A stretch of 64,000 bases of DNA from Arenibacter sp. ARW7G5Y1 (lineage in GTDB: Bacteria; Bacteroidota; Bacteroidia; Flavobacteriales; Flavobacteriaceae). The stretch is taken from assembly GCF_003201775.1 (NCBI RefSeq), contig NZ_QJJZ01000007.1, positions 1 to 64,000 on the forward strand, given 5' to 3'. Position 1 is the first letter of the stretch, and each line of letters opens with the position of its first letter. Made by a program: the position numbers and the translations under genes. Shown here piece by piece: positions 1 to 64,000 of this stretch. Below the pieces are notes generated by a model. It did no database searches, was not told where the DNA came from, and worked only from the letters and a program-made list of their open reading frames with translations.

Positions 1-206
1 CGAGGCTCCATGAAGCCACTGGCTTTATACTTGCAATCCTTGTACTTGGATGGTATTTGTTTTTTCTCCTCCAAATATATCGTTAGACGGTTCTCATATA
101 AAACATGCTTTATAGGCTTCTTATCGAATCCAACAATATCAAAATACTCTAATATTCCTTCTGGTAATATTAAACTTAACAAGGATAACTCAGTGCCTTT
201 ATTCAT
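1..206 (-). CDS. Transposase, ISAon1-like N-terminal region (partial, runs off the left edge)
   Basis: Reading the minus strand from an ATG at 206-204 gives an open frame of 68 codons to the window edge. It begins MNKGTELSLLSLILPEGI and contains EYFDIVG and YLEEKK. This pattern (LLPEG...YF.I......I.LEEK.IP..Y) is what I know from the N-terminal ORF of ISAon1-type transposases in Bacteroidota, which are often annotated as two ORFs. The catalytic part would lie outside the window. I could not identify the inverted repeat of the element in 207-444, so its right boundary is unknown. The plus-strand ORF over the same bases is an antisense shadow. The family call is from memory of the motif pattern and is moderately sure. 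Confidence 0.6.
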   Translation of the reverse strand, partial: MNKGTELSLLSLILPEGILEYFDIVGFDKKPIKHVLYENRLTIYLEEKKQIPSKYKDCKYKASGFMEP

Positions 207-444
207 CAATGTAATTTAAAGCACAAAGAAAATTATTTTTCTCTTCAGACCCAAGTTTTGGGATTGATCCGTTTTTACCATTTTAAGAATATAATTTAAT
301 CAAGCGATATAAGAAGTATGGTTCAAGCCTAATTTCTGGGTATTTGGATATTTACGCATTGGAAAACTAAAAAAGGTACAGGGCAAATACCACATTTTTG
401 ATGACATTTTCTTTTTATTCCGATAGAAAGGAAAATAACCAATC

Positions 445-1224
445 ATGAAAAAAATAAAATACGTCAGCATTGCATTGATTTTGATAGGAGTACTAGGTTG
501 TAGTAAAGACGAGGATGCGATTGATAATTTAAAAAATGTTCAAGCCCAATTTTGCAACAATTATTCGGGACCGGGCGCTGCTTATTGGAACATGGCCAAT
601 GGTATTTTCTTACCATTGAATGAAGTTCCCATAATTAAAAACCCAGGTGGCCGTGTTTCATTTATTGAACAGCCACTTCTAAGTCTTCAATATCCAGAGG
701 GTTACACAGGAACCGGTGTAAGGGATGTACAAAACTTTCCGATTGGGATTGATATAAAGCGTCTTGACAAAAGGGTGTTTTTTCGTTGGATTCCTAATGT
801 AAGCCTTGTTGGTATTTCAGATTTCAATCAAATTATCGCCCAAGAAATCAATACGATGTTTGCCGAGGTGGGGTATGATCCGAACAATGGATTTGAACCT
901 ATATGCGCTCGTAATGAAAGTCAAAATTTTGAAAGTTTATTGGTCAATTTCAACGGTAGGGTAATACAATTTGGGGAATTTACTGGGATTGTATGGGTGC
1001 GATCCACAATTGTTCCGGGTTTGGGAACGGTCAATTCAGCGATTCAAATCTCTGCGGCACCTTCGGCCGAGTTTGACTCCCGTACTTTAGATACCTTTTT
1101 ACCTTTTAATTTTCAACTTTACGTCCGACCAGATGGCGGAGGCTTTATTGATAATGATGGAGATGGCAGTCCAGCCCATTTAGATCCGGATGACAATGAT
1201 CCCAATATAAGACATCAGGGATAG
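445..1224 (+). CDS. Putative lipoprotein with Asp-rich C-terminus, function unknown
   Basis: 259 residues. The N-terminus is a type II signal peptide with the lipobox LGCSKDED, so it should be lipid-anchored at Cys19; the acidic residues after Cys are common in Bacteroidota surface lipoproteins. The middle shows no motif I recognise. The end carries an Asp-rich run (DNDGDGSPAHLDPDDND) that resembles calcium-binding thrombospondin type 3 repeats, as found in many flavobacterial secreted proteins. The ATG is preceded by an AAGGAAAATAA ribosome binding region. It converges with the CHAT peptidase gene, with stop codons 14 bp apart, so the two are not co-transcribed. Function is unknown. Confidence 0.8.
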   Translation: MKKIKYVSIALILIGVLGCSKDEDAIDNLKNVQAQFCNNYSGPGAAYWNMANGIFLPLNEVPIIKNPGGRVSFIEQPLLSLQYPEGYTGTGVRDVQNFPIGIDIKRLDKRVFFRWIPNVSLVGISDFNQIIAQEINTMFAEVGYDPNNGFEPICARNESQNFESLLVNFNGRVIQFGEFTGIVWVRSTIVPGLGTVNSAIQISAAPSAEFDSRTLDTFLPFNFQLYVRPDGGGFIDNDGDGSPAHLDPDDNDPNIRHQG

Positions 1225-1238
1225 TTTGGGTTGAACAC

Positions 1239-4200
1239 TTACGATTGGTCCTTCGGTACAAGGGGAGTCTTGGTCTTTCTTTTCCAAATTATTAAGAAAA
1301 AAACAGCTGCTACCAGTAACCCTAAAATTATATACCAGTAATTATCCATTGATGATGATAGTTCTATGGGTAGGGTGTCTCCCATTAAAATTAAACCCGC
1401 CCAGTATTGTGGATGAAGTGTTCTTCCCTCCGCATGATTTAAATAATCCAACTTTGCATTTTTTAGTGCCTCATCTTTGGGAAGGCCGTTTTCTAGATAT
1501 CCATAAAAGTTATCCAGGATGACAGTGCTTGATTGCTCATCAATTTGCCAAAGACTGGTTAAGATACTTTTACTGCCTGCGTAGTTGAAAGCATGTGCCA
1601 AGGAAATCATTCCCTCACCAGGTTGATAGCTGGGTTTTCCCGTTTCACAGGCTGTTAAGATCGCTAGATTGGAATTTAGGTTTTGATTATATATCTCATA
1701 GGTATATAGGTAATTGTCATTGATAAGGGTTGAATCGGAAATGTTCTTTGCAAAGACCAATCGCGACAGTTGGGGATTTACATTGTTTGATTCTGCATGA
1801 GTGCCGATGTGTATAATCTTATGCTCGTTTGCCGTTTTATTAAAAATGGCTTTAGATGCCTGTTGATTTAAAAATGACCTACCCCCAAAACGTTTGGAAT
1901 ATCTTTGTGCAATATCGGCACTGAACGGTTGCGGTAATAAGGTTAGGTAGGTTTTATCTATATCAATTGAATCGTTAATGGCTATTACATATGCTCTCTT
2001 CATACTTTCATCAAAGGTAGGTGCGAAGGCCACAAAGTCATTGTTGAAATCCAGTGTATTTTGGTTATCATCCAAGAGAAGTAGGCTATAATTATATGAG
2101 ATATTGTGTTTGGCCAAAAGACTTTTATTTGTCAGATCTTTAAAAGAATTAATTTTTTCAGCAGTAAGAAGTTCAAAATTTAAATTGAACAATTCTTGAT
2201 CGGGGAATATTATAACATTGTCAGTTTTTATCTTGTTTTGAATAGGTTCCCAAAGGGACTTATATAAATGTGAGAGGCACTCAAAAATTTCAGAACTGTT
2301 TTTTTGGTAATCCGAAATGGTGGCAATACAATCCAACGGTAAATTGGAAGGTAGGGGAACCATCTCCATGTTGTCCTTTGTTATGATGACGGCAACGAGG
2401 TCGTGGTCAATGAACAGATATCGTACCGCTGTGTACAACCCGTCAATATTCTTCTGCAGATTGCCCAATGGCGTTAGAACAGTACTATATTTTAATTCAT
2501 AATATAGCGGATACTCAGTTTTTAATTTAGCAAGGTAATCATCCCACTTCCGCAATTTGGCCTTCCAATCATCCACATCAAATTGAGTCCCTTCGGCCAT
2601 GTCAAAAAAGGAATTGATGTTCTTGCGCAGTACATCTTCCTCTTCTCTGATATTTACAGGTGTGAGCTTATTTTCTGATAGGTTGAGCCTGGTGCGTATT
2701 CGATGGTATATGGAAGATTCGTGAAGTTCGATGATTTTTTCCAGATATTTTTTCTCGCCGGTTATATCAAATATTTTACGATATACCTTTTTGCCAAAAT
2801 CAAATAATTCTCGACTATTCTCCAAGAGTACATTGATATCATCTTCGTTGGTGATCAATGATTTTTTTCGTTCAATTCTTTGAATGGCGTTCTCTATAAC
2901 CTTGGTGATTTTACCCAAACTCTCGATTGTTTTGACCGTGTCCATTTCATATTGAGCCTTGGTGAGGTAAAGCAACAATCTTAGTTGGTTTGGGCTAAAA
3001 AATTCTTCAGAAATTATACTGTTGAACGATTGGCTTTTGTACGAGCCCAAAATTTGATTGCTCAGTTCAATAGTTCCTTTATAATCTTTTTGATCAAAAA
3101 TTATTTTGACTTTGGCTATTCGCACCTCATTTGCCAAATAACTATCTGTTCCATGTACGGAAATAACCTCGGTAAGGGTGTTGTTGATAATACGAATACC
3201 TTCAGCATACTCATTCAGATTTGAATAAGATTTGGCCAGGTTGATATTGGCATAAACCTCATTTTGTGAAAATCCTTGTTCATTACTGTTTTTATACGCT
3301 TGAAGCGTTCTATGGTAATAGTCCACGGCTTCTTGGTAATTACCTTTTTGATAAGCTAAGTCGCCCAATACTCCGTAAAGGTTAGCTTGGTAAGAATAAT
3401 TTTCCCCTTTGATTGAGTTTAAAGAGGTTTTTGCTTCTTCCAGATAAATTTCTGCTTTTTCTAGGTCATTATTGTATAGTAATGATTCGCCAACCATCAA
3501 GGCGGCACCGAAATACTGTATCGTATTTTTTAAGAAGTATTTTTTTGCATGGTTATACCCTAGCATGGCAATTCTTTTTGCCTTTTCCTTCTCCCCTAAA
3601 TCGGAATACAGGCTTCCCAAATTTCTATAGGAGATAATTAGGTTTCCGTGCACTTTTTCCGTTAAGGGATGGTTATTGGTTTTGTTCAAAAAAGAATTGT
3701 AATGGTTTATTGTTTTTAATGTGAAACGCATGGCTTCATCAAAATTGCCGGCAGACTGTTTTACCATGAACCAATTGCCGTAGATGGTGCCCGGAAGATA
3801 ATCGGTTTGTTCTGGGTCGTTATCGGTTTTGTCCAAAGCATTGATGGCCTTTTTAAAATAGTAATCGGCACTGTCAGGTTTGGCATTAAAATGCATTAGG
3901 GCTCCTTTGTAATTGTATATTCTTGGTGCCAAAGGGAAATTGCCCGAACTGTTTTTTTGGATTAAATCAAGAGCGTTGTTGGTGTGTGCGATCAATTGTC
4001 CAAAATCTCCCATTTTAAGGCCCAACTCACTTAAATGAAATTCAGATTCAACCATTCGATGGACATCACCAAACTCTTTGGCCAAACGGTTTACCTTTAT
4101 TAAATATTTTTGTGCTTTTGGGGCAGTACCTTGATCTATGTACAAAATACCCATCCCCAAATTGGCGTCATAAGCAATAGTATCGTCTAATTTTCTGGAA

Positions 4201-4472
4201 TCTATTAGGGAATATAACTCCAAAGCCTTTTTAAAATTAGTCTCTGGATTTTGTAGGAATTCTATCTTTCCCAAGGGATAGACCAAGCGCCCCAATAACA
4301 AATTGCTTGGATTCTCAATTTCCGTTTTAAGAATCTCCTGGGCAACTAAGAACTCATTTGAGGCGATTAGGCTGTCTATTTTCTTTAAGACGTTATCTTG
4401 TTGCGCGTTTGCCTTACACAAGAGTAAAATACAAAGAATGGCAATCAATACATCCAACTTCATAAATTTCAT
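1239..4472 (-). CDS. TPR-CHAT peptidase, exported and membrane-anchored
   Basis: 1077 residues. A signal peptide occupies about residues 1-24 (hydrophobic core before KANAQQ). Multiple TPR-like helical repeats follow to roughly residue 500, then a helical linker with charged coiled-coil stretches, then a CHAT (caspase-like HetF-associated with TPR) domain from about 690. The caspase-type dyad is visible: His892 in HIGTHAES and Cys942 in LTACETG. The GEGMISLAHAFNYAG segment typical of CHAT proteins follows. A single transmembrane helix lies at about 1045-1063, then a basic tail (WKRKTK). By the positive-inside rule, the TPR and CHAT parts should be periplasmic. The start overlaps the stop of the preceding gene by ATGA, implying translational coupling. 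Substrate unknown. Confidence 0.9.
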   Translation of the reverse strand: MKFMKLDVLIAILCILLLCKANAQQDNVLKKIDSLIASNEFLVAQEILKTEIENPSNLLLGRLVYPLGKIEFLQNPETNFKKALELYSLIDSRKLDDTIAYDANLGMGILYIDQGTAPKAQKYLIKVNRLAKEFGDVHRMVESEFHLSELGLKMGDFGQLIAHTNNALDLIQKNSSGNFPLAPRIYNYKGALMHFNAKPDSADYYFKKAINALDKTDNDPEQTDYLPGTIYGNWFMVKQSAGNFDEAMRFTLKTINHYNSFLNKTNNHPLTEKVHGNLIISYRNLGSLYSDLGEKEKAKRIAMLGYNHAKKYFLKNTIQYFGAALMVGESLLYNNDLEKAEIYLEEAKTSLNSIKGENYSYQANLYGVLGDLAYQKGNYQEAVDYYHRTLQAYKNSNEQGFSQNEVYANINLAKSYSNLNEYAEGIRIINNTLTEVISVHGTDSYLANEVRIAKVKIIFDQKDYKGTIELSNQILGSYKSQSFNSIISEEFFSPNQLRLLLYLTKAQYEMDTVKTIESLGKITKVIENAIQRIERKKSLITNEDDINVLLENSRELFDFGKKVYRKIFDITGEKKYLEKIIELHESSIYHRIRTRLNLSENKLTPVNIREEEDVLRKNINSFFDMAEGTQFDVDDWKAKLRKWDDYLAKLKTEYPLYYELKYSTVLTPLGNLQKNIDGLYTAVRYLFIDHDLVAVIITKDNMEMVPLPSNLPLDCIATISDYQKNSSEIFECLSHLYKSLWEPIQNKIKTDNVIIFPDQELFNLNFELLTAEKINSFKDLTNKSLLAKHNISYNYSLLLLDDNQNTLDFNNDFVAFAPTFDESMKRAYVIAINDSIDIDKTYLTLLPQPFSADIAQRYSKRFGGRSFLNQQASKAIFNKTANEHKIIHIGTHAESNNVNPQLSRLVFAKNISDSTLINDNYLYTYEIYNQNLNSNLAILTACETGKPSYQPGEGMISLAHAFNYAGSKSILTSLWQIDEQSSTVILDNFYGYLENGLPKDEALKNAKLDYLNHAEGRTLHPQYWAGLILMGDTLPIELSSSMDNYWYIILGLLVAAVFFLIIWKRKTKTPLVPKDQS

Positions 4473-5203
4473 TCTTGAATTTTTTTCAGAAGCTCCCCGC
4501 TCTTTTCATCTGCAGCCATTTTCAAGTGCTTAACGGCTTCTACGGTATTATTATTCTTTAAATGCACAAGTGCTAAATAATAATGGGCTTCCTTGCTAAA
4601 AACGGACACTTCAGAGTTTAGGGTGTTTTTAAAAAAATCAATGGCCTTATTGGTATTCCCCTTAGCCAAATAGGCGCTTCCCAAGAAATAGTTCAAGGTG
4701 TCACTATCCTGATTTGTAAGCAATAACCTTTCCCATTTGTTGATTGCTACATCATAATTCCTTTGCTTGTAATCAACCATTGCCTCATAAAAGTCATAAT
4801 TGTCATTGGTACCCATAACAGTGGGAAGTCCGGGGTCAACTGAGTAATAACTTTGAAAAAGTTTCTCGTTCGGACTTTGTTTGTTGAAAAACCATATAAC
4901 CGATGAAATCAATATGGCAATACTTGCGGCTATACGGTACCAATAGAATTTATTCTTTGTGCCGGCCGTTCTACTGGAATCCTCTTTTAGACTATTATGG
5001 AAGGTCTCCATCGAATTTCGGAGTCCTTCTTCCTCAATGGCATAGAACAGTTCTTTAAACTCCTCATATTGTTTTCTTAGTTCAGGATCGCCATACAATT
5101 TGCTGTTGAATTCCGCTTTCTCTTTAGAATCCATTTGGTCCAAAAGTACTCTTTCATACTCTTCTTGCTGTTCTTGAGTTATGTAATTTGGGTACTTATC
5201 CAT
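4469..5203 (-). CDS. Single-pass TPR protein, probable anti-sigma factor
   Basis: 244 residues from the ATG at 5203; a longer frame exists upstream, but it would lie inside the sigma gene. Residues 1-75 are cytoplasmic-looking and acidic, with the pattern MDSKEKAEFNSKLYGDPEL that resembles N-termini of zinc-less Bacteroidota anti-sigma factors (family resemblance, not proof). A transmembrane helix spans about 89-107. The C-terminal part (about 130-240) holds TPR-like repeats (NYFLGSAYLAKGNTNKAIDFF, then HYYLALVHLKNNNTVEAVKHL) and should be periplasmic. The start overlaps the sigma stop within ATGGATAA, and its own stop overlaps the CHAT start in ATGA, so all three genes are translationally coupled. 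It plausibly links the sigma factor to the periplasmic CHAT protein. Confidence 0.85.
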   Translation of the reverse strand: MDKYPNYITQEQQEEYERVLLDQMDSKEKAEFNSKLYGDPELRKQYEEFKELFYAIEEEGLRNSMETFHNSLKEDSSRTAGTKNKFYWYRIAASIAILISSVIWFFNKQSPNEKLFQSYYSVDPGLPTVMGTNDNYDFYEAMVDYKQRNYDVAINKWERLLLTNQDSDTLNYFLGSAYLAKGNTNKAIDFFKNTLNSEVSVFSKEAHYYLALVHLKNNNTVEAVKHLKMAADEKSGELLKKIQE

Positions 5204-5765
5204 TGTTTTTTGTTTCCAAGGCCAATGCCTTGAGTTTTTCCATACAACGGTATTTTTTATTCCGTACCGATGCTGGGCCAAGTTGAAGGTCTTTTGCTAT
5301 TTCATCCATAGATTTTCGCTCAAAATAGAATTGGGTCAAAATCTTTTTGCAAGATATACCTAGTTGTTTCATGGCCCCATGTAGGGCATTCAATTTGCTT
5401 TCCTCTTCGTTTTCATCCGAAGGGTCTTCACTTTCAGGGCTCATAGCAATGACCCCGTTATCGGAAACTGTTTTTTTAAAATGGGCAGAACGTAAATAGT
5501 CAGTCCATTTATTTTTGGCTATGGTAAAAAGATAGGCTTCTAGATTACTATTTTCTTTAAGTTTATCATTTTTGACGTTTCGCCAGCAAGCAATAAAAGC
5601 TTCTTGAAATACATCCTTGGCCTGGGCTTCATCTCCATTGTTTATGAAAACATGGCTCCTGAATTTAGGAAATATGTTTTGATATACCTCTTGCATAACC
5701 TTCTGATCATTGTTTTTAAAAGCGGTAACGAGCTGGTTATTGGTCTTTTGTAAGGTATTCCCCAT
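5196..5765 (-). CDS. ECF-type RNA polymerase sigma factor
   Basis: 189 residues. Region 2 is recognisable at about 45-92 (QAKDVFQEAFIACWRN, AYLFTIAKNKWTDYLR) and region 4 at about 128-180 (LTQFYFERKSMDEIAKDLQL followed by an HTH-like SVRNKKYRCMEKL). An acidic linker (ESEDPSDENEEES) separates them. It is first in a coupled unit with a membrane TPR protein and an exported TPR-CHAT peptidase, so it probably drives an envelope-responsive regulon; the target promoters are not apparent here. Upstream, 92 bp separate it from the next gene. The frame and motifs make the assignment firm; the specific ECF group is not determined. Confidence 0.93.
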   Translation of the reverse strand: MGNTLQKTNNQLVTAFKNNDQKVMQEVYQNIFPKFRSHVFINNGDEAQAKDVFQEAFIACWRNVKNDKLKENSNLEAYLFTIAKNKWTDYLRSAHFKKTVSDNGVIAMSPESEDPSDENEEESKLNALHGAMKQLGISCKKILTQFYFERKSMDEIAKDLQLGPASVRNKKYRCMEKLKALALETKNNG

Positions 5766-5857
5766 ATTTTTTTGAAAACATGGGGAATTTACAAATTTTC
5801 ATTTGCTTTTGGAATTAATAAGATTAAAGTACATTTTATCTCGATATAGTTCATGCA

Positions 5858-8077
5858 CTAATTAAATATTGGCGTAATTTCTATATTTAATGGTTCTACA
5901 CTTATATTTTCAACTAGCTCTTGGGCACGTGTCTCTGCCTGGGCTTGATTGCAACTGTCAAAAATTATGATGCTTCCTACCCCTGATCTAAATCTTAAAA
6001 TCCCGTTCCCCATATCTTCCAATTGCCTTTCATCAAGAACCCTTTCTTGGTTCACCACACCATTACTGGAGGTAATGATTCCCTTATAACCAGAGGCGCC
6101 TTCAACAGCAGCAAAATCTGCGGCATATGGAATGGGACTAAAAGCTTGATAACCAATATTATCGGTACACCCTGAGTTTGAGATTTCCTTAAGGTTGGGC
6201 TGCCTAGTGAATGACACTGTAAAGGACTCGCAACCTTTCTTGTTGTTCATGGTCATTGTGTCCCGCCCTGCCTCGGTTAATTCACCTGTATTTTTATTGC
6301 GCAAGTACAGAATGACGGTCACTGTCTCTTTATTGTCACCACTACCTAATTCGGACTCAAGTGCGGTACTGATATATGAAACATAATTCTTTTTTGTAAT
6401 AATTGATTCACCAAAATTATTGGGGTCATCACCAATATCTTGAAGCCTTCCTCTGTACTCGTTCGATGTGCTCCAATGAAATTCAAATTCCTCCAATTCC
6501 GGCTCAAGGTCAGTGATTGCGGTTACCCGAAGCTCGGTGGCTTGACCCAGGCAGAGTTCAACATTATCACGTTGCATCTCAACAACCGCATCTATAGATC
6601 TAACGTTCCAATTTTCAAAATTAAAAGCCCTTGTGCGCAGACCACCAAAATTGGAATAATAATTTGTTGCTTTTATATTCCTATCTATGGCGGCAAATAT
6701 AACTGTTGTTCTTTGATACCCAGTTTCAATTAATTCATGGTTCTGTATAAAAGTATTTGGAAAGTCACCGTTACCGGACAATATATTATAAACATCCTGT
6801 AACATAGTACGTAGGTCATTGCTCAATCGAATATCTTCATACAAGGCTGGAAGAAAAATGTTCGTTGCTTCCTTGAACTGGTTGTCTATAACTTCTTCAA
6901 TAACATCGGGATATTGTTCAAGAACGGGGAGGACGGCATTGAGCAATGCATTTTCTTTATCACTACCGAATGGCGGCAGTAATGATTTGTTACCAGCTAT
7001 ATCCAGAAGAGTAGGTAAAAAATAGTCGATAACGTAGGTTTTTTTATTGATTTCCGCATAGGTGTTCCGTTCTTCTTCCGTCATGCCCCTTCCACCGGAA
7101 TTGGGCTGACCAGAACCAATAACGACCACTTCGTATTCGGCCACAAATTCAGAGGCAGGGTTTACTGGCAATAATATTGGGTCTGTTTTTATGGCATTGT
7201 CAATTGATGCCTGCTGTGCGTTTATTTGTTGGACCGAATTTCCCAATTCCAAAGTTTCTATTTTGTTGGTCTTGCCTGTCTCCAATTCAAAACTCTCAAA
7301 AGTGCTGGAGGTATAGTTCGGTATATTATATACGTCACCGTTTCTATCGGTATAACTCTTTTTGTAAATGATGACGTTGGATCTTCTTGGCAGGGAATTT
7401 TGCAACATTATGCGGGTTGAATCAATACTGGATAGGGTTACACCGCTTTTTGTGCTTTCATCGTTAAAAAAAATCCGATTTTCAATTCCTGTTGAATTCT
7501 TTGAGGTTATTTGGTCCAAAAAGTTTTGTAGGGTTGGTTCATAATTGCCTTGGCTATAGAAGAGTGGATCACTTTTAAACAATGTTTGTATATCTTGTAC
7601 AAAATTCGAAAAACCTGGGTTTGTCTTAATACTTTTTAAAAAGGCACTTTTTGCATTATCCGGTAACAAATAATAACCCAGAGCATAATAAAGTATGATT
7701 TCAGCTGTGGTTTCAACTGACAGTTCACTTCTTTCTTTAGTAATGAATCCGGCGAGTAAAACATTATTTTCCGCATCCAGAAAATATCCAATCTCTATGG
7801 TTTCACCGTTTAAGGGTAGGTTTCCGGTTCCATTGGCATCAATATCTGAATTGGCGCCAAGGGAAACCAATGTGCCGTTTGTGAAGTCCACGCTGGAATC
7901 CTCGGGCAGCAATATTTGTACATCCACGGTTTCAAACGTACTATCCATCGGGTTTTCGGTGTCTTGGGAAATATCGTCATCTGTGATAAATTCATTTGCA
8001 TCGTCATCTGACTTACAGGCTAAAATGATGGTAAAAAAAATTAGGGTCAATACGAAATTTATGTTTGGAATTTTCAT
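5858..8077 (-). CDS. Large lipoprotein, function unknown
   Basis: 739 residues from the ATG at 8077. I chose this start because it places a clean signal peptide (MKIPNINFVLTLIFFTIILA) directly before a lipobox Cys followed by KSDDDANE, although the frame stays open 135 bp upstream. After an acidic linker (about 25-55) comes a beta-rich domain with LLPEDSS and NGTLVSLGANSDIDANG, then a mostly helical middle, and a C-terminal part containing four Cys residues (ELCLGQ, KGCESF, NSGCTDN, DSCNQ) that may form disulphides or bind something. Similar multi-domain lipoproteins are common and uncharacterised in flavobacteria. It lies upstream of the sigma/TPR/CHAT unit on the same strand with 92 bp between, so co-regulation is possible but unproven. 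Confidence 0.8.
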   Translation of the reverse strand: MKIPNINFVLTLIFFTIILACKSDDDANEFITDDDISQDTENPMDSTFETVDVQILLPEDSSVDFTNGTLVSLGANSDIDANGTGNLPLNGETIEIGYFLDAENNVLLAGFITKERSELSVETTAEIILYYALGYYLLPDNAKSAFLKSIKTNPGFSNFVQDIQTLFKSDPLFYSQGNYEPTLQNFLDQITSKNSTGIENRIFFNDESTKSGVTLSSIDSTRIMLQNSLPRRSNVIIYKKSYTDRNGDVYNIPNYTSSTFESFELETGKTNKIETLELGNSVQQINAQQASIDNAIKTDPILLPVNPASEFVAEYEVVVIGSGQPNSGGRGMTEEERNTYAEINKKTYVIDYFLPTLLDIAGNKSLLPPFGSDKENALLNAVLPVLEQYPDVIEEVIDNQFKEATNIFLPALYEDIRLSNDLRTMLQDVYNILSGNGDFPNTFIQNHELIETGYQRTTVIFAAIDRNIKATNYYSNFGGLRTRAFNFENWNVRSIDAVVEMQRDNVELCLGQATELRVTAITDLEPELEEFEFHWSTSNEYRGRLQDIGDDPNNFGESIITKKNYVSYISTALESELGSGDNKETVTVILYLRNKNTGELTEAGRDTMTMNNKKGCESFTVSFTRQPNLKEISNSGCTDNIGYQAFSPIPYAADFAAVEGASGYKGIITSSNGVVNQERVLDERQLEDMGNGILRFRSGVGSIIIFDSCNQAQAETRAQELVENISVEPLNIEITPIFN

Positions 8078-8330
8078 ATTTGGTTTGTTAAAAAGGTTAC
8101 TGTTTCTTAATTGGTTTTTTTGGATTTTGTCCATTTTTCCAAGATGTGACCTACGGTATTTTTTAAGGTACCAGAAAATGTTTCTGTCCATGGGCTCCTT
8201 CAAATATTTCAACGTTTTGTGTCAATTAACGATAGCCCTATAATTTTCATTGGTATCAGGATTACAAAATCGATCAAAATCAAGGTGAAAAATGCATTTT
8301 CCATATTGTTGCAATTTTAAAGTTGTTAAA

Positions 8331-8367
8331 TTTTTATAGGTATCATTTTAATGTTAAAATGTCATCA
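8331..8367. repeat. Direct repeat copy A (~37 bp) at the 3' end of the 404-aa lipoprotein gene
   Basis: The stretch beginning TTTTTATAGGTATCATTTTA and ending TTAAAATGTCATCA is repeated, with two substitutions and one indel, at 9598-9635. Copy A covers the stop codon region of the lipoprotein gene and copy B lies just upstream of its start, so the gene is bracketed by the pair. Origin unknown. Confidence 0.75.
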
Positions 8368-9579
8368 AAAGGCTTTCCCAACTTTGGTCCACTCCCTATT
8401 TCCAAGGTTTATGCCTCCGTTGGGATTGTAGAATAGGTCGTCGTTTTTAATGTAGTTGCCTTCACTATCCATCCAATATTGGGTTGAACCGGCATCTACC
8501 TGATAATTTTTTCCATTTAGGGGGTTGTAAACGGTTTCCTCTTCGTTTATCATATTGAGGAAGTTTTTATGGGAGGTATCACTGCTCGAACCAAAAGTAC
8601 GGTTCATGAATGAAGCATGGTTGGCATCCTGTGCGGCCCAAATTCCTTTCATTTTCTGTTGATGGGCATTAAATGCCGCTTGTCTGTTTTGCATGTTTAT
8701 CTGGTGTTGTTGAGCAGCTTTTTGAGCGCGTAACTGATTTAATTGCGCTACATACTGTTTCCATTGTGGATTTTCTTTTGAGTTGATCAGTGCATTCTCA
8801 AAAGTTGAAATGGTCTCTGTAAAATGATCCTCATCAACAAACATATAATCGGTACTGTACATCCAGAGCGTCATGGTATCGATGTAACTCAATGGCTGTT
8901 GCATGTAAATTTTACCTACTGTGGCTAGCGCTTTTTGGCCGTTATTGTTTTTCCAGACCGTTGTTGTGATGTCCAATTTTACTTGACCTCCACTTTCGGC
9001 ATTTATTTTTCCTCGGAGGTAGTCTTCTAATTTGGGCAGTCTAATATTCTCCATAAAACTGAATCCACTGTTTTGCATACGTGGCAATACTTCTTCTTCA
9101 ATAATACGCTGATTACTTATCATTGGCCGGTGCAAGTTGGCGGCAGTAGAATTTCTCATAAACTGATAAGTCTGAGGGTTTTGATATGAAATATGTGCCC
9201 TTAAGGGGGTATTGAACGATTTTAGATTATTCGGACCTTGGATCTGTGTCAAAAAAATTGGAATTTTTTGGTCCATAGTGTAATTAGGCTTGGATATAAC
9301 CGTCCAATCTGCTGGATAGTTTGAACTGCTCACGACCAGACCGGTTCGAGCGTCCCGAAATTGATGGGTCTTCAACTTCTTTTTTCCTAACTTTTCAAAG
9401 AACCCCAGTTTTGATTCGGTTTTGGAAGGTTCAGTTTCAAAATTGGATTCGGTTGTGAAATCTTCTTCGTACCCATTATCGTAGGCATCAAAATCTGTAT
9501 TGGCATGGGGTGAATTTTTGTTGCCACAAGCGGATAGTAGTGATAGAATTAAAATAAGTCGGATGGCATATGCTTTCAT
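8365..9579 (-). CDS. Putative lipoprotein, function unknown
   Basis: 404 residues. Signal peptide with lipobox LLSACGNKNS (Cys18), then an acidic linker (about 25-50: DFDAYDNGYEEDFTTES). A globular region follows that contains ARTGLVVSSSNYPADWTVIS, which reads like a serine-protease-independent beta domain I cannot name. A Gln/Ala-rich helical segment at about 280-325 (AQLNQLRAQKAAQQHQINMQ) probably forms a coiled coil. The C-terminus has WMDSEGNYIKNDDLFYNPN. No catalytic signature is visible. The gene is bracketed by near-identical ~37-bp repeats, and 287 bp separate it from the next lipoprotein gene downstream. Function unknown. Confidence 0.8.
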   Translation of the reverse strand: MKAYAIRLILILSLLSACGNKNSPHANTDFDAYDNGYEEDFTTESNFETEPSKTESKLGFFEKLGKKKLKTHQFRDARTGLVVSSSNYPADWTVISKPNYTMDQKIPIFLTQIQGPNNLKSFNTPLRAHISYQNPQTYQFMRNSTAANLHRPMISNQRIIEEEVLPRMQNSGFSFMENIRLPKLEDYLRGKINAESGGQVKLDITTTVWKNNNGQKALATVGKIYMQQPLSYIDTMTLWMYSTDYMFVDEDHFTETISTFENALINSKENPQWKQYVAQLNQLRAQKAAQQHQINMQNRQAAFNAHQQKMKGIWAAQDANHASFMNRTFGSSSDTSHKNFLNMINEEETVYNPLNGKNYQVDAGSTQYWMDSEGNYIKNDDLFYNPNGGINLGNREWTKVGKAF

Positions 9580-9597
9580 TTGATAATTTTTATTGGT

Positions 9598-9635
9598 TTT
9601 TTATAGGATATCGTTTTAATGCTAAAATGTCATCA
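9598..9635. repeat. Direct repeat copy B (~38 bp) upstream of the 404-aa lipoprotein gene
   Basis: Starts TTTTTATAGGATATCGTTTT and ends CTAAAATGTCATCA, matching 8331-8367 at about 92 percent. It sits 19 bp upstream of the lipoprotein start codon, where its promoter or leader would be expected. Confidence 0.75.
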
Positions 9636-9851
9636 CTTTTGGTTATAACATTTAGGGTAGGGTAGTACATTCATACTTTTGAATCTATGGAAAGTTCAAT
9701 GATGGATTGTTCAAGATACCTTGAATACATGGCATTAAGGGATGATTCATGGCCTGTGTTTTTTATTTGAGGTTTTTTCAGTAAAGGCTATAATTAAGGG
9801 AACTTAATGTCTGTTCCATAGCTTGTTTCGCATTTGGATTAAAGGTGAAAA

Positions 9852-9974
9852 TTTATTAGTAAAACTCAATTTTGAGAAGTTGGTAAGACGCACTTAAAAT
9901 TGCAAGTTGAACTAATCCCGCCTTTTTCGGCTGGATCTAGGTTCGATACCTCGACCCTAGTGTCTATTCCTATT
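9852..9974. repeat. 123-bp dispersed repeat, copy 1
   Basis: Aligns without gaps to 63878-64000 with about 11 mismatches (roughly 91 percent identity). It begins TTTATTAGT, includes the small palindrome CTCAATTTTGAG, and holds an ATCCCGCC/GGCTGGAT stem around TTTTTC, then a TCTAGGTTC...CCTAG block. It sits between genes. The family is not known to me; it looks like a non-coding repeat of the MITE or REP kind, or the end of a larger element. Confidence 0.8.
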
Positions 9975-9986
9975 ATTGGGTTCAAG

Positions 9987-10006
9987 GTCTGCCGACAAAG
10001 GCAGAC
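9987..10006. repeat. Short hairpin GTCTGCC/GGCAGAC
   Basis: A perfect 7-bp inverted repeat with a 6-nt loop (GACAAA), just right of the 123-bp repeat. The same 7-bp arms with a 5-nt loop occur at 43937-43955. No T-run follows, so it is not an intrinsic terminator. Possibly part of the same repeat family. Confidence 0.55.
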
Positions 10007-10242
10007 TTGCCCTGAGGTTTAATACCTTTTGTGCAAACCTATTTATGGCAGTAAATTGAAACAATTATAAAACATCTCCTGAGCAGTCTAAGGGATGTAT
10101 TTAATTCAGACTTTTAAGATGGCAATCTTTAATTTCCGGCAAATGAAATTGTGTTTGCCTGTATAAATTCAAAACCAAAATTTAGTAAAGGAAAAACTAT
10201 AACTAAAGAGACCGGGTAGTGCAGGGAAGAAATTATTAAATA

Positions 10243-10377
10243 GTGGCTAAATATTTCTTTGAAAATCAACAATCGGATAGTATAATTATTGGTCATGGCC
10301 AAGTTATAGGAAATGTGGATGATATGCCTCTTAGGAAAGGCACAGCACAGGTTTTAGTGGGAGGTTACGTTGTGTGA
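10243..10377 (+). CDS. Possible 44-aa ORF or gene remnant
   Basis: A GTG-initiated frame of 44 codons reading VAKYFFENQQSDSIIIGHGQ, then VIGNVDDMPLRKGTAQ and ending VGGYVV. The residue composition looks protein-like (ordered hydrophobic/glycine pattern) unlike the surrounding frames, but the upstream frame is closed by stops and there is no clear ribosome binding site. It may be the tail of a decayed gene. I do not recognise the family. Low confidence that it is expressed. Confidence 0.25.
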   Translation: MAKYFFENQQSDSIIIGHGQVIGNVDDMPLRKGTAQVLVGGYVV

Positions 10378-10721
10378 TGGCTATTGAATCGTTGAATAAG
10401 CAATACGTTGTTTAAAGTTAAACGCTTATTCCCCCAGATTTCTCTAGTTTCATTCTGTCCGGCTTATCCAGAGGAGGTCACATATATAAAGGTTCGGTGA
10501 AATGTCACTATAACCTCTACAGATGCAGAAAAGGATACAATTTCAACTCCTATATTTGTTGAAACCTATTATAGATTAAAAAGACATGCCATAACAATAG
10601 ATTAAACTTAATAAGGGTTCTGCCTAAATTTAAAGGTTTGTTTATATACATAAGATCTGCATAATCACTGGGACTTTGTTTTTCCAGTATTTGCCAAAAT
10701 AACGGATCAGAATACATCAAA

Positions 10722-11429
10722 CTATGTTAGCGGTAATGCTATGAACCATTTAGAGATTGACTCCCATGTTGTAAGGTGAATATTAAAAACAATTATACTG
10801 TGAACAATAATGTATAAACCCAAGATTAACGGAAAAACCCATCTCCCTTTTTTTTGTTTTCGCTCTTTTATGATTAGTATGATTATTAAGGAATATAGTA
10901 TAAACATTGCTACTGCATAAGCTTCAGGCAGTGGTATAATGGCATAGTTAATGAACCTTACCAGTGCAGGTTCTATAAATACAATTCCGGTCGCAATCAT
11001 TGCCCGTGCATGAATTTCCATGTTTTTCCTATAAGTAATTGCTATTAAATATGCGGTACCTAGAATTATTAAGTCCTTAAATGGTACAAATAATGCCATA
11101 TCCAAATTTTCGTTATTTAATTTATTCCTGCTATGCATTAATAGCAGGATCGATATAAACATAAGTGGAAATAATATATAAGAACCCTTACCGATCCATT
11201 TATGAATCGTCAATTTCCTTCTCCTAATTAGTATTGGTTGTAGGATTAGTGTCAGCATCCAAAGAGACATCAATATGGTGTGGAAATGAAAATAAAAAGT
11301 AAAGTCGCCCGTGCCATTAAAAAATTTAGAAAAATATGAAGGCCAAAAACCGAGGATGACCAATGCTATGAGTCCTATAAAATAGTAACCAGATTTATCA
11401 AAGCGAGTAATTGATTTTGTTGATTTCAT
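10722..11429 (-). CDS. Multi-pass membrane protein, function unknown
   Basis: 235 residues with about seven predicted transmembrane helices. Histidines are concentrated at helix ends: FYFHFHTILMSLWM near residue 47, IHKWIGKGSY near 76 and EIHARAMIATG near 138, then a C-terminal HSIIVFNIH. Such paired histidines could bind haem or a metal, as in DUF2306-like membrane proteins, but that is a guess. Several related flavobacterial proteins are annotated only as hypothetical. The gene stands alone, with 295 bp to the next gene downstream. Confidence 0.75.
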   Translation of the reverse strand: MKSTKSITRFDKSGYYFIGLIALVILGFWPSYFSKFFNGTGDFTFYFHFHTILMSLWMLTLILQPILIRRRKLTIHKWIGKGSYILFPLMFISILLLMHSRNKLNNENLDMALFVPFKDLIILGTAYLIAITYRKNMEIHARAMIATGIVFIEPALVRFINYAIIPLPEAYAVAMFILYSLIIILIIKERKQKKGRWVFPLILGLYIIVHSIIVFNIHLTTWESISKWFIALPLT

Positions 11430-11724
11430 TGCTGTAGACTTTTTTATGCTATGGGAATCCGTAGAAAGATTTTGGTGAATAATGGATGTATTCTTTATAA
11501 AATAAATTACTGTTGCTAGAAAGCTATATTTTAAGATAGATTATATCTGTATTACACACTGTGAGCCAAAGTTGCGGATAATTTGGATTTTTTAGGAAAT
11601 TGTATTTCCTATAAACAGTGCCCTACATTTTTCTATTGAAATATACCTAGGTGAATTCTGATTTTTGGTCCCTTTAAAAAAACATATTCAAGTAAGTAAG
11701 GTGCCGTCATATTTTGCCTATTTC

Positions 11725-12069
11725 TTACATATAGATACTTTTATGATCAATATCCAGTTCATCAACTACGAGATTCTGAAGGGTTTTAAGTTCTCTTGAA
11801 TCACGGATATGTTGTTCTTGATTGTATTCCATTTCCGCCAAAACCTCAAAGACAAAATTCACTTCTCCATGTTCGTTCCAATCTTTTTGCAAACTTTTAT
11901 TTCTGTGTTTGCCCCATTTTAATTCCATTTTGTGCCTATTCCATTTGGATACCATATCGATACTGCTATCGATCATAACCCTGTTGTTGATGTTGTTTCT
12001 AATTTGAAAAACGCCCATCGGCTTCTTAATTTGCCTATATTCTTCCCTGAGTTCTTTTTTGGTTTTCAT
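11725..12069 (-). CDS. Small GIY-YIG-family protein with degenerate catalytic motif
   Basis: 114 residues from the ATG at 12069 (MKTKKELREEYRQIKKPMGV); an earlier ATG adds 14 residues without support. The fold pattern is that of short GIY-YIG proteins of Bacteroidota and Firmicutes: GVFQIRNNINNRVMIDSS, then KWNRHKMEL, KSLQKDWNEHG and FVFEVLAEME. The GIY triad is GVF, and the YIG position reads MID, so the name-giving tyrosines are missing while the Arg (NRH) and Glu (FEVLAE) positions are present. It may have lost nuclease activity or be a regulator. Neighbour upstream is a SnoaL-like protein, 76 bp away on the same strand. Confidence 0.8.
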   Translation of the reverse strand: MKTKKELREEYRQIKKPMGVFQIRNNINNRVMIDSSIDMVSKWNRHKMELKWGKHRNKSLQKDWNEHGEVNFVFEVLAEMEYNQEQHIRDSRELKTLQNLVVDELDIDHKSIYM

Positions 12070-12145
12070 GCCAACTATTTCAATTGTATTATTGGTTTTG
12101 CAAATCCGCACAAAAGAATTTTACGAAATTCACTATATGTAGATT

Positions 12146-12577
12146 CTATTTTTCCTTTTCCTTTATTTCACATCCGTGCGGTAAACTTTTAAGCTGATTT
12201 TCTATGGACTCCCCATCGATTAATGCCCAATGTTCAATAATTTTTCCTTCTTTAATCTTAAAATATCTAAAGCCGGATATGCTCAATTCCTTGCCAGTTG
12301 CCTCTATACCTCTCCAGGTTCCGATATGTTTTAGGTTCATTATAATTCTTACAACGCTCTTATGACCTTCCGTTATTTGGTCTTCTATTACGGTATTATG
12401 TTTAAAGGCCATATCCGTGGCCAAAATCCATTTTTTAAGTCCTTCCTTGTTTGCTAACATGGAGGAAGGCAAAGAATAATCTTTAAACTCGGGATGTATG
12501 AACTTATCCAATTCATCAAAATGTTTATGATTCCATATTTGCTCAATAAAGCTTGTGGCTATATTCGAATTTTCCAT
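12146..12577 (-). CDS. SnoaL-like / NTF2-fold protein (ester cyclase type)
   Basis: 143 residues with the NTF2-like arrangement of SnoaL family proteins: N-terminal helices (FIEQIWNHKHFDELDKFIHP), a middle strand block (SVVRIIMNLKHIGTW) and the C-terminal GFRYFKIKEGKIIEHWALID typical of the ester cyclase/SnoaL group. Members range from polyketide cyclases to proteins of unknown substrate; no substrate can be inferred here. Length is usual for the family. It precedes the GIY-YIG gene on the same strand, possibly one transcript. Confidence 0.85.
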   Translation of the reverse strand: MENSNIATSFIEQIWNHKHFDELDKFIHPEFKDYSLPSSMLANKEGLKKWILATDMAFKHNTVIEDQITEGHKSVVRIIMNLKHIGTWRGIEATGKELSISGFRYFKIKEGKIIEHWALIDGESIENQLKSLPHGCEIKEKEK

Positions 12578-12708
12578 TTGTTTTGATATTATTTAAAATA
12601 ATTGAATCAATTTTCCGTAAAGTTTTTTGCAAAACACAAAAAAGAAAGTATCGGAATAAATACTTGCAAGGTTTAATTTCATATTCGTTCCTTGACGATT
12701 ATTTGGGG

Positions 12709-13875
12709 TTATAAAGTTTCACCACTTAAAATCAATTGATATGCTTGTTCATAACCTGAGGCAGTCGAGTCTTCATCGTGACTAATTTGGGCAAGTCTAT
12801 CTATTGATCCAATAATGCTTTTTTCTACTTGCAATAAAGATAATTCTGTATTTGTCCCATCAAATAGGTTACTTAATTCATCATTCAAACGATGTCCATT
12901 GCTAGCTAAAAAGGATCGATAATCGGAAATGACCTCGCTAATGATGGATTTTAATTTTTTGTGTTCTTTTTGTACTTCGGAAAGTTCAAATGTTGCTCTA
13001 TTTTTATGTTTCAAAGCATAGTCTTTTTTTAACTGTTTTACTTTTTCAGGGTCAGGATATTTTCCCCAGTAATCTGTTACTATAAGGGGGATTTTTTTAT
13101 ACAGTTGATCATAGCTTTCATTCAATTCCGCGTGATTTCCAGAACTGCTCTTTGCTTGGTGGATTCGTGTACTGCATGTTTCATTGGCCTCGTATAATCT
13201 GGACGTGGTCTTGCTAACAAAAGTGTTAATATCCTGGGTGTTATTATTGATCTTGGTGTCTTTTAATCGTTTTATATGGGCCTCATGGGAATCGTCCAAA
13301 TCGCCTGCAACTATTTTTTTGTTGACAATATCTTCTTTTCCCTGAGTTGTCATGTTATTGTATTTGACCGCCATTTGCTTTGCATATTCGGGATCATTCA
13401 TCATCCGTTGCAGGTCCGCTTCCGTAAAGGGGCTCAAACTGGAAGAGGACATATTGGATGCCATTGCTTTTTTAGCGGCAACCTCACGTTCCCCATCGCT
13501 CATTTTCATAACCCTATCCATGCCTCCCATGCGTTGGATCATTTCATTTTGGTTGGCTTGATTTTTATATCCATCCCCACCAATCTTACTGTTATATGCG
13601 TGGACTTTTGAAGCGTAATGGGACTCAATCTGGTTTGCATATAATTCCATTTGCTTAATAAAGGCATCATATTGCAATTTAAGTTGGGAATCACCTTCGC
13701 AGTGGATACTTTTGTTGCATACATATTGAAATGCGGCTTCTGGACTGGTTTGTAATACTGGTACTGCATTCAATAGCGCATAATAATCTGCATTTCCAAG
13801 TACCGATGAGGTGGATTTTTGGGAAAATATATGACCTGTTGATAATAAAATTAGCGTTAATAATGTTGTTTTCAT
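12709..13875 (-). CDS. Secreted helical protein, function unknown
   Basis: 388 residues from the ATG at 13875, which starts a signal peptide (MKTTLLTLILLSTGHIFSQK); the frame extends 75 bp upstream but would bury it. The mature part is rich in Lys, Asn, Gln and Ser and predicted mostly helical, with long charged segments (KKDYALKHKNRATFELSEVQ). Two or three Cys residues near CNKSIHC and TCSTRIH might form a disulphide. No domain is recognised. It follows the CPBP protease gene by 28 bp on the same strand, so the monooxygenase, protease and this gene probably form one operon. Confidence 0.75.
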   Translation of the reverse strand: MKTTLLTLILLSTGHIFSQKSTSSVLGNADYYALLNAVPVLQTSPEAAFQYVCNKSIHCEGDSQLKLQYDAFIKQMELYANQIESHYASKVHAYNSKIGGDGYKNQANQNEMIQRMGGMDRVMKMSDGEREVAAKKAMASNMSSSSLSPFTEADLQRMMNDPEYAKQMAVKYNNMTTQGKEDIVNKKIVAGDLDDSHEAHIKRLKDTKINNNTQDINTFVSKTTSRLYEANETCSTRIHQAKSSSGNHAELNESYDQLYKKIPLIVTDYWGKYPDPEKVKQLKKDYALKHKNRATFELSEVQKEHKKLKSIISEVISDYRSFLASNGHRLNDELSNLFDGTNTELSLLQVEKSIIGSIDRLAQISHDEDSTASGYEQAYQLILSGETL

Positions 13876-13903
13876 TTGTTGTTTTTTATTGTTATTGATG
13901 ATA

Positions 13904-14617
13904 TTAATTGACAAATCCAAAAGCAAGGGCCATAAAACCAAATGCACCAAAAACAGTATGGATCAGTATAGCAATGGTGGTATTCTGTCTTAATTGGGCA
14001 ACAGCGGGCAAAATGAAGAAGATGGGAAAGGACACAAGGATTAAATCGAGCCCCATGGGTAGATGCCAAAAAGTCCAGAATATACCTTGAACAAACCATG
14101 CCCATTTTCCCAGTTGCAATTCCTGTCTCGGTAGTATGTATCCTCTCCAAAGAAATTCTTCACCCAAAATATTGAAGAAGAAAAATAATGTCCAAGCATA
14201 AAGAATCCACATGTTATGACTCACAAGGGGCATATTTCTAAAAAAAAATGGCATTGCATCAATCCCCATCTTTGGCATTATTATTTTGGCTGTCAAATAA
14301 GAGGAGGTGCATAGTATAATAAAGGTAACAATGGTATATATCCAGTCTTTTTTAGATAATTTATTGATTCTCATTCTAAAAAAAATAGCTTTAATTTTAT
14401 TGGAAGTACTTTCGTTTTTAGATAAGAAAATTGACATAATAAACATTGGAATTAACGCAATTCCACCAACGCTAATGAAATAGATGACCTCAATGGGCAA
14501 TAGACTATTGGTTTCAAATAGGGGGATTATCAATTGGCAGGCTATATAATTCAAAAGGGTTGGTAAGCCACAGAAAAAAATATAATCCTTCCACTGTAGA
14601 GGGTTTACAACTTTCAT
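13904..14617 (-). CDS. CPBP-family intramembrane glutamic endopeptidase
   Basis: 237 residues, about seven transmembrane helices. The CPBP (Abi/CAAX-type) motifs are present: EE153-154 with Arg158 in GEEFLWRGYILPRQE, His185 in FWHLPMG and His220 in AILIHTVFGAFG. These are the residues of the intramembrane glutamic protease family related to Rce1. The start codon shares one base with the stop of the upstream monooxygenase gene (TAATG), implying translational coupling. In Gram-positives relatives serve bacteriocin self-immunity; here, nothing suggests a bacteriocin, and a role in processing a membrane protein is all that can be said. Confidence 0.9.
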   Translation of the reverse strand: MKVVNPLQWKDYIFFCGLPTLLNYIACQLIIPLFETNSLLPIEVIYFISVGGIALIPMFIMSIFLSKNESTSNKIKAIFFRMRINKLSKKDWIYTIVTFIILCTSSYLTAKIIMPKMGIDAMPFFFRNMPLVSHNMWILYAWTLFFFFNILGEEFLWRGYILPRQELQLGKWAWFVQGIFWTFWHLPMGLDLILVSFPIFFILPAVAQLRQNTTIAILIHTVFGAFGFMALAFGFVN

Positions 14618-15768
14618 TAATTACTTATATTTTCAAAGTCAACTTCTTCTATTTTTTTTATTTGATTTTTTCCCAATGCGTCTGGCATACATCGCAATAG
14701 GGTATTTCGTATTGCTATGAGATTATGCGCTTCCAATTGTGCCAATTTGCCAATTTGTCTTGACTTATCGATAATCCATTTTGTTCTTTTGAGCCTATGT
14801 TTTTCGAACCTTAAAAAAGCATGTTCATAATTTGAAATCTCCGACATACTTTTTGCAATTATTACCGCATCTTCTATAGCTTGGCATGCCCCTTGCCCCA
14901 TATTGGGTGTTGTAGCATGGGCAGCGTCCCCAATCAGTACGATACGTCCAAAAGCAAAATGGTTCAATGGTATTATATCACATATATCATTCTGAATTAA
15001 GTTGGCATTAATGGATGCCTTTAGAATTTTAGGTATGTGCCCATGGTATTTTTTAAATCGATTGTAGATATCCACAACTTGATAGGACTTAAAATGAGGG
15101 TCCTCAGCGGCTGCATTGACGCAGGCAAACCAATACAGGTAATTATCTGCAAGGGGCACTATACCGAACCTGCCATTTGCGCCCCAAGTTTCTGATGCTT
15201 CGTTTACTAGCAGCTGGGGATTTTTAATGATTGCTCTCCAACAGGTATATCCCGAATATCTGATTTTGGCGTCAGGGACCAGCTGTTGCCTTATAACGGA
15301 GTGTATGCCGTCTGCAACAATAACATAGTTGGAAAGATATGTGCTTCCATCTTCAAATTTTAGTTTAACAGCAAAATCCGTACTCTCAAAAGATTCTATT
15401 CGTTTGCCCAAGTGAATTGTTGACGGATCAAGTTTTGATAATAATAACTGATGTAGGGTGGCCCTATGTATTGAAAAAGTTCCACTGCCTAATTCCTTAT
15501 CGAAATTTGTTTTTGAGATTATTTTTCCAAATGGATCATAAATGGAAAAAGAGGGCAAAAGTTTACCTTGACCTAAAACCTCTTCATATATGCCAAGTGC
15601 CTTAAAAGCCTTCATGGCATTTAGTCCCAACCCTAATCCTGCCCCTACAGGCTCTATTTTATTGGTTGCTTCAAAAATTTGAGTCTCAATTCCGATTCTG
15701 TTGAGTGCTAAAGCGGTGGTAAGTCCGGCTATACCTGCTCCTATAATTGTTACTGTTTGATGTTCCAT
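14617..15768 (-). CDS. FAD-dependent aromatic-ring-type monooxygenase
   Basis: 383 residues. The N-terminal Rossmann dinucleotide motif is GAGIAG at 10-15, the DG motif is in VIVADGIHSVIRQ, and the second FAD motif is IGDAAHATTPNMGQGACQAIED. These define the group A flavoprotein monooxygenases (salicylate hydroxylase, TetX and related). The substrate is not evident. No signal peptide. It ends one base into the CPBP gene, so it is the first gene of a probable monooxygenase-CPBP-secreted protein operon. The start is preceded by a minus-strand GCATTCACT leader with no strong Shine-Dalgarno, as is common in Bacteroidota. Confidence 0.92.
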   Translation of the reverse strand: MEHQTVTIIGAGIAGLTTALALNRIGIETQIFEATNKIEPVGAGLGLGLNAMKAFKALGIYEEVLGQGKLLPSFSIYDPFGKIISKTNFDKELGSGTFSIHRATLHQLLLSKLDPSTIHLGKRIESFESTDFAVKLKFEDGSTYLSNYVIVADGIHSVIRQQLVPDAKIRYSGYTCWRAIIKNPQLLVNEASETWGANGRFGIVPLADNYLYWFACVNAAAEDPHFKSYQVVDIYNRFKKYHGHIPKILKASINANLIQNDICDIIPLNHFAFGRIVLIGDAAHATTPNMGQGACQAIEDAVIIAKSMSEISNYEHAFLRFEKHRLKRTKWIIDKSRQIGKLAQLEAHNLIAIRNTLLRCMPDALGKNQIKKIEEVDFENISN

Positions 15769-16123
15769 AGTGAATGCAAATTTGGGTTACTTCCGTAAAA
15801 CATATCTTTACATATGTTAAAATACACCTCCCTTACTGCGAACTGTTTTATTGTTGAAGTCGTAGACAATTAAGGGTGAACTTAAAAATTACCGAAAGAC
15901 TTGCTGAATATTATGCGGTATAAAGGCATTCTACAAAAAAGTAGCTATCCATAATTAAATTGTGTAGCTGCTGTTTATATGGTTGGAAGCTAGAGAATGG
16001 CAACATTGGGATAGTAATCGCCGTGAAATAGGAAGAAGGAGTACCAAGTTCAAAAAATGATCGGTTGCGGAATAAGTACCTTATGGAATTCCGGTTAAGT
16101 GGGATATATCATTTTTATAAGCA
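15769..16123. other. Intergenic, nothing recognised
   Basis: 355 bp between the monooxygenase start and the end of the Crp/Fnr gene, both transcribed leftwards. It should contain the promoter of the monooxygenase operon near its left end. I found no ORF, hairpin with T-run or known RNA in it. Confidence 0.6.
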
Positions 16124-16696
16124 CTATTGAATACCGGCCCTAATTCTACTAATACTAACCTGGGTAGTGCCTAGGTAGGAAGCTATGTAATGAAGAGGGC
16201 ATCTGTTCATAATCCCGGGGTATTTTTTTGCCATGATTTCATAACGCTCTTTCATACTGTAGAATCGAAGGCTTGCTATACGTTGTTGTTCTTCCAGTAA
16301 GGCCAATCCCATGAGTTTTCTCGCATTATGTTCCAAAGCATGGTGCTTTGCACATAGTTTTTCAAAATCAGCTGACAAAAAATGAAATATTTCTGAATCC
16401 TCAATTAATTGGATGCCTTTATCACTCGGAAGCCCGGTCAATAAACTTGGAACTGCCCCAATAAATTGGCCGTCTATTGCAAAATAATCTGTTACATCTT
16501 TATCATCATGAAAGTAAAATGCACGTGCCAATCCGCGTTGAACAAAAAACATGGATTTGGCATACTTACCAATTTCCAATAAAGCTGTATTTTTTGGAAT
16601 TAGGTCATATGAAATGATTTTTTCAAAATCCTCAATTACATCATTTTTTAATGGTGAAAGCGAGTGAAACAAACTGATTATTGGATTGGGGTTCAT
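16124..16696 (-). CDS. Crp/Fnr-family transcriptional regulator
   Basis: About 190 residues from the ATG at 16696 (MNPNPIISLFHSLSPL), the pattern usual for this family; another ATG eight codons upstream is possible. Residues 30-120 form a cyclic-nucleotide-binding-like beta barrel (FFVQRGLARAFYFHDDKDVT). The C-terminal HTH is YIASYLGTTQVSISRIR near residues 170-187. The residues for cAMP binding are not conserved, as in many Bacteroidota members that lack a known ligand. The C-terminus is short after the recognition helix. It is not in an obvious operon; the monooxygenase operon 355 bp downstream may be a target (inference). Confidence 0.9.
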   Translation of the reverse strand: MNPNPIISLFHSLSPLKNDVIEDFEKIISYDLIPKNTALLEIGKYAKSMFFVQRGLARAFYFHDDKDVTDYFAIDGQFIGAVPSLLTGLPSDKGIQLIEDSEIFHFLSADFEKLCAKHHALEHNARKLMGLALLEEQQRIASLRFYSMKERYEIMAKKYPGIMNRCPLHYIASYLGTTQVSISRIRAGIQ

Positions 16697-16988
16697 AGGG
16701 CAATGATTTAGGTTTAGCATTTACAATGTATTATTTGCAAAAACTGTTTCAAATTATTTGTTATTAGTAATACTCTACTGATAATTGTTACATTCCCTGG
16801 AATAGAATGTTGAAGTTTGTTAAGGATGCCGCACGTTTCTAGATTGTAATATTACCTTTAATTTTACTTGTGTTCTAAAGGAAGCCCAAAGGAGGAAGTC
16901 CATCTATATTTTATAAGTGAGGGCTCTGCAAAGTGTATTAGCTTGGTTTTGGGGGTAGGGGGGTACAGTATGGTCCTGTTTCTGCCCT

Positions 16989-17279
16989 TTATTTACCGAT
17001 TATTATACCATACTCTGCTGGTATGACCACTCCAGAAAATCCATTTGTAAACCCATAGAATATTACCAAAATAGTTATTGATCCCATAATTAAGATAAGG
17101 TAAGATTGTTTCCTTGGCTCAACGCCGAGTATATTCCTTTTCAATTTTTTTATATGGATAGCCGAAATATGAAGGAAAAATGTAATTATGGCCAGACCAT
17201 AATACGGTATGAAAAATATATTTACCGGGAACGCGTTTATACCTGCTGCACCGAAATAAAAGTAAGTATCCAAATTCAT
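16989..17279 (-). CDS. Small membrane protein, possibly a C-terminal fragment
   Basis: 96 residues with three hydrophobic stretches (about 15-40, 58-75, 78-92). It begins MNLDTYFYFGAAGINAFP and contains FFLHISAIHIKKLK. The start looks like the middle of a longer membrane protein (a DTYFYFGAAG loop with no N-terminal anchor), and the region upstream on the same strand is interrupted, so this may be the remnant of a truncated gene. The family is not recognised. It is divergent from the EamA transporter gene. Confidence 0.5.
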   Translation of the reverse strand: MNLDTYFYFGAAGINAFPVNIFFIPYYGLAIITFFLHISAIHIKKLKRNILGVEPRKQSYLILIMGSITILVIFYGFTNGFSGVVIPAEYGIIIGK

Positions 17280-17444
17280 TAAAACTTTTGATTACTAATG
17301 TATTCCTTTGTACAGGCGTTTGATAATAATTTTTGAATACAAATACTCTGACAGGTATAATTATTTTTTTTCCAATACACATTGGAGCTGTGTACCTGGA
17401 CAAAGTCAATAAAAAATAGGAAATTCAATAAATAAGGACAATTC

Positions 17445-18407
17445 ATGCCGTTCTTAGGGCCTGTATGGACATGGTTTTTATACCTTAGCACTTTTAAGCC
17501 ATTGAAATATTGGCTTTGGCAAATCAACCACGCTATTTTGTTACATTTTAAATGGAGTAAATCTACCGGATTGGATTTTAAAAAGGCCGTACTTTTTATG
17601 GTCATTAGTACCTTCTCGTTTGCCTTGATGAATGTTTCGGTAAAATATTTGGCGCGTATCCCTACATTTCAAATTGTATTTTTTAGATGCTTTGGTTCGC
17701 TGGTATTGGCTACGACTTTCATCGTGGTAAAGGGGATTCCCATATTTGGGAACAAACGAAGACTAATGTTGTTAAGAGCTATACTGGGATTAACGGCTAT
17801 GAGTCTGTACTTTCTTTCCTTAAAGCACCTAAATGTTGGCACCGCAGTTTCATTACGTTATATAGCGCCGATCTTTGCTGCCATATTTGCGGTTTTCCTG
17901 TTAAGGGAAAAGTTGAAAAATATTCAATGGCTTTTTTTTCTAATTGCCTTTGCAGGGGTATTGGTCCTAAAGGGATTTGATGGTAATATTAATACCACTG
18001 GACTGACATTAATCTTAACTGCTTCTGTTTTTAGTGGAATGGTCTACGTGGTTATCAGAAAAATAGGGGTTTCAGATCATCCTGCCGTTGTAGTAAATTA
18101 TTTTATGTTCGTAGGAACCATTATTGGTGGCCTTTTGGCCATTGCAGTTTGGGTACGGCCTATGGGTTACGAATGGCTATTTTTACTTCTGTTAGGGGTC
18201 TTTGGTTTTATGGGGCAATTATATATGACCAGGGCGTTTCAAATAGCCAAAACAAACCTTGTTGCTCCGTTAAAATATATTGAGGTGATCTTTACAATTT
18301 CCATAGGTGTTTTATGGTTCCAAGAGGCCTATACTATTTTTAGTTTTCTTGGGCTATTTATGATCATTTCAGCATTGGTGTTGAATACTTTGGTGAAGAA
18401 GGATTGA
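17445..18407 (+). CDS. DMT-superfamily (EamA) transporter
   Basis: 320 residues in the frame from 17445, but the first ~42 are not conserved-looking; relatives begin a few residues before AVLFMVISTFSFALMNV. With no ATG in between, the true start may be TTG at 17571 or 17541. Ten transmembrane helices in two EamA repeats are visible (first repeat to about residue 185 with SLRYIAPIFAAIFAVFLLRE, second to the end with APLKYIEVIFTISIGVLWF). The family exports metabolites or amino acids; substrate unknown. The gene stands alone on the plus strand. Confidence 0.85.
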   Translation: MPFLGPVWTWFLYLSTFKPLKYWLWQINHAILLHFKWSKSTGLDFKKAVLFMVISTFSFALMNVSVKYLARIPTFQIVFFRCFGSLVLATTFIVVKGIPIFGNKRRLMLLRAILGLTAMSLYFLSLKHLNVGTAVSLRYIAPIFAAIFAVFLLREKLKNIQWLFFLIAFAGVLVLKGFDGNINTTGLTLILTASVFSGMVYVVIRKIGVSDHPAVVVNYFMFVGTIIGGLLAIAVWVRPMGYEWLFLLLLGVFGFMGQLYMTRAFQIAKTNLVAPLKYIEVIFTISIGVLWFQEAYTIFSFLGLFMIISALVLNTLVKKD

Positions 18408-18745
18408 ATATACATGTTTCTCGACCAAGGCAGTTGCCATTGATCATTGTTGGATATGATTCAATAGAATTGCCAGCCTAAGGTCTTATATTTAATTGGG
18501 ATAAAGCACCATTCTTAGAGTCGTTGTCTATGAGTCAAATATGGATCCAGAGGCGAAATGTGTAGCGCTTCAACAAACAGGTTCAATTAAATTATTATAT
18601 TCTCCCTATCTAGTACTGCACAGTTTTTTTGAGACAACACATATCGTATTCCGTAACATTTCTAGCTTCGTAATTGTGAAACAAAAATTGACAATTGATT
18701 TCAATTTTCATTTCCAAAGATTCCCTAGTCCTTTAATATACATGC
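18408..18745. other. Intergenic, nothing convincing
   Basis: 338 bp between the convergent EamA and GH140-like genes. A 76-codon plus-strand frame at 18541 crosses into the end of the hydrolase gene and has no recognisable features. No clear terminator hairpin was seen. Confidence 0.55.
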
Positions 18746-20209
18746 TCACTTGGAATTATTTTTTAAAATAACGCCAGGGGGTGAATAATTTTTAGAAGCA
18801 TCGTCTATTACTAATACCCAATCACTACCGCCCATACTTTCTCGTATGCGTTTGTCCCATTTAGGAGAAAAGGTTCCGGTATTTTTATAATCACCAATTA
18901 GGTATGCCAGACCTGTTCGAGGATCATAATACCAAGCCCTTATTTCTTCAGACCCAATAACAGCTGTGTTGATACCAATATCCCGGACAATTGGAAAATA
19001 CGCCATAATATAAGTGGCATCGTTTTGGCCTTTAGTGCCATCGCGGGTAGCCACTTTAAAATCAGATTGTGATGCATTGTCACCCATTAGTAAGGATTGA
19101 TCTGGAATTCTTTCTAAAAAAGGTCTTGATTTGAAAAGTGATTTTAAATATCGCACTTGAAAGCTTCCTTTGGCATCTATCGCTTTGTCCCATGTTTGGA
19201 TAGGGTATAATATTGGGGGGTATTCCTTGCGATTCATTTGCCAAACGGCATTATTTCCATAGGTAGTGCCAAAGCCACCAGCAAACACTGACCAATACAT
19301 AGCCCTTCTGGCTTCATAATCTGTATTGTAACCATTCACAGGATTAAATGCAATAGGAATATCTTCATATACGGGCTCGCCATCAATAACCGGCTTGGTA
19401 GGTATAACATCATAGTCTTTTTTTATCATTTGGTAATTGGGATTTACCGCATTTCCATGACCGGATTGCAACATATAAAAATCTAACTGTTCTGCAATTC
19501 CAGGGTATTCAGTGATGGAATGACCCCCATTAATATGGTACGTAATCAAGTGCTTACCTTGACTACCTGTTTTGAGTCCTTCTATCATATTTGTCCAGAT
19601 ACCTTCATTGCCTTCAGGAATTCTATCTCCCCCTGTAATCCATACGATATTCCAATTGTTTTTATAGCGATTCCCCAAAAATTTACTGTACTCAAAAGCG
19701 TTTTTTGGGCTGAATATGGAGAGATTATCAAATAACGCGTGCTCTTTGTCTTCTGCATGTGAGCCCCATGTGGGCAACAACGCCAAATAGAGGTTGTACT
19801 TTGCCGCTAATGCGACTACTTGATCTATTTTTTTAAAATAGGCTTCGTTTGGAACTAACGGATTATTTTTCTCAAGTGGTAAATATCCTTCTGGTGTGGG
19901 TTTTGTTAAACCATCACACTCTGCCAAAATTACTGCCTGTATAACCGTATAACCTTTAGCCGACCGGTTCATTAAGTAATGTTCTATTTCAATTAGATCT
20001 AGTTTGTGAAAAAGCTCCCATGCCGTATCACCCATCCAGAAAAATGGCTGTTCATTTTCAGTAACCAAATACCGTTGATTCTCACTTACTTTTAAGTATT
20101 GGGAAAAGCTGCTGGACCAACACAAAGTCAATATGACCATAATTACTATGTTCAACCGCTTACCTATAAAAAAAAATCCTTTCACCTTATAATCCATTTG
20201 CGAGTTCAT
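18746..20209 (-). CDS. GH140-like glycoside hydrolase (apiosidase type, DUF4038)
   Basis: 487 residues; signal sequence about 15-37 (LNIVIMVILTLCWSSSFSQ). The mature protein starts with the DUF4038 TIM-barrel pattern: FFWMGDTAWELFHKL, then GYTVIQAVILAE, LLPTWGSH and WNIVWITGGDRIPEG. Asp195 (GGDR) and Glu278 (IDGEPVYE) are placed like the catalytic acid/base and nucleophile of GH140, whose characterised member removes apiose from rhamnogalacturonan II. The C-terminal ~90 residues (AWYYDPRTGLAYLIGDY) match the small collagen-binding-like domain common in these proteins. It is the last gene of the utilisation locus, 19 bp after the rhamnosidase. Other DUF4038 proteins are uncharacterised, so the apiosidase activity is an inference. 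Confidence 0.85.
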   Translation of the reverse strand: MNSQMDYKVKGFFFIGKRLNIVIMVILTLCWSSSFSQYLKVSENQRYLVTENEQPFFWMGDTAWELFHKLDLIEIEHYLMNRSAKGYTVIQAVILAECDGLTKPTPEGYLPLEKNNPLVPNEAYFKKIDQVVALAAKYNLYLALLPTWGSHAEDKEHALFDNLSIFSPKNAFEYSKFLGNRYKNNWNIVWITGGDRIPEGNEGIWTNMIEGLKTGSQGKHLITYHINGGHSITEYPGIAEQLDFYMLQSGHGNAVNPNYQMIKKDYDVIPTKPVIDGEPVYEDIPIAFNPVNGYNTDYEARRAMYWSVFAGGFGTTYGNNAVWQMNRKEYPPILYPIQTWDKAIDAKGSFQVRYLKSLFKSRPFLERIPDQSLLMGDNASQSDFKVATRDGTKGQNDATYIMAYFPIVRDIGINTAVIGSEEIRAWYYDPRTGLAYLIGDYKNTGTFSPKWDKRIRESMGGSDWVLVIDDASKNYSPPGVILKNNSK

Positions 20210-20228
20210 TGATCTAGTTTTTTAAAGA

Positions 20229-22991
20229 TTATTGTTTAACAGACTTAAAGATGTAATCGCCACTATCAATTTCATAAACTGCATAATCCCCTTTCATCTC
20301 AATAAATCTAGGACTTACCCTCCCTTCCATTTCAGATTTGGCCGTGACATCATTTTTATGGGCTGCTGGCACGCATATCGTGGCCCAACTCCCAATGGGT
20401 ACAGTGACGTTCATAACAAAATCAGCGGTAGTATTTTTCCAAGAAATACCAGCTTTACCATAAGGTGTATTATTGTAGTACGAAATAGCAGTGAGACCAT
20501 CTACGGGTTGCGGCCTAAAAATAATGTGCTTGTATCCTGGTTCGGCGGGGTCTGGTTTCATCCCTGCCAAATAATTGTATAAATAAACGAGGCCACCACC
20601 AAACATGGGGTGATTATGCGATCCTTCTTCAGACCATTTTTCACGGGTGGTAGTTGACCCAAGTTTTAACCAATGGCCAAAACTAGGTTCATCTGTTTTG
20701 TTCAAGGCCTCATATGCCAATTGATTTAAACCGTTTTCTGCCAAAACCTCAAAGAAATATCGCGTTCCAAAAATACCAGTATCAAAATGCCCCTTGTTCA
20801 TTTTTATATTCGATACCAAAGTTTCCTTTACGTCTTTATAATGTTTTTCAGGAACCCCCATTTTTAATGCAAAAATATTTCCGCCCCCGGCGCCATAGGT
20901 TTTTTCCGTTTCACTGTAAAATACCTTATGAAAAGCCCTTTGTGTTATATTGGCCATTTTCTTATAGCGCTCGGCCTCCTGGTCATTACCCAGTACTTTT
21001 GCAGTCTTAGCTGCAATATCAAGGCACATCCAATAGTAAAAAGTATGAACCAAATCATCTCTAATTAGTTCGCCCGGAGGTACCCAATCTCCCAGATTGT
21101 ACCATTTTAAAATGGCCCCGTCGGCCCCTGTTCTTTTTGAAAACATTATACCCTTGTCATCTACCCACGTTTGCATATACTTTATGTACGCCTTCATGGG
21201 TTCATAGCTATCTTGCAGCACATCCATTGATCCGTATTGCAAATAGAATTCCCAAGGCATAATACTTACGGCTGCGCCCCATGCAACACCTCCACCACAA
21301 CCCGGTTGCCATGGGGCGGCATTTGGTACATACCCTGTTTTTAAGTCTTGGGCATCAAGAATGTCTTGAATCCATTTATGATAAAAATTTTTGGCGTTAT
21401 AGGTTTGCATTACCATAGCACATGCTACTTGCCCATCTCCGGTATACCCCGAACGTTCTCTATGTGGACAATCACTTACTATACCTCCATGCATGTTGTC
21501 TATTTGGCTTCTTTTCCATATAGTTACTATATCAGTTAGCATCTTATTTGAACTATTGAAGGTTGCTGATTCCTCTATTTTGGTATTTACGGCTTCAGCT
21601 ATAAGATGTTCTTTTTTTAATATACCTGGCCAATTTGATATTTCAATACCACTAAAAACAAACCAATTAAAACGCGGAGCATAGGTTTCCAAACCATCAC
21701 CTTTAAAGGTGTAGCTATTATCACCAGAATAAAGATTTCCATTAAATGAGATGTCGACCTTATGTCCAGCTGGGCCTTTTACATTCTGAAGTTTTACCCA
21801 ACCTGATATCTCAACTCCAAAGTCTACTTTGTATTTGCCTTCAGAGATCTTCTCTATGGATACCGGGGAAATTTGTTCCGTAACCTTATCGGTATTTGCT
21901 GAATGGGCAACCAATTCTCCTTCGGGGGCTTTTCTAATAGTAGCATTGGACCACGAGCTGGTATCAATTTTGTTTGTAGACCAATTAGCTATTTCTTTTG
22001 TAGCATCATAGGTCTCACCATAATAAACCATATTCATAAGTATTGGGCTTTTTGCAACCTTCCAAGAGTTATCCGTTACGATCACATCTTCACTGCCATC
22101 GGTATAGGTTATGTGTATCTGGCATAAAAAACGTGGGGTGCCATAGCCCTCGGTCCAAAATTTGGCGGGATTATAAAAACCATTGCCAAGAATGGCTCCG
22201 ACCACATTTTCACCTTGTTTTAAACCATTTTTAATATCATAGGCTAGATACATGACTTTGTATTTTGTGAAATTGTCTTCTACATTGATCAAGAAATTGG
22301 GCAAATTAGGTCTTTTACCATAATTTGTTTGGTTGGGCACCAATACATCATCACCTATTTTGGAACCATTTGCGTAAAATTCAAAGTATCCCAATCCTGT
22401 GGTATATGCTATCGCTTTTGAAATTTCCTTTTCAATTACAAACACTTTTCGAAGCAAAGGGGCAGGAGGCCCAAAATCTATAGGTCTTGTATCTGGGCCG
22501 CCTTCCGGTTTGGGGAAATGCGCCTCACCTTGCCAAGGAGCACCTATCCATTGGGCCTTCCATTCAGAGGAATCCAGTATTCCCATACTCCATTTTGCAG
22601 GCGAACTCCATTTGGACGATTGGTCTTTTTCGTTCCATATTCGTACCTGCCACCAATAGTCTTGACGTGATTGCAATGCTTTTCCATTGTAGATTATTCG
22701 AGTAGATTGGTCAGATGCAACCTTTTTACTATCCCACATATCTGGGGTTTTCAATAAGGCTTCCTTGCTGGCTACCCTAACCTGCCATGCCATTTGTTTT
22801 TTTATGTCATTTTCCTTAGTAGCACTATTTATCCATGAAAATCGAGGGTGGGTCTCATCTATAACAGCGGGATTTTTTGAATACTCTGTAGAAAGCTCTA
22901 TAGGTACAACCTCCGGTATGGTTTGTTGCTTTTTAACGCAATCGGTAAGAAAAAAGATAAATATTATGGAAATTATGCATTTCATTTTCAA
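20229..22991 (-). CDS. Alpha-L-rhamnosidase, GH78, lipoprotein
   Basis: 920 residues. Lipobox FFLTDC (Cys18) predicts a lipid-anchored, probably surface or periplasmic, enzyme. An N-terminal fibronectin-like domain (about 30-140, ending WSSPAKWSMGIL) is followed by beta-sandwich domains with GYFEFYANGSKIGDDVL and an (alpha/alpha)6 barrel from about 480. Family signatures: DCPHRER at 508-513 with GYTGDG at 515-520, holding the general acid Glu, and WSEEGSHNHPMFG at 786-798, holding the base Glu. It releases terminal alpha-L-rhamnose from glycans or glycosides by inversion. It sits between a clan GH-A hydrolase and a GH140-like enzyme in the locus. Confidence 0.95.
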   Translation of the reverse strand: MKMKCIISIIFIFFLTDCVKKQQTIPEVVPIELSTEYSKNPAVIDETHPRFSWINSATKENDIKKQMAWQVRVASKEALLKTPDMWDSKKVASDQSTRIIYNGKALQSRQDYWWQVRIWNEKDQSSKWSSPAKWSMGILDSSEWKAQWIGAPWQGEAHFPKPEGGPDTRPIDFGPPAPLLRKVFVIEKEISKAIAYTTGLGYFEFYANGSKIGDDVLVPNQTNYGKRPNLPNFLINVEDNFTKYKVMYLAYDIKNGLKQGENVVGAILGNGFYNPAKFWTEGYGTPRFLCQIHITYTDGSEDVIVTDNSWKVAKSPILMNMVYYGETYDATKEIANWSTNKIDTSSWSNATIRKAPEGELVAHSANTDKVTEQISPVSIEKISEGKYKVDFGVEISGWVKLQNVKGPAGHKVDISFNGNLYSGDNSYTFKGDGLETYAPRFNWFVFSGIEISNWPGILKKEHLIAEAVNTKIEESATFNSSNKMLTDIVTIWKRSQIDNMHGGIVSDCPHRERSGYTGDGQVACAMVMQTYNAKNFYHKWIQDILDAQDLKTGYVPNAAPWQPGCGGGVAWGAAVSIMPWEFYLQYGSMDVLQDSYEPMKAYIKYMQTWVDDKGIMFSKRTGADGAILKWYNLGDWVPPGELIRDDLVHTFYYWMCLDIAAKTAKVLGNDQEAERYKKMANITQRAFHKVFYSETEKTYGAGGGNIFALKMGVPEKHYKDVKETLVSNIKMNKGHFDTGIFGTRYFFEVLAENGLNQLAYEALNKTDEPSFGHWLKLGSTTTREKWSEEGSHNHPMFGGGLVYLYNYLAGMKPDPAEPGYKHIIFRPQPVDGLTAISYYNNTPYGKAGISWKNTTADFVMNVTVPIGSWATICVPAAHKNDVTAKSEMEGRVSPRFIEMKGDYAVYEIDSGDYIFKSVKQ

Positions 22992-23045
22992 TTGACTTTA
23001 CAAAGGTTAAATAGAATGGTATTGCACTTAAAAAAGTGATTGGGG

Positions 23046-25256
23046 CTATCTAAACTCTAAGAGATAATACATAGTTTTATGTGTAGCTCCCTCAATATTG
23101 ATTTGATTATTATCAATCACAATTTCTTCACTTCTGGTTCTACCCATATGGTCCAAGGGCTTTAGAGTTGCTTTTTGCAACCTTTTTGCGCCAATGGTAA
23201 AATCTATTCCTTCCAATAAGATAGGAGCATTGCCTAATTTGGAAAGATGGGTATTTGTTTCGTCATATTCCATCCCTGTGTTCTTTACCCTTCCGATTGT
23301 AGTTATTAAAATTTTATCAGTTTTATCCAAGCCAGCTTTTTTATCTAAACTTGTTAGCAGAACAACTGCGAATTCATTTTTGATTTTCAATGTCCATTCC
23401 CCTAATTCTAGGTTTAAACCTTTAGCAAAACCAAGAACACCTTTTGTTCCATTCGTGTTTAGTGTTATATAGCCTTTGGAATTATAATCCCAAAAGAGTT
23501 CTCCTGTTGCTGAGGTAATTGTTTTTATACCCTTTTCTTCAAACCGACTAATTGTATATGGTTGTGTTTCTTTTAAATTTTCAGTGAATGCTATGGGGAT
23601 TTTGCCGGCTGCCAAAAGTTTTGATGAAATGGATCCCGTAAATTTTTTATCGTCAAAACCTTGTTCGATAAATTCGGAAAAGCCTAATTTGCCTTCACTC
23701 AAAGCAGCTAGGTTTACGTTTCTTTCAGTAAGAATAGGTCCTTCACTAATATCATTTCGGTATAGCATTACTGCTAATGCGGGATAAAGCCCCATTTGTG
23801 AAGGGCTATTAACATTATAAACAGAATGCGATTGCACTGTGGGGGAATAGGTAGGGCTATCTAGGGCAAATGAGTAGGAAGCATCCCAACCCTGTAGCCC
23901 CATACCATAAAACGCAATGAGGGGTGAGGCTTCTGCTGTCCATTGATTTGGAATTAAACTCATCCATTCCGAAAACGCAAATGGTCGGTCCAAAACCTGT
24001 TGCATGCCAGTGCCTAATAATCCGGAACCAGGAAGGGAGACCATGGCTTCGTTATTTACAAATCCTGTGGTTAGTTGATGCCCTCCTTTTCCGCCACCAA
24101 AATAATTATGTCGATCTATAGGTCCAACAGAATAATCGGTATGCAGGTTGTACATATGTGAAATCCCAGAACCAGCTTGCCAACCACTACTTACAATAAC
24201 TCCTTTATAACCGGTATTTCTTACGGCTTTTTCAAATCGTTTGTAAAATTGTAATTGTTGTTCATATAGAAATTGCATTTTATCCAATAGATGTTGTGGT
24301 ATATTTTTGTTTTCTTGTATTGATTTGATATAATGGGAGCTAAACAGTTGGTGATTTGGAGTTGGGTAAACATTTTCTTTGGCGATGGATTGCCCTTCTG
24401 GCAAATCGGACCGCCATATCTGTTTCAACTTTTCATCATTTAAATACTTAATTTTAAGCCATGCGCTAAATTGTTTGCATAGTATGGCTTTATAGGTAGG
24501 AGCCTGCTCTAAAGCTCTTTCAATTGCTGACCAAAAAATATCATCTTCATTTTGAAACTCCACAAAGCTCAAGGCAGGGTCATCCGCATAGCGTAAACCA
24601 GTAAATGGGTTTCTTCTATTTAGCATATTTACAGTAAGCCCAATATTCAAATCTTGCAGATCTGGAGCAAAGTTTACTAGGGAAGAGGTACTTCCATTCA
24701 GATGCTGCCATGGGTATTTTAAATTGGCAATTTCACTGTAGGCCTCCAGGTTTGCACTATCACCTGGTTTTACTTTATGACCATATATATGCGACCAACC
24801 ATAGTAAATACCATTTTCCTTTAACTTGGATTGAAAATAATCCATCTTTAGGAACTTTAAACTATCGGGTTGACTGGAATTTATACTATCGGTTGCCTCC
24901 CAAGTAAACTTATGAAAACGAACCCCGTTCACGCCCATAAAGGTGAGGGTATTTACAAATTGATCCGCTTTTTCACGGTCAACAAAAGGTGTGTTGGAAC
25001 ATATATTAACACCCCAAAATTTAACTTTTGTGCCATCTTCAAAGACAAAATCCTTATCCTTTATTTGGACAAAACCATGCTTGCCAGCAGGTGCATCTAG
25101 CCAATCTTTCATATTTATGATGGAATATGATGAAAAATCGGCATTGGGCTTAAAGGCGAACCAATCTGCTTGGTATTCTTTGTTAGTGTATGAAAATAAA
25201 ACAAATACAACCACAACAGCGATTGCCCCATATATGTGCTTATGTAACTTATTCAC
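23046..25256 (-). CDS. Exported clan GH-A (GH5-like) glycoside hydrolase
   Basis: 736 residues with an N-terminal signal or anchor helix (about 9-23). The catalytic domain, about 40-560, shows clan GH-A features: FWGVNICSNTPF at strand 1, GVRFHKFTWE, the acid/base Glu237 in FVEFQNED and the nucleophile Glu430 in AFSEWM. The C-terminal ~170 residues are beta-rich and close with a typical barrel-cap strand set (GWTLKIKNEFAVVLL-like). Large bacterial members like this are annotated as cellulase-family or glycoside hydrolase of unclear family; the exact GH family and bond specificity cannot be told by eye. It is co-transcribed with the rhamnosidase (54-bp gap) and esterase-like genes. Confidence 0.85.
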   Translation of the reverse strand: MNKLHKHIYGAIAVVVVFVLFSYTNKEYQADWFAFKPNADFSSYSIINMKDWLDAPAGKHGFVQIKDKDFVFEDGTKVKFWGVNICSNTPFVDREKADQFVNTLTFMGVNGVRFHKFTWEATDSINSSQPDSLKFLKMDYFQSKLKENGIYYGWSHIYGHKVKPGDSANLEAYSEIANLKYPWQHLNGSTSSLVNFAPDLQDLNIGLTVNMLNRRNPFTGLRYADDPALSFVEFQNEDDIFWSAIERALEQAPTYKAILCKQFSAWLKIKYLNDEKLKQIWRSDLPEGQSIAKENVYPTPNHQLFSSHYIKSIQENKNIPQHLLDKMQFLYEQQLQFYKRFEKAVRNTGYKGVIVSSGWQAGSGISHMYNLHTDYSVGPIDRHNYFGGGKGGHQLTTGFVNNEAMVSLPGSGLLGTGMQQVLDRPFAFSEWMSLIPNQWTAEASPLIAFYGMGLQGWDASYSFALDSPTYSPTVQSHSVYNVNSPSQMGLYPALAVMLYRNDISEGPILTERNVNLAALSEGKLGFSEFIEQGFDDKKFTGSISSKLLAAGKIPIAFTENLKETQPYTISRFEEKGIKTITSATGELFWDYNSKGYITLNTNGTKGVLGFAKGLNLELGEWTLKIKNEFAVVLLTSLDKKAGLDKTDKILITTIGRVKNTGMEYDETNTHLSKLGNAPILLEGIDFTIGAKRLQKATLKPLDHMGRTRSEEIVIDNNQINIEGATHKTMYYLLEFR

Positions 25257-25275
25257 TATTTTATTGATTTATAAG

Positions 25276-26196
25276 CTATTTGTGCAAGTCTGCAGTAATA
25301 ATTTGATGCTCATTAAATCTCTTATCATCCAGTACATTGGCAATAAAATTGACGACTGCTTCTTGTTTTTTGTAAAAATGTTCGCCTGCAATAGAATGAT
25401 TCCCCCCAACATAGGTCATTAAGCGACTTGTACCCCCTAATTCTTGAATGTGATTGGCTATGGCGTGGGAACCAAAAAACATAAGCCAGCCCGGAGCATT
25501 CGGATTACAGTAATGATGCGCAGCAACCCCATAGGGTACCAATGGGTCTTTGTCACCATGAAAGACAAAAAGTGGAATATGATTTTGCGTTGTAATTAAA
25601 TTTAAATCCATGATTGCACCGGCACCGGAAATGACACCTTTAAATAAAAAATCGGGAGCTAATTTTGGTTCAAATAACTGCATCTGTTTTCTGTCCCAAA
25701 AGGCGGCATGTAACACTGTTTCCGCTCCTGCGCTGCTGCCGGCTATAAAGATGTTTTTAGCATCTATGTGAAATTGATCTTGTTGTTCGATTAAAAAAGC
25801 GGTAGCATGCCAAAGCTGGTTTGCAGCTATTTGTATCGCCTTAATCTTTTCAGCTAATATACCGTTACACCCAAAATCTTTATTTTCCATATACAGCGTA
25901 TAATCTATACTTGCACATGCGATATTGTTCTCCACCAAATGTTTCGCCAAAAGGTGACCGCCTTTTTTACTGCCAGTACTAAACCCTCCCCCATGAACAT
26001 ATATTACTAAGGGAGTTTTGGCTGAATCCTTAATGGGAGGTAAAAATAAATCCAACTCCAGGCTGATGGTGTCATTTTCAAAGTAGGTGAGGGTTTCAAA
26101 TTCTTGTGTACTTCCAATAGCCATTACTAAATGAAGGACAATTAGAATAACATTGCGCTTTAGGGTTGGTTTTGGGTGTTTGGTATTATACTGCAT
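25276..26196 (-). CDS. Exported alpha/beta hydrolase (carbohydrate esterase-like)
   Basis: 306 residues; probable signal peptide about 13-31. Oxyanion loop HGGGFSTGS (about 68-76), nucleophile Ser155 in AGSSAGAE, Asp217 in HGDKDPLVP and His267 in VGGNHSIAG complete the triad. This is the BD-FAE/carboxylesterase-like group that removes acetyl or feruloyl groups from glycans. It lies 19 bp upstream of the GH-A hydrolase gene, within the utilisation locus, so de-esterification of the target glycan is the likely job. The exact ester is unknown. Confidence 0.88.
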   Translation of the reverse strand: MQYNTKHPKPTLKRNVILIVLHLVMAIGSTQEFETLTYFENDTISLELDLFLPPIKDSAKTPLVIYVHGGGFSTGSKKGGHLLAKHLVENNIACASIDYTLYMENKDFGCNGILAEKIKAIQIAANQLWHATAFLIEQQDQFHIDAKNIFIAGSSAGAETVLHAAFWDRKQMQLFEPKLAPDFLFKGVISGAGAIMDLNLITTQNHIPLFVFHGDKDPLVPYGVAAHHYCNPNAPGWLMFFGSHAIANHIQELGGTSRLMTYVGGNHSIAGEHFYKKQEAVVNFIANVLDDKRFNEHQIITADLHK

Positions 26197-26267
26197 TGTT
26201 CTTTTTTTGATTTAAAAGCCCATAATTTATATTGGAAACCTCAATTTTAGTTTATTAAATTACGCAA

Positions 26268-27179
26268 TTATGGAAGGTTATTTAGCCAATCTTCCAATCT
26301 ATTTACCCAGGTCTGTAGATATTTGTCTCCAGATGCCAATGAATAACCATGACCGCCACTTGGATATATATGCATTTCTGCCGCTACACCTTTTTCGTTT
26401 AGAGCCTTGAAAAAGAATAAACTATTTTCAATGGGAACCGCGGTATCATCGGCAGAATGAACAATGAATGTAGGAGGCGTATTGTTTTTCACCTGAAGTT
26501 CGCTGGAATATTCCATTATTACTTCATCACTTGGGTTTTGACCTAACAAATTAAGCTTGGATCCATCATTTGCATATGGTTCTTTCATAGTGATTACTGG
26601 ATATAATAGTATCATGAAATTCGGACGCGCACTCAAACTATCAATTTCATCTTTTTTTGAAAATGATTCACGGTCAAATTGCGTACCTAGGGTAGAGGCC
26701 AGGTGCCCCCCTGCAGAAAAGCCCATAACCCCAATTTTTTCCGCATTTATATTCCATTTTTTGGCGTTGTGCCGTACTAGCCTTAAAGCACGTTGAGCAT
26801 CTTGCAAAGGAGCCTCGTTGCGTTGCGCAATAGATTTTGAATTGGGCAGTCTGTATTTTAAAACAAAAGCGGCAATTCCTCTAGAGTTTAACCATTTGGC
26901 GATGTCTGTACCTTCCCAATCATAGGCCAGAACTGTGTAACCTCCACCAGGACAAATGACCACGGCTTGGCCGGTAGCGTTCCTTTTACTGGGCAAGTAT
27001 ACTTCAATTGTAGGTTTTTGAACCTTGGCTATTAAGAGGATATCATCAGTCTCCTCAATAATCGTTTCCATTTCATCAGATTCTTTGGTGTTAACAACAC
27101 CATTTTTCCATATAGGAATAATTTCTTGGGCATAACCATAACTTGAAAGGATTAGCATTAAAATACACCATTTTTTCAT
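26268..27179 (-). CDS. Exported alpha/beta hydrolase (acetylxylan esterase-like)
   Basis: 303 residues with signal peptide MKKWCILMLILSSYGYAQ. Motifs: CPGGGYTVLAYDWEG (oxyanion loop), Ser155 in GFSAGGHLAS, Asp245 in HSADDTAVP and His277 in GGHGYSL. This pattern is typical of exported BD-FAE-type esterases found in Bacteroidota glycan loci. It is the first enzyme gene after SusD, 259 bp away with a terminator between, so it may have its own promoter or be reached by read-through. Paired with a second esterase 71 bp downstream, which suggests a heavily esterified substrate. Confidence 0.9.
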   Translation of the reverse strand: MKKWCILMLILSSYGYAQEIIPIWKNGVVNTKESDEMETIIEETDDILLIAKVQKPTIEVYLPSKRNATGQAVVICPGGGYTVLAYDWEGTDIAKWLNSRGIAAFVLKYRLPNSKSIAQRNEAPLQDAQRALRLVRHNAKKWNINAEKIGVMGFSAGGHLASTLGTQFDRESFSKKDEIDSLSARPNFMILLYPVITMKEPYANDGSKLNLLGQNPSDEVIMEYSSELQVKNNTPPTFIVHSADDTAVPIENSLFFFKALNEKGVAAEMHIYPSGGHGYSLASGDKYLQTWVNRLEDWLNNLP

Positions 27180-27378
27180 TTTATCTGGGCTTTGGTTAGA
27201 GGTATAGGTATTACTTGATATATGTGTTGATTATTAGATATTTGTGAAAATTGATAGCTAGTAGAGAGTGGATTCGGGTATATAGGCAATGGCCATTACA
27301 GTGTTGTTCGGTGTAAGTTGCAAGGTCCAAAAGCTTTATAATAACTTCCCATTGTTTTTGAAGTTCTTTTTCTGAGCA

Positions 27379-27412
27379 AAAAAAAGGATGGCAGGAATTA
27401 TACCCGCCATCC
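27379..27412 (-). terminator. Intrinsic terminator after SusD
   Basis: Read on the minus strand, GGATGGCGGG and CCTGCCATCC form a stem around an AT-rich loop, followed by a run of eight T. It lies 27 bp past the SusD stop and before the first esterase gene, so it may attenuate transcription into the enzyme genes. Confidence 0.8.
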
Positions 27413-27438
27413 CTATTAAAAACAAACTAACTACATAA

Positions 27439-29007
27439 TTAATATCCTGGGTTATTTTCTAAGATTTCGCTGTTTCTCTCTACCTCTTTCTGTGGAAGGG
27501 GAAACAATAAGTGCTTGCTCACATCAAAAAGTGAACTGGAAGAAAGGTTAGTGCTAAATTGGGCATCGTCGCCGGTCCACCCTGTTAGGTTAAGGTCGCC
27601 GGCAACATGCCAACGTTTTAAATCCCACCAGCGCTGGCCCTCACCAGCCAACTCAATAAAGCGCTCATCCATGATCCATTTCATGATCGTATCAGGATTT
27701 GTTTCACTGGTGGAGTAATCAGCAGGTACTGTGCCATCATTTGTACCTGATGCCAGACCCCAATCCCTTGCTCTTTTTCGAACATTGTTAACCAGTTGAA
27801 TTGCTGTAGATGGATTACCCGACTTTAAATGTGCTTCTGCTATTAAGAGGATAAGGTCGCCATATCGCAACACGCGTTCATTGTTACTTGAGGAATCAAA
27901 CAAATTGCCCTGTTGTTGGTCTAGTTCCTCCAACATATACTTTTGAAAAAGCCTTCCACCTTCATTGTCATCAGTTCTAAGAAAGTAACTAATTCTAGGA
28001 TCGGTACCAAAAGCATTAAACAACTTATCGGTTATTAGAAAACGTGTATTTGCATAATTACTGATATTGGAAGAACCTGCCACGGCCATCATCCCTCTAA
28101 AAATACTTAAATCTTCAACTCCCCGCCAATTACCATCGTTCTCTAAAAATATATTACTAAAAATTCCGGGCTGACCTGCTTGCACCTCAAATAAAGATTC
28201 TTGATTATTTTCGGTAGCAACATCAAAATTGTCCAAATATCTTGTGGATAAGGTTGCTGTAATAGCATTGAAAGTTGTGATAGCTTCAGTATAATCATTG
28301 GATCCTGAGTAGTTGGCTTTAAAAACCAACGCCTTGGTCAATAAGGCACGGGCCGAGTTTTTTGTAGCTCTACCCCTATATTCTGCACTCCAACTTTCCG
28401 GTAAAATGGCTAAGGCAGCTCTTGCATCGGTAATGACTTGTTCCAAAACTTCAAGATGGTCACTTTTTGGCGTGTTTGCTTCAGCTTCGTTCAGAATTCT
28501 TTGAGTAACAATAGGTACATTGCCATAAATATTGAAAAGGTTATAATACGCATAGCTCCTTAAAAACAGTGCCTCACCTTCCATATATGATATTTCCCCA
28601 GCTCCCTCATAATTGGAAAAATCAACGGTATTTACTTTTTCAATGATTACGTTTGCCTTGGACACCATTTCATAGGTTTTGTCGAAAATCCATTCAACCC
28701 GCACATTATCCGGATTTAATGTTCCATCAAAAAGTTCTTCGGCCGTACGGGTACCATTCGTTTCTGTAAGGTCATCACCAGGTAGTAGCCAAAGGCTATT
28801 GGCCCAATTTGCATTATCCCCGGCATTGTAATGATAATAATCATACAGCTTGGCATATATTCCAAAGGTTACAGATCTAAATTGGATAACATCGGCGAAG
28901 TAATTCGCTTCTGTATTTTTTAGAGGCTCGGCATCAACTCTATCTTTATCACAACTAATGAAAGTAAGCAGTAGTGTGAAAACAGCTAATATATTTTTTA
29001 TGTTCAT
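27439..29007 (-). CDS. SusD/RagB-family nutrient-binding outer membrane lipoprotein
   Basis: 522 residues from the ATG at 29007, which places the lipobox FISCDKD (Cys19) correctly; an upstream in-frame ATG would add ten residues. The TPR-rich SusD fold is indicated by the region FLRSYAYYNLFNIYGNVP near residue 135 and the C-terminal RWWDLKRWHVAG with MDERFIELAGEG, both standard in this family. It binds the glycan at the cell surface and forms the lid of the SusC transporter. It starts 16 bp after the SusC stop. Confidence 0.95.
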   Translation of the reverse strand: MNIKNILAVFTLLLTFISCDKDRVDAEPLKNTEANYFADVIQFRSVTFGIYAKLYDYYHYNAGDNANWANSLWLLPGDDLTETNGTRTAEELFDGTLNPDNVRVEWIFDKTYEMVSKANVIIEKVNTVDFSNYEGAGEISYMEGEALFLRSYAYYNLFNIYGNVPIVTQRILNEAEANTPKSDHLEVLEQVITDARAALAILPESWSAEYRGRATKNSARALLTKALVFKANYSGSNDYTEAITTFNAITATLSTRYLDNFDVATENNQESLFEVQAGQPGIFSNIFLENDGNWRGVEDLSIFRGMMAVAGSSNISNYANTRFLITDKLFNAFGTDPRISYFLRTDDNEGGRLFQKYMLEELDQQQGNLFDSSSNNERVLRYGDLILLIAEAHLKSGNPSTAIQLVNNVRKRARDWGLASGTNDGTVPADYSTSETNPDTIMKWIMDERFIELAGEGQRWWDLKRWHVAGDLNLTGWTGDDAQFSTNLSSSSLFDVSKHLLFPLPQKEVERNSEILENNPGY

Positions 29008-29023
29008 TTTTTTTAGTTTTAGA

Positions 29024-32000
29024 TTAAAAGGACACATTAAAACCCATCATAAAGGATTTGGGCAGTGGGAAGTTATCGTTGGTAGGATCAATACCCTTCC
29101 AATCGTAGATGTAAATGTTATTTTGACCACTCACATAAATGCGGAATGAATTTACGGGGTCATTTAACTTTCTTAAAAAAGAGTTTGGTACTGTGTAACC
29201 TAGCTGCCAATTATTTAATCTAAAAAATGCGGCATTTTCTACATATCTATCAGAGAATCTATTGTTTCCGGCAGGATCGCCAATTACTGCTCTGGGCATG
29301 GTGCTGGTCGTGTTGGATGGTGTCCATCTATCCAATACTGAAATTCCATAATTGGGCCCGGCATTTGACATATTTTCATGAACAGCTCGGTTGTAATTAT
29401 ATTTCTGTACATCGCCTTCGCCATAAAAATTAAATGATAAGTCAAAACCTTTATAACCAGCATTTAAGTTAAGGCCATAAGTGTAAGCCGGGATTGTATT
29501 GCCAATTTCTGTTTGGTCATTGGAATTAATTTGGCCATCAGGGATAGAACTATAAAATGGTTCTTCTTCGGTAGGGTCGCCATGAACATCTTGAAAATAC
29601 AAATCTCCCGGAGCTACAAAACTAACATCTTGGACTCCAGAATCAGGAGTGGCCGCATAAAAGGCGTCAATCTCTGATTGCGTCTGAAAGATGCCACCAA
29701 CTTTATAACCCCAGATATGCCCCAATGACCGGCCTTCTTCTACTCTATACGTACGTTGAAACTGATTTTGTGAGTACAACGGCTGATCATTGTATAATTT
29801 TGTTACTTCATTTTCAAGAAAACTTACGTTTGCCGTAACGCCATAGGTGAAATTCCCTATGTTGTCATTGTATCCAATTTGTAAATCGACCCCTCTGTTC
29901 TCAAGCTCTCCAACATTTAGAATTGGATCATTTGTACCTACACTTAAAGGTAAATTAACAATTTGCTGAATACCGGCTTGGGTTCGGTTATAAACTTCCA
30001 TAGTGATGTTCAGCTTATAATCAAAAAGTGTTGCATCAAAACCAATATATTTGGTTTCAGCTACTTCCCATTCCAAAGTTTCATTTGGAAAATCTTTTAA
30101 ACTGGCAGCTGTGTAATAGGTGCCTAGCCCGTTGCCATCTCCTGAACCTAAACGAACCGAACCACCACCAGTTGCCACACCGGATAAATACGCATATTTA
30201 CCCACTGCAGCTTCATCATTACCTGCTTCTCCGTAACCTGCTCTAATTTTAAAATCATTTACAAAATTTACATTTTCCATAAAAGATTCACTACTAACTC
30301 TCCATGCACCTGAAAGGGAATAGAAACTACCCCAACGATAATCTGGTGCCAAACCAGAACTTGCGTCTCTTCTAAAGGAACCATCTAAATAGTACCGGTC
30401 AGAAAAACTATAACTCAAACGCCCTACATAGCCAAGCCAAGCCCGTTCATTCCAACCCGTAAATGACGAATTGTTATCCAGATCATTGTCAAAACCTATG
30501 CGATTAAGGTTCCTTATATCCGAAATATTATTCCCACTTAAATTTTTGTTCTGTGACCGCTGAAATTGATCTTGTAGCGCAGTGGTCAATACAAATCTGT
30601 GATCTCCAAAACTCTTTTCGTATACAGCACTAAAATCAAACTGATAATTGTAAAAATAGTTGGCTCTAGATTCAAAGCTACCTAAACTATTAGGTGCATT
30701 TGGTGATGCATCTTTTGGATCCAAACCTGCCGGATCAAAAATATTGGTTCTATAGGTCCTTGTACTAATACGGTCTTGGGATACATAGTCCAAATTAAGA
30801 CTGGAACGTAAGGTTAGCCCTTTTACGGGATAAATTTCTACATATCCTTGTCCTATTTGTCTGGAATTTTCAAAAATCCCCCTATTCAAGTCCGCAAAGG
30901 CCAAATAATTACGCTTACTTCCCTCTCCATATTTTTTTGTCCGTTCCCAGGCATCACTGGGCGGATCAAGGACAGTAGCAAAACCAAATTCATTGGAGGC
31001 ATCGTACAATGGTTGCCAAGGGGCAACCGTAGTTAAGGATCCCAATCCTACTTCTTCCGTATCTTGCTGCTGATATGCAAATTTATAATTAAGGCCTACT
31101 TTAAGCCAATTTTTAATTTTGGAATTGATATTAAAGGAAGCCCTGTAGGTCCTTAGTTCATTTCCTCTTAAGTTACTTTCTATATTGTCATATCCAATTC
31201 CGAGATAATAATCAGTATTTTCATTGGCTCCGGACACTTTTACAGAATACGATTCGGTAATGGCATTTTTTTTAACAAGATCGTCTTGCCAATCATAGGT
31301 CGTATTATCACTTATGAAAAATGGACTCTCGGGATCAAATTGTGGTGAAAAGGAGATTCGCCTCGTAACATCATTGGCGGCATCCCTACCATATAATTGA
31401 TTTTCAATAGTTATATTGGGGTTTCGGTTGTTTGCATACATTTCTTGTACCAAGTCCTTGTACTGCTGGGTGTTGAGCATATCAAACCTACCTATATTTT
31501 GAAAACCATAATGGCTGGAGTATTCTATTTTGGCTCCGCCCAATTTGCCCTTTTTAGTGGTAATAAGAACCACCCCATTAGCACCTCTACTACCATAGAT
31601 GGCAGCAGAAGAAGCATCCTTTAATACCGATATGGATTCAATATCATCCGGATTGATCATTGTGAAAAGGTTTGGTGGCGGTTGGTTGCCACTTCTACCT
31701 ATTAGGTCCAAATTACTGGCCGTGGGTGGGGTTATGATTTGACCATCTATCACATACAGAGGTTGGGCATTACCTTGCCAACTACCAATACCTCGTACGT
31801 AAATTTCTGGCTGCGAATTGGGATCACCACTGGAATTAATTACTCGAACACCAGTAGTATTGCCCTGTAACGCAAACTGAGGCGATGCGAAGGCAGTTTT
31901 TTCCAATTCCGCACTTGAAACAACGGATACAGATCCTGTTAGGTCTTTCTTTAATTTAGACCCAAACCCTATTACAACAACTTCCTCTAGTGTGGAAGCC

Positions 32001-32620
32001 GACTCCTCTAATGTTATATTTATGGTACCTTGTTCTTGCACCGAAATTTCTTGAGTATGATAACCTAAATATGAGAAAACAAGTATTGCATCTGAACTTG
32101 AAACATTAATGGAATAATCTCCATCAAAGTCGGACATGGTTCCATTGGTCGTTCCTTTTTCTATGATGTTCACCCCTGCCAATGGTACCCCATCATTGTC
32201 GGTAATTGTTCCTCTAATAGGTTGTTGTACAATTTTAGTTTCGGGCCGGACGGGTTTTTCCTTTAAGAAAATTGTACCGGTTTCGGTAAAACTAAAATCG
32301 AAATTGGTTAGTATAGCGCATTTACCCAAAAGATCGCCCACTTTCATACGCCCTTTCCTTACCTCAATCTTTGGAGTGTTTTTAAATAAATCCGATTTGT
32401 AAATGAAAGTGTAATCGGTCTGCTTTTTTACAATTTCAAATACTTCCTCAATAGAATATTTTCCGTTACTATCAAATGTGATTATTTTGTTTTGGGAAAA
32501 GCCCTTTTCGGGGTTTACTCCCAATGATATAACTGAAAATAAAAAGATAAAGATTTTCATGATTGTGATCAGGGGTCTAAATACCAAAGAAATTGGTACC
32601 CCGTTTGGTTTGGTTTTCAT
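29024..32620 (-). CDS. SusC/RagA-family TonB-dependent transporter with STN signalling domain
   Basis: 1198 residues. Domains in order: signal sequence (about 15-43), secretin/TonB N-terminal (STN) domain (about 48-125, VFEIVKKQTDYTFIYKSDLF), carboxypeptidase-D-like repeat (about 132-212, GVPLAGVNIIEKGTTNGT), TonB plug (about 220-345, VLKDASSAAIYGSRGANG) and a 22-strand barrel ending MGFNVSF. The STN domain is what permits trans-envelope signalling to a FecR anti-sigma factor, and such a pair lies immediately upstream. It imports the oligosaccharide captured by SusD. Confidence 0.96.
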   Translation of the reverse strand: MKTKPNGVPISLVFRPLITIMKIFIFLFSVISLGVNPEKGFSQNKIITFDSNGKYSIEEVFEIVKKQTDYTFIYKSDLFKNTPKIEVRKGRMKVGDLLGKCAILTNFDFSFTETGTIFLKEKPVRPETKIVQQPIRGTITDNDGVPLAGVNIIEKGTTNGTMSDFDGDYSINVSSSDAILVFSYLGYHTQEISVQEQGTINITLEESASTLEEVVVIGFGSKLKKDLTGSVSVVSSAELEKTAFASPQFALQGNTTGVRVINSSGDPNSQPEIYVRGIGSWQGNAQPLYVIDGQIITPPTASNLDLIGRSGNQPPPNLFTMINPDDIESISVLKDASSAAIYGSRGANGVVLITTKKGKLGGAKIEYSSHYGFQNIGRFDMLNTQQYKDLVQEMYANNRNPNITIENQLYGRDAANDVTRRISFSPQFDPESPFFISDNTTYDWQDDLVKKNAITESYSVKVSGANENTDYYLGIGYDNIESNLRGNELRTYRASFNINSKIKNWLKVGLNYKFAYQQQDTEEVGLGSLTTVAPWQPLYDASNEFGFATVLDPPSDAWERTKKYGEGSKRNYLAFADLNRGIFENSRQIGQGYVEIYPVKGLTLRSSLNLDYVSQDRISTRTYRTNIFDPAGLDPKDASPNAPNSLGSFESRANYFYNYQFDFSAVYEKSFGDHRFVLTTALQDQFQRSQNKNLSGNNISDIRNLNRIGFDNDLDNNSSFTGWNERAWLGYVGRLSYSFSDRYYLDGSFRRDASSGLAPDYRWGSFYSLSGAWRVSSESFMENVNFVNDFKIRAGYGEAGNDEAAVGKYAYLSGVATGGGSVRLGSGDGNGLGTYYTAASLKDFPNETLEWEVAETKYIGFDATLFDYKLNITMEVYNRTQAGIQQIVNLPLSVGTNDPILNVGELENRGVDLQIGYNDNIGNFTYGVTANVSFLENEVTKLYNDQPLYSQNQFQRTYRVEEGRSLGHIWGYKVGGIFQTQSEIDAFYAATPDSGVQDVSFVAPGDLYFQDVHGDPTEEEPFYSSIPDGQINSNDQTEIGNTIPAYTYGLNLNAGYKGFDLSFNFYGEGDVQKYNYNRAVHENMSNAGPNYGISVLDRWTPSNTTSTMPRAVIGDPAGNNRFSDRYVENAAFFRLNNWQLGYTVPNSFLRKLNDPVNSFRIYVSGQNNIYIYDWKGIDPTNDNFPLPKSFMMGFNVSF

Positions 32621-32718
32621 AAATTTGAATGTTAGTTAATGTTAATTAATTAATGTTTCGGGGATGGAGGTTCAAATTGTCCAAATTCAGACTCCATTCC
32701 CTTTTTTTTTTAAAAGAG

Positions 32719-33858
32719 TTACTTCATAGTTATCGTTTTTTGGTTAATGCTATAGGTCACTTCATTGGTACTTTCTATACTTTTCAATATTTCATTAATA
32801 TCCTGTACCTTTTTAAATACACCGGTAAAGGTTATTTGTTTGATATCCTCACGGGCAAATATCACCTCAATATCGTACCAGCGGGATAATACTTTGGTAA
32901 TATCTTCCAAGGATTTATTTTTAAAACTAAAAAAGCCCGTTTTCCAGGAGACCTCATTATATACATCTACCGGATTAATGGATATTTGTTTGTTTTCAAT
33001 ATTTAGAATTGCTTGTTGCCCGGGTAATAAATGGTTGGATGTTATACCGTTTTCAAGTGCAACCTTTCCTTCAACCAAAGTGGTAGCAATTATTTCTTCT
33101 TCCTGATATGCCTTGATATTGAACTCTGTGCCCAAAACATTAATTCTCTGTTCCCGATGTTCCACTATGAATTCCGAACCCTTGTGTTCCGAACTGGGGG
33201 TTACATCAAAATACGCTTCGCCATATATCAGTTCAACTTGTCTGGGTGCATTCTCCTTAAAGGTTTTTGGGTATTTTAATTTGGAATCTGAATTTAACCA
33301 TACTTGGGTGCCATCGGCCAATACAATATAGAACTGTCCACCTCTTGGAATAGTCAATATGTTATAGATGGTGGTACTAATCTTGGCATCGGAGGCATTT
33401 TTGTAGACCAGTTGGGATCCATTGCTGAAAATGTTTGGTGTTTTATATTCTTTTCCTTTTTCCAATACCACATTGGAGCCATCTTCCAAGGTTAAAATGG
33501 CCCTATCCGTACCTGCCAAAATCGAATTTTGATCAAGCATGGGAGTAATGTTCACTTTTGGGTTGTTTGGCCTGTTATCCAACACAAACAAAATAGATCC
33601 CACCACCAATATGGCTGCAATGGCAGCTGCAATTTTAAAGTTTCCCTTGCTTTTTCTTTTGGGGTTGATCCTAGTGGAGATGGCATCCCAACCGGATTTA
33701 ATGTCAACAATGGATTTTCCCTTCAATCGATTCTCCTGAACTCTTTTGAAAAATAATCGATGTTCCTCCGATTCATTATACCATTTGTTGAAAATGGCCA
33801 TCTCCTCTTCATTAAGTTCCTCGTTAATTTTCTTTAAAATAAGTTTAAATTCCATCAA
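32719..33858 (-). CDS. FecR-family anti-sigma factor
   Basis: 379 residues. Cytoplasmic part of about 70 residues (MMEFKLILKKINEELNEEEM), a transmembrane helix near 78-96 (IAAAIAAILVVGSILFVL), the FecR domain (about 165-265, LTIPRGGQFYIVLADGTQVWLNSDSKLKYP) and a C-terminal STN-interacting DUF4974 domain (FSFKNKSLEDITKVLSRWY). In such systems FecR holds its sigma factor until substrate-loaded SusC signals across the periplasm. It stands between the sigma and susC genes in the same direction. Confidence 0.95.
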   Translation of the reverse strand: MMEFKLILKKINEELNEEEMAIFNKWYNESEEHRLFFKRVQENRLKGKSIVDIKSGWDAISTRINPKRKSKGNFKIAAAIAAILVVGSILFVLDNRPNNPKVNITPMLDQNSILAGTDRAILTLEDGSNVVLEKGKEYKTPNIFSNGSQLVYKNASDAKISTTIYNILTIPRGGQFYIVLADGTQVWLNSDSKLKYPKTFKENAPRQVELIYGEAYFDVTPSSEHKGSEFIVEHREQRINVLGTEFNIKAYQEEEIIATTLVEGKVALENGITSNHLLPGQQAILNIENKQISINPVDVYNEVSWKTGFFSFKNKSLEDITKVLSRWYDIEVIFAREDIKQITFTGVFKKVQDINEILKSIESTNEVTYSINQKTITMK

Positions 33859-33975
33859 TCCAATTTAGTTTGCCTTATAACTATGACAATCAAATAACTA
33901 AAATGGGTGACAAAATAATCGTAAATCCTTAGTATTATGTAAAAAAAATGTTTTAGATGTAAAAAAAGGCAGTGT

Positions 33976-34551
33976 TTAATACAATACTGATAAAATGAAA
34001 GCAATTGAAATTACCAGTTCGCCAAATTTTGCTTTGGCTCTTTTTAATTGTGTTTTAATGGTATTAATAGAAACTCCGAGCTCTTCTGCTATTTCAGAAT
34101 ATTTATAATTATTGGCAAAGCGCAATTTAACAATGGTACGCATTTTAGTGGGTAAGCTTTCCAGCACTTTAAGCATTAATGCAAGTTCCAAATTTTGTTC
34201 TTCTTGATGGAAGTAGTCCGGGTTGTAATCCGTTTCCAGCATGACCTGCATTTCCATAATATTGGCTGTGTCGGTAATTTTATTGGCCTTTAAAATATTC
34301 AAGCACCTATTGCGCACCATGGCATAGGTGTATCCTTTGAGGGTAGTTTGGATATTAATTTTATCTGCATTTTCCCATAAATAAATAAAAACATCCTGTA
34401 CAACATCCTCACTTGAACTTTGGTGGAAGAGGTGTTTGATGGCGTAGTTGACCAAATCGGCATACCAATCCTCAAACAGCCGTTTAAAAACGAAGTGATT
34501 TTTGTTCTGTAATTCCCGTAAGATAGAAGCTGAGTCCAAATTATATTGCAT
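33976..34551 (-). CDS. ECF RNA polymerase sigma factor (PUL regulator)
   Basis: 191 residues. Region 2 at about 22-90 (SSEDVVQDVFIYLWEN, GYTYAMVRNRCLNIL) and region 4 at about 130-180 (VKLRFANNYKYSEIAEELGV, SINTIKTQLKRAK), the usual Bacteroidota ECF sigma of the FecI type. It is followed by its FecR partner 117 bp downstream. It should activate the susC/susD and enzyme genes when the target glycan is sensed. Confidence 0.95.
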   Translation of the reverse strand: MQYNLDSASILRELQNKNHFVFKRLFEDWYADLVNYAIKHLFHQSSSEDVVQDVFIYLWENADKINIQTTLKGYTYAMVRNRCLNILKANKITDTANIMEMQVMLETDYNPDYFHQEEQNLELALMLKVLESLPTKMRTIVKLRFANNYKYSEIAEELGVSINTIKTQLKRAKAKFGELVISIAFILSVLY

Positions 34552-35154
34552 TTAGTGTGCCCAAACCAAAAAAAGATATTGCATATAGTGAAAACAGTAA
34601 TTAAATCAATAGCTATGTTTGGGAAAGTAATGGGATTCTTCCAAAAATCCAATCGTTTGTCCCCATGTCCAAAATTTTTTTACTGTAGAAAAATAATTCA
34701 CCAAATAATCAAATTACGGCGCTACAATTTAGGTAAAATTATTAATCAAATGCGAATAATGCAAAATATCTTAAAATTCAAGATTAAATATGCAAAATAA
34801 TCTACTGAATGTTGAGCTATAAATCCTTTCAATGTAAGTTTTATACTTGTGCATTCCTACAGGAACGGTTCCATAGCGGAGTTTTCAATATTATATGGGG
34901 GGTGCAGAATCAAGGCCATAATATGAATTATAATAATCACCTAAAAGTATTCGATTCGTCCTAATTGTCAATGCATTGGTTATGAGTGCTTTTTAATGAT
35001 GAGCCTGTTTTTTTTTATTACTGGTGAAGTAGGGTACGGGTATAAATTTTTATTAAGTGGGAAACAAATTGCGGTATAGGTGAATTGAAATGATATTGCC
35101 TTTTTTTTGTTCGAAACCGATATCAAATCATAAATTAGTTTTAGCTTTGTGGCA
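34552..35154. other. Divergent intergenic region before the TPP riboswitch
   Basis: About 600 bp between the divergent sigma gene and the riboswitch. It must carry both promoters. A TAGCTTTG sequence at 35142-35149 fits the Bacteroidota -7 consensus TAnnTTTG and is correctly placed just ahead of the riboswitch; I did not find a well-spaced -33 element. The remaining sequence shows no ORF or repeat that I trust. Confidence 0.6.
35142..35149 (+). promoter_or_regulatory. Possible -7 promoter element for the TPP riboswitch transcript
   Basis: TAGCTTTG matches the Bacteroidota -7 motif TAnnTTTG exactly and sits about 6 bp before the riboswitch 5' end. No clear partner -33 TTTG was found at the expected distance. 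Confidence 0.4.
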
Positions 35155-35246
35155 TAAATGGGGTGCTTGCCATTCAAGGCAGGCTGAGATGATACCCAGG
35201 AGTTTTGGCTCCGAACCTGATCCGGATAATGCCGGCGTAGGGATTT
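35155..35246 (+). ncRNA. TPP riboswitch (THI element)
   Basis: The sequence contains the classical thi-box in order: GGGGTGC, GGCTGAGATGATACCC, a variable hairpin (GGAGTTTTGGCTCC), GAACCTGATCCGGATAATG and CCGGCGTAGGGA. These are the core regions that bind the pyrimidine and pyrophosphate of thiamine pyrophosphate, and only the P3 arm is variable. It lies 70 bp upstream of a PnuC-family gene. In Bacteroidota such elements usually repress translation or cause termination when thiamine is ample. The match is direct, so confidence is high. Confidence 0.96.
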
Positions 35247-35316
35247 CAGTTCGATGTTGCACTCTTGCATGTCGCTACTATCTTCATCTTCCCATTTCAT
35301 AAATAAAAGGGAATTG

Positions 35317-35919
35317 ATGGAGAATTTTTTTACACAGCTTACATGGTTGCAGGCTTTAGGAACAGTACTTGGTGTTGCCCAGGTGTTGTTGGCCCGGAAT
35401 AATAATATCCACAACTATTTATTTGGAATTGTTTCCATTCTGATAGGCATTTGGGTATTGTACCAAACAAAACTGTATGCCGATATATTACTCCATCTGT
35501 ATTATTTGTTTATGAGTATTTACGGCTGGCTTTATTGGAAATATGGGAGAAGCAAGGAAGAAACACCAATTACCTATTCGGACAAGGCAGAACAAATAAA
35601 GGCCATTGGCATTGTAATCGCCTGTTTTGCACTAATGGTCCACTGGTTAAGGAATTATACCAATTCGGATGTACCTATCTGGGATGCGGCTGTAAGTGCC
35701 TTTGCTTGGGCGGGGATGTGGTTGATGGCCAAAAGGAAGATGGAGAATTGGATCTATTTGAATATTAGCAATCTTATTTCAATTCCTTTGCTTTTTTACA
35801 AAGAGCTGTACATTTATGCCGGGCTGACTATTTTTTTGTTCATAGTGGGAACCTCGGGATATTTTAAATGGAGAGAATTAATTAATAAAGACACCAGTGG
35901 AGAACCTGTTAAAGCTTAG
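35317..35919 (+). CDS. pnuT: PnuC-family transporter, probable thiamine transporter PnuT
   Basis: 201 residues from the ATG at 35317 (MENFFTQLTWLQALG), preceded by AAAAGGGAA. Seven or eight transmembrane helices, with PnuC-type segments LYADILLHLYYLFMSIYGWLYW and NWIYLNISNLISIPLLFYKELY. PnuC transports nicotinamide riboside and its paralogue PnuT thiamine; the TPP riboswitch directly upstream points to thiamine. The symbol pnuT is used on that contextual basis. It overlaps the next gene by 23 bp. Confidence 0.88.
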   Translation: MENFFTQLTWLQALGTVLGVAQVLLARNNNIHNYLFGIVSILIGIWVLYQTKLYADILLHLYYLFMSIYGWLYWKYGRSKEETPITYSDKAEQIKAIGIVIACFALMVHWLRNYTNSDVPIWDAAVSAFAWAGMWLMAKRKMENWIYLNISNLISIPLLFYKELYIYAGLTIFLFIVGTSGYFKWRELINKDTSGEPVKA

Positions 35920-36907
35920 AAAATTATATGAGGGAGCCAATGTTTTTCCTCAAGAAATTTTGAATTGGATCGATGATGGGAACCTCTGGAACCTTTGGGT
36001 TCCCAAGGCCTTTGGCGGATTGGAATTATCCCTTTCGGAGGGATTGACCAGGCTAAAGGAATTGGCCAAGATGGATGCCAGCCTGGGATGGACCATTACC
36101 CTCTGTAGTGGAGCCAATTATTTTATAGGCAATTTACAGCCAAGCAAGGCTCGTGAAATTTTTAAGGGTAAGGACTTCAATCCATGCTTGGGTGGAAGTG
36201 GAGGGGTATTTGGTACAGCTGAGATTGTTGATGATCATTACAGGATTTCAGGACAATGGCGCTATGCTACAGGTGCTCCCTACCTTACACATTTTACGTT
36301 AAACGCGGAAATTGTGGAAAATGGAATCCAATTACGGAATAATGATGGGTCGCCAAGAGTGCAGTCGTTTGTGATTCCGAAAGAAGCAGTGCAGATTATT
36401 CCGGACTGGAATACTATGGGCCTTAAGGCTACTGCCACCCATTCTTTTGCAGTTGATGCATATAGGGCCCATAAGAGTTGTAGTTTTAGTTATAATGATT
36501 GTTACCTGCCTCATCCTATTTTTAAGATTCCCTTTGCTCTGTTTGCTGATTTAACACTATGGGTCAATTATATTGGTATTGCCAAAAACTTATTGGAAGA
36601 AGCCAGTACGGTTATAGCGAAAGGGAGGTTGCAAGCTTTGGAGGATACGATCCTCGAGTCGGATTATAAACTATTCCTTTACGCTTCTCAAATAGAGAAA
36701 ACAATCAATGCTGAAAAGGTATTTGAAGTGCACTATACGGAAGAAATTCACCATGCAGCTGTAATATCCGTGAAAGAAATCTCACGGAATATCATAGAAG
36801 TATATCCCAGTTTAGGAGTAAAGGCGAGCACAATGGGCAACAGGTTAAACCAAATATTCTGTGATTATTTTACGGCCACCCAACACCATATTTTTACAAG
36901 GAAATGA
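35897..36907 (+). CDS. Acyl-CoA dehydrogenase-like flavoprotein in the riboswitch operon
   Basis: 336 residues from a GTG at 35897 inside the end of pnuT. The frame shows an acyl-CoA-dehydrogenase-like N-terminal helical domain (LWNLWVPKAFGGLELSLSEG, LAKMDASLGWTITLCSGAN), a middle beta domain (YRISGQWRYATGAPYLTHFT, VIPDWNTMGLKATATHSFAV) and a short C-terminal helical part. It resembles the flavin-dependent monooxygenase side of the superfamily more than true dehydrogenases, is shorter than the usual ~390 residues, and no catalytic Glu can be placed by eye. Its position in a TPP-controlled transcript suggests a link to thiamine salvage or degradation products; that is inference. Confidence 0.8.
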   Translation: MENLLKLRKLYEGANVFPQEILNWIDDGNLWNLWVPKAFGGLELSLSEGLTRLKELAKMDASLGWTITLCSGANYFIGNLQPSKAREIFKGKDFNPCLGGSGGVFGTAEIVDDHYRISGQWRYATGAPYLTHFTLNAEIVENGIQLRNNDGSPRVQSFVIPKEAVQIIPDWNTMGLKATATHSFAVDAYRAHKSCSFSYNDCYLPHPIFKIPFALFADLTLWVNYIGIAKNLLEEASTVIAKGRLQALEDTILESDYKLFLYASQIEKTINAEKVFEVHYTEEIHHAAVISVKEISRNIIEVYPSLGVKASTMGNRLNQIFCDYFTATQHHIFTRK

Positions 36908-36991
36908 ACTGTTTGAAAAGCTGGCATAATGTTCCAAAGTTGGTATTTTATTTTTGGACCAAAAAAGAAACTAGGCAGATAATTGTATTGT

Positions 36992-37162
36992 CTAATTTTT
37001 TTGGAGGGCTACCAATTCTTCCAAGACTTCCTGTGCCTCTGCATATTTTTTGTCGCTTTCAGACCGATTAATGCTAGAAAGTGTATGCCACTCTTTCATA
37101 AGACCGTTGTATTTTATTTGAAGTTTCTCTTCCGTGGATTTGTTTCTAAATATTCCGAACAT
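36992..37162 (-). CDS. Lacal_2735-family small protein
   Basis: 56 residues, read on the minus strand from the ATG at 37162: MFGIFRNKSTEEKLQIKYNG, then LMKEWHTLSSINRSESDKKY and AEAQEVLEELVALQKN. This matches the flavobacterial Lacal_2735 family, short helical proteins of unknown role, often next to stress genes. It overlaps the last 49 bases of the glutathione peroxidase gene in another frame and would be translated from the same transcript. It was found by reading, as no longer frame covers it. Confidence 0.8.
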   Translation of the reverse strand: MFGIFRNKSTEEKLQIKYNGLMKEWHTLSSINRSESDKKYAEAQEVLEELVALQKN

Positions 37163-37707
37163 GACGAATTTTTTAAGTGTTGCGTAATTTTGGAACTCAT
37201 GGGTTTGGTATTGGAATAGAAATAATCTATCAAATTACCCTTTTCGTCCACGAGATATTTTTGGAAATTCCATTTTACAGTTGAATTTTTATGGCCATTC
37301 ATGGTTTTGTCTGTAAGCCACCTGTACAAAGGATGTTGGTCTTTCCCTTTAATATTGATTTTTTCGGTCATCAGGAAATTTGCCCCATAATTAACTTCAC
37401 AGAATTTTTCAATGTCTGCAGCCTTACCTGGTTCTTGACCTCCAAATTGATTACAGGGCAAGCCAATAACCACTATTTGGTTTTTATGAGTTTCATGGAG
37501 TTCCTGCAATTGCTTGTACTGGGGGGTAAAACCGCATTTTGAGGCCACATTTACTAAGAGGATGTATTTGCCCTCAAAGTCTTTCATATTAATGGGCGTA
37601 CCACTTAAGTTATTAATTTTGATGTCATAAATTGATGGCAAATGCGTCTTTTCCTTGGGTTTGGAACTAGTGAATAAGGTTTCGGCAAATATTTTGAAGG
37701 GATTCAT
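37114..37707 (-). CDS. Glutathione peroxidase family thiol peroxidase
   Basis: 197 residues. The thioredoxin-fold peroxidase motifs are clear: peroxidatic Cys58 in NVASKCGFTPQY (Cys instead of selenocysteine), Gln91 in GLPCNQFGGQEPG, and Trp146/Asn147 in VKWNFQKYL. Cys85 in LPCNQF is also in place. Bacterial members use thioredoxin to reduce lipid or hydrogen peroxides. The N-terminal ~22 residues form a short lead (FAETLFTSSKPKEKTHL) that may be a signal or anchor. The C-terminal ~20 residues overlap the Lacal_2735 gene. Starts 3 bp past the SDR stop, so it is in the folE operon. Confidence 0.93.
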   Translation of the reverse strand: MNPFKIFAETLFTSSKPKEKTHLPSIYDIKINNLSGTPINMKDFEGKYILLVNVASKCGFTPQYKQLQELHETHKNQIVVIGLPCNQFGGQEPGKAADIEKFCEVNYGANFLMTEKINIKGKDQHPLYRWLTDKTMNGHKNSTVKWNFQKYLVDEKGNLIDYFYSNTKPMSSKITQHLKNSSCSEYLETNPRKRNFK

Positions 37708-37710
37708 GCA

Positions 37711-38394
37711 TTAAATTTTAAAGGTTACTATGCCATAGTCCATTTCAAATATTTGTCCAGAGATGGAGGATGCCTTACCCGATAATAAAAATTCCGCCAT
37801 TTCTGCTACTTCCTTGGGGTTTAGAAATTTCTTTAAAGGATGGCGCTCTTTAATATTTTCGATCATTTTTTCATTGCGCAGAAGTTTCGACGCCAATTGG
37901 GTATCCGTAACTGTGGGAGCAATGGCGTTAATACGGATATTGGGTGCCAATTCCGCTCCAAGGGACTTTACCAAACCTTCTACCCCGGATTTGGCCGTTG
38001 CAATACTGGCATGATAGGGCATGCCCAATTTGGCGGCAACTGTGCTAAAGAGTAAAATTGAGGGCCGCTCGCTCTGTTTTAATACCTCCAAATACTTCTG
38101 AATGGCCTTGACCGCACCAACAACATTTATTTCAAAGTCTTCCCGAAAGTCTTCCAAACTTAACCGTGCTATTGGTTTTAAATTGATGCTTCCTGGACAG
38201 TATACCAAGGCATCCATGTTGGTAATTTCCGGTAAATCGTCGCTCAGGATATCAACATTATAATGAGTTAAGTTGGCATGGTGCTGTTCTGGGACCGATC
38301 TACTAAGGTTGATCACTCTATGGGAATCCAATAAAGTTTCAACAATAGCCTTGCCTATGCCTTTACTACCGCCAATTATAACTACTGTTTTCAT
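37711..38394 (-). CDS. SDR-family oxidoreductase with altered active site
   Basis: 227 residues. The N-terminal GGSKGIGKAI glycine motif (8-17) binds the nucleotide, and CPGSI (66-70) corresponds to the NNAG motif. At the active site Ser117 (LFSTVAA) is present and Lys135 in ASIATAKSG is present, but the Tyr of YxxxK is Ile131; Tyr127 lies four residues earlier. Such A-x-I-A-x-AK members recur in flavobacterial light/photolyase clusters, and their reaction is unknown. It is translated after the 76-residue gene with a 12-bp gap. Confidence 0.85.
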   Translation of the reverse strand: MKTVVIIGGSKGIGKAIVETLLDSHRVINLSRSVPEQHHANLTHYNVDILSDDLPEITNMDALVYCPGSINLKPIARLSLEDFREDFEINVVGAVKAIQKYLEVLKQSERPSILLFSTVAAKLGMPYHASIATAKSGVEGLVKSLGAELAPNIRINAIAPTVTDTQLASKLLRNEKMIENIKERHPLKKFLNPKEVAEMAEFLLSGKASSISGQIFEMDYGIVTFKI

Positions 38395-38406
38395 GTTAGG
38401 TATGTC

Positions 38407-38637
38407 TTATACTTGGCTCACCAAGTTTCGGCCTTTTAACCTTTTTTCCACTTTACGTTTTATAGCGGTTAGGCGTTTCATGATGTCCATAATACTGTCA
38501 TCCTTCTTGCTTTTATAAATTTCATTCAGGCCTAGTATCAAGGCTTTTGCTTTTCTCGAAATTTCAATTCTGTCGCTAGTGGAAAGCGATTTTAGTTTTC
38601 TTTGTTCAAATTCCAATGCTTCGTTTATGATGTCCAT
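38407..38637 (-). CDS. Small conserved flavobacterial protein
   Basis: 76 residues, basic and helical, starting MDIINEALEFEQRKLKSLST and including IMKRLTAIKRKVEKRLKGR. No known domain, no membrane segment. It lies between folE (4-bp gap) and the SDR gene (12-bp gap) and so belongs to that operon. I recognise it as a recurrent neighbour of this cluster but not its function; a nucleic-acid or protein-binding role would suit the basic composition. Confidence 0.75.
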   Translation of the reverse strand: MDIINEALEFEQRKLKSLSTSDRIEISRKAKALILGLNEIYKSKKDDSIMDIMKRLTAIKRKVEKRLKGRNLVSQV

Positions 38638-38641
38638 AATT

Positions 38642-39340
38642 TTAGTCTTTAATGTAGTTTTGTAATTCTGTTATTTTTGATGCTGTATTGAATTTTCCTC
38701 CATAATAGGAGGTTACCGTCGTGGAGGATTCGTCCTTAATGCCCCTGGAGGAAACACATAGATGTTTGGCGTCAATAATGACGGCCACGTCCTCCGTACC
38801 CAAAATAGTTTTTAGATCCTCCGCAATTTGGTTGGTTAGACGTTCCTGAACTTGGGGCCTTTTGGCATAATATTGTACAATTCTGTTCAACTTGGACAAG
38901 CCTATTACTTTACCAGTGGAAATATAGGCTACATGTGCTTTCCCTATAATTGGTACAAAATGGTGTTCGCAGTTGGAATAGAAGGTAATGTTCTTCTCTA
39001 CCAACATTTGATTGTATTGATATTTGTTGTCGAATAAAGCGATCTTTGGCCTGTTCTTTGGATTTATTCCAGAAAAAATTTCATCGATATACATCTTGGC
39101 AACACGTTCTGGTGTGCCCTTTAAGGAATCGTCAGTTAGGTCCATCCCCATAACGTCCATAATTTCCTGAAACAATAGGGCAATACGTTGTTTTTTCTCC
39201 GTATCCGAAAGTTCAAATGCATTTGCTTTCAATGGTGTATCCAAACCGGTATATAGATGGTCGTCGCCAATATCAGCAAGGGTAAAACCATTTAATTTAT
39301 GGCCATTTATTTTATTTGGGGCTACAGTTTTTGTGTTCAT
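38642..39340 (-). CDS. folE: GTP cyclohydrolase I
   Basis: 232 residues. After a 40-residue non-conserved N-terminus the fold is complete: TPERVAKMYIDEIFSG, zinc ligand Cys124 with H126/H127 in SNCEHHF, GLSKLNRIVQYYAKRPQVQERL and the second zinc ligand Cys195 in KHLCVSSRG. It converts GTP to dihydroneopterin triphosphate, the first step of folate and pterin synthesis. Its place among redox and light-type genes suggests pterin for a methenyltetrahydrofolate antenna or similar need (inference). It is followed by the 76-residue gene with a 4-bp gap. Confidence 0.96.
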   Translation of the reverse strand: MNTKTVAPNKINGHKLNGFTLADIGDDHLYTGLDTPLKANAFELSDTEKKQRIALLFQEIMDVMGMDLTDDSLKGTPERVAKMYIDEIFSGINPKNRPKIALFDNKYQYNQMLVEKNITFYSNCEHHFVPIIGKAHVAYISTGKVIGLSKLNRIVQYYAKRPQVQERLTNQIAEDLKTILGTEDVAVIIDAKHLCVSSRGIKDESSTTVTSYYGGKFNTASKITELQNYIKD

Positions 39341-39394
39341 TTTATCTTTTTATTGTGCTGTACCTATGTACGCTTCCCATAAGTCAAAGCACCG

Positions 39395-39661
39395 TTAGCG
39401 TTTTGTAATTGCGTTTTGTGTAATCTGGTTTTGTCCAGAACATTTAAAGTGTCCTTGAGCTGGTGTTCTTAATTTTTGGTGTGTGATGGCGCGGACTTCA
39501 GCAATTTGATGCCAAGTTTTAAAGCCATTTGGAGTCATTTCCAGGCCCATGGGATTAACCACTTCTTGCCCAAAGATTGAAAACTGATAGGTTATGGCTT
39601 CAAAAGGTGTTCTTTTTATCCAGGCCATTCCAATTATACGGTCAATATCCCCTTTGCTCAA
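39395..39661 (-). CDS. DUF2805 / TIGR03643-type protein
   Basis: 88 residues if started at the TTG at 39661, which overlaps the upstream TGA as TTGA; otherwise from the internal ATG (MAWIKRTPF). The core SKGDIDRIIGMAWIKRTPFE, then AITYQFSIFGQEVV and FKTWHQIAEVRAITHQKLR, is the DUF2805 (TIGR03643) pattern. This small family is known to co-occur with cryptochrome/photolyase genes. The C-terminal tail after HQKLR is variable. A Shine-Dalgarno-like AAAGGAG lies directly before the TTG, oddly close, so the start is unsure. Confidence 0.8.
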   Translation of the reverse strand: MSKGDIDRIIGMAWIKRTPFEAITYQFSIFGQEVVNPMGLEMTPNGFKTWHQIAEVRAITHQKLRTPAQGHFKCSGQNQITQNAITKR

Positions 39662-40095
39662 ACTCCTTTAAAATTTAAAAAATCATATTTGGATTCATAT
39701 CCGGCTTTTTGTTTCAACAACTTATGTAGGAAAGATTTACTTTTTTCAAAGGCTACATCCCTTCTGAACCGAATAAATCGCCCTTGGGCATATAGACTAC
39801 TACAGTCGTTGTTGTAAATTATCAGTTGGTAATATGGAATAACCCATGTGAAATTGGTAAGACCTTTAAAGATTCCCACCAGTATTCCTAAAGGCCGCAA
39901 TTCAATATTGGCGTAAGTAGCGTCAAAGGAGCTATTGAGAAAATCTTTCATATTGGCGCTGTATTCCTCTATAATCATTCTATTGGAAACAGTCCCTTTC
40001 ATCCTTATGGATTTTATAAGGTTGAATGGTTTCCCAACCAGATCATTTATAAGTAGGGAAATATCTTTGTTACTATGTGAAGTTTCTAAAATCAT
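39658..40095 (-). CDS. Conserved flavobacterial protein, light/folE cluster
   Basis: 145 residues, no membrane segment or signal. Recognisable parts are IELRPLGILVGIFKGLTNFTW and YYQLIIYNNDCSSLYAQGRF, then a basic C-terminus (SFLHKLLKQKAGYESKYDF). I have seen the same pattern next to DUF2805 and photolyase genes in flavobacteria, always hypothetical. Its promoter region carries the conserved inverted repeat at 40121-40165, and its stop overlaps the DUF2805 start, so it heads the operon leading to folE and the peroxidase. The function is unknown. Confidence 0.78.
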   Translation of the reverse strand: MILETSHSNKDISLLINDLVGKPFNLIKSIRMKGTVSNRMIIEEYSANMKDFLNSSFDATYANIELRPLGILVGIFKGLTNFTWVIPYYQLIIYNNDCSSLYAQGRFIRFRRDVAFEKSKSFLHKLLKQKAGYESKYDFLNFKGV

Positions 40096-40120
40096 CTTAC
40101 CGTTGCACTCTTCTCAAAGT

Positions 40121-40165
40121 TACAAAATGTTTAATGGATTTTAAAATAAGTTAAACAAAATTTAA
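40121..40165 (-). promoter_or_regulatory. Proposed operator/promoter block 1 (inverted repeat TGTTTAA-N16-TTAAACA)
   Basis: This 45-bp block is nearly the same at its two ends as 43679-43723: both start TACAAAATGTTTAA and contain TTAAACAAA at the same offset and TTTAA at the end, while the middle diverges. TGTTTAA (40128-40134) and TTAAACA (40151-40157) are a perfect inverted repeat. It lies 26 bp upstream of the 145-residue gene. Preservation of the arms but not the spacer is what a transcription-factor site looks like. The likely binder is the MerR regulator. Confidence 0.7.
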
Positions 40166-40208
40166 TTCTATTTTTCTATAATACTATAAGCTATGGTTAT
40201 GGAAAACT

Positions 40209-41633
40209 CTATCTGGAAACCAGTTTATTGATCAAGCCATTGAAAATAAGACCATGAAAGGGGTAGACGCTGTACCAGTACAAACGGCCAGCAATTCCAC
40301 GGGGCCTAAAGGTTGCGGTCTGTTTAAGAAGTCCATTCTCAATTCTAAATTCGAGCCAAGCCTCTCCCGGAAGCTTCATTTCTGCATATAGTAATAATTT
40401 TTTTTCTTTCTTATCACTGAAAATTACCCGCCAAAAATCCAAAGCATCACCGGCATCCAATTCTGAAATATGGGTTCTTCCCCTACGTAGACCGATACCC
40501 CCTGCCAATTTGTCCAGATATCCCCTTATTTTCCAGAGAAAATTTCCATAGTACCAGCCCGTGGTACCTCCGATAGACCAAATTTTGTTAATCGTGTCCT
40601 CCTCATTTTGGATTTTACGTTCTTTATAATCCTTAAAACATCCGTATATGGGAACATTAATGTATTTGTGAAGGTTATTCTTTAGTCGGCCACTGCTAAT
40701 CATGGAATCTTTCCAGCTAGACACAATACTGTTCTGTTCAATTTTTTCGAAAGCCAATTGCACCGCCTCTTTATATGTTATAGGGTGCACGTCCAGGAGT
40801 TGATTGATATTACTGGATTTTCCAACGATTTGCACGCCCATGCTATCCACTAAGGTAGTTGCCAATTTGTAGGAGGTAGAGGTTACAAAGTAAAGCCAAT
40901 AGGAAGAAAGTTTTGGGGTCATGACCGGTACGGTTAAAATATACCGTTTTAACCCCCGGATTTCTGCAAATTTTAAGAGCATTTGCTTATAGGTCAAAAT
41001 TTCTGGCCCAAAAATGTCAAATGAGGTGTTGTAAAGATCTTTCCTTGCTTTTGCTTTTGATAAAAAGGCCAAAACATCCCTTACTGCCAGGGGTTGGGTT
41101 TTGGTGTTGAGCCATTTCGGAGCTACCATTACGGGGAGTTTCTCCACAAGATCCCTAATGATCTCAAAAGATGAACTTCCCGATCCCACAATGATACCTG
41201 CCTTAAAAACGGTGAGTGCGTACGAATCCGAAGCTAGAATTTCCTCCACATTTTTTCTGGACTGTAAATGTTTGGAAAGTTGTTCCTCATTTGTAATACC
41301 GCTTAAATAAATTACTTGTTTTAAGTTGGTAGAGGAAAAATAGTTTTTGAAATTGGCCGCACAGGCCGCTTCCAAACGCTCAAAATTGTTCGAAGAATTG
41401 GACATGGAGTGTATTAAATAGTACGCCACATCAATATCTTTGGGGATATATTTTAAAGTTTCCGGTTTTAAAAAATCGGCCTCTACAATACTGATATTAT
41501 CATCCTCTAGGTAGGTTTTGTCGGCTCTTAATGTATCGCGTACAACACAGACCACCTGATGCCCTTCGTTAGTTAAAACGGGAATCAATCTTTTGCCGAT
41601 ATACCCTGTGGCTCCTGTTACGAGAATCTTCAT
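40209..41633 (-). CDS. SDR-family oxidoreductase with C-terminal DUF2867
   Basis: 474 residues. N-terminal extended-SDR Rossmann domain (GATGYIGKRLIPVL at 7-20, AYYLIHSMSN near 94, VFKAGIIVGSGSSSFEIIRD near 163) fused to a DUF2867 domain (about 330-474, GGIGLRRGRTHISELDAGD, LFWRVI-like and GEAWLEFRI). This arrangement, also seen in TIGR01777-like NAD(P)-binding proteins, is frequent beside photolyase and carotenoid genes. Reaction unknown. It follows the AarF gene with a 43-bp gap; the TetR-AarF-SDR trio looks like one transcript. Confidence 0.88.
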   Translation of the reverse strand: MKILVTGATGYIGKRLIPVLTNEGHQVVCVVRDTLRADKTYLEDDNISIVEADFLKPETLKYIPKDIDVAYYLIHSMSNSSNNFERLEAACAANFKNYFSSTNLKQVIYLSGITNEEQLSKHLQSRKNVEEILASDSYALTVFKAGIIVGSGSSSFEIIRDLVEKLPVMVAPKWLNTKTQPLAVRDVLAFLSKAKARKDLYNTSFDIFGPEILTYKQMLLKFAEIRGLKRYILTVPVMTPKLSSYWLYFVTSTSYKLATTLVDSMGVQIVGKSSNINQLLDVHPITYKEAVQLAFEKIEQNSIVSSWKDSMISSGRLKNNLHKYINVPIYGCFKDYKERKIQNEEDTINKIWSIGGTTGWYYGNFLWKIRGYLDKLAGGIGLRRGRTHISELDAGDALDFWRVIFSDKKEKKLLLYAEMKLPGEAWLEFRIENGLLKQTATFRPRGIAGRLYWYSVYPFHGLIFNGLINKLVSR

Positions 41634-41676
41634 TTTTTATATTATATGGGATACACTGTTCAACCTATTCGAAACA

Positions 41677-42987
41677 TTAATATTTATTAAAGTTGTTGAT
41701 CTTAATGTTGCTGGCTTTTAAATCGAACATAAGGTTATATAGTCCAAAAAAGGTCCTATTAATATAGATGAAATGTTTGGAGCCCCTATTGCCGTTCATT
41801 TTACGCAGTTCCGTACTCTTTGAGTAGCGCTGTCCCAATTCCGTGATTTTACCGAAGAACCCACTATCTGAAAAATCGAAGGTTTCTGCCTGAAACGGCT
41901 GGGTGAAAAGGCTCAACAATTCATGGAACATTGCAGTGAAGAATTCCGTTTCCTCTTTTGAATCGTCTTTACGTAAAATTTCCAGTTCGTATAATTTGCT
42001 CACAAAAAAATTATGGTCCCTTATATTTTCCGGTTTCGCCAGTTCAAAATAAGGGACATAAAATTCCTCGGGAATAATTTTCATACAACCGAAATCGAGT
42101 GCTATCAATTTACCTTCCCTGGATACCAAGAAATTTCCAGGATGTGGGTCGGCATGAACTTTTTTCAGTCTGTGAATCTGAAACATATAAAAATCCCAAA
42201 GGGCCTGTCCCAACTTATTGGCCTTATCCTGATCGGTGTTATAGCCCGTAAACTCAGAAAGATGTTCTCCTTGCATGTAGTCCATGGTAAGAATTCGGTC
42301 GGAGGACAATTCTTCGTAATATTGGGGAAACAAAAGGTTGTGAATTCCTGAGCAGGCTTCGGCAATTTCCTTGCTTTGTTCCATTTCCAATACATAATCT
42401 GTTTCCTCTAGTAACTTTCCTTCAACTTCCTTGAAGTACTTGTCCGAATCTTTGCCTTTTATGTTAAACATTTTTATAGCAATGGGCTTAACTAGGGCAA
42501 GGTCGGAGGCTATACTATCGGCAACTCCTGGATATTGGATTTTCACAGCAAGTTTTTTCCCATCTTTTACTGCCTCATGGACTTGACCAATACTGGCAGC
42601 GTTTACTGAAGTTGTGTTGAAGGAATCAAATAGTTCATTGGGCAGTTTGCCAAAATAATTTTTAAATGTCTTGATTACCAAGGGAGGTGATAATGGGGGG
42701 ACGGAAAACTGCGCCAAGGAAAATTTCTCCACATATGCTTGGGGCAATATGCTTTTTTCCATACTTAACATTTGGGCAACTTTTAGAGCACTTCCTTTGA
42801 GCTGTTTTAGGCTGTCATAAATATCTTCGGCATTGTTCTCGTTAAGTCTTGTTCTTGCCTGAAGCTCGGTTTTTGTAAGTTTATCACCATAGTACTTCAG
42901 GTAATTTACCCCAACCCTGGCACCCGTGGACACCAATTTTGTGGCACGATGTATTTTTGAAACAGGTATATTGTCTATGGTTTTCAT
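41677..42987 (-). CDS. AarF/ABC1/UbiB-family kinase-like protein
   Basis: 436 residues with ABC1 signatures: the A-rich KxGQ-like region LKQLKGSALKVAQMLS (about 61-75), VNAASIGQVHEA, AVKIQYPG with the catalytic-loop HADPHPGNF and metal-binding LDFGCMK. These atypical kinases support ubiquinone/menaquinone or isoprenoid metabolism and possibly lipid quinone extraction. Its pairing with a TetR regulator and SDR is recurrent in flavobacterial light/stress clusters. It follows TetR by 10 bp, so they are co-transcribed. Substrate unknown. Confidence 0.93.
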   Translation of the reverse strand: MKTIDNIPVSKIHRATKLVSTGARVGVNYLKYYGDKLTKTELQARTRLNENNAEDIYDSLKQLKGSALKVAQMLSMEKSILPQAYVEKFSLAQFSVPPLSPPLVIKTFKNYFGKLPNELFDSFNTTSVNAASIGQVHEAVKDGKKLAVKIQYPGVADSIASDLALVKPIAIKMFNIKGKDSDKYFKEVEGKLLEETDYVLEMEQSKEIAEACSGIHNLLFPQYYEELSSDRILTMDYMQGEHLSEFTGYNTDQDKANKLGQALWDFYMFQIHRLKKVHADPHPGNFLVSREGKLIALDFGCMKIIPEEFYVPYFELAKPENIRDHNFFVSKLYELEILRKDDSKEETEFFTAMFHELLSLFTQPFQAETFDFSDSGFFGKITELGQRYSKSTELRKMNGNRGSKHFIYINRTFFGLYNLMFDLKASNIKINNFNKY

Positions 42988-42997
42988 CTATCAATTT

Positions 42998-43654
42998 TTA
43001 GTTCTTGTGCATTCTTTCCTTGAAAAGAAATTTTCCAAAGTCGACCACACTTTTAAGTGGGGTAATGTTCAAAATATCAAAACTAGTATTGACGGATTTT
43101 TCTATAAAAATATCGGTCTTTTCAAAAGAAGCTGAGGTATCTTCCATCCAGAATTTAAGGGTCAATAACAATTGTAGCCAGGCCGATTCCTGTAGGGCCC
43201 GGCGTTGGATTTTATCTATTTGCTCCTGTTTTAGGTCAAGAGTCTCTATATTGAGACCCTCAACGAAGGAGACAAAGCTCTTTTTTAGCTCCGATAATAG
43301 GGCTAAACTTTTAAGACTGTTTTTATGCTGCTGCAAGGCATAAACCACATAACTTCGGTTGGCTGTCAAATTTTCGAAAAAGGTGAAGTAAAAACTCAAT
43401 AGTTTATTACGCGCATCGAAAGATTTATAATCATCGCTTTTCAGCAAGACAGAAATAGTGTTGTTGAAAATAGCTTTAAATACATGTTTTTCAACAGCCT
43501 CAAAAGAACCAAAAAATTTATAAAATTCCGATTCTTCAAAATTGTTGGCTTTGGCGAAAGCGTTGACCGACTTTGGATTTTCATTATGTTCCAGGACAAA
43601 ATCCATGTAGGATGCAATTATGTCGTTTTCTGAAATAGTTTTCTTTTTTGCCAT
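42998..43654 (-). CDS. TetR-family transcriptional regulator
   Basis: 218 residues. The N-terminal HTH of about 10-55 (ISENDIIASYMDFVLEHNEN, SVNAFAKANNFEESEFYKFF) is TetR-like, and the rest is helical ligand-binding C-terminal domain (ENLTANRSYVVYALQQHKN, LQLLLTLKFWMED). Likely autoregulatory and controlling the aarF-SDR genes downstream. Its promoter region carries the proposed MerR operator at 43679-43723, 24 bp from the start. The ligand is unknown. Confidence 0.85.
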   Translation of the reverse strand: MAKKKTISENDIIASYMDFVLEHNENPKSVNAFAKANNFEESEFYKFFGSFEAVEKHVFKAIFNNTISVLLKSDDYKSFDARNKLLSFYFTFFENLTANRSYVVYALQQHKNSLKSLALLSELKKSFVSFVEGLNIETLDLKQEQIDKIQRRALQESAWLQLLLTLKFWMEDTSASFEKTDIFIEKSVNTSFDILNITPLKSVVDFGKFLFKERMHKN

Positions 43655-43678
43655 GACTTTGAATTGTAGGGCACAAGG

Positions 43679-43723
43679 TACAAAATGTTTAACCTTTTTA
43701 TTGAAATATTAAACAAACTTTAA
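43679..43723 (-). promoter_or_regulatory. Proposed operator/promoter block 2 (same inverted repeat and spacing)
   Basis: TGTTTAA and TTAAACA recur with the same 16-bp spacer as in block 1 at 40121-40165, in the promoter of the TetR gene. The first 14 bases (TACAAAATGTTTAA) and the last part (TTAAACAAA then TTTAA) are identical to block 1, the middle is not. This argues for a shared regulator, most simply the MerR protein two genes upstream. Confidence 0.7.
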
Positions 43724-43936
43724 CTTGAATTTAGGGCGAAGAGCTTGCAGAAACCTTTAAAAGGCCAAGTGTATTCCTTTATTACCCATTTAAAGCGTTT
43801 TACCAATGGGAAATAGGTTCACATCCCTTTATGGCGATTAGGAGGGGTGCCACCTCTTCGTTAAGGGGTTGTACATCAATAAAGTAGGTCTGAAACAGGA
43901 GCAGCTTCTAAGTGGAATTTCAATGCTCATACGTTT

Positions 43937-43955
43937 GTCTGCCTCATCGGCAGAC
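43937..43955. repeat. Short hairpin GTCTGCC/GGCAGAC, second occurrence
   Basis: Same 7-bp arms as at 9987-10006 with a 5-nt loop. It is 37 bp past the MerR stop. It has no T-run and is unlikely to be a terminator. Probably related to the repeat family of this genome. Confidence 0.5.
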
Positions 43956-43992
43956 TGCCTCACCTAGGGTAACTGACTTAAACCTTGGGGTA

Positions 43993-44892
43993 TCAAAGGC
44001 TTTCGACCAAATGATCTATCTTGGAAAAGGCAACTATGGATTTAGGCAAATCTTTTTGATTTATGTCTTGGAGCATTTTTCCCGATATCCAAAGCTCTGA
44101 AGTAGTATCCTTTAGCAGCAAGTCGTAAAAATCCTTAAGATAGGCCATAATATTCTCCCTGTGCGGTTGTACCGTAAAATAGGAAACAAATACAATATTG
44201 TTGTATAAGGGTAATAAATCCTTTAAACAGGGTATGGGGATGCTTTGTCCAAGAAATATGGCATGGTAGCCTTTGGACAGGATTTCATAATTCAGGAACA
44301 TTAATCCCAACTCGTGAATTTCATTATCGGGAAGGTATAGCACAAAATTCTTGGAGGAATTAGTGGGCGTACTGAATTGCAACTTTTCCGTATTTACCAA
44401 AATCTTTTGTTTGATCAGGGCGCAAATAAAATGTTCATGGGAGGGTGTTATGGTATCGGTTTGCCATAACAGTCCTACTTCATTTAAAAAAGGGATAAAA
44501 TCGTCATAGAAGATCTCCCTAAACGACTTTTCCTTTAAAAGCCCATTATAGGTTTTGGAGAATAAGGCCTGGTCAAAATTCATCATGGCCATTTTAAAGG
44601 AATTTAAAACATGTCCGTTATTGCTTTGATCGGAAACCAAATTTCTTACTACGCCGGGAATTTTATCCTCCCCCAACTGAGAAATCTTGGAAATTTTATA
44701 ACCGTTATTGTAAAGGAATGTAACATTAAGAAGTTTTTGCAGGTTCTCTATATCATAGCATCTAATGTTGGTATCCGTTCTGTTAGGTTGAAACAGATTG
44801 TAGCGTTTTTCCCATATTCTAATGGTATGGGCCTTAATTCCTGAGAGATTTTCAAGGTCCTTTATGCTAAAATTACTTTTAACGTTGTTCAT
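43993..44892 (-). CDS. MerR-family regulator with cobalamin-binding photoreceptor-type domain (CarH/LitR-like)
   Basis: 299 residues. N-terminal MerR HTH (about 8-70, FSIKDLENLSGIKAHTIRIW, EKRYNLFQPNRTDTN). The middle helical domain has W143-x9-E153-H154 (LLWQTDTITPSHEHF), the signature of CarH where it covers the 5'-deoxyadenosyl group. The C-terminal B12-binding-like domain has DNEIHELG (ExHxxG with His193) and FLGQSIPI. This combination is the mark of adenosylcobalamin-dependent light-sensing repressors. It probably represses the cluster in the dark and releases on light, but binding of cobalamin is inferred. Its own upstream region has a TTAAACAAAAAT half-site. Confidence 0.85.
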   Translation of the reverse strand: MNNVKSNFSIKDLENLSGIKAHTIRIWEKRYNLFQPNRTDTNIRCYDIENLQKLLNVTFLYNNGYKISKISQLGEDKIPGVVRNLVSDQSNNGHVLNSFKMAMMNFDQALFSKTYNGLLKEKSFREIFYDDFIPFLNEVGLLWQTDTITPSHEHFICALIKQKILVNTEKLQFSTPTNSSKNFVLYLPDNEIHELGLMFLNYEILSKGYHAIFLGQSIPIPCLKDLLPLYNNIVFVSYFTVQPHRENIMAYLKDFYDLLLKDTTSELWISGKMLQDINQKDLPKSIVAFSKIDHLVESL

Positions 44893-44908
44893 TTATTTTA
44901 AAAAAAGA

Positions 44909-44920
44909 TTAAACAAAAAT
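44909..44920 (-). promoter_or_regulatory. Half-site TTAAACAAAAAT upstream of the MerR gene
   Basis: TTAAACAAA matches the right arm of the operator pair found at 40121-40165 and 43679-43723. It lies 17 bp upstream of the MerR start, without an exact left arm. It may be a weaker autoregulatory site, or chance in AT-rich DNA. Confidence 0.4.
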
Positions 44921-45092
44921 ATGGTTTTTATGATTCATTTCAAAGTTTTGTTCGAGGCTTAATATGCCAGTATGTTGGTGTGCCTAGCCATATATAGGTT
45001 GTGTAAGAAAATGGAATACATTGAAAATACAGGATTTTCAATATTTGCCATAGCAATGGCAAATCGTATCTTTATAGCTGAACAAATAAGAA

Positions 45093-47327
45093 TTGAAATC
45101 ATACAGCCAACTCATTTTTAATAATCTTAGGGAACTGCTCTACTTTTTAAAAAGTACTAATTTCTCCAAGGCCATTCTGATTGCCATAGCTGTTACGGTA
45201 CCTATTTTACTTTCCATTAAGTGGGGGCATTTGGAAATTGGATTGGCCCTTTGCTTTGGGGCTTTTTGGAGTTCACCTAGTGATGTGAGCGGTAATTTTC
45301 GACACAAAAAGTTGGGGATCCTATTTTCTGCGGTCCTGGTTATGGTGGTAAGTTTCATTGCAGGTTATTTGAAATTAGAAACTAGATTACTTATTCCCGT
45401 TTTGGGATTGTTAACATTTGCTATCGCTTTTATTTCCGTGTATGGGTTTAGGGCCTCCCTTATTAGTTTTTCCGGCTTACTGGCCTTGGTATTGAGCTTT
45501 GCCCACGAATCCCAGGAACTCGAAATTTATGAATACGCAATTTTAATAGGGGTTGGGGGACTATGGTATTTGTTTTTGGCAGTGCTTTGGTACCATATAA
45601 ACCCTAAGGCGCAAACCGAAGAACTTTTTGGGGAGACCTATAGGCTTACTGCTGAATTTTTGGAAACCAGGGGGCAATTGGTTGGTCCTAAGACGGACCG
45701 ATTGGAATTGCAGTCCAAATTATATGAAATACAGAGTAAGTTAATTGAGCATCATGAAACCCTAAGGGAAATATTGCTTCTTTCGAGGAAAAGTTCTGGA
45801 AGATCAAGTTATCAGGCCAAGAGGCTGTTGATCTTTGTTGAATTGATAGATATGCTCGAAACGGCGATCGCCAATCCTGTCAATTATGATAAAATGGATG
45901 CGCTTCTTGGAGATCACCCAGAGTTTATAGAGAGCTTTCAGAATTTAATATTCGAAATGGCAAGTCAACTAAGGTTAATTGCCGACATGGGAGCCGACCA
46001 TAATAAGTTTCCCAAAAATTCCAAATTGGCACAATGTTTTGAAAAGGTGGAAAATGAAATAACAAGTTTCAGGAACGATACGGGTGCTGGGGATTTTGAG
46101 GGGGGACTTATGCTTCAAAACCTATTTCATTATCTGGAAAAACAATTTGAGAAGCTTAAAAAGATAAAATGGCTTCTTGGAAATCCGGATATGGGTTCGG
46201 TAGATTTAATAGACCAGGCTGCGGCCAGACGCTTTATAGTTCCCCAGGATTACGATCCCAAACTATTGCTGAGTAACTTTAGTTTTAGGTCTACCATATT
46301 TAGACACTCGTTAAGGTTGTCCGTGACCGTTATGGTGGGGTATGCCCTTGGTAATTTCTTCGATTTTCAAAACCCGTATTGGATACTATTGACTATTATA
46401 GTCATAATGCGGCCCAGCTACGGCCTTACTAAATCCCGTACAAAGGATAGGATTATTGGAACACTTTTAGGTGGTGCTATTGCTACCGGTTTTGTTTTTT
46501 TAATACAGAACCCTTATGTATTTGGGGTTTTGGGAGTGGTGTCTTTGGTCGTAGCCTTTTCAATGGTGCAAAAAAATTATAGGGCAGGGGCTACCTTTAT
46601 AACACTTACCGTAGTATTCGTTTATGCCATTATCCGTCCGGACATAATAACCGTAATACAGTACAGAATATTGGATACGCTCATCGGTGCTGGCCTGTCC
46701 TTTATGGCCATGTTGTGGATTTTGCCGGCCTGGGGGTTTATGGAGATCAGGGAACAAATAGAAAATAGCGTTAAGGCCAATAGGGAGTTTCTTGCCCAAA
46801 TTGCCCATTATTATGAACTAAAGGGAAAGGTGACTACCACTTATAAGATTTCCCGTAAGGAAGCTTTTGTGGAAACTTCCAACCTTAGCTCGGCCTTTCA
46901 GCGCATGGCACAAGAACCTGTATCAAAACAAAAGAATCTGGATAAAATATATGAACTGGTTGTGCTGAACCATACTTTTCTGTCATCTTTGGCATCCTTT
47001 AGCACATATATCCAGAACAACCCTACCACTGAGGCTACGTTAAAATTTAAAAAATTTATTTCTCAAATTGATAAAAACCTAGAGCAGGTACTTCTTGCTT
47101 TGGAAGGTTCAAAATTGGACCAGGCCCTTGTTGACCGTCAGAACGGTCCAAACTCCAAGGAACAGCTACCTACTTTTGTTCCACAAAGGATAGAACTTTC
47201 CTCTCCCATGGATATAAAATTGGAGCGCGAGCTTCAGGAAGCCCATTTGGTAACCGAACAATTACAATGGTTGTATTCCTTAAGTGGGAAAATGTTAAGG
47301 TTGGTCTCGAAAATTGAGTTTGACTAG
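45093..47327 (+). CDS. FUSC-family (YccS/YhfK-like) membrane protein
   Basis: 744 residues. The first conserved residues begin at a TTG (LKSYSQLIFNNLREL), and no nearer ATG is available. Two membrane blocks of about six helices each (20-165 and 400-545, the second with YWILLTIIVIMRPSYGLTKS) surround a cytoplasmic helical region, the YccS/FUSC architecture related to fusaric acid resistance and aromatic acid exporters. Substrate unknown. It is divergent from the MerR gene, with 200 bp between. Confidence 0.9.
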   Translation: MKSYSQLIFNNLRELLYFLKSTNFSKAILIAIAVTVPILLSIKWGHLEIGLALCFGAFWSSPSDVSGNFRHKKLGILFSAVLVMVVSFIAGYLKLETRLLIPVLGLLTFAIAFISVYGFRASLISFSGLLALVLSFAHESQELEIYEYAILIGVGGLWYLFLAVLWYHINPKAQTEELFGETYRLTAEFLETRGQLVGPKTDRLELQSKLYEIQSKLIEHHETLREILLLSRKSSGRSSYQAKRLLIFVELIDMLETAIANPVNYDKMDALLGDHPEFIESFQNLIFEMASQLRLIADMGADHNKFPKNSKLAQCFEKVENEITSFRNDTGAGDFEGGLMLQNLFHYLEKQFEKLKKIKWLLGNPDMGSVDLIDQAAARRFIVPQDYDPKLLLSNFSFRSTIFRHSLRLSVTVMVGYALGNFFDFQNPYWILLTIIVIMRPSYGLTKSRTKDRIIGTLLGGAIATGFVFLIQNPYVFGVLGVVSLVVAFSMVQKNYRAGATFITLTVVFVYAIIRPDIITVIQYRILDTLIGAGLSFMAMLWILPAWGFMEIREQIENSVKANREFLAQIAHYYELKGKVTTTYKISRKEAFVETSNLSSAFQRMAQEPVSKQKNLDKIYELVVLNHTFLSSLASFSTYIQNNPTTEATLKFKKFISQIDKNLEQVLLALEGSKLDQALVDRQNGPNSKEQLPTFVPQRIELSSPMDIKLERELQEAHLVTEQLQWLYSLSGKMLRLVSKIEFD

Positions 47328-47530
47328 TAGATCTGTAGTAACTTTTTAGGTAGTGTTCTTGGAGGTCGTATCTATAAGTGGCACGGATAGCTCCTTATTA
47401 TGAGCTATAATAATCGTGGTCACCAATCCTTTTATGATCAATACTTGTAAATATTGCTTGTCCATTGCAATTTGAAGCATTTATGTATTTTTACAATTAT
47501 GACATTTATTTACAATAACATCTTTAATTT

Positions 47531-48838
47531 ATGATCAAAAGAATTATTCTTACCCCTTTCCAAAAATTCGTAAAAATTGAGAGTTTAAGTGGTGTTCTCT
47601 TGTTTAGCGCCACACTCATAGCCATGATTTGGGCCAATTCTGGGTTTAGTGAATCCTACAATTCCTTATGGCAATATAAAATAGGCATTGGTTCCGATGC
47701 GTTTCAGCTTACAAAACCCCTTTCTTTATGGATCAACGATGGGCTCATGGCCTTGTTTTTCTTTTTGATAGGATTGGAAATAAAAAGAGAATTGCTGATT
47801 GGGGAACTCAATGAATTTCGAAAGGCTATATTTCCATTGTTTGCTGCTCTCGGGGGAATGCTTTTCCCTTTGGCTCTGTTCCTTTTTTTAAATGATCGGC
47901 CCCAAACGGCACCGGGATGGGGAATCCCCATGGCAACGGATATAGCCTTTTCATTGGCCATACTTCAGCTCTTGGGAAATAGGGTTCCCTTAAGTTTAAA
48001 GATATTCCTTACGGCCTTTGCCATAGTGGACGATTTGGGCGCAGTCTTGGTTATTGCAATTTTTTATAGTGGTGGGGTTGATTGGTTTTTGATCTTGTAT
48101 TCATTAATTCCCTTTCTAATACTTTCTTATCTTGGATTTAAAGGTATTTATTCCAAATATATGACTGTAATTCTTGGATTTATTATTTGGTTGCTATTTT
48201 TGAAATCGGGAATACATCCAACGATAGCAGGTGTACTTGTGGCATTTACCGTGCCAATACGGCAAAAGATCGATATGAATTATTTTAAGGAGAACCTTTC
48301 CAAAATAATTGAAGGTATTTCCCAATCCAATAACGAAAAGGTTCCGATCTTGTCCAAAGAACAAATAGGGCATATGGACGACCTTGACGATTTGACCGAT
48401 AAATTTACCTCACCACTTCAGAGGTTGGAACATCGACTTCACGGCTGGGTAGCTTATTTTATTATGCCGGTTTTTGCCCTGGCCAATGCGGGAGTGGTTT
48501 TCAGTACCAATGTGGATTTTGATATCCCTTTGATGATGAATATCGCCATAGCTTTATTTCTTGGTAAATTGTTTGGGATTACATTGATGTCTTGGTTGGG
48601 GGTTAAACTCCGGTTGGCGCTATTGCCCGGTGATATGAACTTTGTTCAGGTTACTGGAATAGCTATTTTGGCAGGGGTAGGCTTTACCATGTCCATTTTT
48701 ATTGCCAATCTGGCATTTTCAGATAATGCAATACTGATAGATTCGGCTAAGGTGGGTATCTTGATAGGTTCGGTTGTTTCCGGTCTGGTGGGGTATCTGG
48801 TACTAAGGTTTAGTGGTGGAAAGAAAAAGGATCAATAA
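47531..48838 (+). CDS. nhaA: Na+/H+ antiporter NhaA
   Basis: 435 residues, twelve transmembrane helices. Family landmarks: IGLEIKREL (near 80-88), ATDIAFSLAIL with Asp137, and AIVDDLGAV with Asp167/168, the paired aspartates that bind Na+. The GFTMSIFIANLAF segment near the end is typical. It exchanges internal Na+ for protons and supports pH and salt homeostasis, which suits a marine cell. A hydrophilic insert of about 45 residues (SQSNNEKVPILSKEQIGHMD) precedes the last helices. Start ATG has no strong SD, as is usual here. Confidence 0.96.
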   Translation: MIKRIILTPFQKFVKIESLSGVLLFSATLIAMIWANSGFSESYNSLWQYKIGIGSDAFQLTKPLSLWINDGLMALFFFLIGLEIKRELLIGELNEFRKAIFPLFAALGGMLFPLALFLFLNDRPQTAPGWGIPMATDIAFSLAILQLLGNRVPLSLKIFLTAFAIVDDLGAVLVIAIFYSGGVDWFLILYSLIPFLILSYLGFKGIYSKYMTVILGFIIWLLFLKSGIHPTIAGVLVAFTVPIRQKIDMNYFKENLSKIIEGISQSNNEKVPILSKEQIGHMDDLDDLTDKFTSPLQRLEHRLHGWVAYFIMPVFALANAGVVFSTNVDFDIPLMMNIAIALFLGKLFGITLMSWLGVKLRLALLPGDMNFVQVTGIAILAGVGFTMSIFIANLAFSDNAILIDSAKVGILIGSVVSGLVGYLVLRFSGGKKKDQ

Positions 48839-49227
48839 GGGTTGGACTTAAATACGGTCTGAAAATGGGTCATGGTATCGGCTCCCACATGGATGCAATG
48901 TGTTTGGAGTGCAAATCTTTTTTACCTTTTTAGGCTTGAAGGGTCAGTGCTTCGAGAACAATTAAACAGGCATGCCAAGTAATCCTGCATCTATTTTTTT
49001 TTCGTGATTGGCGGGGTCAGTCGCAAGGCTGCGACCAAATTCAAGCTATAGCACCTTTCTTGGAGGACGGTACCCATTCTGTGCTGATTTCTAGTAATTC
49101 TTCTAAGATTTAGCAGGAATTCCATGTTCAAAATGGCCGTTGTTTGTATAAGATATTGATCACCTGATATATGTCATTTTCAAAGATCCCTGACTTATTT
49201 ATTTTTAATCCCGTAAACTTAAAAATT

Positions 49228-49314
49228 ATGATCTGTGCACCTACAGAAAACTACAAGGAATTTTATTTGGTAAGGGAAGAAGCGTGGATCGAACTTTATG
49301 TGCTGTCCGATTAG
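49228..49314 (+). CDS. Possible 28-aa small protein
   Basis: ATG-started frame reading MICAPTENYKEFYLVREEAW, then IELYVLSD, after an AT-rich leader of the Bacteroidota type and followed 24 bp later by a hairpin with a T-run. The spacing would fit a tiny transcription unit. No family recognised; could equally be chance or the remnant of a longer gene. Confidence 0.25.
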   Translation: MICAPTENYKEFYLVREEAWIELYVLSD

Positions 49315-49337
49315 GGGAAATTGAACTTGGGATTTTA

Positions 49338-49358
49338 TGGCGGCAGCCGCCAGTTTTT
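49338..49358 (+). terminator. GC hairpin with T-run
   Basis: TGGCGG and CCGCCA form a perfect 6-bp stem with a CAG loop, followed by GTTTTTAT. It looks like an intrinsic terminator on the plus strand, downstream of the small ORF. Confidence 0.5.
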
Positions 49359-49447
49359 ATATCGGTTAATGGATAAATAATTTAGGTAGAAATCTAAAAT
49401 GACTTTTTGTACTGATTTAATGCTGAAATAATTCAAAGAATAGAAAT

Positions 49448-50539
49448 ATGCGAATTGCAGTTTTAATTATCTTGATTATTCACGGTCTTATACATTTGAT
49501 CGGATTCGCCAAAGCTTTCCAATTTGGGGAGATGTCACAATTCACCAAAGCAATTTCAAGACCAATGGGCATACTTTGGTTTTTGGCAGCCATAATGTTC
49601 ATTGTAACCGCTATAGGATTGTTCTTAAGAAAGGATTGGTGGCCTTTACTGGGCCTGGCAATGGTAGTTCTTTCCCAAGGCTTGATTTTTACTAGCTGGA
49701 TGGATGCCAAATTTGGAACCATTGCGAATGCCATTATTTTGTGCGCAGCTATCATAGGTCAAGCAACTATACTATTTGAAAGAAGTTTTAAAGATGATGT
49801 TGCTTTTGCTATGAACACTGTTGCCCCAAGTAAGGAAGTTTTAAGTGAAGAGGATTTGGCACCTCTGCCCATTTGCGTTCAAAAGTATCTGGGTTATGTA
49901 GGTGCAGTGGGAAAGCCAAAAGTGTACAATATGAAAATTGTATTCAAAGGCGAAATGCGGGACAAAGGCAAAGATTGGTTCCCTTTTGAATCGGTTCAAT
50001 ATAATTTCTTTGGGGTGCCAAGGCGCTTGTTTTTTATGAAGGCCAAGGTAATGGGCCTTCCTACCAATGGCTATCATAAGTATACCAACGAAACTGCCCG
50101 CATGCAAATAAAACTTTTATCGCTTTTTCCTGTAGTGGACTTGGAAGAACCGGAATTGTATCCTACGGAAACCGTCACCTTTTTTAATGATCTATGCCTA
50201 TTTGCCCCAGCTGCCTTAATAGACGACAGAATTAGTTGGGAGACCCTGGATGCCTTAAGTGCAAGGGCCACCTTTCATAACAATGAAACTATAATATCTG
50301 CCGAATTGTATTTTAATGAAAAGGGACAATTGGTGAATTTTGTGTCCAATGACCGTTATTCCGTAGCGGAAATGAAAGCATTTCCATTTTCAACACCTGT
50401 AAACAATTACAAAAATATAAATGGCTACCAATTGCCTTCTTATGGCGAAGCTACATGGCATTATCCTGATGGGGAATTTGTATATGGAAAATTTGAAGTA
50501 GCCGATATAATTTATAATGTTACCGATGCCAATAGGTAG
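49448..50539 (+). CDS. DUF6544-family protein with N-terminal membrane helices
   Basis: 363 residues. Four N-terminal transmembrane helices (to about residue 110) are followed by a beta-rich globular domain with signatures I associate with DUF6544: LPICVQKYLGYVGAVGKPKV, then MRDKGKDWFPFESVQYNFFG, TVTFFNDLCLFAPAALID and KGQLVNFVSNDRY. Function unknown; the domain resembles lipid-carrier-type beta barrels such as LolA (a guess). Start ATG is preceded by AAAGAATAGAA. Confidence 0.82.
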   Translation: MRIAVLIILIIHGLIHLIGFAKAFQFGEMSQFTKAISRPMGILWFLAAIMFIVTAIGLFLRKDWWPLLGLAMVVLSQGLIFTSWMDAKFGTIANAIILCAAIIGQATILFERSFKDDVAFAMNTVAPSKEVLSEEDLAPLPICVQKYLGYVGAVGKPKVYNMKIVFKGEMRDKGKDWFPFESVQYNFFGVPRRLFFMKAKVMGLPTNGYHKYTNETARMQIKLLSLFPVVDLEEPELYPTETVTFFNDLCLFAPAALIDDRISWETLDALSARATFHNNETIISAELYFNEKGQLVNFVSNDRYSVAEMKAFPFSTPVNNYKNINGYQLPSYGEATWHYPDGEFVYGKFEVADIIYNVTDANR

Positions 50540-50746
50540 TTTTAATTTGTGATAGGAAAGGTTTAGAAATTTCTGTGAGTGCGCTACGAAATCATATTCT
50601 AATTTTAGGGCTTTAATTTACACTTGTAATGGTGCGCCGAATAAATTGGATCCTGTATGGTATTGGCTGTGGTTTAATTATTAATTTCGCAGTCATAAGG
50701 CTACCACCATTATTGTAATGGTCATATTATAAAACGGGGATTGACT

Positions 50747-51736
50747 ATGAAATTTAAAATCGATGGGTTTGTCCTGTCTATAATAGCTGTCATTGGAATA
50801 GCTTATGTTTTCCCCTATTGGGGTACGGCAGACAGCGGTGTTCCGATCGATACGATTGGTACAATAGGAATTTCCTTAATCTTCTTTTTTTATGGATTAA
50901 AATTGAGTCCCTCTAAATTAAAGGCCGGACTTAAGAATTGGAAGTTGCACTTGTTGGTGCAGGCATCCACTTTTTTGATTTTTCCCTTAATCGTTTTGGC
51001 ATTTTATCCACTTATACAAAATGAAGAGCAGCAGACCTTATGGTTGGCCTTCTTTTTTTTGGCGGCCTTACCCTCTACGGTTTCTTCCTCGGTGGTAATG
51101 GTTTCTATGGCCAAGGGCAACATCCCTGCAGCAATTTTCAATGCCAGTATTTCGGGTATAATTGGTATTGCCATTACTCCGCTTTGGATGGGATTCTTTG
51201 TTCAAAATGCCGGAACAGATTTTGATTTTACGGAAATATACACAAAACTTGTACTGCAGATTATTCTGCCTGTAGTTTTTGGGTTTTTTCTACAGCGATA
51301 TTGGGGGGAGTGGGCACAGAAGTACAATAGAAGTTTATCCTTCTTCGATAAATCCATTATTTTGCTTATAATCTATAAAAGCTTTGCCGGATCGTTTGAA
51401 GAAAACATTTTTGGTACGGTATCCTTTGTGGATTTGTTGATACTTTTTATAGCGGTACTAGGGTTGTTTTACCTTGTATTTTTAATAACAGGTTTTGTGG
51501 CCAAAAAACTAAAATTTAATACCGAGGATCAAATTACGGCCCAGTTTTGTGGCACCAAAAAATCCTTGGTGCATGGTACTGTTTTCTCTAAAATTCTTTT
51601 TGGCAATATGGCTTCCATAGGTGTAATTTTGCTGCCCTTAATGGTATTCCATGCCACCCAGATTCTAATTTTGAGCATAGTGGCCGGTATTCGAGCCAAT
51701 AGGCCAGTTGCGCCGAAACCTACCGAAGTGGTATAG
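50747..51736 (+). CDS. SBF-like transporter (bile acid:sodium symporter family)
   Basis: 329 residues from the ATG at 50747, preceded by GGGGATTGACT. Ten transmembrane helices of the SBF-like group (related to Rch1 and YfeH): LIFFFYGLKLSPSKL near 48, AALPSTVSSSVVMVSMAKGN near 108, FCGTKKSLVHGTVFSKILF near 270. The family uses Na+ or H+ and transports unknown organic anions in bacteria. It follows the DUF6544 gene by 207 bp. Substrate unknown. Confidence 0.9.
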   Translation: MKFKIDGFVLSIIAVIGIAYVFPYWGTADSGVPIDTIGTIGISLIFFFYGLKLSPSKLKAGLKNWKLHLLVQASTFLIFPLIVLAFYPLIQNEEQQTLWLAFFFLAALPSTVSSSVVMVSMAKGNIPAAIFNASISGIIGIAITPLWMGFFVQNAGTDFDFTEIYTKLVLQIILPVVFGFFLQRYWGEWAQKYNRSLSFFDKSIILLIIYKSFAGSFEENIFGTVSFVDLLILFIAVLGLFYLVFLITGFVAKKLKFNTEDQITAQFCGTKKSLVHGTVFSKILFGNMASIGVILLPLMVFHATQILILSIVAGIRANRPVAPKPTEVV

Positions 51737-51795
51737 CCTAAAAACAAAATGGACCAAGTTTCCTTTGAATTTTACAGCGGTTAATCCACATTTGT

Positions 51796-53217
51796 CTATT
51801 CTATATCCATCAGTTGGTCTTTGCCTTTTACCAATTTGGATTGGTGCTCCTTTACCATAGCATTGATTTCCGATATTATTTCTGGTTGACTGGCCCCTAA
51901 GTCAAAATTTTCAGATGGGTCCACACTTAAATTATATAAGATCGGTACAGGGTGTACTATCTTTTCGCCGAACTGGCCATAGGAACCTTCAGTAATATAA
52001 TGTGCCTTGTAATCTCCAAGTCGGGCTGCATATAATTGTGTTCCCCTATAGTAGAAAACTCCTTTTCGCGGGCTGGGTGCATTCTTAAAAAGGGTTCCAC
52101 TTAGGTCAAAACCATCCATAATCCTGTCTTTGGGCATTGGTACATTTGCCAAGGCACTGAAGGTTGGGAAAAGATCCATGGTGGTACCCAATTCGGATAT
52201 TACGGCTGGCTTAATGTTGGTAGGTGACCAAAATATACAGGGTTCCCTCATGCCACCTTCCCAGGTCATACCTTTTCCTGCTTTAAGTAATCCGGCACTG
52301 CCGCCATTAATTCCGTAGGACAGCCAAGGGCCGTTATCCGATGTAAATACCACAATAGTATTTTTGTCCAGGCCTTCTTCTTTTAGGGCGGCAATAATTT
52401 GCCCTATACCATGATCAATTTCCTCAACAACATCGCCATAAATCCCTCGTTTACTTTTGCCTAAAAAATCTTCGGAGGCAAATAGGGGTATGTGGGGCAG
52501 ATTGTGGGCCAAGTATATAAAAAAAGGATTGTCCTTGTTTTTTTTAATATAGGCTATGGTCTCTTCTGCGTATCTTTTGGTAATGGTATTTTGATTGGCA
52601 GGCCTTTCAATGATTTCGGTATTCCTCATTAAGGGAACATTGAAATTTTCGGTGGGTAAATTTCCTTTTTTTTCCTTATAGGCTTTATAATCGCCTACAA
52701 AGTCCATGTCGTTGGAGTAGGGGATGCCAAAATAGTAATCAAAACCATTATTGGTAGGTAGGTATTCCTCCTTATGGCCTAAATGCCATTTACCAATACA
52801 TGCTGTACTGTAGCCTACTTTTTTTAATTGTTCCGCCAAAGTTATTTCCGAGCTTGGCAAACCATATTTGGAATTAGGGAACAACACCCTTTTAACATCA
52901 CTGGCCATTCCGCTTCTTACCGGTAACCTTCCAGTTAATAATGCCGCTCTACTAGGGGTACATACACTGGCCCCTACATAAAAATTGGTCCATTTTTGTC
53001 CTTCGGCGGCCATTTGATCCAAATGCGGGGTTTTAATGGTTGGGTGGCCATAAGTGCCAAGATCGCCATAGCCAAGATCGTCTGCAAAAATGATAATGAA
53101 ATTGGGGGTTTTGCTTAAATTTTCCTGACCGTAGCAATTGCTGGAAATCGGTAGAACGAACAAAAGGATTATAAGTATTCTAAGAATTTGATCTGTTGCG
53201 GGTTTGGGAGTAATCAT
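51796..53217 (-). CDS. Exported S1-family sulfatase (arylsulfatase A type)
   Basis: 473 residues with signal sequence (about 10-30). Sulfatase motifs: metal-binding FADDLGYGDLG at 44-54, the formylglycine site CTPSR with Cys86, GKWHLGH near 142, and TSDNGPW near 290. Cys86 must be oxidised by an anaerobic-type or FGE maturase encoded elsewhere. It removes sulfate from a polysaccharide; the sub-family and substrate cannot be told by eye. It is not in a PUL here: neighbours are an SBF-like transporter and the acyl-CoA operon. Its start is 35 bp downstream of the end of the kinase gene hairpin. Confidence 0.94.
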   Translation of the reverse strand: MITPKPATDQILRILIILLFVLPISSNCYGQENLSKTPNFIIIFADDLGYGDLGTYGHPTIKTPHLDQMAAEGQKWTNFYVGASVCTPSRAALLTGRLPVRSGMASDVKRVLFPNSKYGLPSSEITLAEQLKKVGYSTACIGKWHLGHKEEYLPTNNGFDYYFGIPYSNDMDFVGDYKAYKEKKGNLPTENFNVPLMRNTEIIERPANQNTITKRYAEETIAYIKKNKDNPFFIYLAHNLPHIPLFASEDFLGKSKRGIYGDVVEEIDHGIGQIIAALKEEGLDKNTIVVFTSDNGPWLSYGINGGSAGLLKAGKGMTWEGGMREPCIFWSPTNIKPAVISELGTTMDLFPTFSALANVPMPKDRIMDGFDLSGTLFKNAPSPRKGVFYYRGTQLYAARLGDYKAHYITEGSYGQFGEKIVHPVPILYNLSVDPSENFDLGASQPEIISEINAMVKEHQSKLVKGKDQLMDIE

Positions 53218-53251
53218 GAAATTGGCTATATTTTATATAGGTTGGAAGGTA

Positions 53252-53306
53252 AAAAAAAGATTGGACAATTTATTTTAAACTAAAATAAATTGTCCAATCT
53301 TTTTTT
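53252..53306 (-). terminator. Strong intrinsic terminator with a 26-bp perfect stem at the end of the acyl-CoA operon
   Basis: The arms 53252-53277 and 53281-53306 are perfect inverse complements with an AAC loop, and each ends in seven A or T. The stem contains the last codons of the kinase gene, and the loop holds the beginning of its stop codon. On the minus strand it ends in a T-run, so it terminates the operon; on the plus strand it also ends in T. Confidence 0.9.
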
Positions 53307-54362
53307 AGATATGGCCTGATTTGCTATTTCACCAAGTAGTTTTACCCCGTCAATTAGTTTTTCAAATCGGGGGTCCTGTGTAAATCCTTTTTTGTATCGG
53401 AAGTATATTTGTTGAACAATCACTGCTATCTTGAACAATCCATAGACATAATAAAAAATAATTGGGCCTACTACGTGGCCACTTTTTAGACTGTACAGAT
53501 GTACCACTTCCTCACGGGAAAGGTTACCGGGCAAATGGGACGGGGTAAGATTTAATTGCTTCATAAAATCTGGGTCATTGGGATTTACCCAATATCCCAA
53601 GGTAGTCCCCAGATCCATCAAAGGATTACCAATCGTGGCCATTTCCCAATCCAAGACCGCATTTACTTTGGTCCAATCTTGGGAATCCAGCACCAAATTG
53701 TCGTATTTAAAATCGTTATGGATCAAGGAATAGTTTGTAGGTTCCTTGGGCATATTCCCGCCCAGCCATTGGGCTGCAGCTTCAATTCTGGGTATTTCAT
53801 CGGTTTTGGATTTGAAATATCGTTTGGTCCAACCTCCAATTTGACGTTGCATATACCCTTCGGGCTTACCAAAATCACCCAATCCAATATCGTTTACATT
53901 GAGCTGGTGAAGGTGTACAAATGTGTCTACAAAACTGTTCGATATGCCTTGCATCAGTGCTGGGGAAGGGGTCATTTCAGTTGGCATGTTGGCCCTTAAA
54001 ATAACGCCCTCCACCCGTTCCATCAGGTAGAAGGGGCAACCTAAAATGGTTTCATCCTGGCAGTAATGTTTGGGATCAGGCACTTTACCGTAGTTGGGTT
54101 TTAAAGCCGTTAAAATGTCGTATTCACGCTTCATATCGTGACCGGATTTTATATTGGCCCCGATAGGTGGTCTTCGCAATACATATTCCGTATTTCCCCA
54201 TTGTAACAAATAGGTGAGGTTGGAATAGCCACTGGGAAATTGGGTTATTTTTAAATCGCCTTTGTTGGTAAAGAATTGTTGCAAATAGGATTGTAAAATA
54301 TCCACTGGCAATTCTTCCCCATCGCGGACGGTCGTAGGTATATCGTTCCAAGTGTTCAACAT
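53280..54362 (-). CDS. APH-type phosphotransferase (ACAD10/11 kinase-domain-like)
   Basis: 360 residues. The aminoglycoside-phosphotransferase-like fold shows a nucleotide loop (SGYSNLTYLL near 44-53), VLRRPPIG (61-68), the catalytic HNDFKYDN with Asp217, and the metal site VLDWEMATIG with Asp238. This is the group whose eukaryotic relatives form the N-terminal kinase part of ACAD10/11 and whose bacterial member LvaA acts in levulinate catabolism by phosphorylating the 4-hydroxyl of acyl-CoAs. It lies 5 bp after the ACAD gene, so the kinase and dehydrogenase are made together. Confidence 0.92.
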   Translation of the reverse strand: MLNTWNDIPTTVRDGEELPVDILQSYLQQFFTNKGDLKITQFPSGYSNLTYLLQWGNTEYVLRRPPIGANIKSGHDMKREYDILTALKPNYGKVPDPKHYCQDETILGCPFYLMERVEGVILRANMPTEMTPSPALMQGISNSFVDTFVHLHQLNVNDIGLGDFGKPEGYMQRQIGGWTKRYFKSKTDEIPRIEAAAQWLGGNMPKEPTNYSLIHNDFKYDNLVLDSQDWTKVNAVLDWEMATIGNPLMDLGTTLGYWVNPNDPDFMKQLNLTPSHLPGNLSREEVVHLYSLKSGHVVGPIIFYYVYGLFKIAVIVQQIYFRYKKGFTQDPRFEKLIDGVKLLGEIANQAISKKRLDNLF

Positions 54363-54367
54363 AGCTT

Positions 54368-55546
54368 TTAAATTCTGTATTCTTTTAAAATTTGTCTGGC
54401 CAAGCTGCTTTTGTGCACCTCGTCTGCACCGTCATAAATACGGGCAGCGCGTTCGTGCCTGTAGTAAAAAGCTAAAATAGTATCGTCTGTAAGGCCCAAG
54501 GCGCCATGGACTTGAATGGCACGGTCCACTACTTTTTGGAGCACGTTGGCACAGTAAAATTTAATGATGGAAATTTCCTTTCGGGTTTTATAGGCGCCCT
54601 GTGTATCAATTTTTTGTGCAGCATCCTGGATTAGCAATCGGGCGGCATTAATTTCGGCCCGGGATTCGGCAATCCAGTTTTGAACGGTCTGTTTATCGGC
54701 CAATGTTTTTCCATATGCCAATTCCCTTGATAGCGCGCGTTGGCACATTAGGTCAAAAGAGCGTTCACATATGCCCATCCATCGCATGCAATGGTGGATA
54801 CGCCCCGGTCCCAACCTTTTTTGGGCTATGGTAAACCCTTCACCATCGGCCCCCAGAACATTGCTCAATGGTACTTTTGTATTATGGAATTTAATTTCTG
54901 AATGGCTCTCCCAACCACTTCCCGGATGACCCATAACGGGAATATTTCTTATAAACTCCAGACCTGAGGCATTGGTGGGGACAATAACTTGACTTGCTTT
55001 TTTATGCACTTCTGCCGCTTCTGGATTGGTTATCAACATTACAATGGCAAAGGCAGCCCCATCAAAACCTGAAGTAAACCATTTATGACCGTTTATTTCA
55101 TAGTGACCTTCTTTTTTGAAGGCCAGTGTACCCATATTTACCGGATTGGAGCCCGCAAAATTGGGTTCGGTCATAGCGAAACAACTTCTAATATCTCCTG
55201 CTAGAAGAGGTTGGAGGTATGTTTCTTTTTGTTCCTCGGTTCCGAATTCGATCAATATCTCCATGTTGCCCGCATCAGGGGCCTGACAATTAAAACAATA
55301 ATGTCCGTAGGGACTGGCGCCCAAAATCTCGCTGATTTCCCCATGCTGGGAATTGGTGAGTCCCAATCCGCCGTATTCCTTAGGAATCTGAGGTAGCCAA
55401 AGCCCCAAGGCCTTTACTTTTTGGCGCAGTTCATTGAGCTTTGGTAATTTTTCATCCCAGCTGCAATTTAAAATCCAGGGTTCCAAAGGAAATAATTCAT
55501 CCTGAACAAAGGACTTTATCCTATTTTTAATTTCGGTGAAATTCAT
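54368..55546 (-). CDS. Acyl-CoA dehydrogenase, ACAD10/11-like
   Basis: 392 residues, full length. Domain order as usual: helical (1-120, with LWLPQIPKEYGG and GHYCFNCQAPDAGNMEIL), beta (125-230, CFAMTEPNFAGSNPVN, GHKWFTSGFDGAAF) and C-terminal helical (with GPGRIHHCMRWMG, AIQVHGALGL and RIYDGADEVHKSSLAR). The NCxAPDxGNME and DGADEVH segments are those of the ACAD10/11 group. The partner kinase gene follows. With phosphorylated 4-hydroxyacyl-CoA as substrate, the protein would eliminate phosphate rather than dehydrogenate (known for this group), which would need testing here. Confidence 0.93.
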   Translation of the reverse strand: MNFTEIKNRIKSFVQDELFPLEPWILNCSWDEKLPKLNELRQKVKALGLWLPQIPKEYGGLGLTNSQHGEISEILGASPYGHYCFNCQAPDAGNMEILIEFGTEEQKETYLQPLLAGDIRSCFAMTEPNFAGSNPVNMGTLAFKKEGHYEINGHKWFTSGFDGAAFAIVMLITNPEAAEVHKKASQVIVPTNASGLEFIRNIPVMGHPGSGWESHSEIKFHNTKVPLSNVLGADGEGFTIAQKRLGPGRIHHCMRWMGICERSFDLMCQRALSRELAYGKTLADKQTVQNWIAESRAEINAARLLIQDAAQKIDTQGAYKTRKEISIIKFYCANVLQKVVDRAIQVHGALGLTDDTILAFYYRHERAARIYDGADEVHKSSLARQILKEYRI

Positions 55547-55632
55547 CTATTCTGTTTTTTACAGGTTCCGGTCTTTATGTGAAATGAGTTTGGAATACCT
55601 GTGGGATTGGGTATCAATATTTACAAACAGTA

Positions 55633-56967
55633 TTATTTACCTGTAAATTTAGCGGGACGTTTTTCCAAAAAGGCGTTGACACCTTCCTTAAAATCGCTAC
55701 TCCCAAAGGTGGCCACTTGCTTTTCAGCTTCATAAGCAATGGTGTCGTACAAATCGTGTCCCATGGCATAGAACATATCCTCTTTGGTGACGCCAAGGGC
55801 TAGGGTAGGGCGTTTGGCCAATTCATGGGCCCAGGCTTTGGCCGTTTTAAGCAAATCCGAGTCGCCTTGTACCAACTTATTGGTGAGGCCAAGGTCTAAA
55901 CATTCCTTTGCCATTATTTTTTTGCCTTCCACGGCTATTTGCAATGCCTTGCTATATCCGACCTGTCTTGCCAAAAGCCAACTTCCGCCACCGTCGGGGC
56001 CAAGTCCAATATTGATAAAAGCATATAACAGAGCACTGCTTTCGGACATTACCCTTAAATCGCACGCAAGGGCCAAGGAAGCACCTACACCGGCCGCAGT
56101 GCCGTTAATGGCCCCGATAATAGGTTTGCGAAGTGTAAAAAGCGTGCGCATCAGTGGTTGGTAAGTACTGGTAATATATGCCCTCCCTTCCTCGGGTGTA
56201 ATCTGACCAAAGACAGCCATATCCGCACCTGCACAAAACCCCTTGCCGGCCCCCGTAATGACCACGGCACGTATGTCGTCATCTTTTCGGATTAGGTTCA
56301 TGGCCTGGGTGATTCCTTGTACCACATCGTCCGTAACCGCATTGTATCTTGAAGGCCTGTTAAGGGTAATGATTCCGATATCGCTTTCCTTTTCAAAAAG
56401 AACACTCTCATTGATCTTGCTTTCAATTTTTCTAGGTGCGTCTTTGTGGGTTGCGGGATCTGCTTTCCCGTTCTTGGAGTTTGAATAGGCTTGGGCAATA
56501 AATTCGGCTACACATGCCGGTTTTTCTTCGCCCTTAAGCTCAAATACAAGCTTCAATTTGTATTTGGCCCCACCTTCAAAAGGGTTGAATTCCATTAAAG
56601 ACACTCGGGCCCTTAACAAGGCGCCTACAGGGGTGGCATTCATGAACCTTACTTTGTCCAATCCATAATTTACTCCCATGGCAATATCCTTGATCCTGAG
56701 GGTTTCAAAACAAAATTTTGAGGCCAGTGACAGTACTAGAAAGCCATGTGCCACCGTTTTTTTATAAGGAGAATACTTGGCGGATTTTTCAGGGTCTATA
56801 TGAATCCATTGATTATCGTCTGTTGTTTTGGCAAAGGTGTCGATCATATCCTGGGTTATGGTCATCCAATTGGATACCCCCAATTCCTTTCCTTGGTAAC
56901 GGGTCAGATCCGATAACTGTGGAATTTCTGTGGAATAAGCCTCATTGATTGGTTTTTCTTCTGCCAT
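55633..56967 (-). CDS. Fusion of MaoC-like hydratase and enoyl-CoA hydratase/isomerase
   Basis: 444 residues. Residues 1-160 form a MaoC hot-dog domain with the hydratase Asp/His motif DDNQWIHIDPE (Asp51, His56) and HGFLVLSL. A linker (about 163-185) joins a crotonase domain with the oxyanion segments ITGAGKGFCAGADM and NGTAAGVGASLALACDLRV. The two Glu of true enoyl-CoA hydratases are replaced (Ser297 at the first position), while Asp325 in GLGPDGGGSW is kept, as in PaaG-type isomerases. So it may be a hydratase plus isomerase. These are usually separate proteins. It follows the SDR gene by 57 bp. Confidence 0.92.
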   Translation of the reverse strand: MAEEKPINEAYSTEIPQLSDLTRYQGKELGVSNWMTITQDMIDTFAKTTDDNQWIHIDPEKSAKYSPYKKTVAHGFLVLSLASKFCFETLRIKDIAMGVNYGLDKVRFMNATPVGALLRARVSLMEFNPFEGGAKYKLKLVFELKGEEKPACVAEFIAQAYSNSKNGKADPATHKDAPRKIESKINESVLFEKESDIGIITLNRPSRYNAVTDDVVQGITQAMNLIRKDDDIRAVVITGAGKGFCAGADMAVFGQITPEEGRAYITSTYQPLMRTLFTLRKPIIGAINGTAAGVGASLALACDLRVMSESSALLYAFINIGLGPDGGGSWLLARQVGYSKALQIAVEGKKIMAKECLDLGLTNKLVQGDSDLLKTAKAWAHELAKRPTLALGVTKEDMFYAMGHDLYDTIAYEAEKQVATFGSSDFKEGVNAFLEKRPAKFTGK

Positions 56968-57024
56968 TTGGTTGGTTTTTGTCTAATTAAATTGTTTGGT
57001 GTTTGCCGGGCTCTGGCCTGATTG

Positions 57025-57813
57025 CTAATTGAACCCTCCAGCGATCATGTGGCCCCCGTCGGCTGTAAAAATCGACCCGGTACAATAACTGGATGCCTCG
57101 GAAGCCAAAAAACAGGCCAGGCCGGCCATTTCATCCGGAACGGCCATTCTTCCTGCCGGTAAATGGCGTGTTACTTGGTCCAATATTTTTTCGTTTTGCC
57201 ATAGGGCAGAACTAAATTTGGTTTTGATAAGTCCTGGACAAATTGCGTTGGAACGGATACCAAATTTGCCCCATTCCACGGCCTGTGATTTTGTCAACAT
57301 AATTAAAGCCGCCTTACTAACGCTGTACAGCCCCAATCCAGCACTCGGTTTCATTCCTTCAACTGAAGCAATATTGATGATACTCCCGCCTCCGTTTTTT
57401 TTCATAATGGGATAACAAAGGTTGGCCAATAGAAAAGGGGCCTTGGCATTTATATCCATTATTTTGTCAAATAAAGCATTCTCCATAGTATCCAAGGGGC
57501 CATAAAACGGATTGGTAGCGGCATTGTTCACAAGAATATCCACGCCTCCGTAAGCATTTACCGTTTCTTCCACCAGTTCCTTTAATTGGGTTTCATCACC
57601 AACATGGCAGGCTATTCCCAAGGTGTCGAAGCCTTCCGCATTCATATTGTTGGCTACTTCATCAACCGCTTCCTGGCTACGGGAACTAATCACCACCTTG
57701 GCACCGTATTCGGCTAGCCCTCTGGCAATAGATGCACCTATGCCTTTGCTGGCACCCGTTACAATGGCCACTTTGTTCCTTAGATCGAATTTTTGTTTTA
57801 TTCTTGTTTGCAT
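57025..57813 (-). CDS. SDR-family oxidoreductase (acyl-CoA operon)
   Basis: 262 residues, classical SDR. Nucleotide motif TGASKGIGASIARG (19-32), NNAATNP near 96, catalytic Ser/Tyr/Lys with Y-S-V-S-K in GLYSVSKAALIML, and the C-terminal CTGSIFTADGGHMIAGG. It is probably an alcohol or 3-hydroxyacyl-CoA dehydrogenase; ACAD10/11-type routes need such an enzyme. It is the second gene, 50 bp from the first SDR and 57 bp before the MaoC-fusion gene. Confidence 0.93.
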   Translation of the reverse strand: MQTRIKQKFDLRNKVAIVTGASKGIGASIARGLAEYGAKVVISSRSQEAVDEVANNMNAEGFDTLGIACHVGDETQLKELVEETVNAYGGVDILVNNAATNPFYGPLDTMENALFDKIMDINAKAPFLLANLCYPIMKKNGGGSIINIASVEGMKPSAGLGLYSVSKAALIMLTKSQAVEWGKFGIRSNAICPGLIKTKFSSALWQNEKILDQVTRHLPAGRMAVPDEMAGLACFLASEASSYCTGSIFTADGGHMIAGGFN

Positions 57814-57863
57814 CTACTTGTTTTATTGGAGTTCTTATGATATCATAAAGGTATGGGCATACA

Positions 57864-58607
57864 TTAAACAGGCATGGCACCACCATTGGCATGTAGGGTA
57901 TGGCCACTTATAAATCCTGCTTCTTTTGATGCCAGAAACAAATAGGCGTGTCCCATATCTTCCGGGGTGCCGATCCGGCCTACGGGAATCATCGAAATCC
58001 CTGCCTGTATAACATCCTCTGGCATTGAATCCGTCATTTCAGTTTTAATAAAGCCAGGGGCAACGGCATTTACCGTTATGTTGTATTTGCCAACTTCCCT
58101 ACAAAGCGAATGTGTAAAGCCTACTATGGCTGCCTTACTGGCACTGTAGTTGGTTTGCCCAAAAGCGCCATGAAAGGCATTTATGGACGATGCTGAAATT
58201 ATACGTCCATAATTGGCTGCTTTCATGTGGGGTACTACGGATTTAGCAGTAATGTAAAGCGAATCTACATTGACACGCATTACCTGATCCCATTCCTCAC
58301 GACTCATTTTTAGGATAGAACGGTCACGGATAATACCTGCGTTATTGATCAGAACATCAATTCTACCATATTCTTCAATAATCTTGGCAACCGCTCTGTC
58401 TACAGATTCTTGGTCGGTAACATCTACTTTTTGATAAAATATTTTTCCACCGGAGTCCGCAATTACTTTTGCGGTTTGTTGCCCATCTTGTAATACATCC
58501 CATAAGGCCACCGTGGCGCCTTCATTGCAAAATACCTTGCAGATTCCTTCACCAATGCCTCTTGCTCCACCCGTAACGATTACGAGCTGTCCTTCCAGTT
58601 TTTTCAT
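57864..58607 (-). CDS. SDR-family oxidoreductase, FabG-like (first gene of acyl-CoA operon)
   Basis: 247 residues. Motifs: TGGARGIGEGI (12-22), NNAGIIRDRSILKMSREEWD, Y-S-A-S-K in NYSASKAAIVGFTHSLCREV, and C-terminal FISGHTLHANGGAM. It resembles 3-oxoacyl-ACP reductases, but in this operon more likely acts on acyl-CoA or 3-hydroxyacyl-CoA. It is the first gene of the group; a promoter should lie in 58608-58830. No fatty-acid synthesis genes are nearby. Confidence 0.9.
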   Translation of the reverse strand: MKKLEGQLVIVTGGARGIGEGICKVFCNEGATVALWDVLQDGQQTAKVIADSGGKIFYQKVDVTDQESVDRAVAKIIEEYGRIDVLINNAGIIRDRSILKMSREEWDQVMRVNVDSLYITAKSVVPHMKAANYGRIISASSINAFHGAFGQTNYSASKAAIVGFTHSLCREVGKYNITVNAVAPGFIKTEMTDSMPEDVIQAGISMIPVGRIGTPEDMGHAYLFLASKEAGFISGHTLHANGGAMPV

Positions 58608-58771
58608 TTTTATAAAAGTTTGACCGATTTTAATTCAGTAATTTAAAAAACTTTGGAGACAAACTCTAATGAAGTAACAAGTATTATTGGAACTGGAAAG
58701 CTTAAGACCCCCCTATTACCAACATGGGAATTAAAAGTATTGGTAGGCCATATGTGGCTATAGAACCAAAA

Positions 58772-58805
58772 TACCCTAGAAATCAAGAAAATTGATACTA
58801 GGGTA
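58772..58805 (-). terminator. Possible terminator hairpin of the small barrel gene
   Basis: TACCCTAG (58772-58779) and CTAGGGTA (58798-58805) pair perfectly, and ATCAA/TTGAT continue the stem after a mismatch. The minus strand continues ATTTTGG, a weak T-run. It lies 26 bp past the barrel gene stop. Confidence 0.5.
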
Positions 58806-58830
58806 AATGCTATCTTTTATTTCAATTGTT

Positions 58831-59301
58831 TTAGAACTGGTACCTGATACCCAAAGCGATATCCAAATCCAGATCATCGGAATAACTATCGTTAAAACCC
58901 AACTCTGGGCGTATGTCCAAGGACAGCAAAAGAGGAAAATCAAAATTACATTCTATACCTATATCTCCGGCAATAAGGGCAAAGGCACCGTCTCCACCAG
59001 GGGAATCGAAGGAGCCAATTCCCGCACCTGCACCAACATACCAGTTAAACAAACCTTCAATAGGCATTACCCACTGATAGAGTCCGACCAATTTAAAGGC
59101 GTCAACATTGTTGGAATCGCGCCAACCTAGGTCAAATTCGAGCCTGTTGTTATTGGATATAGCTCTTTGATAGGACACTTCCCCTCCAAATCCGTCATTG
59201 TCCCCGAGCCTTAGACCTAGGGCGTTCTTGGCAACTGATTGGGCATTGGCCGCTGCTATGGTCATAGATATAACTGTTAATATACTCAGTATTTTTTTCA
59301 T
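58831..59301 (-). CDS. Small outer-membrane beta-barrel protein
   Basis: 156 residues with signal peptide MKKILSILTVISMTIAAANA. The rest is alternating strands (LRLGDNDGFGGEVSYQRAI, RLEFDLGWRDSNNVDAF, YVGAGAGIGSFDSP) and closes with ALGIRYQF, the C-terminal Phe signature of outer-membrane barrels. About eight strands, as in OmpA-like or DUF6646-type small porins. The role is unknown. Confidence 0.85.
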   Translation of the reverse strand: MKKILSILTVISMTIAAANAQSVAKNALGLRLGDNDGFGGEVSYQRAISNNNRLEFDLGWRDSNNVDAFKLVGLYQWVMPIEGLFNWYVGAGAGIGSFDSPGGDGAFALIAGDIGIECNFDFPLLLSLDIRPELGFNDSYSDDLDLDIALGIRYQF

Positions 59302-59495
59302 GATTTTGAAATTTATTTTTTACAAGATTAAATATGTTGAGGATTTCCCATTGTCCCCATCAAAACAAATTATAACTCCATTGATATTGAAAGGGACCGA
59401 CTTTGGAAAAAGTCAATATTTAATTTTGTTGGGTCATTAATTAAAACTGTAAGACCGAACTTTGGGAATAATAGTTTTTAACTCTCCAACTGATT

Positions 59496-61067
59496 ATGGC
59501 CGACCGCAAACCAAAAAACAAAATAGTTTGGATCATCGCTATTGCAATGGCCCTTATGCTACTTTTATTTGCCGTCCTGCAATTTAGCGCCAAGAGATAT
59601 GTGGAGAATCTCCTGAATAAAAAAATACCAGACCACATTCATTTGGTATATGATAAAATAGAAGTAAACCTACTTACAGGTTCCTTGCTAATAACCGATG
59701 TTACCTTGGATATAAGTAATAGGAACGCTGGTAATGAACATACGGAAATGCATTTGGAAAGCATAAGCATGGAAGGCTTTGGCTATTACAATTATATTTT
59801 GGGAAACACTATTGGGGCCGATAAAATAAAGTTGCTTAACCCCAAGGTGCGTTATTATAACGATAATACGACCAACAAAATTACTTCAGATAAGCCTTTG
59901 GAGACTGGAACAGAGAAGGTTTTTGTTTTGGACCATTTGGAAATTGAGGACGGTGAAATCGTGAATATTCAAAATGAGACAAACACCATAAAATTTACAG
60001 TGGAAAACTTCAATTTGTCTCTGGAAAATCTACAACTGGACAAGGAAACGGTAACTCATAAAATCCCATTTTCCTATGGAGATTACAAATTGAATACAGG
60101 AAAGGTGTATGCTGACCTTGGACCCTATGAAGCGCTTAGCCTAAGTGGTACCAACATCGATAAGAGGGTGTTGCAATTGAGCAATTTATCTTTGAAGTCC
60201 AAGTATAACAAGAGAACTCTCTCCAAAAAATTGGATAAAGAACATGATTACATCGATTTGGAAATCCCTAAGGTCCGGCTGGTGAATATGGATTTCGGAT
60301 TTAGGGCCGAACGTTTTTTCCTGAATACCAAATCGGTCGTCTTCCAAAACCCAAAAATGCAAATCTATCGCGATAAGCTTGTACAGGATGATTACGAACA
60401 AAAAAAACTGTACAGCCAAATGTTACGCGAGTTGCCGATAGATTTAAATATTTCCGAGGTTAGGATCAAGGATGGATATATAGCCTATTCGGAATTGGTG
60501 AAAACAGGAACGGTTCCGGGAGAGATTGTATTTTCCGATCTTAAGGCTTCAATGAGTAATGTTTCCAATATTTATGAAAATGAAGAAAAGACCGAGATTA
60601 TGGCCAAGGCAAAACTGATGGGCGAAGCTCCGATAGAACTAACATGGAATTTTGATTCCAAAGAGGGAAACGATCCATTTTTTGTGTCTGGCGTGGTTAC
60701 CAATTTTAAGTCTAAAAGTATTAATCAATTTCTGAGATCCAATCTTCGTGCGGAGGCCGAGGGCGATGTAGAAGAGCTGTATTTTACGCTTAGTGGCGAT
60801 GCGGTTAGTGCCAGTGGGGATATGAAAATGAACTATGAGGATTTTCGTTTTACGGTCCTTAAAAAGGATAGGATGGGAGTGAACAAATTATTGACTTTCG
60901 TAGGGAATATATTTACCAATGATGGTTCCAAATCAGATAAAATGGGCTATAGATATGGGGAAATATATGCAGAGAGGGATAAAACCAAATCTTTCTTTAA
61001 TTATTTGTGGCTCAATGTAATGGACGGGATGGTAAATACACTTACCGGTGATGGGGAAAAAGATTAA
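59496..61067 (+). CDS. AsmA/DUF748-like single-pass protein
   Basis: 523 residues. One N-terminal transmembrane helix (about 9-29, KIVWIIAIAMALMLLLFAVL), then a periplasmic region of repeating beta structure: VNLLTGSLLITDVTLDI near 55, ISMEGFGYYNYI, FTVENFNLSLENLQL and ATVYADLGPYEALSL-like strands, ending with a conserved FFNYLWLNVMDGMVNTL. The pattern fits the DUF748/AsmA-like lipid transport or envelope proteins. The specific role is unknown. ATG start, with AT-rich leader. 194 bp separate it from the barrel gene, with which it is divergent. Confidence 0.85.
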   Translation: MADRKPKNKIVWIIAIAMALMLLLFAVLQFSAKRYVENLLNKKIPDHIHLVYDKIEVNLLTGSLLITDVTLDISNRNAGNEHTEMHLESISMEGFGYYNYILGNTIGADKIKLLNPKVRYYNDNTTNKITSDKPLETGTEKVFVLDHLEIEDGEIVNIQNETNTIKFTVENFNLSLENLQLDKETVTHKIPFSYGDYKLNTGKVYADLGPYEALSLSGTNIDKRVLQLSNLSLKSKYNKRTLSKKLDKEHDYIDLEIPKVRLVNMDFGFRAERFFLNTKSVVFQNPKMQIYRDKLVQDDYEQKKLYSQMLRELPIDLNISEVRIKDGYIAYSELVKTGTVPGEIVFSDLKASMSNVSNIYENEEKTEIMAKAKLMGEAPIELTWNFDSKEGNDPFFVSGVVTNFKSKSINQFLRSNLRAEAEGDVEELYFTLSGDAVSASGDMKMNYEDFRFTVLKKDRMGVNKLLTFVGNIFTNDGSKSDKMGYRYGEIYAERDKTKSFFNYLWLNVMDGMVNTLTGDGEKD

Positions 61068-61409
61068 TTTTTAACATAAATAACCATGGCTAAAAATTGG
61101 ATGGGAGTTCCAGAAATAGGGGCTACTTTTTTGGATCATACACACGCTCTCCTTCTCTTTCTCTCTTCGGACTGCAATCCTATCTTGAAACAGGCATTAA
61201 AAGCACTGTAGAATGCCTCGCTATTCCTTTTCAAGTAAGGACTCTAAAGCTACCTTATGGCAATGGATTTTTGTTCTTTGTACCATGTTAATCGGATTCC
61301 TATAAACCTTGCCCAAATAGAGCAAATGAAATAATCGTTAGCATCAAGGTTTCTGGTGAAAGCCCCTTAACTTGTATTTATTAACAAAAAATAAAAACAG
61401 TTAAGTATT
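61068..61409. other. Intergenic, one doubtful 41-codon ORF
   Basis: 342 bp. An ATG-started frame at 61086-61211 encodes 41 residues (MAKNWMGVPEIGATFLDHTH...), with no family or ribosome binding site recognised. The promoter of dps should lie at the right end, in an A-rich leader. Confidence 0.5.
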
Positions 61410-61901
61410 ATGGAAACAACACAAGCAACTATCGGAATAAAAAAAGACAATAGAAAAGCCGTAGTGGCAATGCTGGGCAAACTTTTGGCAGATGAGTATT
61501 TGCTATATACCAAATTGCGGAATGCACATTGGAATGTAGAGGGAATAGACTTTCATACCAAACACGTTTTTTTTGAGGAAGAATACAATAAGATAGAGAA
61601 AATTGTAGACGAGGTTGCCGAGAGAATCCGCATGTTGGGGTTTTATTCTCCCGGGACTTTGAACGAATTTTTAAAACTATCACATTTGAAGGATGAAAGC
61701 CCAAAAAAGAACGATAGTTCCAGTTTTATGGAAGTTTTATTGGAAGATCATGAGACAATTATCAAGTTCATTAGAAAAAGTATCAGTGAAAATGCGGAGG
61801 AGCACAATGACGAGGGTACCGCCGATTTTATAACCGGAATCATGCAATTACATGAGCAAATGTCCTGGATGTTAAGGGCTTCCCTCAAGACCTTTAAATA
61901 G
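61410..61901 (+). CDS. dps: Dps-family DNA-protecting ferritin-like protein
   Basis: 163 residues. The ferroxidase residues are at the right spacing: His40 in NAHWNVEG, His52 in HTKHVFFEEE, Asp67 and Glu71 in IVDEVAERI. The spacing 12-15-4 equals that of known Dps proteins. It forms a 12-mer that stores iron using peroxide and protects DNA. It has its own intrinsic terminator 28 bp downstream. Confidence 0.96.
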   Translation: METTQATIGIKKDNRKAVVAMLGKLLADEYLLYTKLRNAHWNVEGIDFHTKHVFFEEEYNKIEKIVDEVAERIRMLGFYSPGTLNEFLKLSHLKDESPKKNDSSSFMEVLLEDHETIIKFIRKSISENAEEHNDEGTADFITGIMQLHEQMSWMLRASLKTFK

Positions 61902-61929
61902 GCGATTGGACTTTTTAAATTATTGAAAA

Positions 61930-61958
61930 ACGGCGGGAATTTATCCTGCCGTTTTTTT
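61930..61958 (+). terminator. Intrinsic terminator of dps
   Basis: ACGGCGGGA and TCCTGCCGT (one G-T pair) form a stem with an ATTTA-like loop, followed by seven T on the plus strand and preceded by A run, so it can also act on the minus strand. Standard terminator. Confidence 0.88.
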
Positions 61959-62075
61959 GTAAAATATGGGAGTTTAAGCGCAGTCTCGAACATTCAGTAA
62001 TTAATATTCCGTAGCCAGTGATGATGGGAATTGGAGAGTCAAATGGGATGTGTGGGTTGGGACCTATTTGATAAA

Positions 62076-62102
62076 ACAAAAAAACCAGTCTAAAGACTGG
62101 TT
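62076..62102 (-). terminator. Intrinsic terminator of the AraC gene
   Basis: AACCAGTC (62083-62090) and GACTGGTT (62095-62102) pair perfectly around TAAA. On the minus strand it ends in a run of seven T (A run at 62076-62082). It is 25 bp past the AraC stop. Confidence 0.9.
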
Positions 62103-62126
62103 GTGTAAATAAACTTATTAAATATA

Positions 62127-63158
62127 TCAGGCTGTAACAGCTAACGAATTTTGATGGTCCTGATAATGTTTAGGACTACAACTGTATTTTTCTTTGAATA
62201 TTTTGGAGAAGTAGCTTCTGCTAGTTAGGCCAACACTATATACTATTTCTGAAATGTTGAGGTCGGAAGTTTTAATAAGGTGTTCTGCGGTCTCCACCCT
62301 TACATTCCTAATGTAATCAGTTACCGTTCTATCGAATAGCAGTTTAAAACCTTCCTGTAGTTTTGCTGGTGAAAGACCGGATTTGTTGCTAAGATATTTC
62401 AGGCTATATTGAATTTCCGGATAGTTCTTAATAAAATTGGACAGCTCTTTTATATCATCCATTTCATCTTTGGTCAAGGAACCGAAATTATTTTTTGCTT
62501 TCTTTTTATCTTCCTTGTGTTGTTGGATTTCCATGGCCAAAATAACGTGCACAATACCTTTTATCAATAGGTTTCGGACCAGTCCTTTTTGGGTGATGGC
62601 CCCTAACTGCTGCATTTTTTCGGCTATTTTAAGATTATAGGAACCAGTGTAGGCAAAAATGTTCTGTCCTGATTTGGGCATAAATGTTCTAAGTAACTGA
62701 TTTCTCAGTAGGTCGGTATCATCATCATCTTGGGCAACTTCATGGGTGTCTACCATTATATTGGAAAGCTTAACCACTTCATTTTTCCTAAAGAACAAGG
62801 TCGTGGCCTTGCTAGGGTCACTGGAAAAGATTCCTGTTTGGAATTGGTTCAGAAGTCTTTTTTCTCCTTTGATACCGAAACTATGACTAATTTTTCCCTT
62901 GGCACAGTACATAAAGTGAATAGGGTTGGTAATTGGCATATTATTGATGAGAAGCATATCTTCCTTAAAGACAATGTCATATTCCATAAAGGAAATATTG
63001 TTCTTAAAGGAAACTCCGCTTATGACACCGCTGACCAAATTATTGTCAAGTTCTAAATTGTACTCCTGTGGGCGAATTTTTAACGTTCCCCCCAAGTCTT
63101 GTTGTAACTGATTAAATATGTTGGCTATGTTGTTCGTTTTAAGATATACAATTTTCAT
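62127..63158 (-). CDS. AraC-family transcriptional regulator
   Basis: 343 residues. The N-terminal ~200 residues form an unidentified sensor region (beta-rich, ITNPIHFMYCAKGKISHSFG). The C-terminal AraC HTH is at about 240-335: IQYSLKYLSNKSGLSPAKLQ, then NVRVETAEHLIKTSDLNISE and YSVGLTSRSYFSKIFKEKYS. The P-K-H-Y end is standard. It is downstream of two short stress-type genes on the same strand, 25 bp from the membrane protein, so it may regulate them. Inducer unknown. Confidence 0.93.
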   Translation of the reverse strand: MKIVYLKTNNIANIFNQLQQDLGGTLKIRPQEYNLELDNNLVSGVISGVSFKNNISFMEYDIVFKEDMLLINNMPITNPIHFMYCAKGKISHSFGIKGEKRLLNQFQTGIFSSDPSKATTLFFRKNEVVKLSNIMVDTHEVAQDDDDTDLLRNQLLRTFMPKSGQNIFAYTGSYNLKIAEKMQQLGAITQKGLVRNLLIKGIVHVILAMEIQQHKEDKKKAKNNFGSLTKDEMDDIKELSNFIKNYPEIQYSLKYLSNKSGLSPAKLQEGFKLLFDRTVTDYIRNVRVETAEHLIKTSDLNISEIVYSVGLTSRSYFSKIFKEKYSCSPKHYQDHQNSLAVTA

Positions 63159-63183
63159 GTTTCCGTATTTTAGAATTATTACT

Positions 63184-63330
63184 TTATTTGTCTCTTATTA
63201 CCCTAGCAATAAATAGTACCACAGCAAGTAGGAGGAGCAGGTGTATTAAAAAGCCTACGTTTACTATAAAAAAGCCAATGGCCCATAGAAAGAGCAATAG
63301 TATTGCTGCGATTATCAATATTTTGGACAT
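63184..63330 (-). CDS. Small membrane protein, DUF5670/lmo0937-like
   Basis: 48 residues from the ATG at 63330 (an ATG at 63345 would add five residues). Reading MSKILIIAAILLLFLWAIG, then NVGFLIHLLLLLAVVLFIARVI, it has two transmembrane helices separated by a short NVG loop. This is the pattern of the lmo0937/DUF5670 small membrane proteins, commonly upregulated in stress and accompanied by AraC or YtxH genes in flavobacteria. It was found by reading because it is short. Confidence 0.8.
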   Translation of the reverse strand: MSKILIIAAILLLFLWAIGFFIVNVGFLIHLLLLLAVVLFIARVIRDK

Positions 63331-63386
63331 TTTCTTTTTTATCATAATTAAGCCACTTGGTCTTACCGATTAAATGGATATCTATC

Positions 63387-63527
63387 TCAGTTTGATTCTG
63401 ATTTGCCATTGGTCATACCCATGATGAAATTATCCGGGAGGTCATAATTTTTGTTGTCCATGGAATCCAAAGTCCAGCTTTTTCCGATTTTTGAATTGAG
63501 TTGATATGGTTCTGATGTCTTTTTCAT
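63387..63527 (-). CDS. Small soluble protein, possibly stress-related
   Basis: 46 residues from the ATG at 63527: MKKTSEPYQLNSKIGKSWTL, then DSMDNKNYDLPDNFIMG and MTNGKSESN. No hydrophobic segment. It lies 56 bp upstream of the small membrane protein gene in the same direction and probably shares its transcript with the AraC gene. The family is not known to me. Its ordered composition and position make it a likely gene. Confidence 0.6.
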   Translation of the reverse strand: MKKTSEPYQLNSKIGKSWTLDSMDNKNYDLPDNFIMGMTNGKSESN

Positions 63528-63877
63528 GTTGGTTGTGTTTATAGTTCTTATTGTTTGAAACAAAGTTCGTTACAGAGGGCTCCTTTTGTGTTATACAATT
63601 TTTATATTCTGTTATATAATTCCATTAAATCGACCTTATTTCCTTAAAAAAATGCAAAAATTTGGTAGGTTCAATCAATGACCATTAAGAACCATCGTTG
63701 TTTGTGTAGCGGAATTTCGCTTAAATATCAGGGAGCACAGGTAAGGATATTTCTTGAAGAACAGGCTAGTAATATGTTGGGCCCAAGCTTGGGGCGAGAC
63801 AGAACTCGATACTGTTTTTAGGCTATAGGTAAGAGGTGGGTATACAACTACCAAAGAGCGTACTTAATGCTATTGGT
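63528..63877. other. Intergenic, upstream of the small stress genes
   Basis: 350 bp. The promoter of the AraC-operon should lie here, probably in the T/A-rich stretch 63590-63640. No ORF recognised. It ends at the second copy of the 123-bp repeat. Confidence 0.55.
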
Positions 63878-64000
63878 TTTATTAGTGAAACTCAATTTTG
63901 AGAAGTCAGTAAGACGCACTTAATATTGCAGGTTGAACTAATCCCGCCTTTTTCGGCGGGATCTAGGTTCAATACCTCGCCCCTAGGGTCAATTCCTATT
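63878..64000. repeat. 123-bp dispersed repeat, copy 2 (runs off the right edge)
   Basis: Gap-free match to 9852-9974, about 91 percent identical, beginning TTTATTAGT and including the ATCCCGCC/GGCGGGAT hairpin, perfect here. It continues to the last base of the window, so its true length is longer. Confidence 0.85.

Follow-up and report, generated by a model that had tools for sequence, protein, structure and literature searches.

We propose that the MerR-type regulator encoded in the analyzed window, a stretch of 64,000 nucleotides from Arenibacter sp. ARW7G5Y1, is probably (at roughly 0.77) a divergent AdoCbl-binding repressor of the CarH type that would be relieved by light and would act through an inverted-repeat operator, TGTTTAA-N16-TTAAACA. 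The operator with its exact spacing, the promoter registers of its main targets, its joint occurrence with merR, and the conservation of the B12-contacting residues can be read from the sequences themselves. We infer that MerR binds this operator, acts as a repressor, and takes AdoCbl and light as its signals, basing the role of light and B12 on the Wx9EH and ExHxxG motifs, on homology with CarH of T. thermophilus, and on the carotenoid, photolyase, and rhodopsin genes among the targets. A B12-based light sensor with a single operator could explain how flavobacteria turn on their light biology; it would link B12, which many bacteria import, to photoprotection and phototrophy, and any flavobacterial genome can be screened for the 30-bp operator of the named regulator.

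The sequence-only reading had described two 45-bp blocks with identical arms and the same 16-bp spacing (40121-40165 and 43679-43723), each holding a perfect inverted repeat, and both observations were reproduced: the blocks read TACAAAATGTTTAA-N16-TTAAACAAA-[A/C]TTTAA, and the palindromes within them are the operators O1 and O2 of table 1. The genome-wide search proposed there returned only these two exact copies in 5.73 Mb (46 contigs), both within the merR cluster, and not the frequent, random occurrence that would have refuted the reading. None of 100 shuffles of the window sequence yielded a match, and the shuffles, the reversed-pattern controls, and a survey of 149 genera ruled out a chance origin of the palindrome. 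When two mismatches were allowed, the whole genome gave 80 matches compared with 118 for the reversed control; because such sites were no commoner than in the control, only exact or near-exact sites were considered meaningful. Nine one-mismatch palindromes elsewhere in the genome were left out as further targets because none of them had a -7 box in register, and no exact operator was found at the photolyase, crt, or rhodopsin genes of the Arenibacter genome.

Table 1. Positions in the window of the regulator gene, the operators, the predicted -7 boxes, and the genes of the two candidate target operons
Feature	Position	Strand	Basis or remark
merR, 299-aa MerR-type regulator with B12-binding_2 helical bundle, CarH homologue	43993..44892	-	Pfam, motifs
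merR auto-operator, TGTTTAA-N16-TGAACA	44886..44915	-	two mismatches to ideal
merR -7 box TATTTTTG	44914..44921	-	register -6, overlaps left arm of auto-operator
Operator O1, TGTTTAA-N16-TTAAACA, TetR-ABC1-NmrA operon promoter	43686..43715	-	exact; position kept in genus relatives
-7 box TACCTTGT (TAnnTTGY type), TetR operon promoter	43673..43680	-	register +35 from operator start
TetR_C_23 regulator of the TetR family, heading operon 1	42998..43654	-	Pfam 2.3e-47
ABC1/AarF (UbiB-like) atypical kinase	41677..42987	-	Pfam ABC1 1.4e-52
NmrA/DUF2867 SDR-like protein	40209..41633	-	Pfam DUF2867 5.6e-32
Operator O2, TGTTTAA-N16-TTAAACA, p145-DUF2805-folE-p76-SDR(-GPx) promoter	40128..40157	-	exact; position kept in genus and family relatives
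-7 box TAACTTTG, p145 operon promoter	40115..40122	-	register +35
p145, 145-aa protein, first gene of operon 2	39658..40095	-	conserved behind operator
DUF2805 protein	39395..39661	-	Pfam 1.7e-17
folE, GTP cyclohydrolase I	38642..39340	-	NCBIfam NF006824 3.9e-83, over cut-off
p76, 76-aa conserved protein	38407..38637	-	conserved in operon relatives
Short-chain dehydrogenase (SDR)	37711..38394	-	Pfam 4.4e-36
Glutathione-peroxidase-like protein (GPx), last gene of operon 2 set	37114..37707	-	Pfam GSHPx 3.8e-37

At merR itself, where a single half-site had been claimed, we found instead a full operator whose right arm coincides with the start codon (44890-44892) and codon 2 of the gene. This arrangement was conserved among relatives. 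A left arm with at most one mismatch stood exactly 16 bp before the start-codon arm in 77 of 79 merR loci (mismatches at this position: 0 in 49, 1 in 28, 2 in 1, and 4 in 1), and where an exact TGTTTAA occurred within 70 bp of the merR start (51/79 loci), it was exactly 16 bp away in 49 of the 51. Codon 2 was uniform among 103 merR genes (AAC 100, AAT 2, GAA 1), whereas codon 3 varied (AAC 28, AAT 59, others 16; AAC/AAT usage of codon 2 vs. codon 3, P = 1e-24), and both loci with AAT as codon 2 (L149 and L200) had lost the left arm at the 16-bp position. These two and loci L202 and L207 were unmatched by the pattern script, the latter pair showing the 16-bp spacing by eye. Arm pairs facing outward in 80 merR loci comprised 26 at 16 bp, 11 at 17 bp, and six at other spacings, compared with two pairs in the opposite orientation; no start motif was found in three of 46 merR loci (L154, L206, and L215).

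The relationship of MerR to CarH was supported by Pfam matches (MerR_1, 1.3e-12, over the cut-off; B12-binding_2, 1.6e-9) and by comparison with the CarH structures 3whp/5c8d (E = 3e-13 as a single sequence and 5e-18 as a profile). The W-x9-EH signature and ExHxxG motif reported for this protein lie at W143-x9-E153-H154 and E191-x-H193-x2-G196, and both were present in all 81 proteins checked (the window MerR and 80 homologues). The W, E, and H of Wx9EH and the RxWExRY motif align with T. thermophilus CarH. CarH homologues are said to be defined by two motifs, of which Wx9EH is one (PMC8156234). The protein is nonetheless divergent: it scored 64.8 bits against the CarH equivalog NF052513 of NCBIfam and thus fell below the curated cut-off of 400 bits, the C-terminal half of its Rossmann part is diverged, and the first Gly of the GG motif is not kept. 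In the remainder of the B12 motif, the second Gly is present and the Ser of SxT/V aligns; the third residue of SxT/V is Phe. The residue after the Trp is Gln in MerR versus His in T. thermophilus CarH, in which this His becomes the upper ligand in light (PMC9304148). It is this exchange, together with the partly altered B12 motif, that lends some weight to a reading in which MerR would bind the same sites with no light response and would react to the AdoCbl level, to redox state, or to a partner protein, like CarA and class II LitR; class II LitR proteins are described as acting via a LOV partner (PMC9758184), and proteorhodopsin (PR) expression as constitutive in one Dokdonia strain (PMC3587595). 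We consider this reading unlikely, because the adenosyl-contacting motif Wx9EH, whose Trp is lost in CarA (PMC9304148), is kept in 81/81 proteins, and because carotenoid, photolyase, and rhodopsin genes are among the targets. The Arenibacter genome also has a gene for an adenosyltransferase and contains a cobalamin riboswitch, both in keeping with an AdoCbl-binding MerR.

The putative light-relieved repressor resembles the CarH proteins of T. thermophilus, Bacillus megaterium, and Myxococcus xanthus (class I LitR) in its RxWExRY DNA-binding domain, in Wx9EH and ExHxxG, in operators that overlap predicted sigma-A promoters, and in a crtI gene lying directly behind merR in 70 of 78 relatives' loci; it differs in the Gln after the Trp, in the uncoupling of the window merR from crt genes, and in the operator itself. 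Characterized CarH operators are tandem 11-bp direct repeats, nAnnTnnACAn (PMC9304148, PMC8156234), whereas in the flavobacterial operator two TAAACA cores form an inverted repeat, with their centers 24-25 bp apart. A CarH-like direct-repeat operator was ruled out, since TnnACA was not in excess at 11 or 22 bp: among 144 oriented sites, same-strand TnnACA occurred 0, 4, 0, and 2 times at -22, -11, +11, and +22 from the arm core, with a mean over offsets of 1.5 and peaks of 36 at -21 and 9 at -33, the peak at -21 being ascribed in our reading to TTTG in the -7 box that adjoins the arm. This suggests that CarH-like proteins may read an inverted repeat that spans about two of the known direct repeats. 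Parallels with the class II LitR/PplR system of Pseudomonas lie in the genes: in P. putida, light induces phrB (photolyase), folE, and cryB, among others, and in P. mendocina the phrB cluster that light induces includes an SDR gene; however, class II LitR proteins keep only the helical bundle, work with LOV partner proteins on TGTACA-N12-TGTACA sites (PMC9758184), and belong to another phylum. Membership in that class was ruled out by the presence of ExHxxG and the following Rossmann region. CarA of M. xanthus, a repressor of the MerR-B12 type, acts on a crt promoter through an operator with inverted repeats, but its Wx9EH motif has lost the Trp and it functions independently of B12 (PMC9304148); membership was ruled out by the Trp present in 81/81 proteins. 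In flavobacterial carotenoid clusters, for instance in Nonlabens spongiae, a MerR gene is listed at the head of crtI-crtB-crtZ (PMC11855829), as in the Flavobacterium loci here; it is named there with no operator, signal, or regulon. No description of the flavobacterial operator or regulon was found in the open-licence literature searched.

The operator overlaps predicted sigma-A promoters at merR, crtI, p145, and TetR, both the boxes and the starts being predictions. O1 and O2 each lie 5 bp ahead of a flavobacterial -7 box of the TAnnTTGY type (PMC9723704). Measured from the operator start, the predicted -7 box began at -6 for merR, at +15 for crtI (8/9), and at +35 for p145 (8/8), registers that are about two helical turns apart; in each of them the operator covers the -7 region or abuts it. 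The crtI leader would be very short. The box in register -6 recurred in 39 of 46 further merR loci; a -7 box in register was lacking at 4 of 17 genus sites and at roughly half of the sites before fasciclin and rhodopsin genes. These positions bear on whether MerR could instead be a classical MerR-type activator that twists a long promoter spacer. In the window operons, the operator falls at about -47 to -18 of the predicted start (taking the box as -12 to -5; PMC9723704), near the sites of such activators, but at merR and crtI, with registers of -6 and +15, it lies across both the -7 box and the predicted start, a position in which a classical activator could hardly work, and we therefore regard this alternative as very unlikely.

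Co-occurrence across genomes connected the palindrome with merR. All 18 genus genomes carried it (one to four copies each, 33 in total, reversed control 0). Some of the Arenibacter loci compared may represent the same species twice. In a family survey of 149 genera, with one genome per genus, the exact palindrome was present in 120 of the 123 genomes that encode a merR orthologue and missing in three, and it was found in 4/9 with only a distant MerR paralogue and in 0/17 with neither (Fisher P = 2.8e-19 for the association with the orthologue, a value that is inexact because the genomes share ancestry); family-wide, there were 462 sites compared with 20 for the reversed control. The paralogue is represented in Arenibacter by a second MerR on contig 4, 33% identical to the window MerR and also bearing Wx9EH and ExHxxG, and these motifs and the four of nine genomes could suggest that O1 and O2 are in fact bound by this second protein. 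This is slightly less probable still than a classical activator, since the contig-4 merR adjoins three related but different sites, TGTCTAA-N17-TTARACA (also in L098), and its product was not found in six deeper operator-bearing members of the genus (E ≤ 1e-5). TetR proteins commonly recognize palindromic sites in the promoters of their own genes and TetR is the first gene behind O1, but a TetR that would bind the palindrome to regulate itself and operon 2, with MerR a bystander, is the least probable reading of all and was rejected on co-occurrence, because the palindrome was present in 23/24 genomes with a merR orthologue and no TetR homologue (E ≤ 1e-10) and in 3/7 with TetR and no merR orthologue, all three with a MerR paralogue, and because the operator also lies in the merR promoter and before crtI.

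We thus regard direct control of both window operons by MerR, as the sequence-only reading had suggested, as strongly supported by the co-occurrence of palindrome and merR, by the site in the merR promoters of most relatives, and by the fixed distance to the -7 box. The claim is less certain for GPx, the least secure member of operon 2, which was not seen beside SDR in L128, L137, and L138. Neither p145 nor p76 matched a family in Pfam or NCBIfam at E 0.001. In the mechanism that we propose, AdoCbl-loaded MerR would bind TGTTTAA-N16/17-TTAAACA in the dark, and the bound operator, covering or abutting the sigma-A promoter of the target, would block RNA polymerase; in light, the Co-C bond would be broken and MerR would release the DNA, allowing transcription of the target operons and of merR. 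The targets in Arenibacter would be three promoters, those of merR, TetR-ABC1-NmrA, and p145-DUF2805-folE-p76-SDR(-GPx), and elsewhere in the family the same operator would serve crtI-crtB-crtZ, photolyases, fasciclin proteins, and proteorhodopsin-like genes.

Among 70 family sites, 68 lay outside open reading frames and 66 no more than 200 bp from a start; 49 preceded crtI, TetR, p145, photolyase, fasciclin, NmrA, folE, or rhodopsin genes. The family-wide targets comprise crtI-crtB-crtZ, TetR-ABC1-NmrA, the folE set, photolyases, fasciclins, and rhodopsins. The operator accompanied 36 of 50 rhodopsin genes, compared with 0.15 expected, and eight rhodopsin genes in MerR-bearing genomes had no site with at most one mismatch. 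We presume these rhodopsins to be proteorhodopsins from their mutual similarity, the Pfam family being what was tested. Three distant rhodopsins (L285, L286, and L287; about 280 aa, 24% identical to the query), which we take to be possible sodium pumps, had a best site with three mismatches in L286 and none within three in L285 and L287. We give even odds to the broader proposal that a B12-dependent photoreceptor repressor of the Flavobacteriaceae exerts direct control over proteorhodopsin as well as over genes for carotenoids, photolyases, and pterins via the inverted-repeat operator, so that phototrophy would be gated by light and B12 supply; our estimate was kept at this level because PR expression in Dokdonia PRO95 has been called constitutive (PMC3587595).

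The regulon of a CarH-like MerR protein, noted by the sequence-only reading as acting on two neighbouring promoters, is real and larger than claimed, extending family-wide; light and B12 are its putative signals. As far as our literature searches show, three features are new: the form of the operator, the way it overlaps the start codon of merR, and its position before rhodopsin genes. The two 45-bp blocks described from the sequence are present in the window, which spans bases 1-64000 of contig 7, and the genome-wide motif search suggested at that time returned TGTTTAA-N16-TTAAACA twice in 5.73 Mb, with both copies in the window. On the coding strand, both copies read TGTTTAA-N16-TTAAACA-TTTTG, followed by a flavobacterial -7 box. 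Passages of a mapping study in Flavobacterium psychrophilum (PMC9723704) describe two types of flavobacterial box, both located at -12 to -5: the sigma-A box TAnnTTTG and a second type, TAnnTTGY.

Positions of the operators and associated features
Feature	Position	Strand	Detail
Operator before the TetR-ABC1-NmrA operon	43686..43715		
-7 box of the TetR operon			TACCTTGT, directly after TGTTTAA-N16-TTAAACA-TTTTG
Operator before the p145-DUF2805-folE-p76-SDR(-GPx) set	40128..40157		
-7 box of the p145 operon (p145, gene of a 145-aa protein)			TAACTTTG, directly after TGTTTAA-N16-TTAAACA-TTTTG
merR	43993..44892	-	299 aa
merR auto-operator	44886..44915	-	right arm includes the start codon (44890-44892)
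744-aa membrane protein gene	45093-48838		divergent to merR
Second MerR system (L098)	contig 4, 90757-97700		33% identical paralogue

Across the genus, one to four exact palindromes per genome were found in 18 of 18 genomes, all of which encode MerR, and the reversed motif gave 0. In the family, the palindrome was present in 124 of 149 genomes (149 genera), with 462 copies compared with 20 for the reversed control; thus, a few per cent of the family copies may be due to chance. It was found in 120 of 123 genomes with a merR orthologue (E<=1e-55), in four of nine with only a paralogue of the 33% type, and in 0 of 17 with neither. The TetR homologue was a poor predictor of the palindrome, which occurred in 23/24 genomes with a merR orthologue and no TetR homologue, and in 3/7 with the reverse combination.

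The 299-aa protein contains MerR_1 and B12-binding_2 domains above Pfam cut-offs, and its best sequence match among solved structures was Thermus thermophilus CarH (E 3e-13 from the single sequence, 5e-18 from a profile of 37 sequences). The Wx9EH and [DE]xHxx[GP] motifs were kept in 81/81 proteins (the window protein, 79 orthologues and one paralogue; L095, one of the 80 merR loci, was left out). Compared with T. thermophilus CarH (reference sequence from a plasmid record), the W, E, H and lower-ligand H were aligned; Gln takes the place of the His that follows the Trp, and only one of the two GG glycines is kept. Judged by its sequence, the window MerR is a CarH homologue under the two-motif definition; it did not reach the NCBIfam CarH equivalog (64.8 bits vs 400 required). 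A supply of AdoCbl to the host is plausible, because the genome has a cobalamin riboswitch and an adenosyltransferase gene, one of each.

The register, counted from the operator's first base to the start of the -7 box, was identical in 16/16 cases at p145 and TetR promoters with exact sites, taken from ten loci of the genus. In loci L125-L138, photolyase and fasciclin promoters included, a box lay in register -6, 14/15 or 35 at 13 of 17 sites, and the other four had no box in these registers. The box lay at -6 in 39 of 46 further merR loci, at +15 before crtI (8/9) and fasciclin (7/14) genes, at +35 before p145 (8/8), and at +14 (5/13) or -6 (3/13) before rhodopsin genes, a set of 13 rows in which L255 and L313 represent the same site. 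Among 11 TetR promoters, TAnnTTTG was at +35 in two; by eye, the same position held TAnnTTTA in seven and TAnnTTGY in the window copy. Registers -6, +15 and +35 are separated by 20-21 bp, or two DNA turns, and in every register the bound protein would lie over or against the -7 region; a repressor occluding polymerase, as CarH does, would therefore fit better than an activator. TGTTTA and TAAACA, the two cores of the operator, each match TnnACA, the core of known CarH sites, but stand inverted, with 24 or 25 bp between their centres. Passages of PMC9304148 and PMC8156234 describe the known CarH operators as tandem direct repeats, an arrangement that showed no excess here. A dimer or tetramer with two-fold symmetry and long linkers might be able to read both.

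At merR itself, a stretch TAnnTTTGTTTAA-N16-ATGAACA recurred across 79 loci, with the right arm, ATGAACA, consisting of the start codon and codon 2. At exactly 16 bp upstream of the aligned start codon, the left arm had no mismatch in 49 loci, one in 28, two in one and four in one. Exact TGTTTAA was found somewhere in the upstream 70 bp in 51 loci, at 16 bp in 49 of them, and three copies lay at 35 or 38 bp. An operator arm is embedded in the merR start codon in the window and in L016-L095. The 16-bp arrangement was also looked for in 46 additional loci (29 from other genera): its left arm was exact in 34, and had one mismatch in six and two in two; four (L149, L200, L202 and L207) had no script match, and the spacing was visible by eye in L202 and L207. 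Among 113 loci (in 103 of which the aligned codon is ATG), AAC was used in 100/102 Asn codons at codon 2 and 28/87 at codon 3, and in 496/1491 elsewhere in the same 79 merR genes. Both loci with AAT at codon 2, L149 and L200, had lost the left arm at that place; L200 instead carried a near-palindrome with a spacer of 17 immediately 5' of the start. In ten loci, the start-aligned codon is ATA or GTA, the ATG lies one codon upstream, and the arm, [AG]TAAACA, is closer to the ideal TTAAACA. From these comparisons of codon use, arm loss and shifted starts, we infer that the DNA, beyond the constant peptide, is held constant at the merR start. In the genus member G006 (L128 and L149), the auto-operator is decayed with AAT at codon 2, and TetR, ABC1 and folE were not seen in the cluster.

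The genes behind the operator were called for 70 exact sites, out of at least 73 in 18 genomes that do not include the window's own (one G150 and two G047 sites were left out), by best match to reference proteins, using the matching side where genes diverge. Of these sites, 68/70 were outside ORFs, and 66/70 had an ORF start no more than 200 bp away. First genes were TetR (10), crtI (9), p145 (7), SRPBCC or TspO leading to photolyase (3), NmrA (2), folE (1) and rhodopsin (1), which together with fasciclin account for 49 sites. The commonest first gene was fasciclin-like (16/70). Other first genes included fatty acid desaturase, Porph_ging domain proteins of uncharacterised role (L228, L242, L253 and L259) and HSP90-like genes (L227, L237 and L267, two of which diverge from the TetR operon; only L227 scanned). 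At position 3001 of both L254 and L274, the operator precedes a GHMP-kinase gene, which we take to be mevalonate-kinase-like, with a UbiA prenyltransferase gene next in L254, the one scanned; isoprenoid supply under operator control is possible from these sites. Remote from merR in the genus, SRPBCC-photolyase targets were found in three fetched genomes and fasciclin targets in four. Directly after merR lies crtI in 70 of 78 loci with enough sequence; in eight Arenibacter loci, whose MerR is 85-90% identical to that of the window (the nearest named relatives in the scan), it is TetR, not crtI. The membrane protein divergent to merR, presumably FUSC-like, is in the same place in L128, L137 and L138, and an NhaA-like gene lies behind it, also in L137.

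A Bac_rhodopsin search gave matches in 66/299 genomes and none in that of the window. The rhodopsin loci examined in Flavobacteriaceae were L255 (position 8447) and L285-L334. In a set of 50 loci (30 from the 299-genome search, whose remaining places lie outside the set, and 20 from a second search), an exact operator was found within 200 bp upstream in 22 and one with a single mismatch in 14 (36/50 together); dinucleotide shuffles gave 0.15 sites per set (maximum 2 in 40 sets). No site with one mismatch or fewer was seen before three distant, longer rhodopsins, three genes of MerR-less genomes (G020, G175 and G220) or eight more of MerR-bearing genomes, two of which had two mismatches; thus, the link is common, not universal. 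Passages on Dokdonia PRO95 (PMC3587595) call PR expression constitutive and its regulation open.

On contig 4 of the same genome, a second MerR-B12 protein lies beside fasciclin, crtB, crtZ, photolyase and DUF2797 genes; crtI had no match within this stretch. It is accompanied by three TGTCTAA-N17-TTARACA-type sites, of which one has a single mismatch. The recognition helices of the two MerR proteins differ (HTIRIWEKRY vs HTLRKWESRY), in line with the changed half-site. Arenibacter may thus have a division of labour, with the paralogue at carotenoid genes and the window MerR at stress operons.
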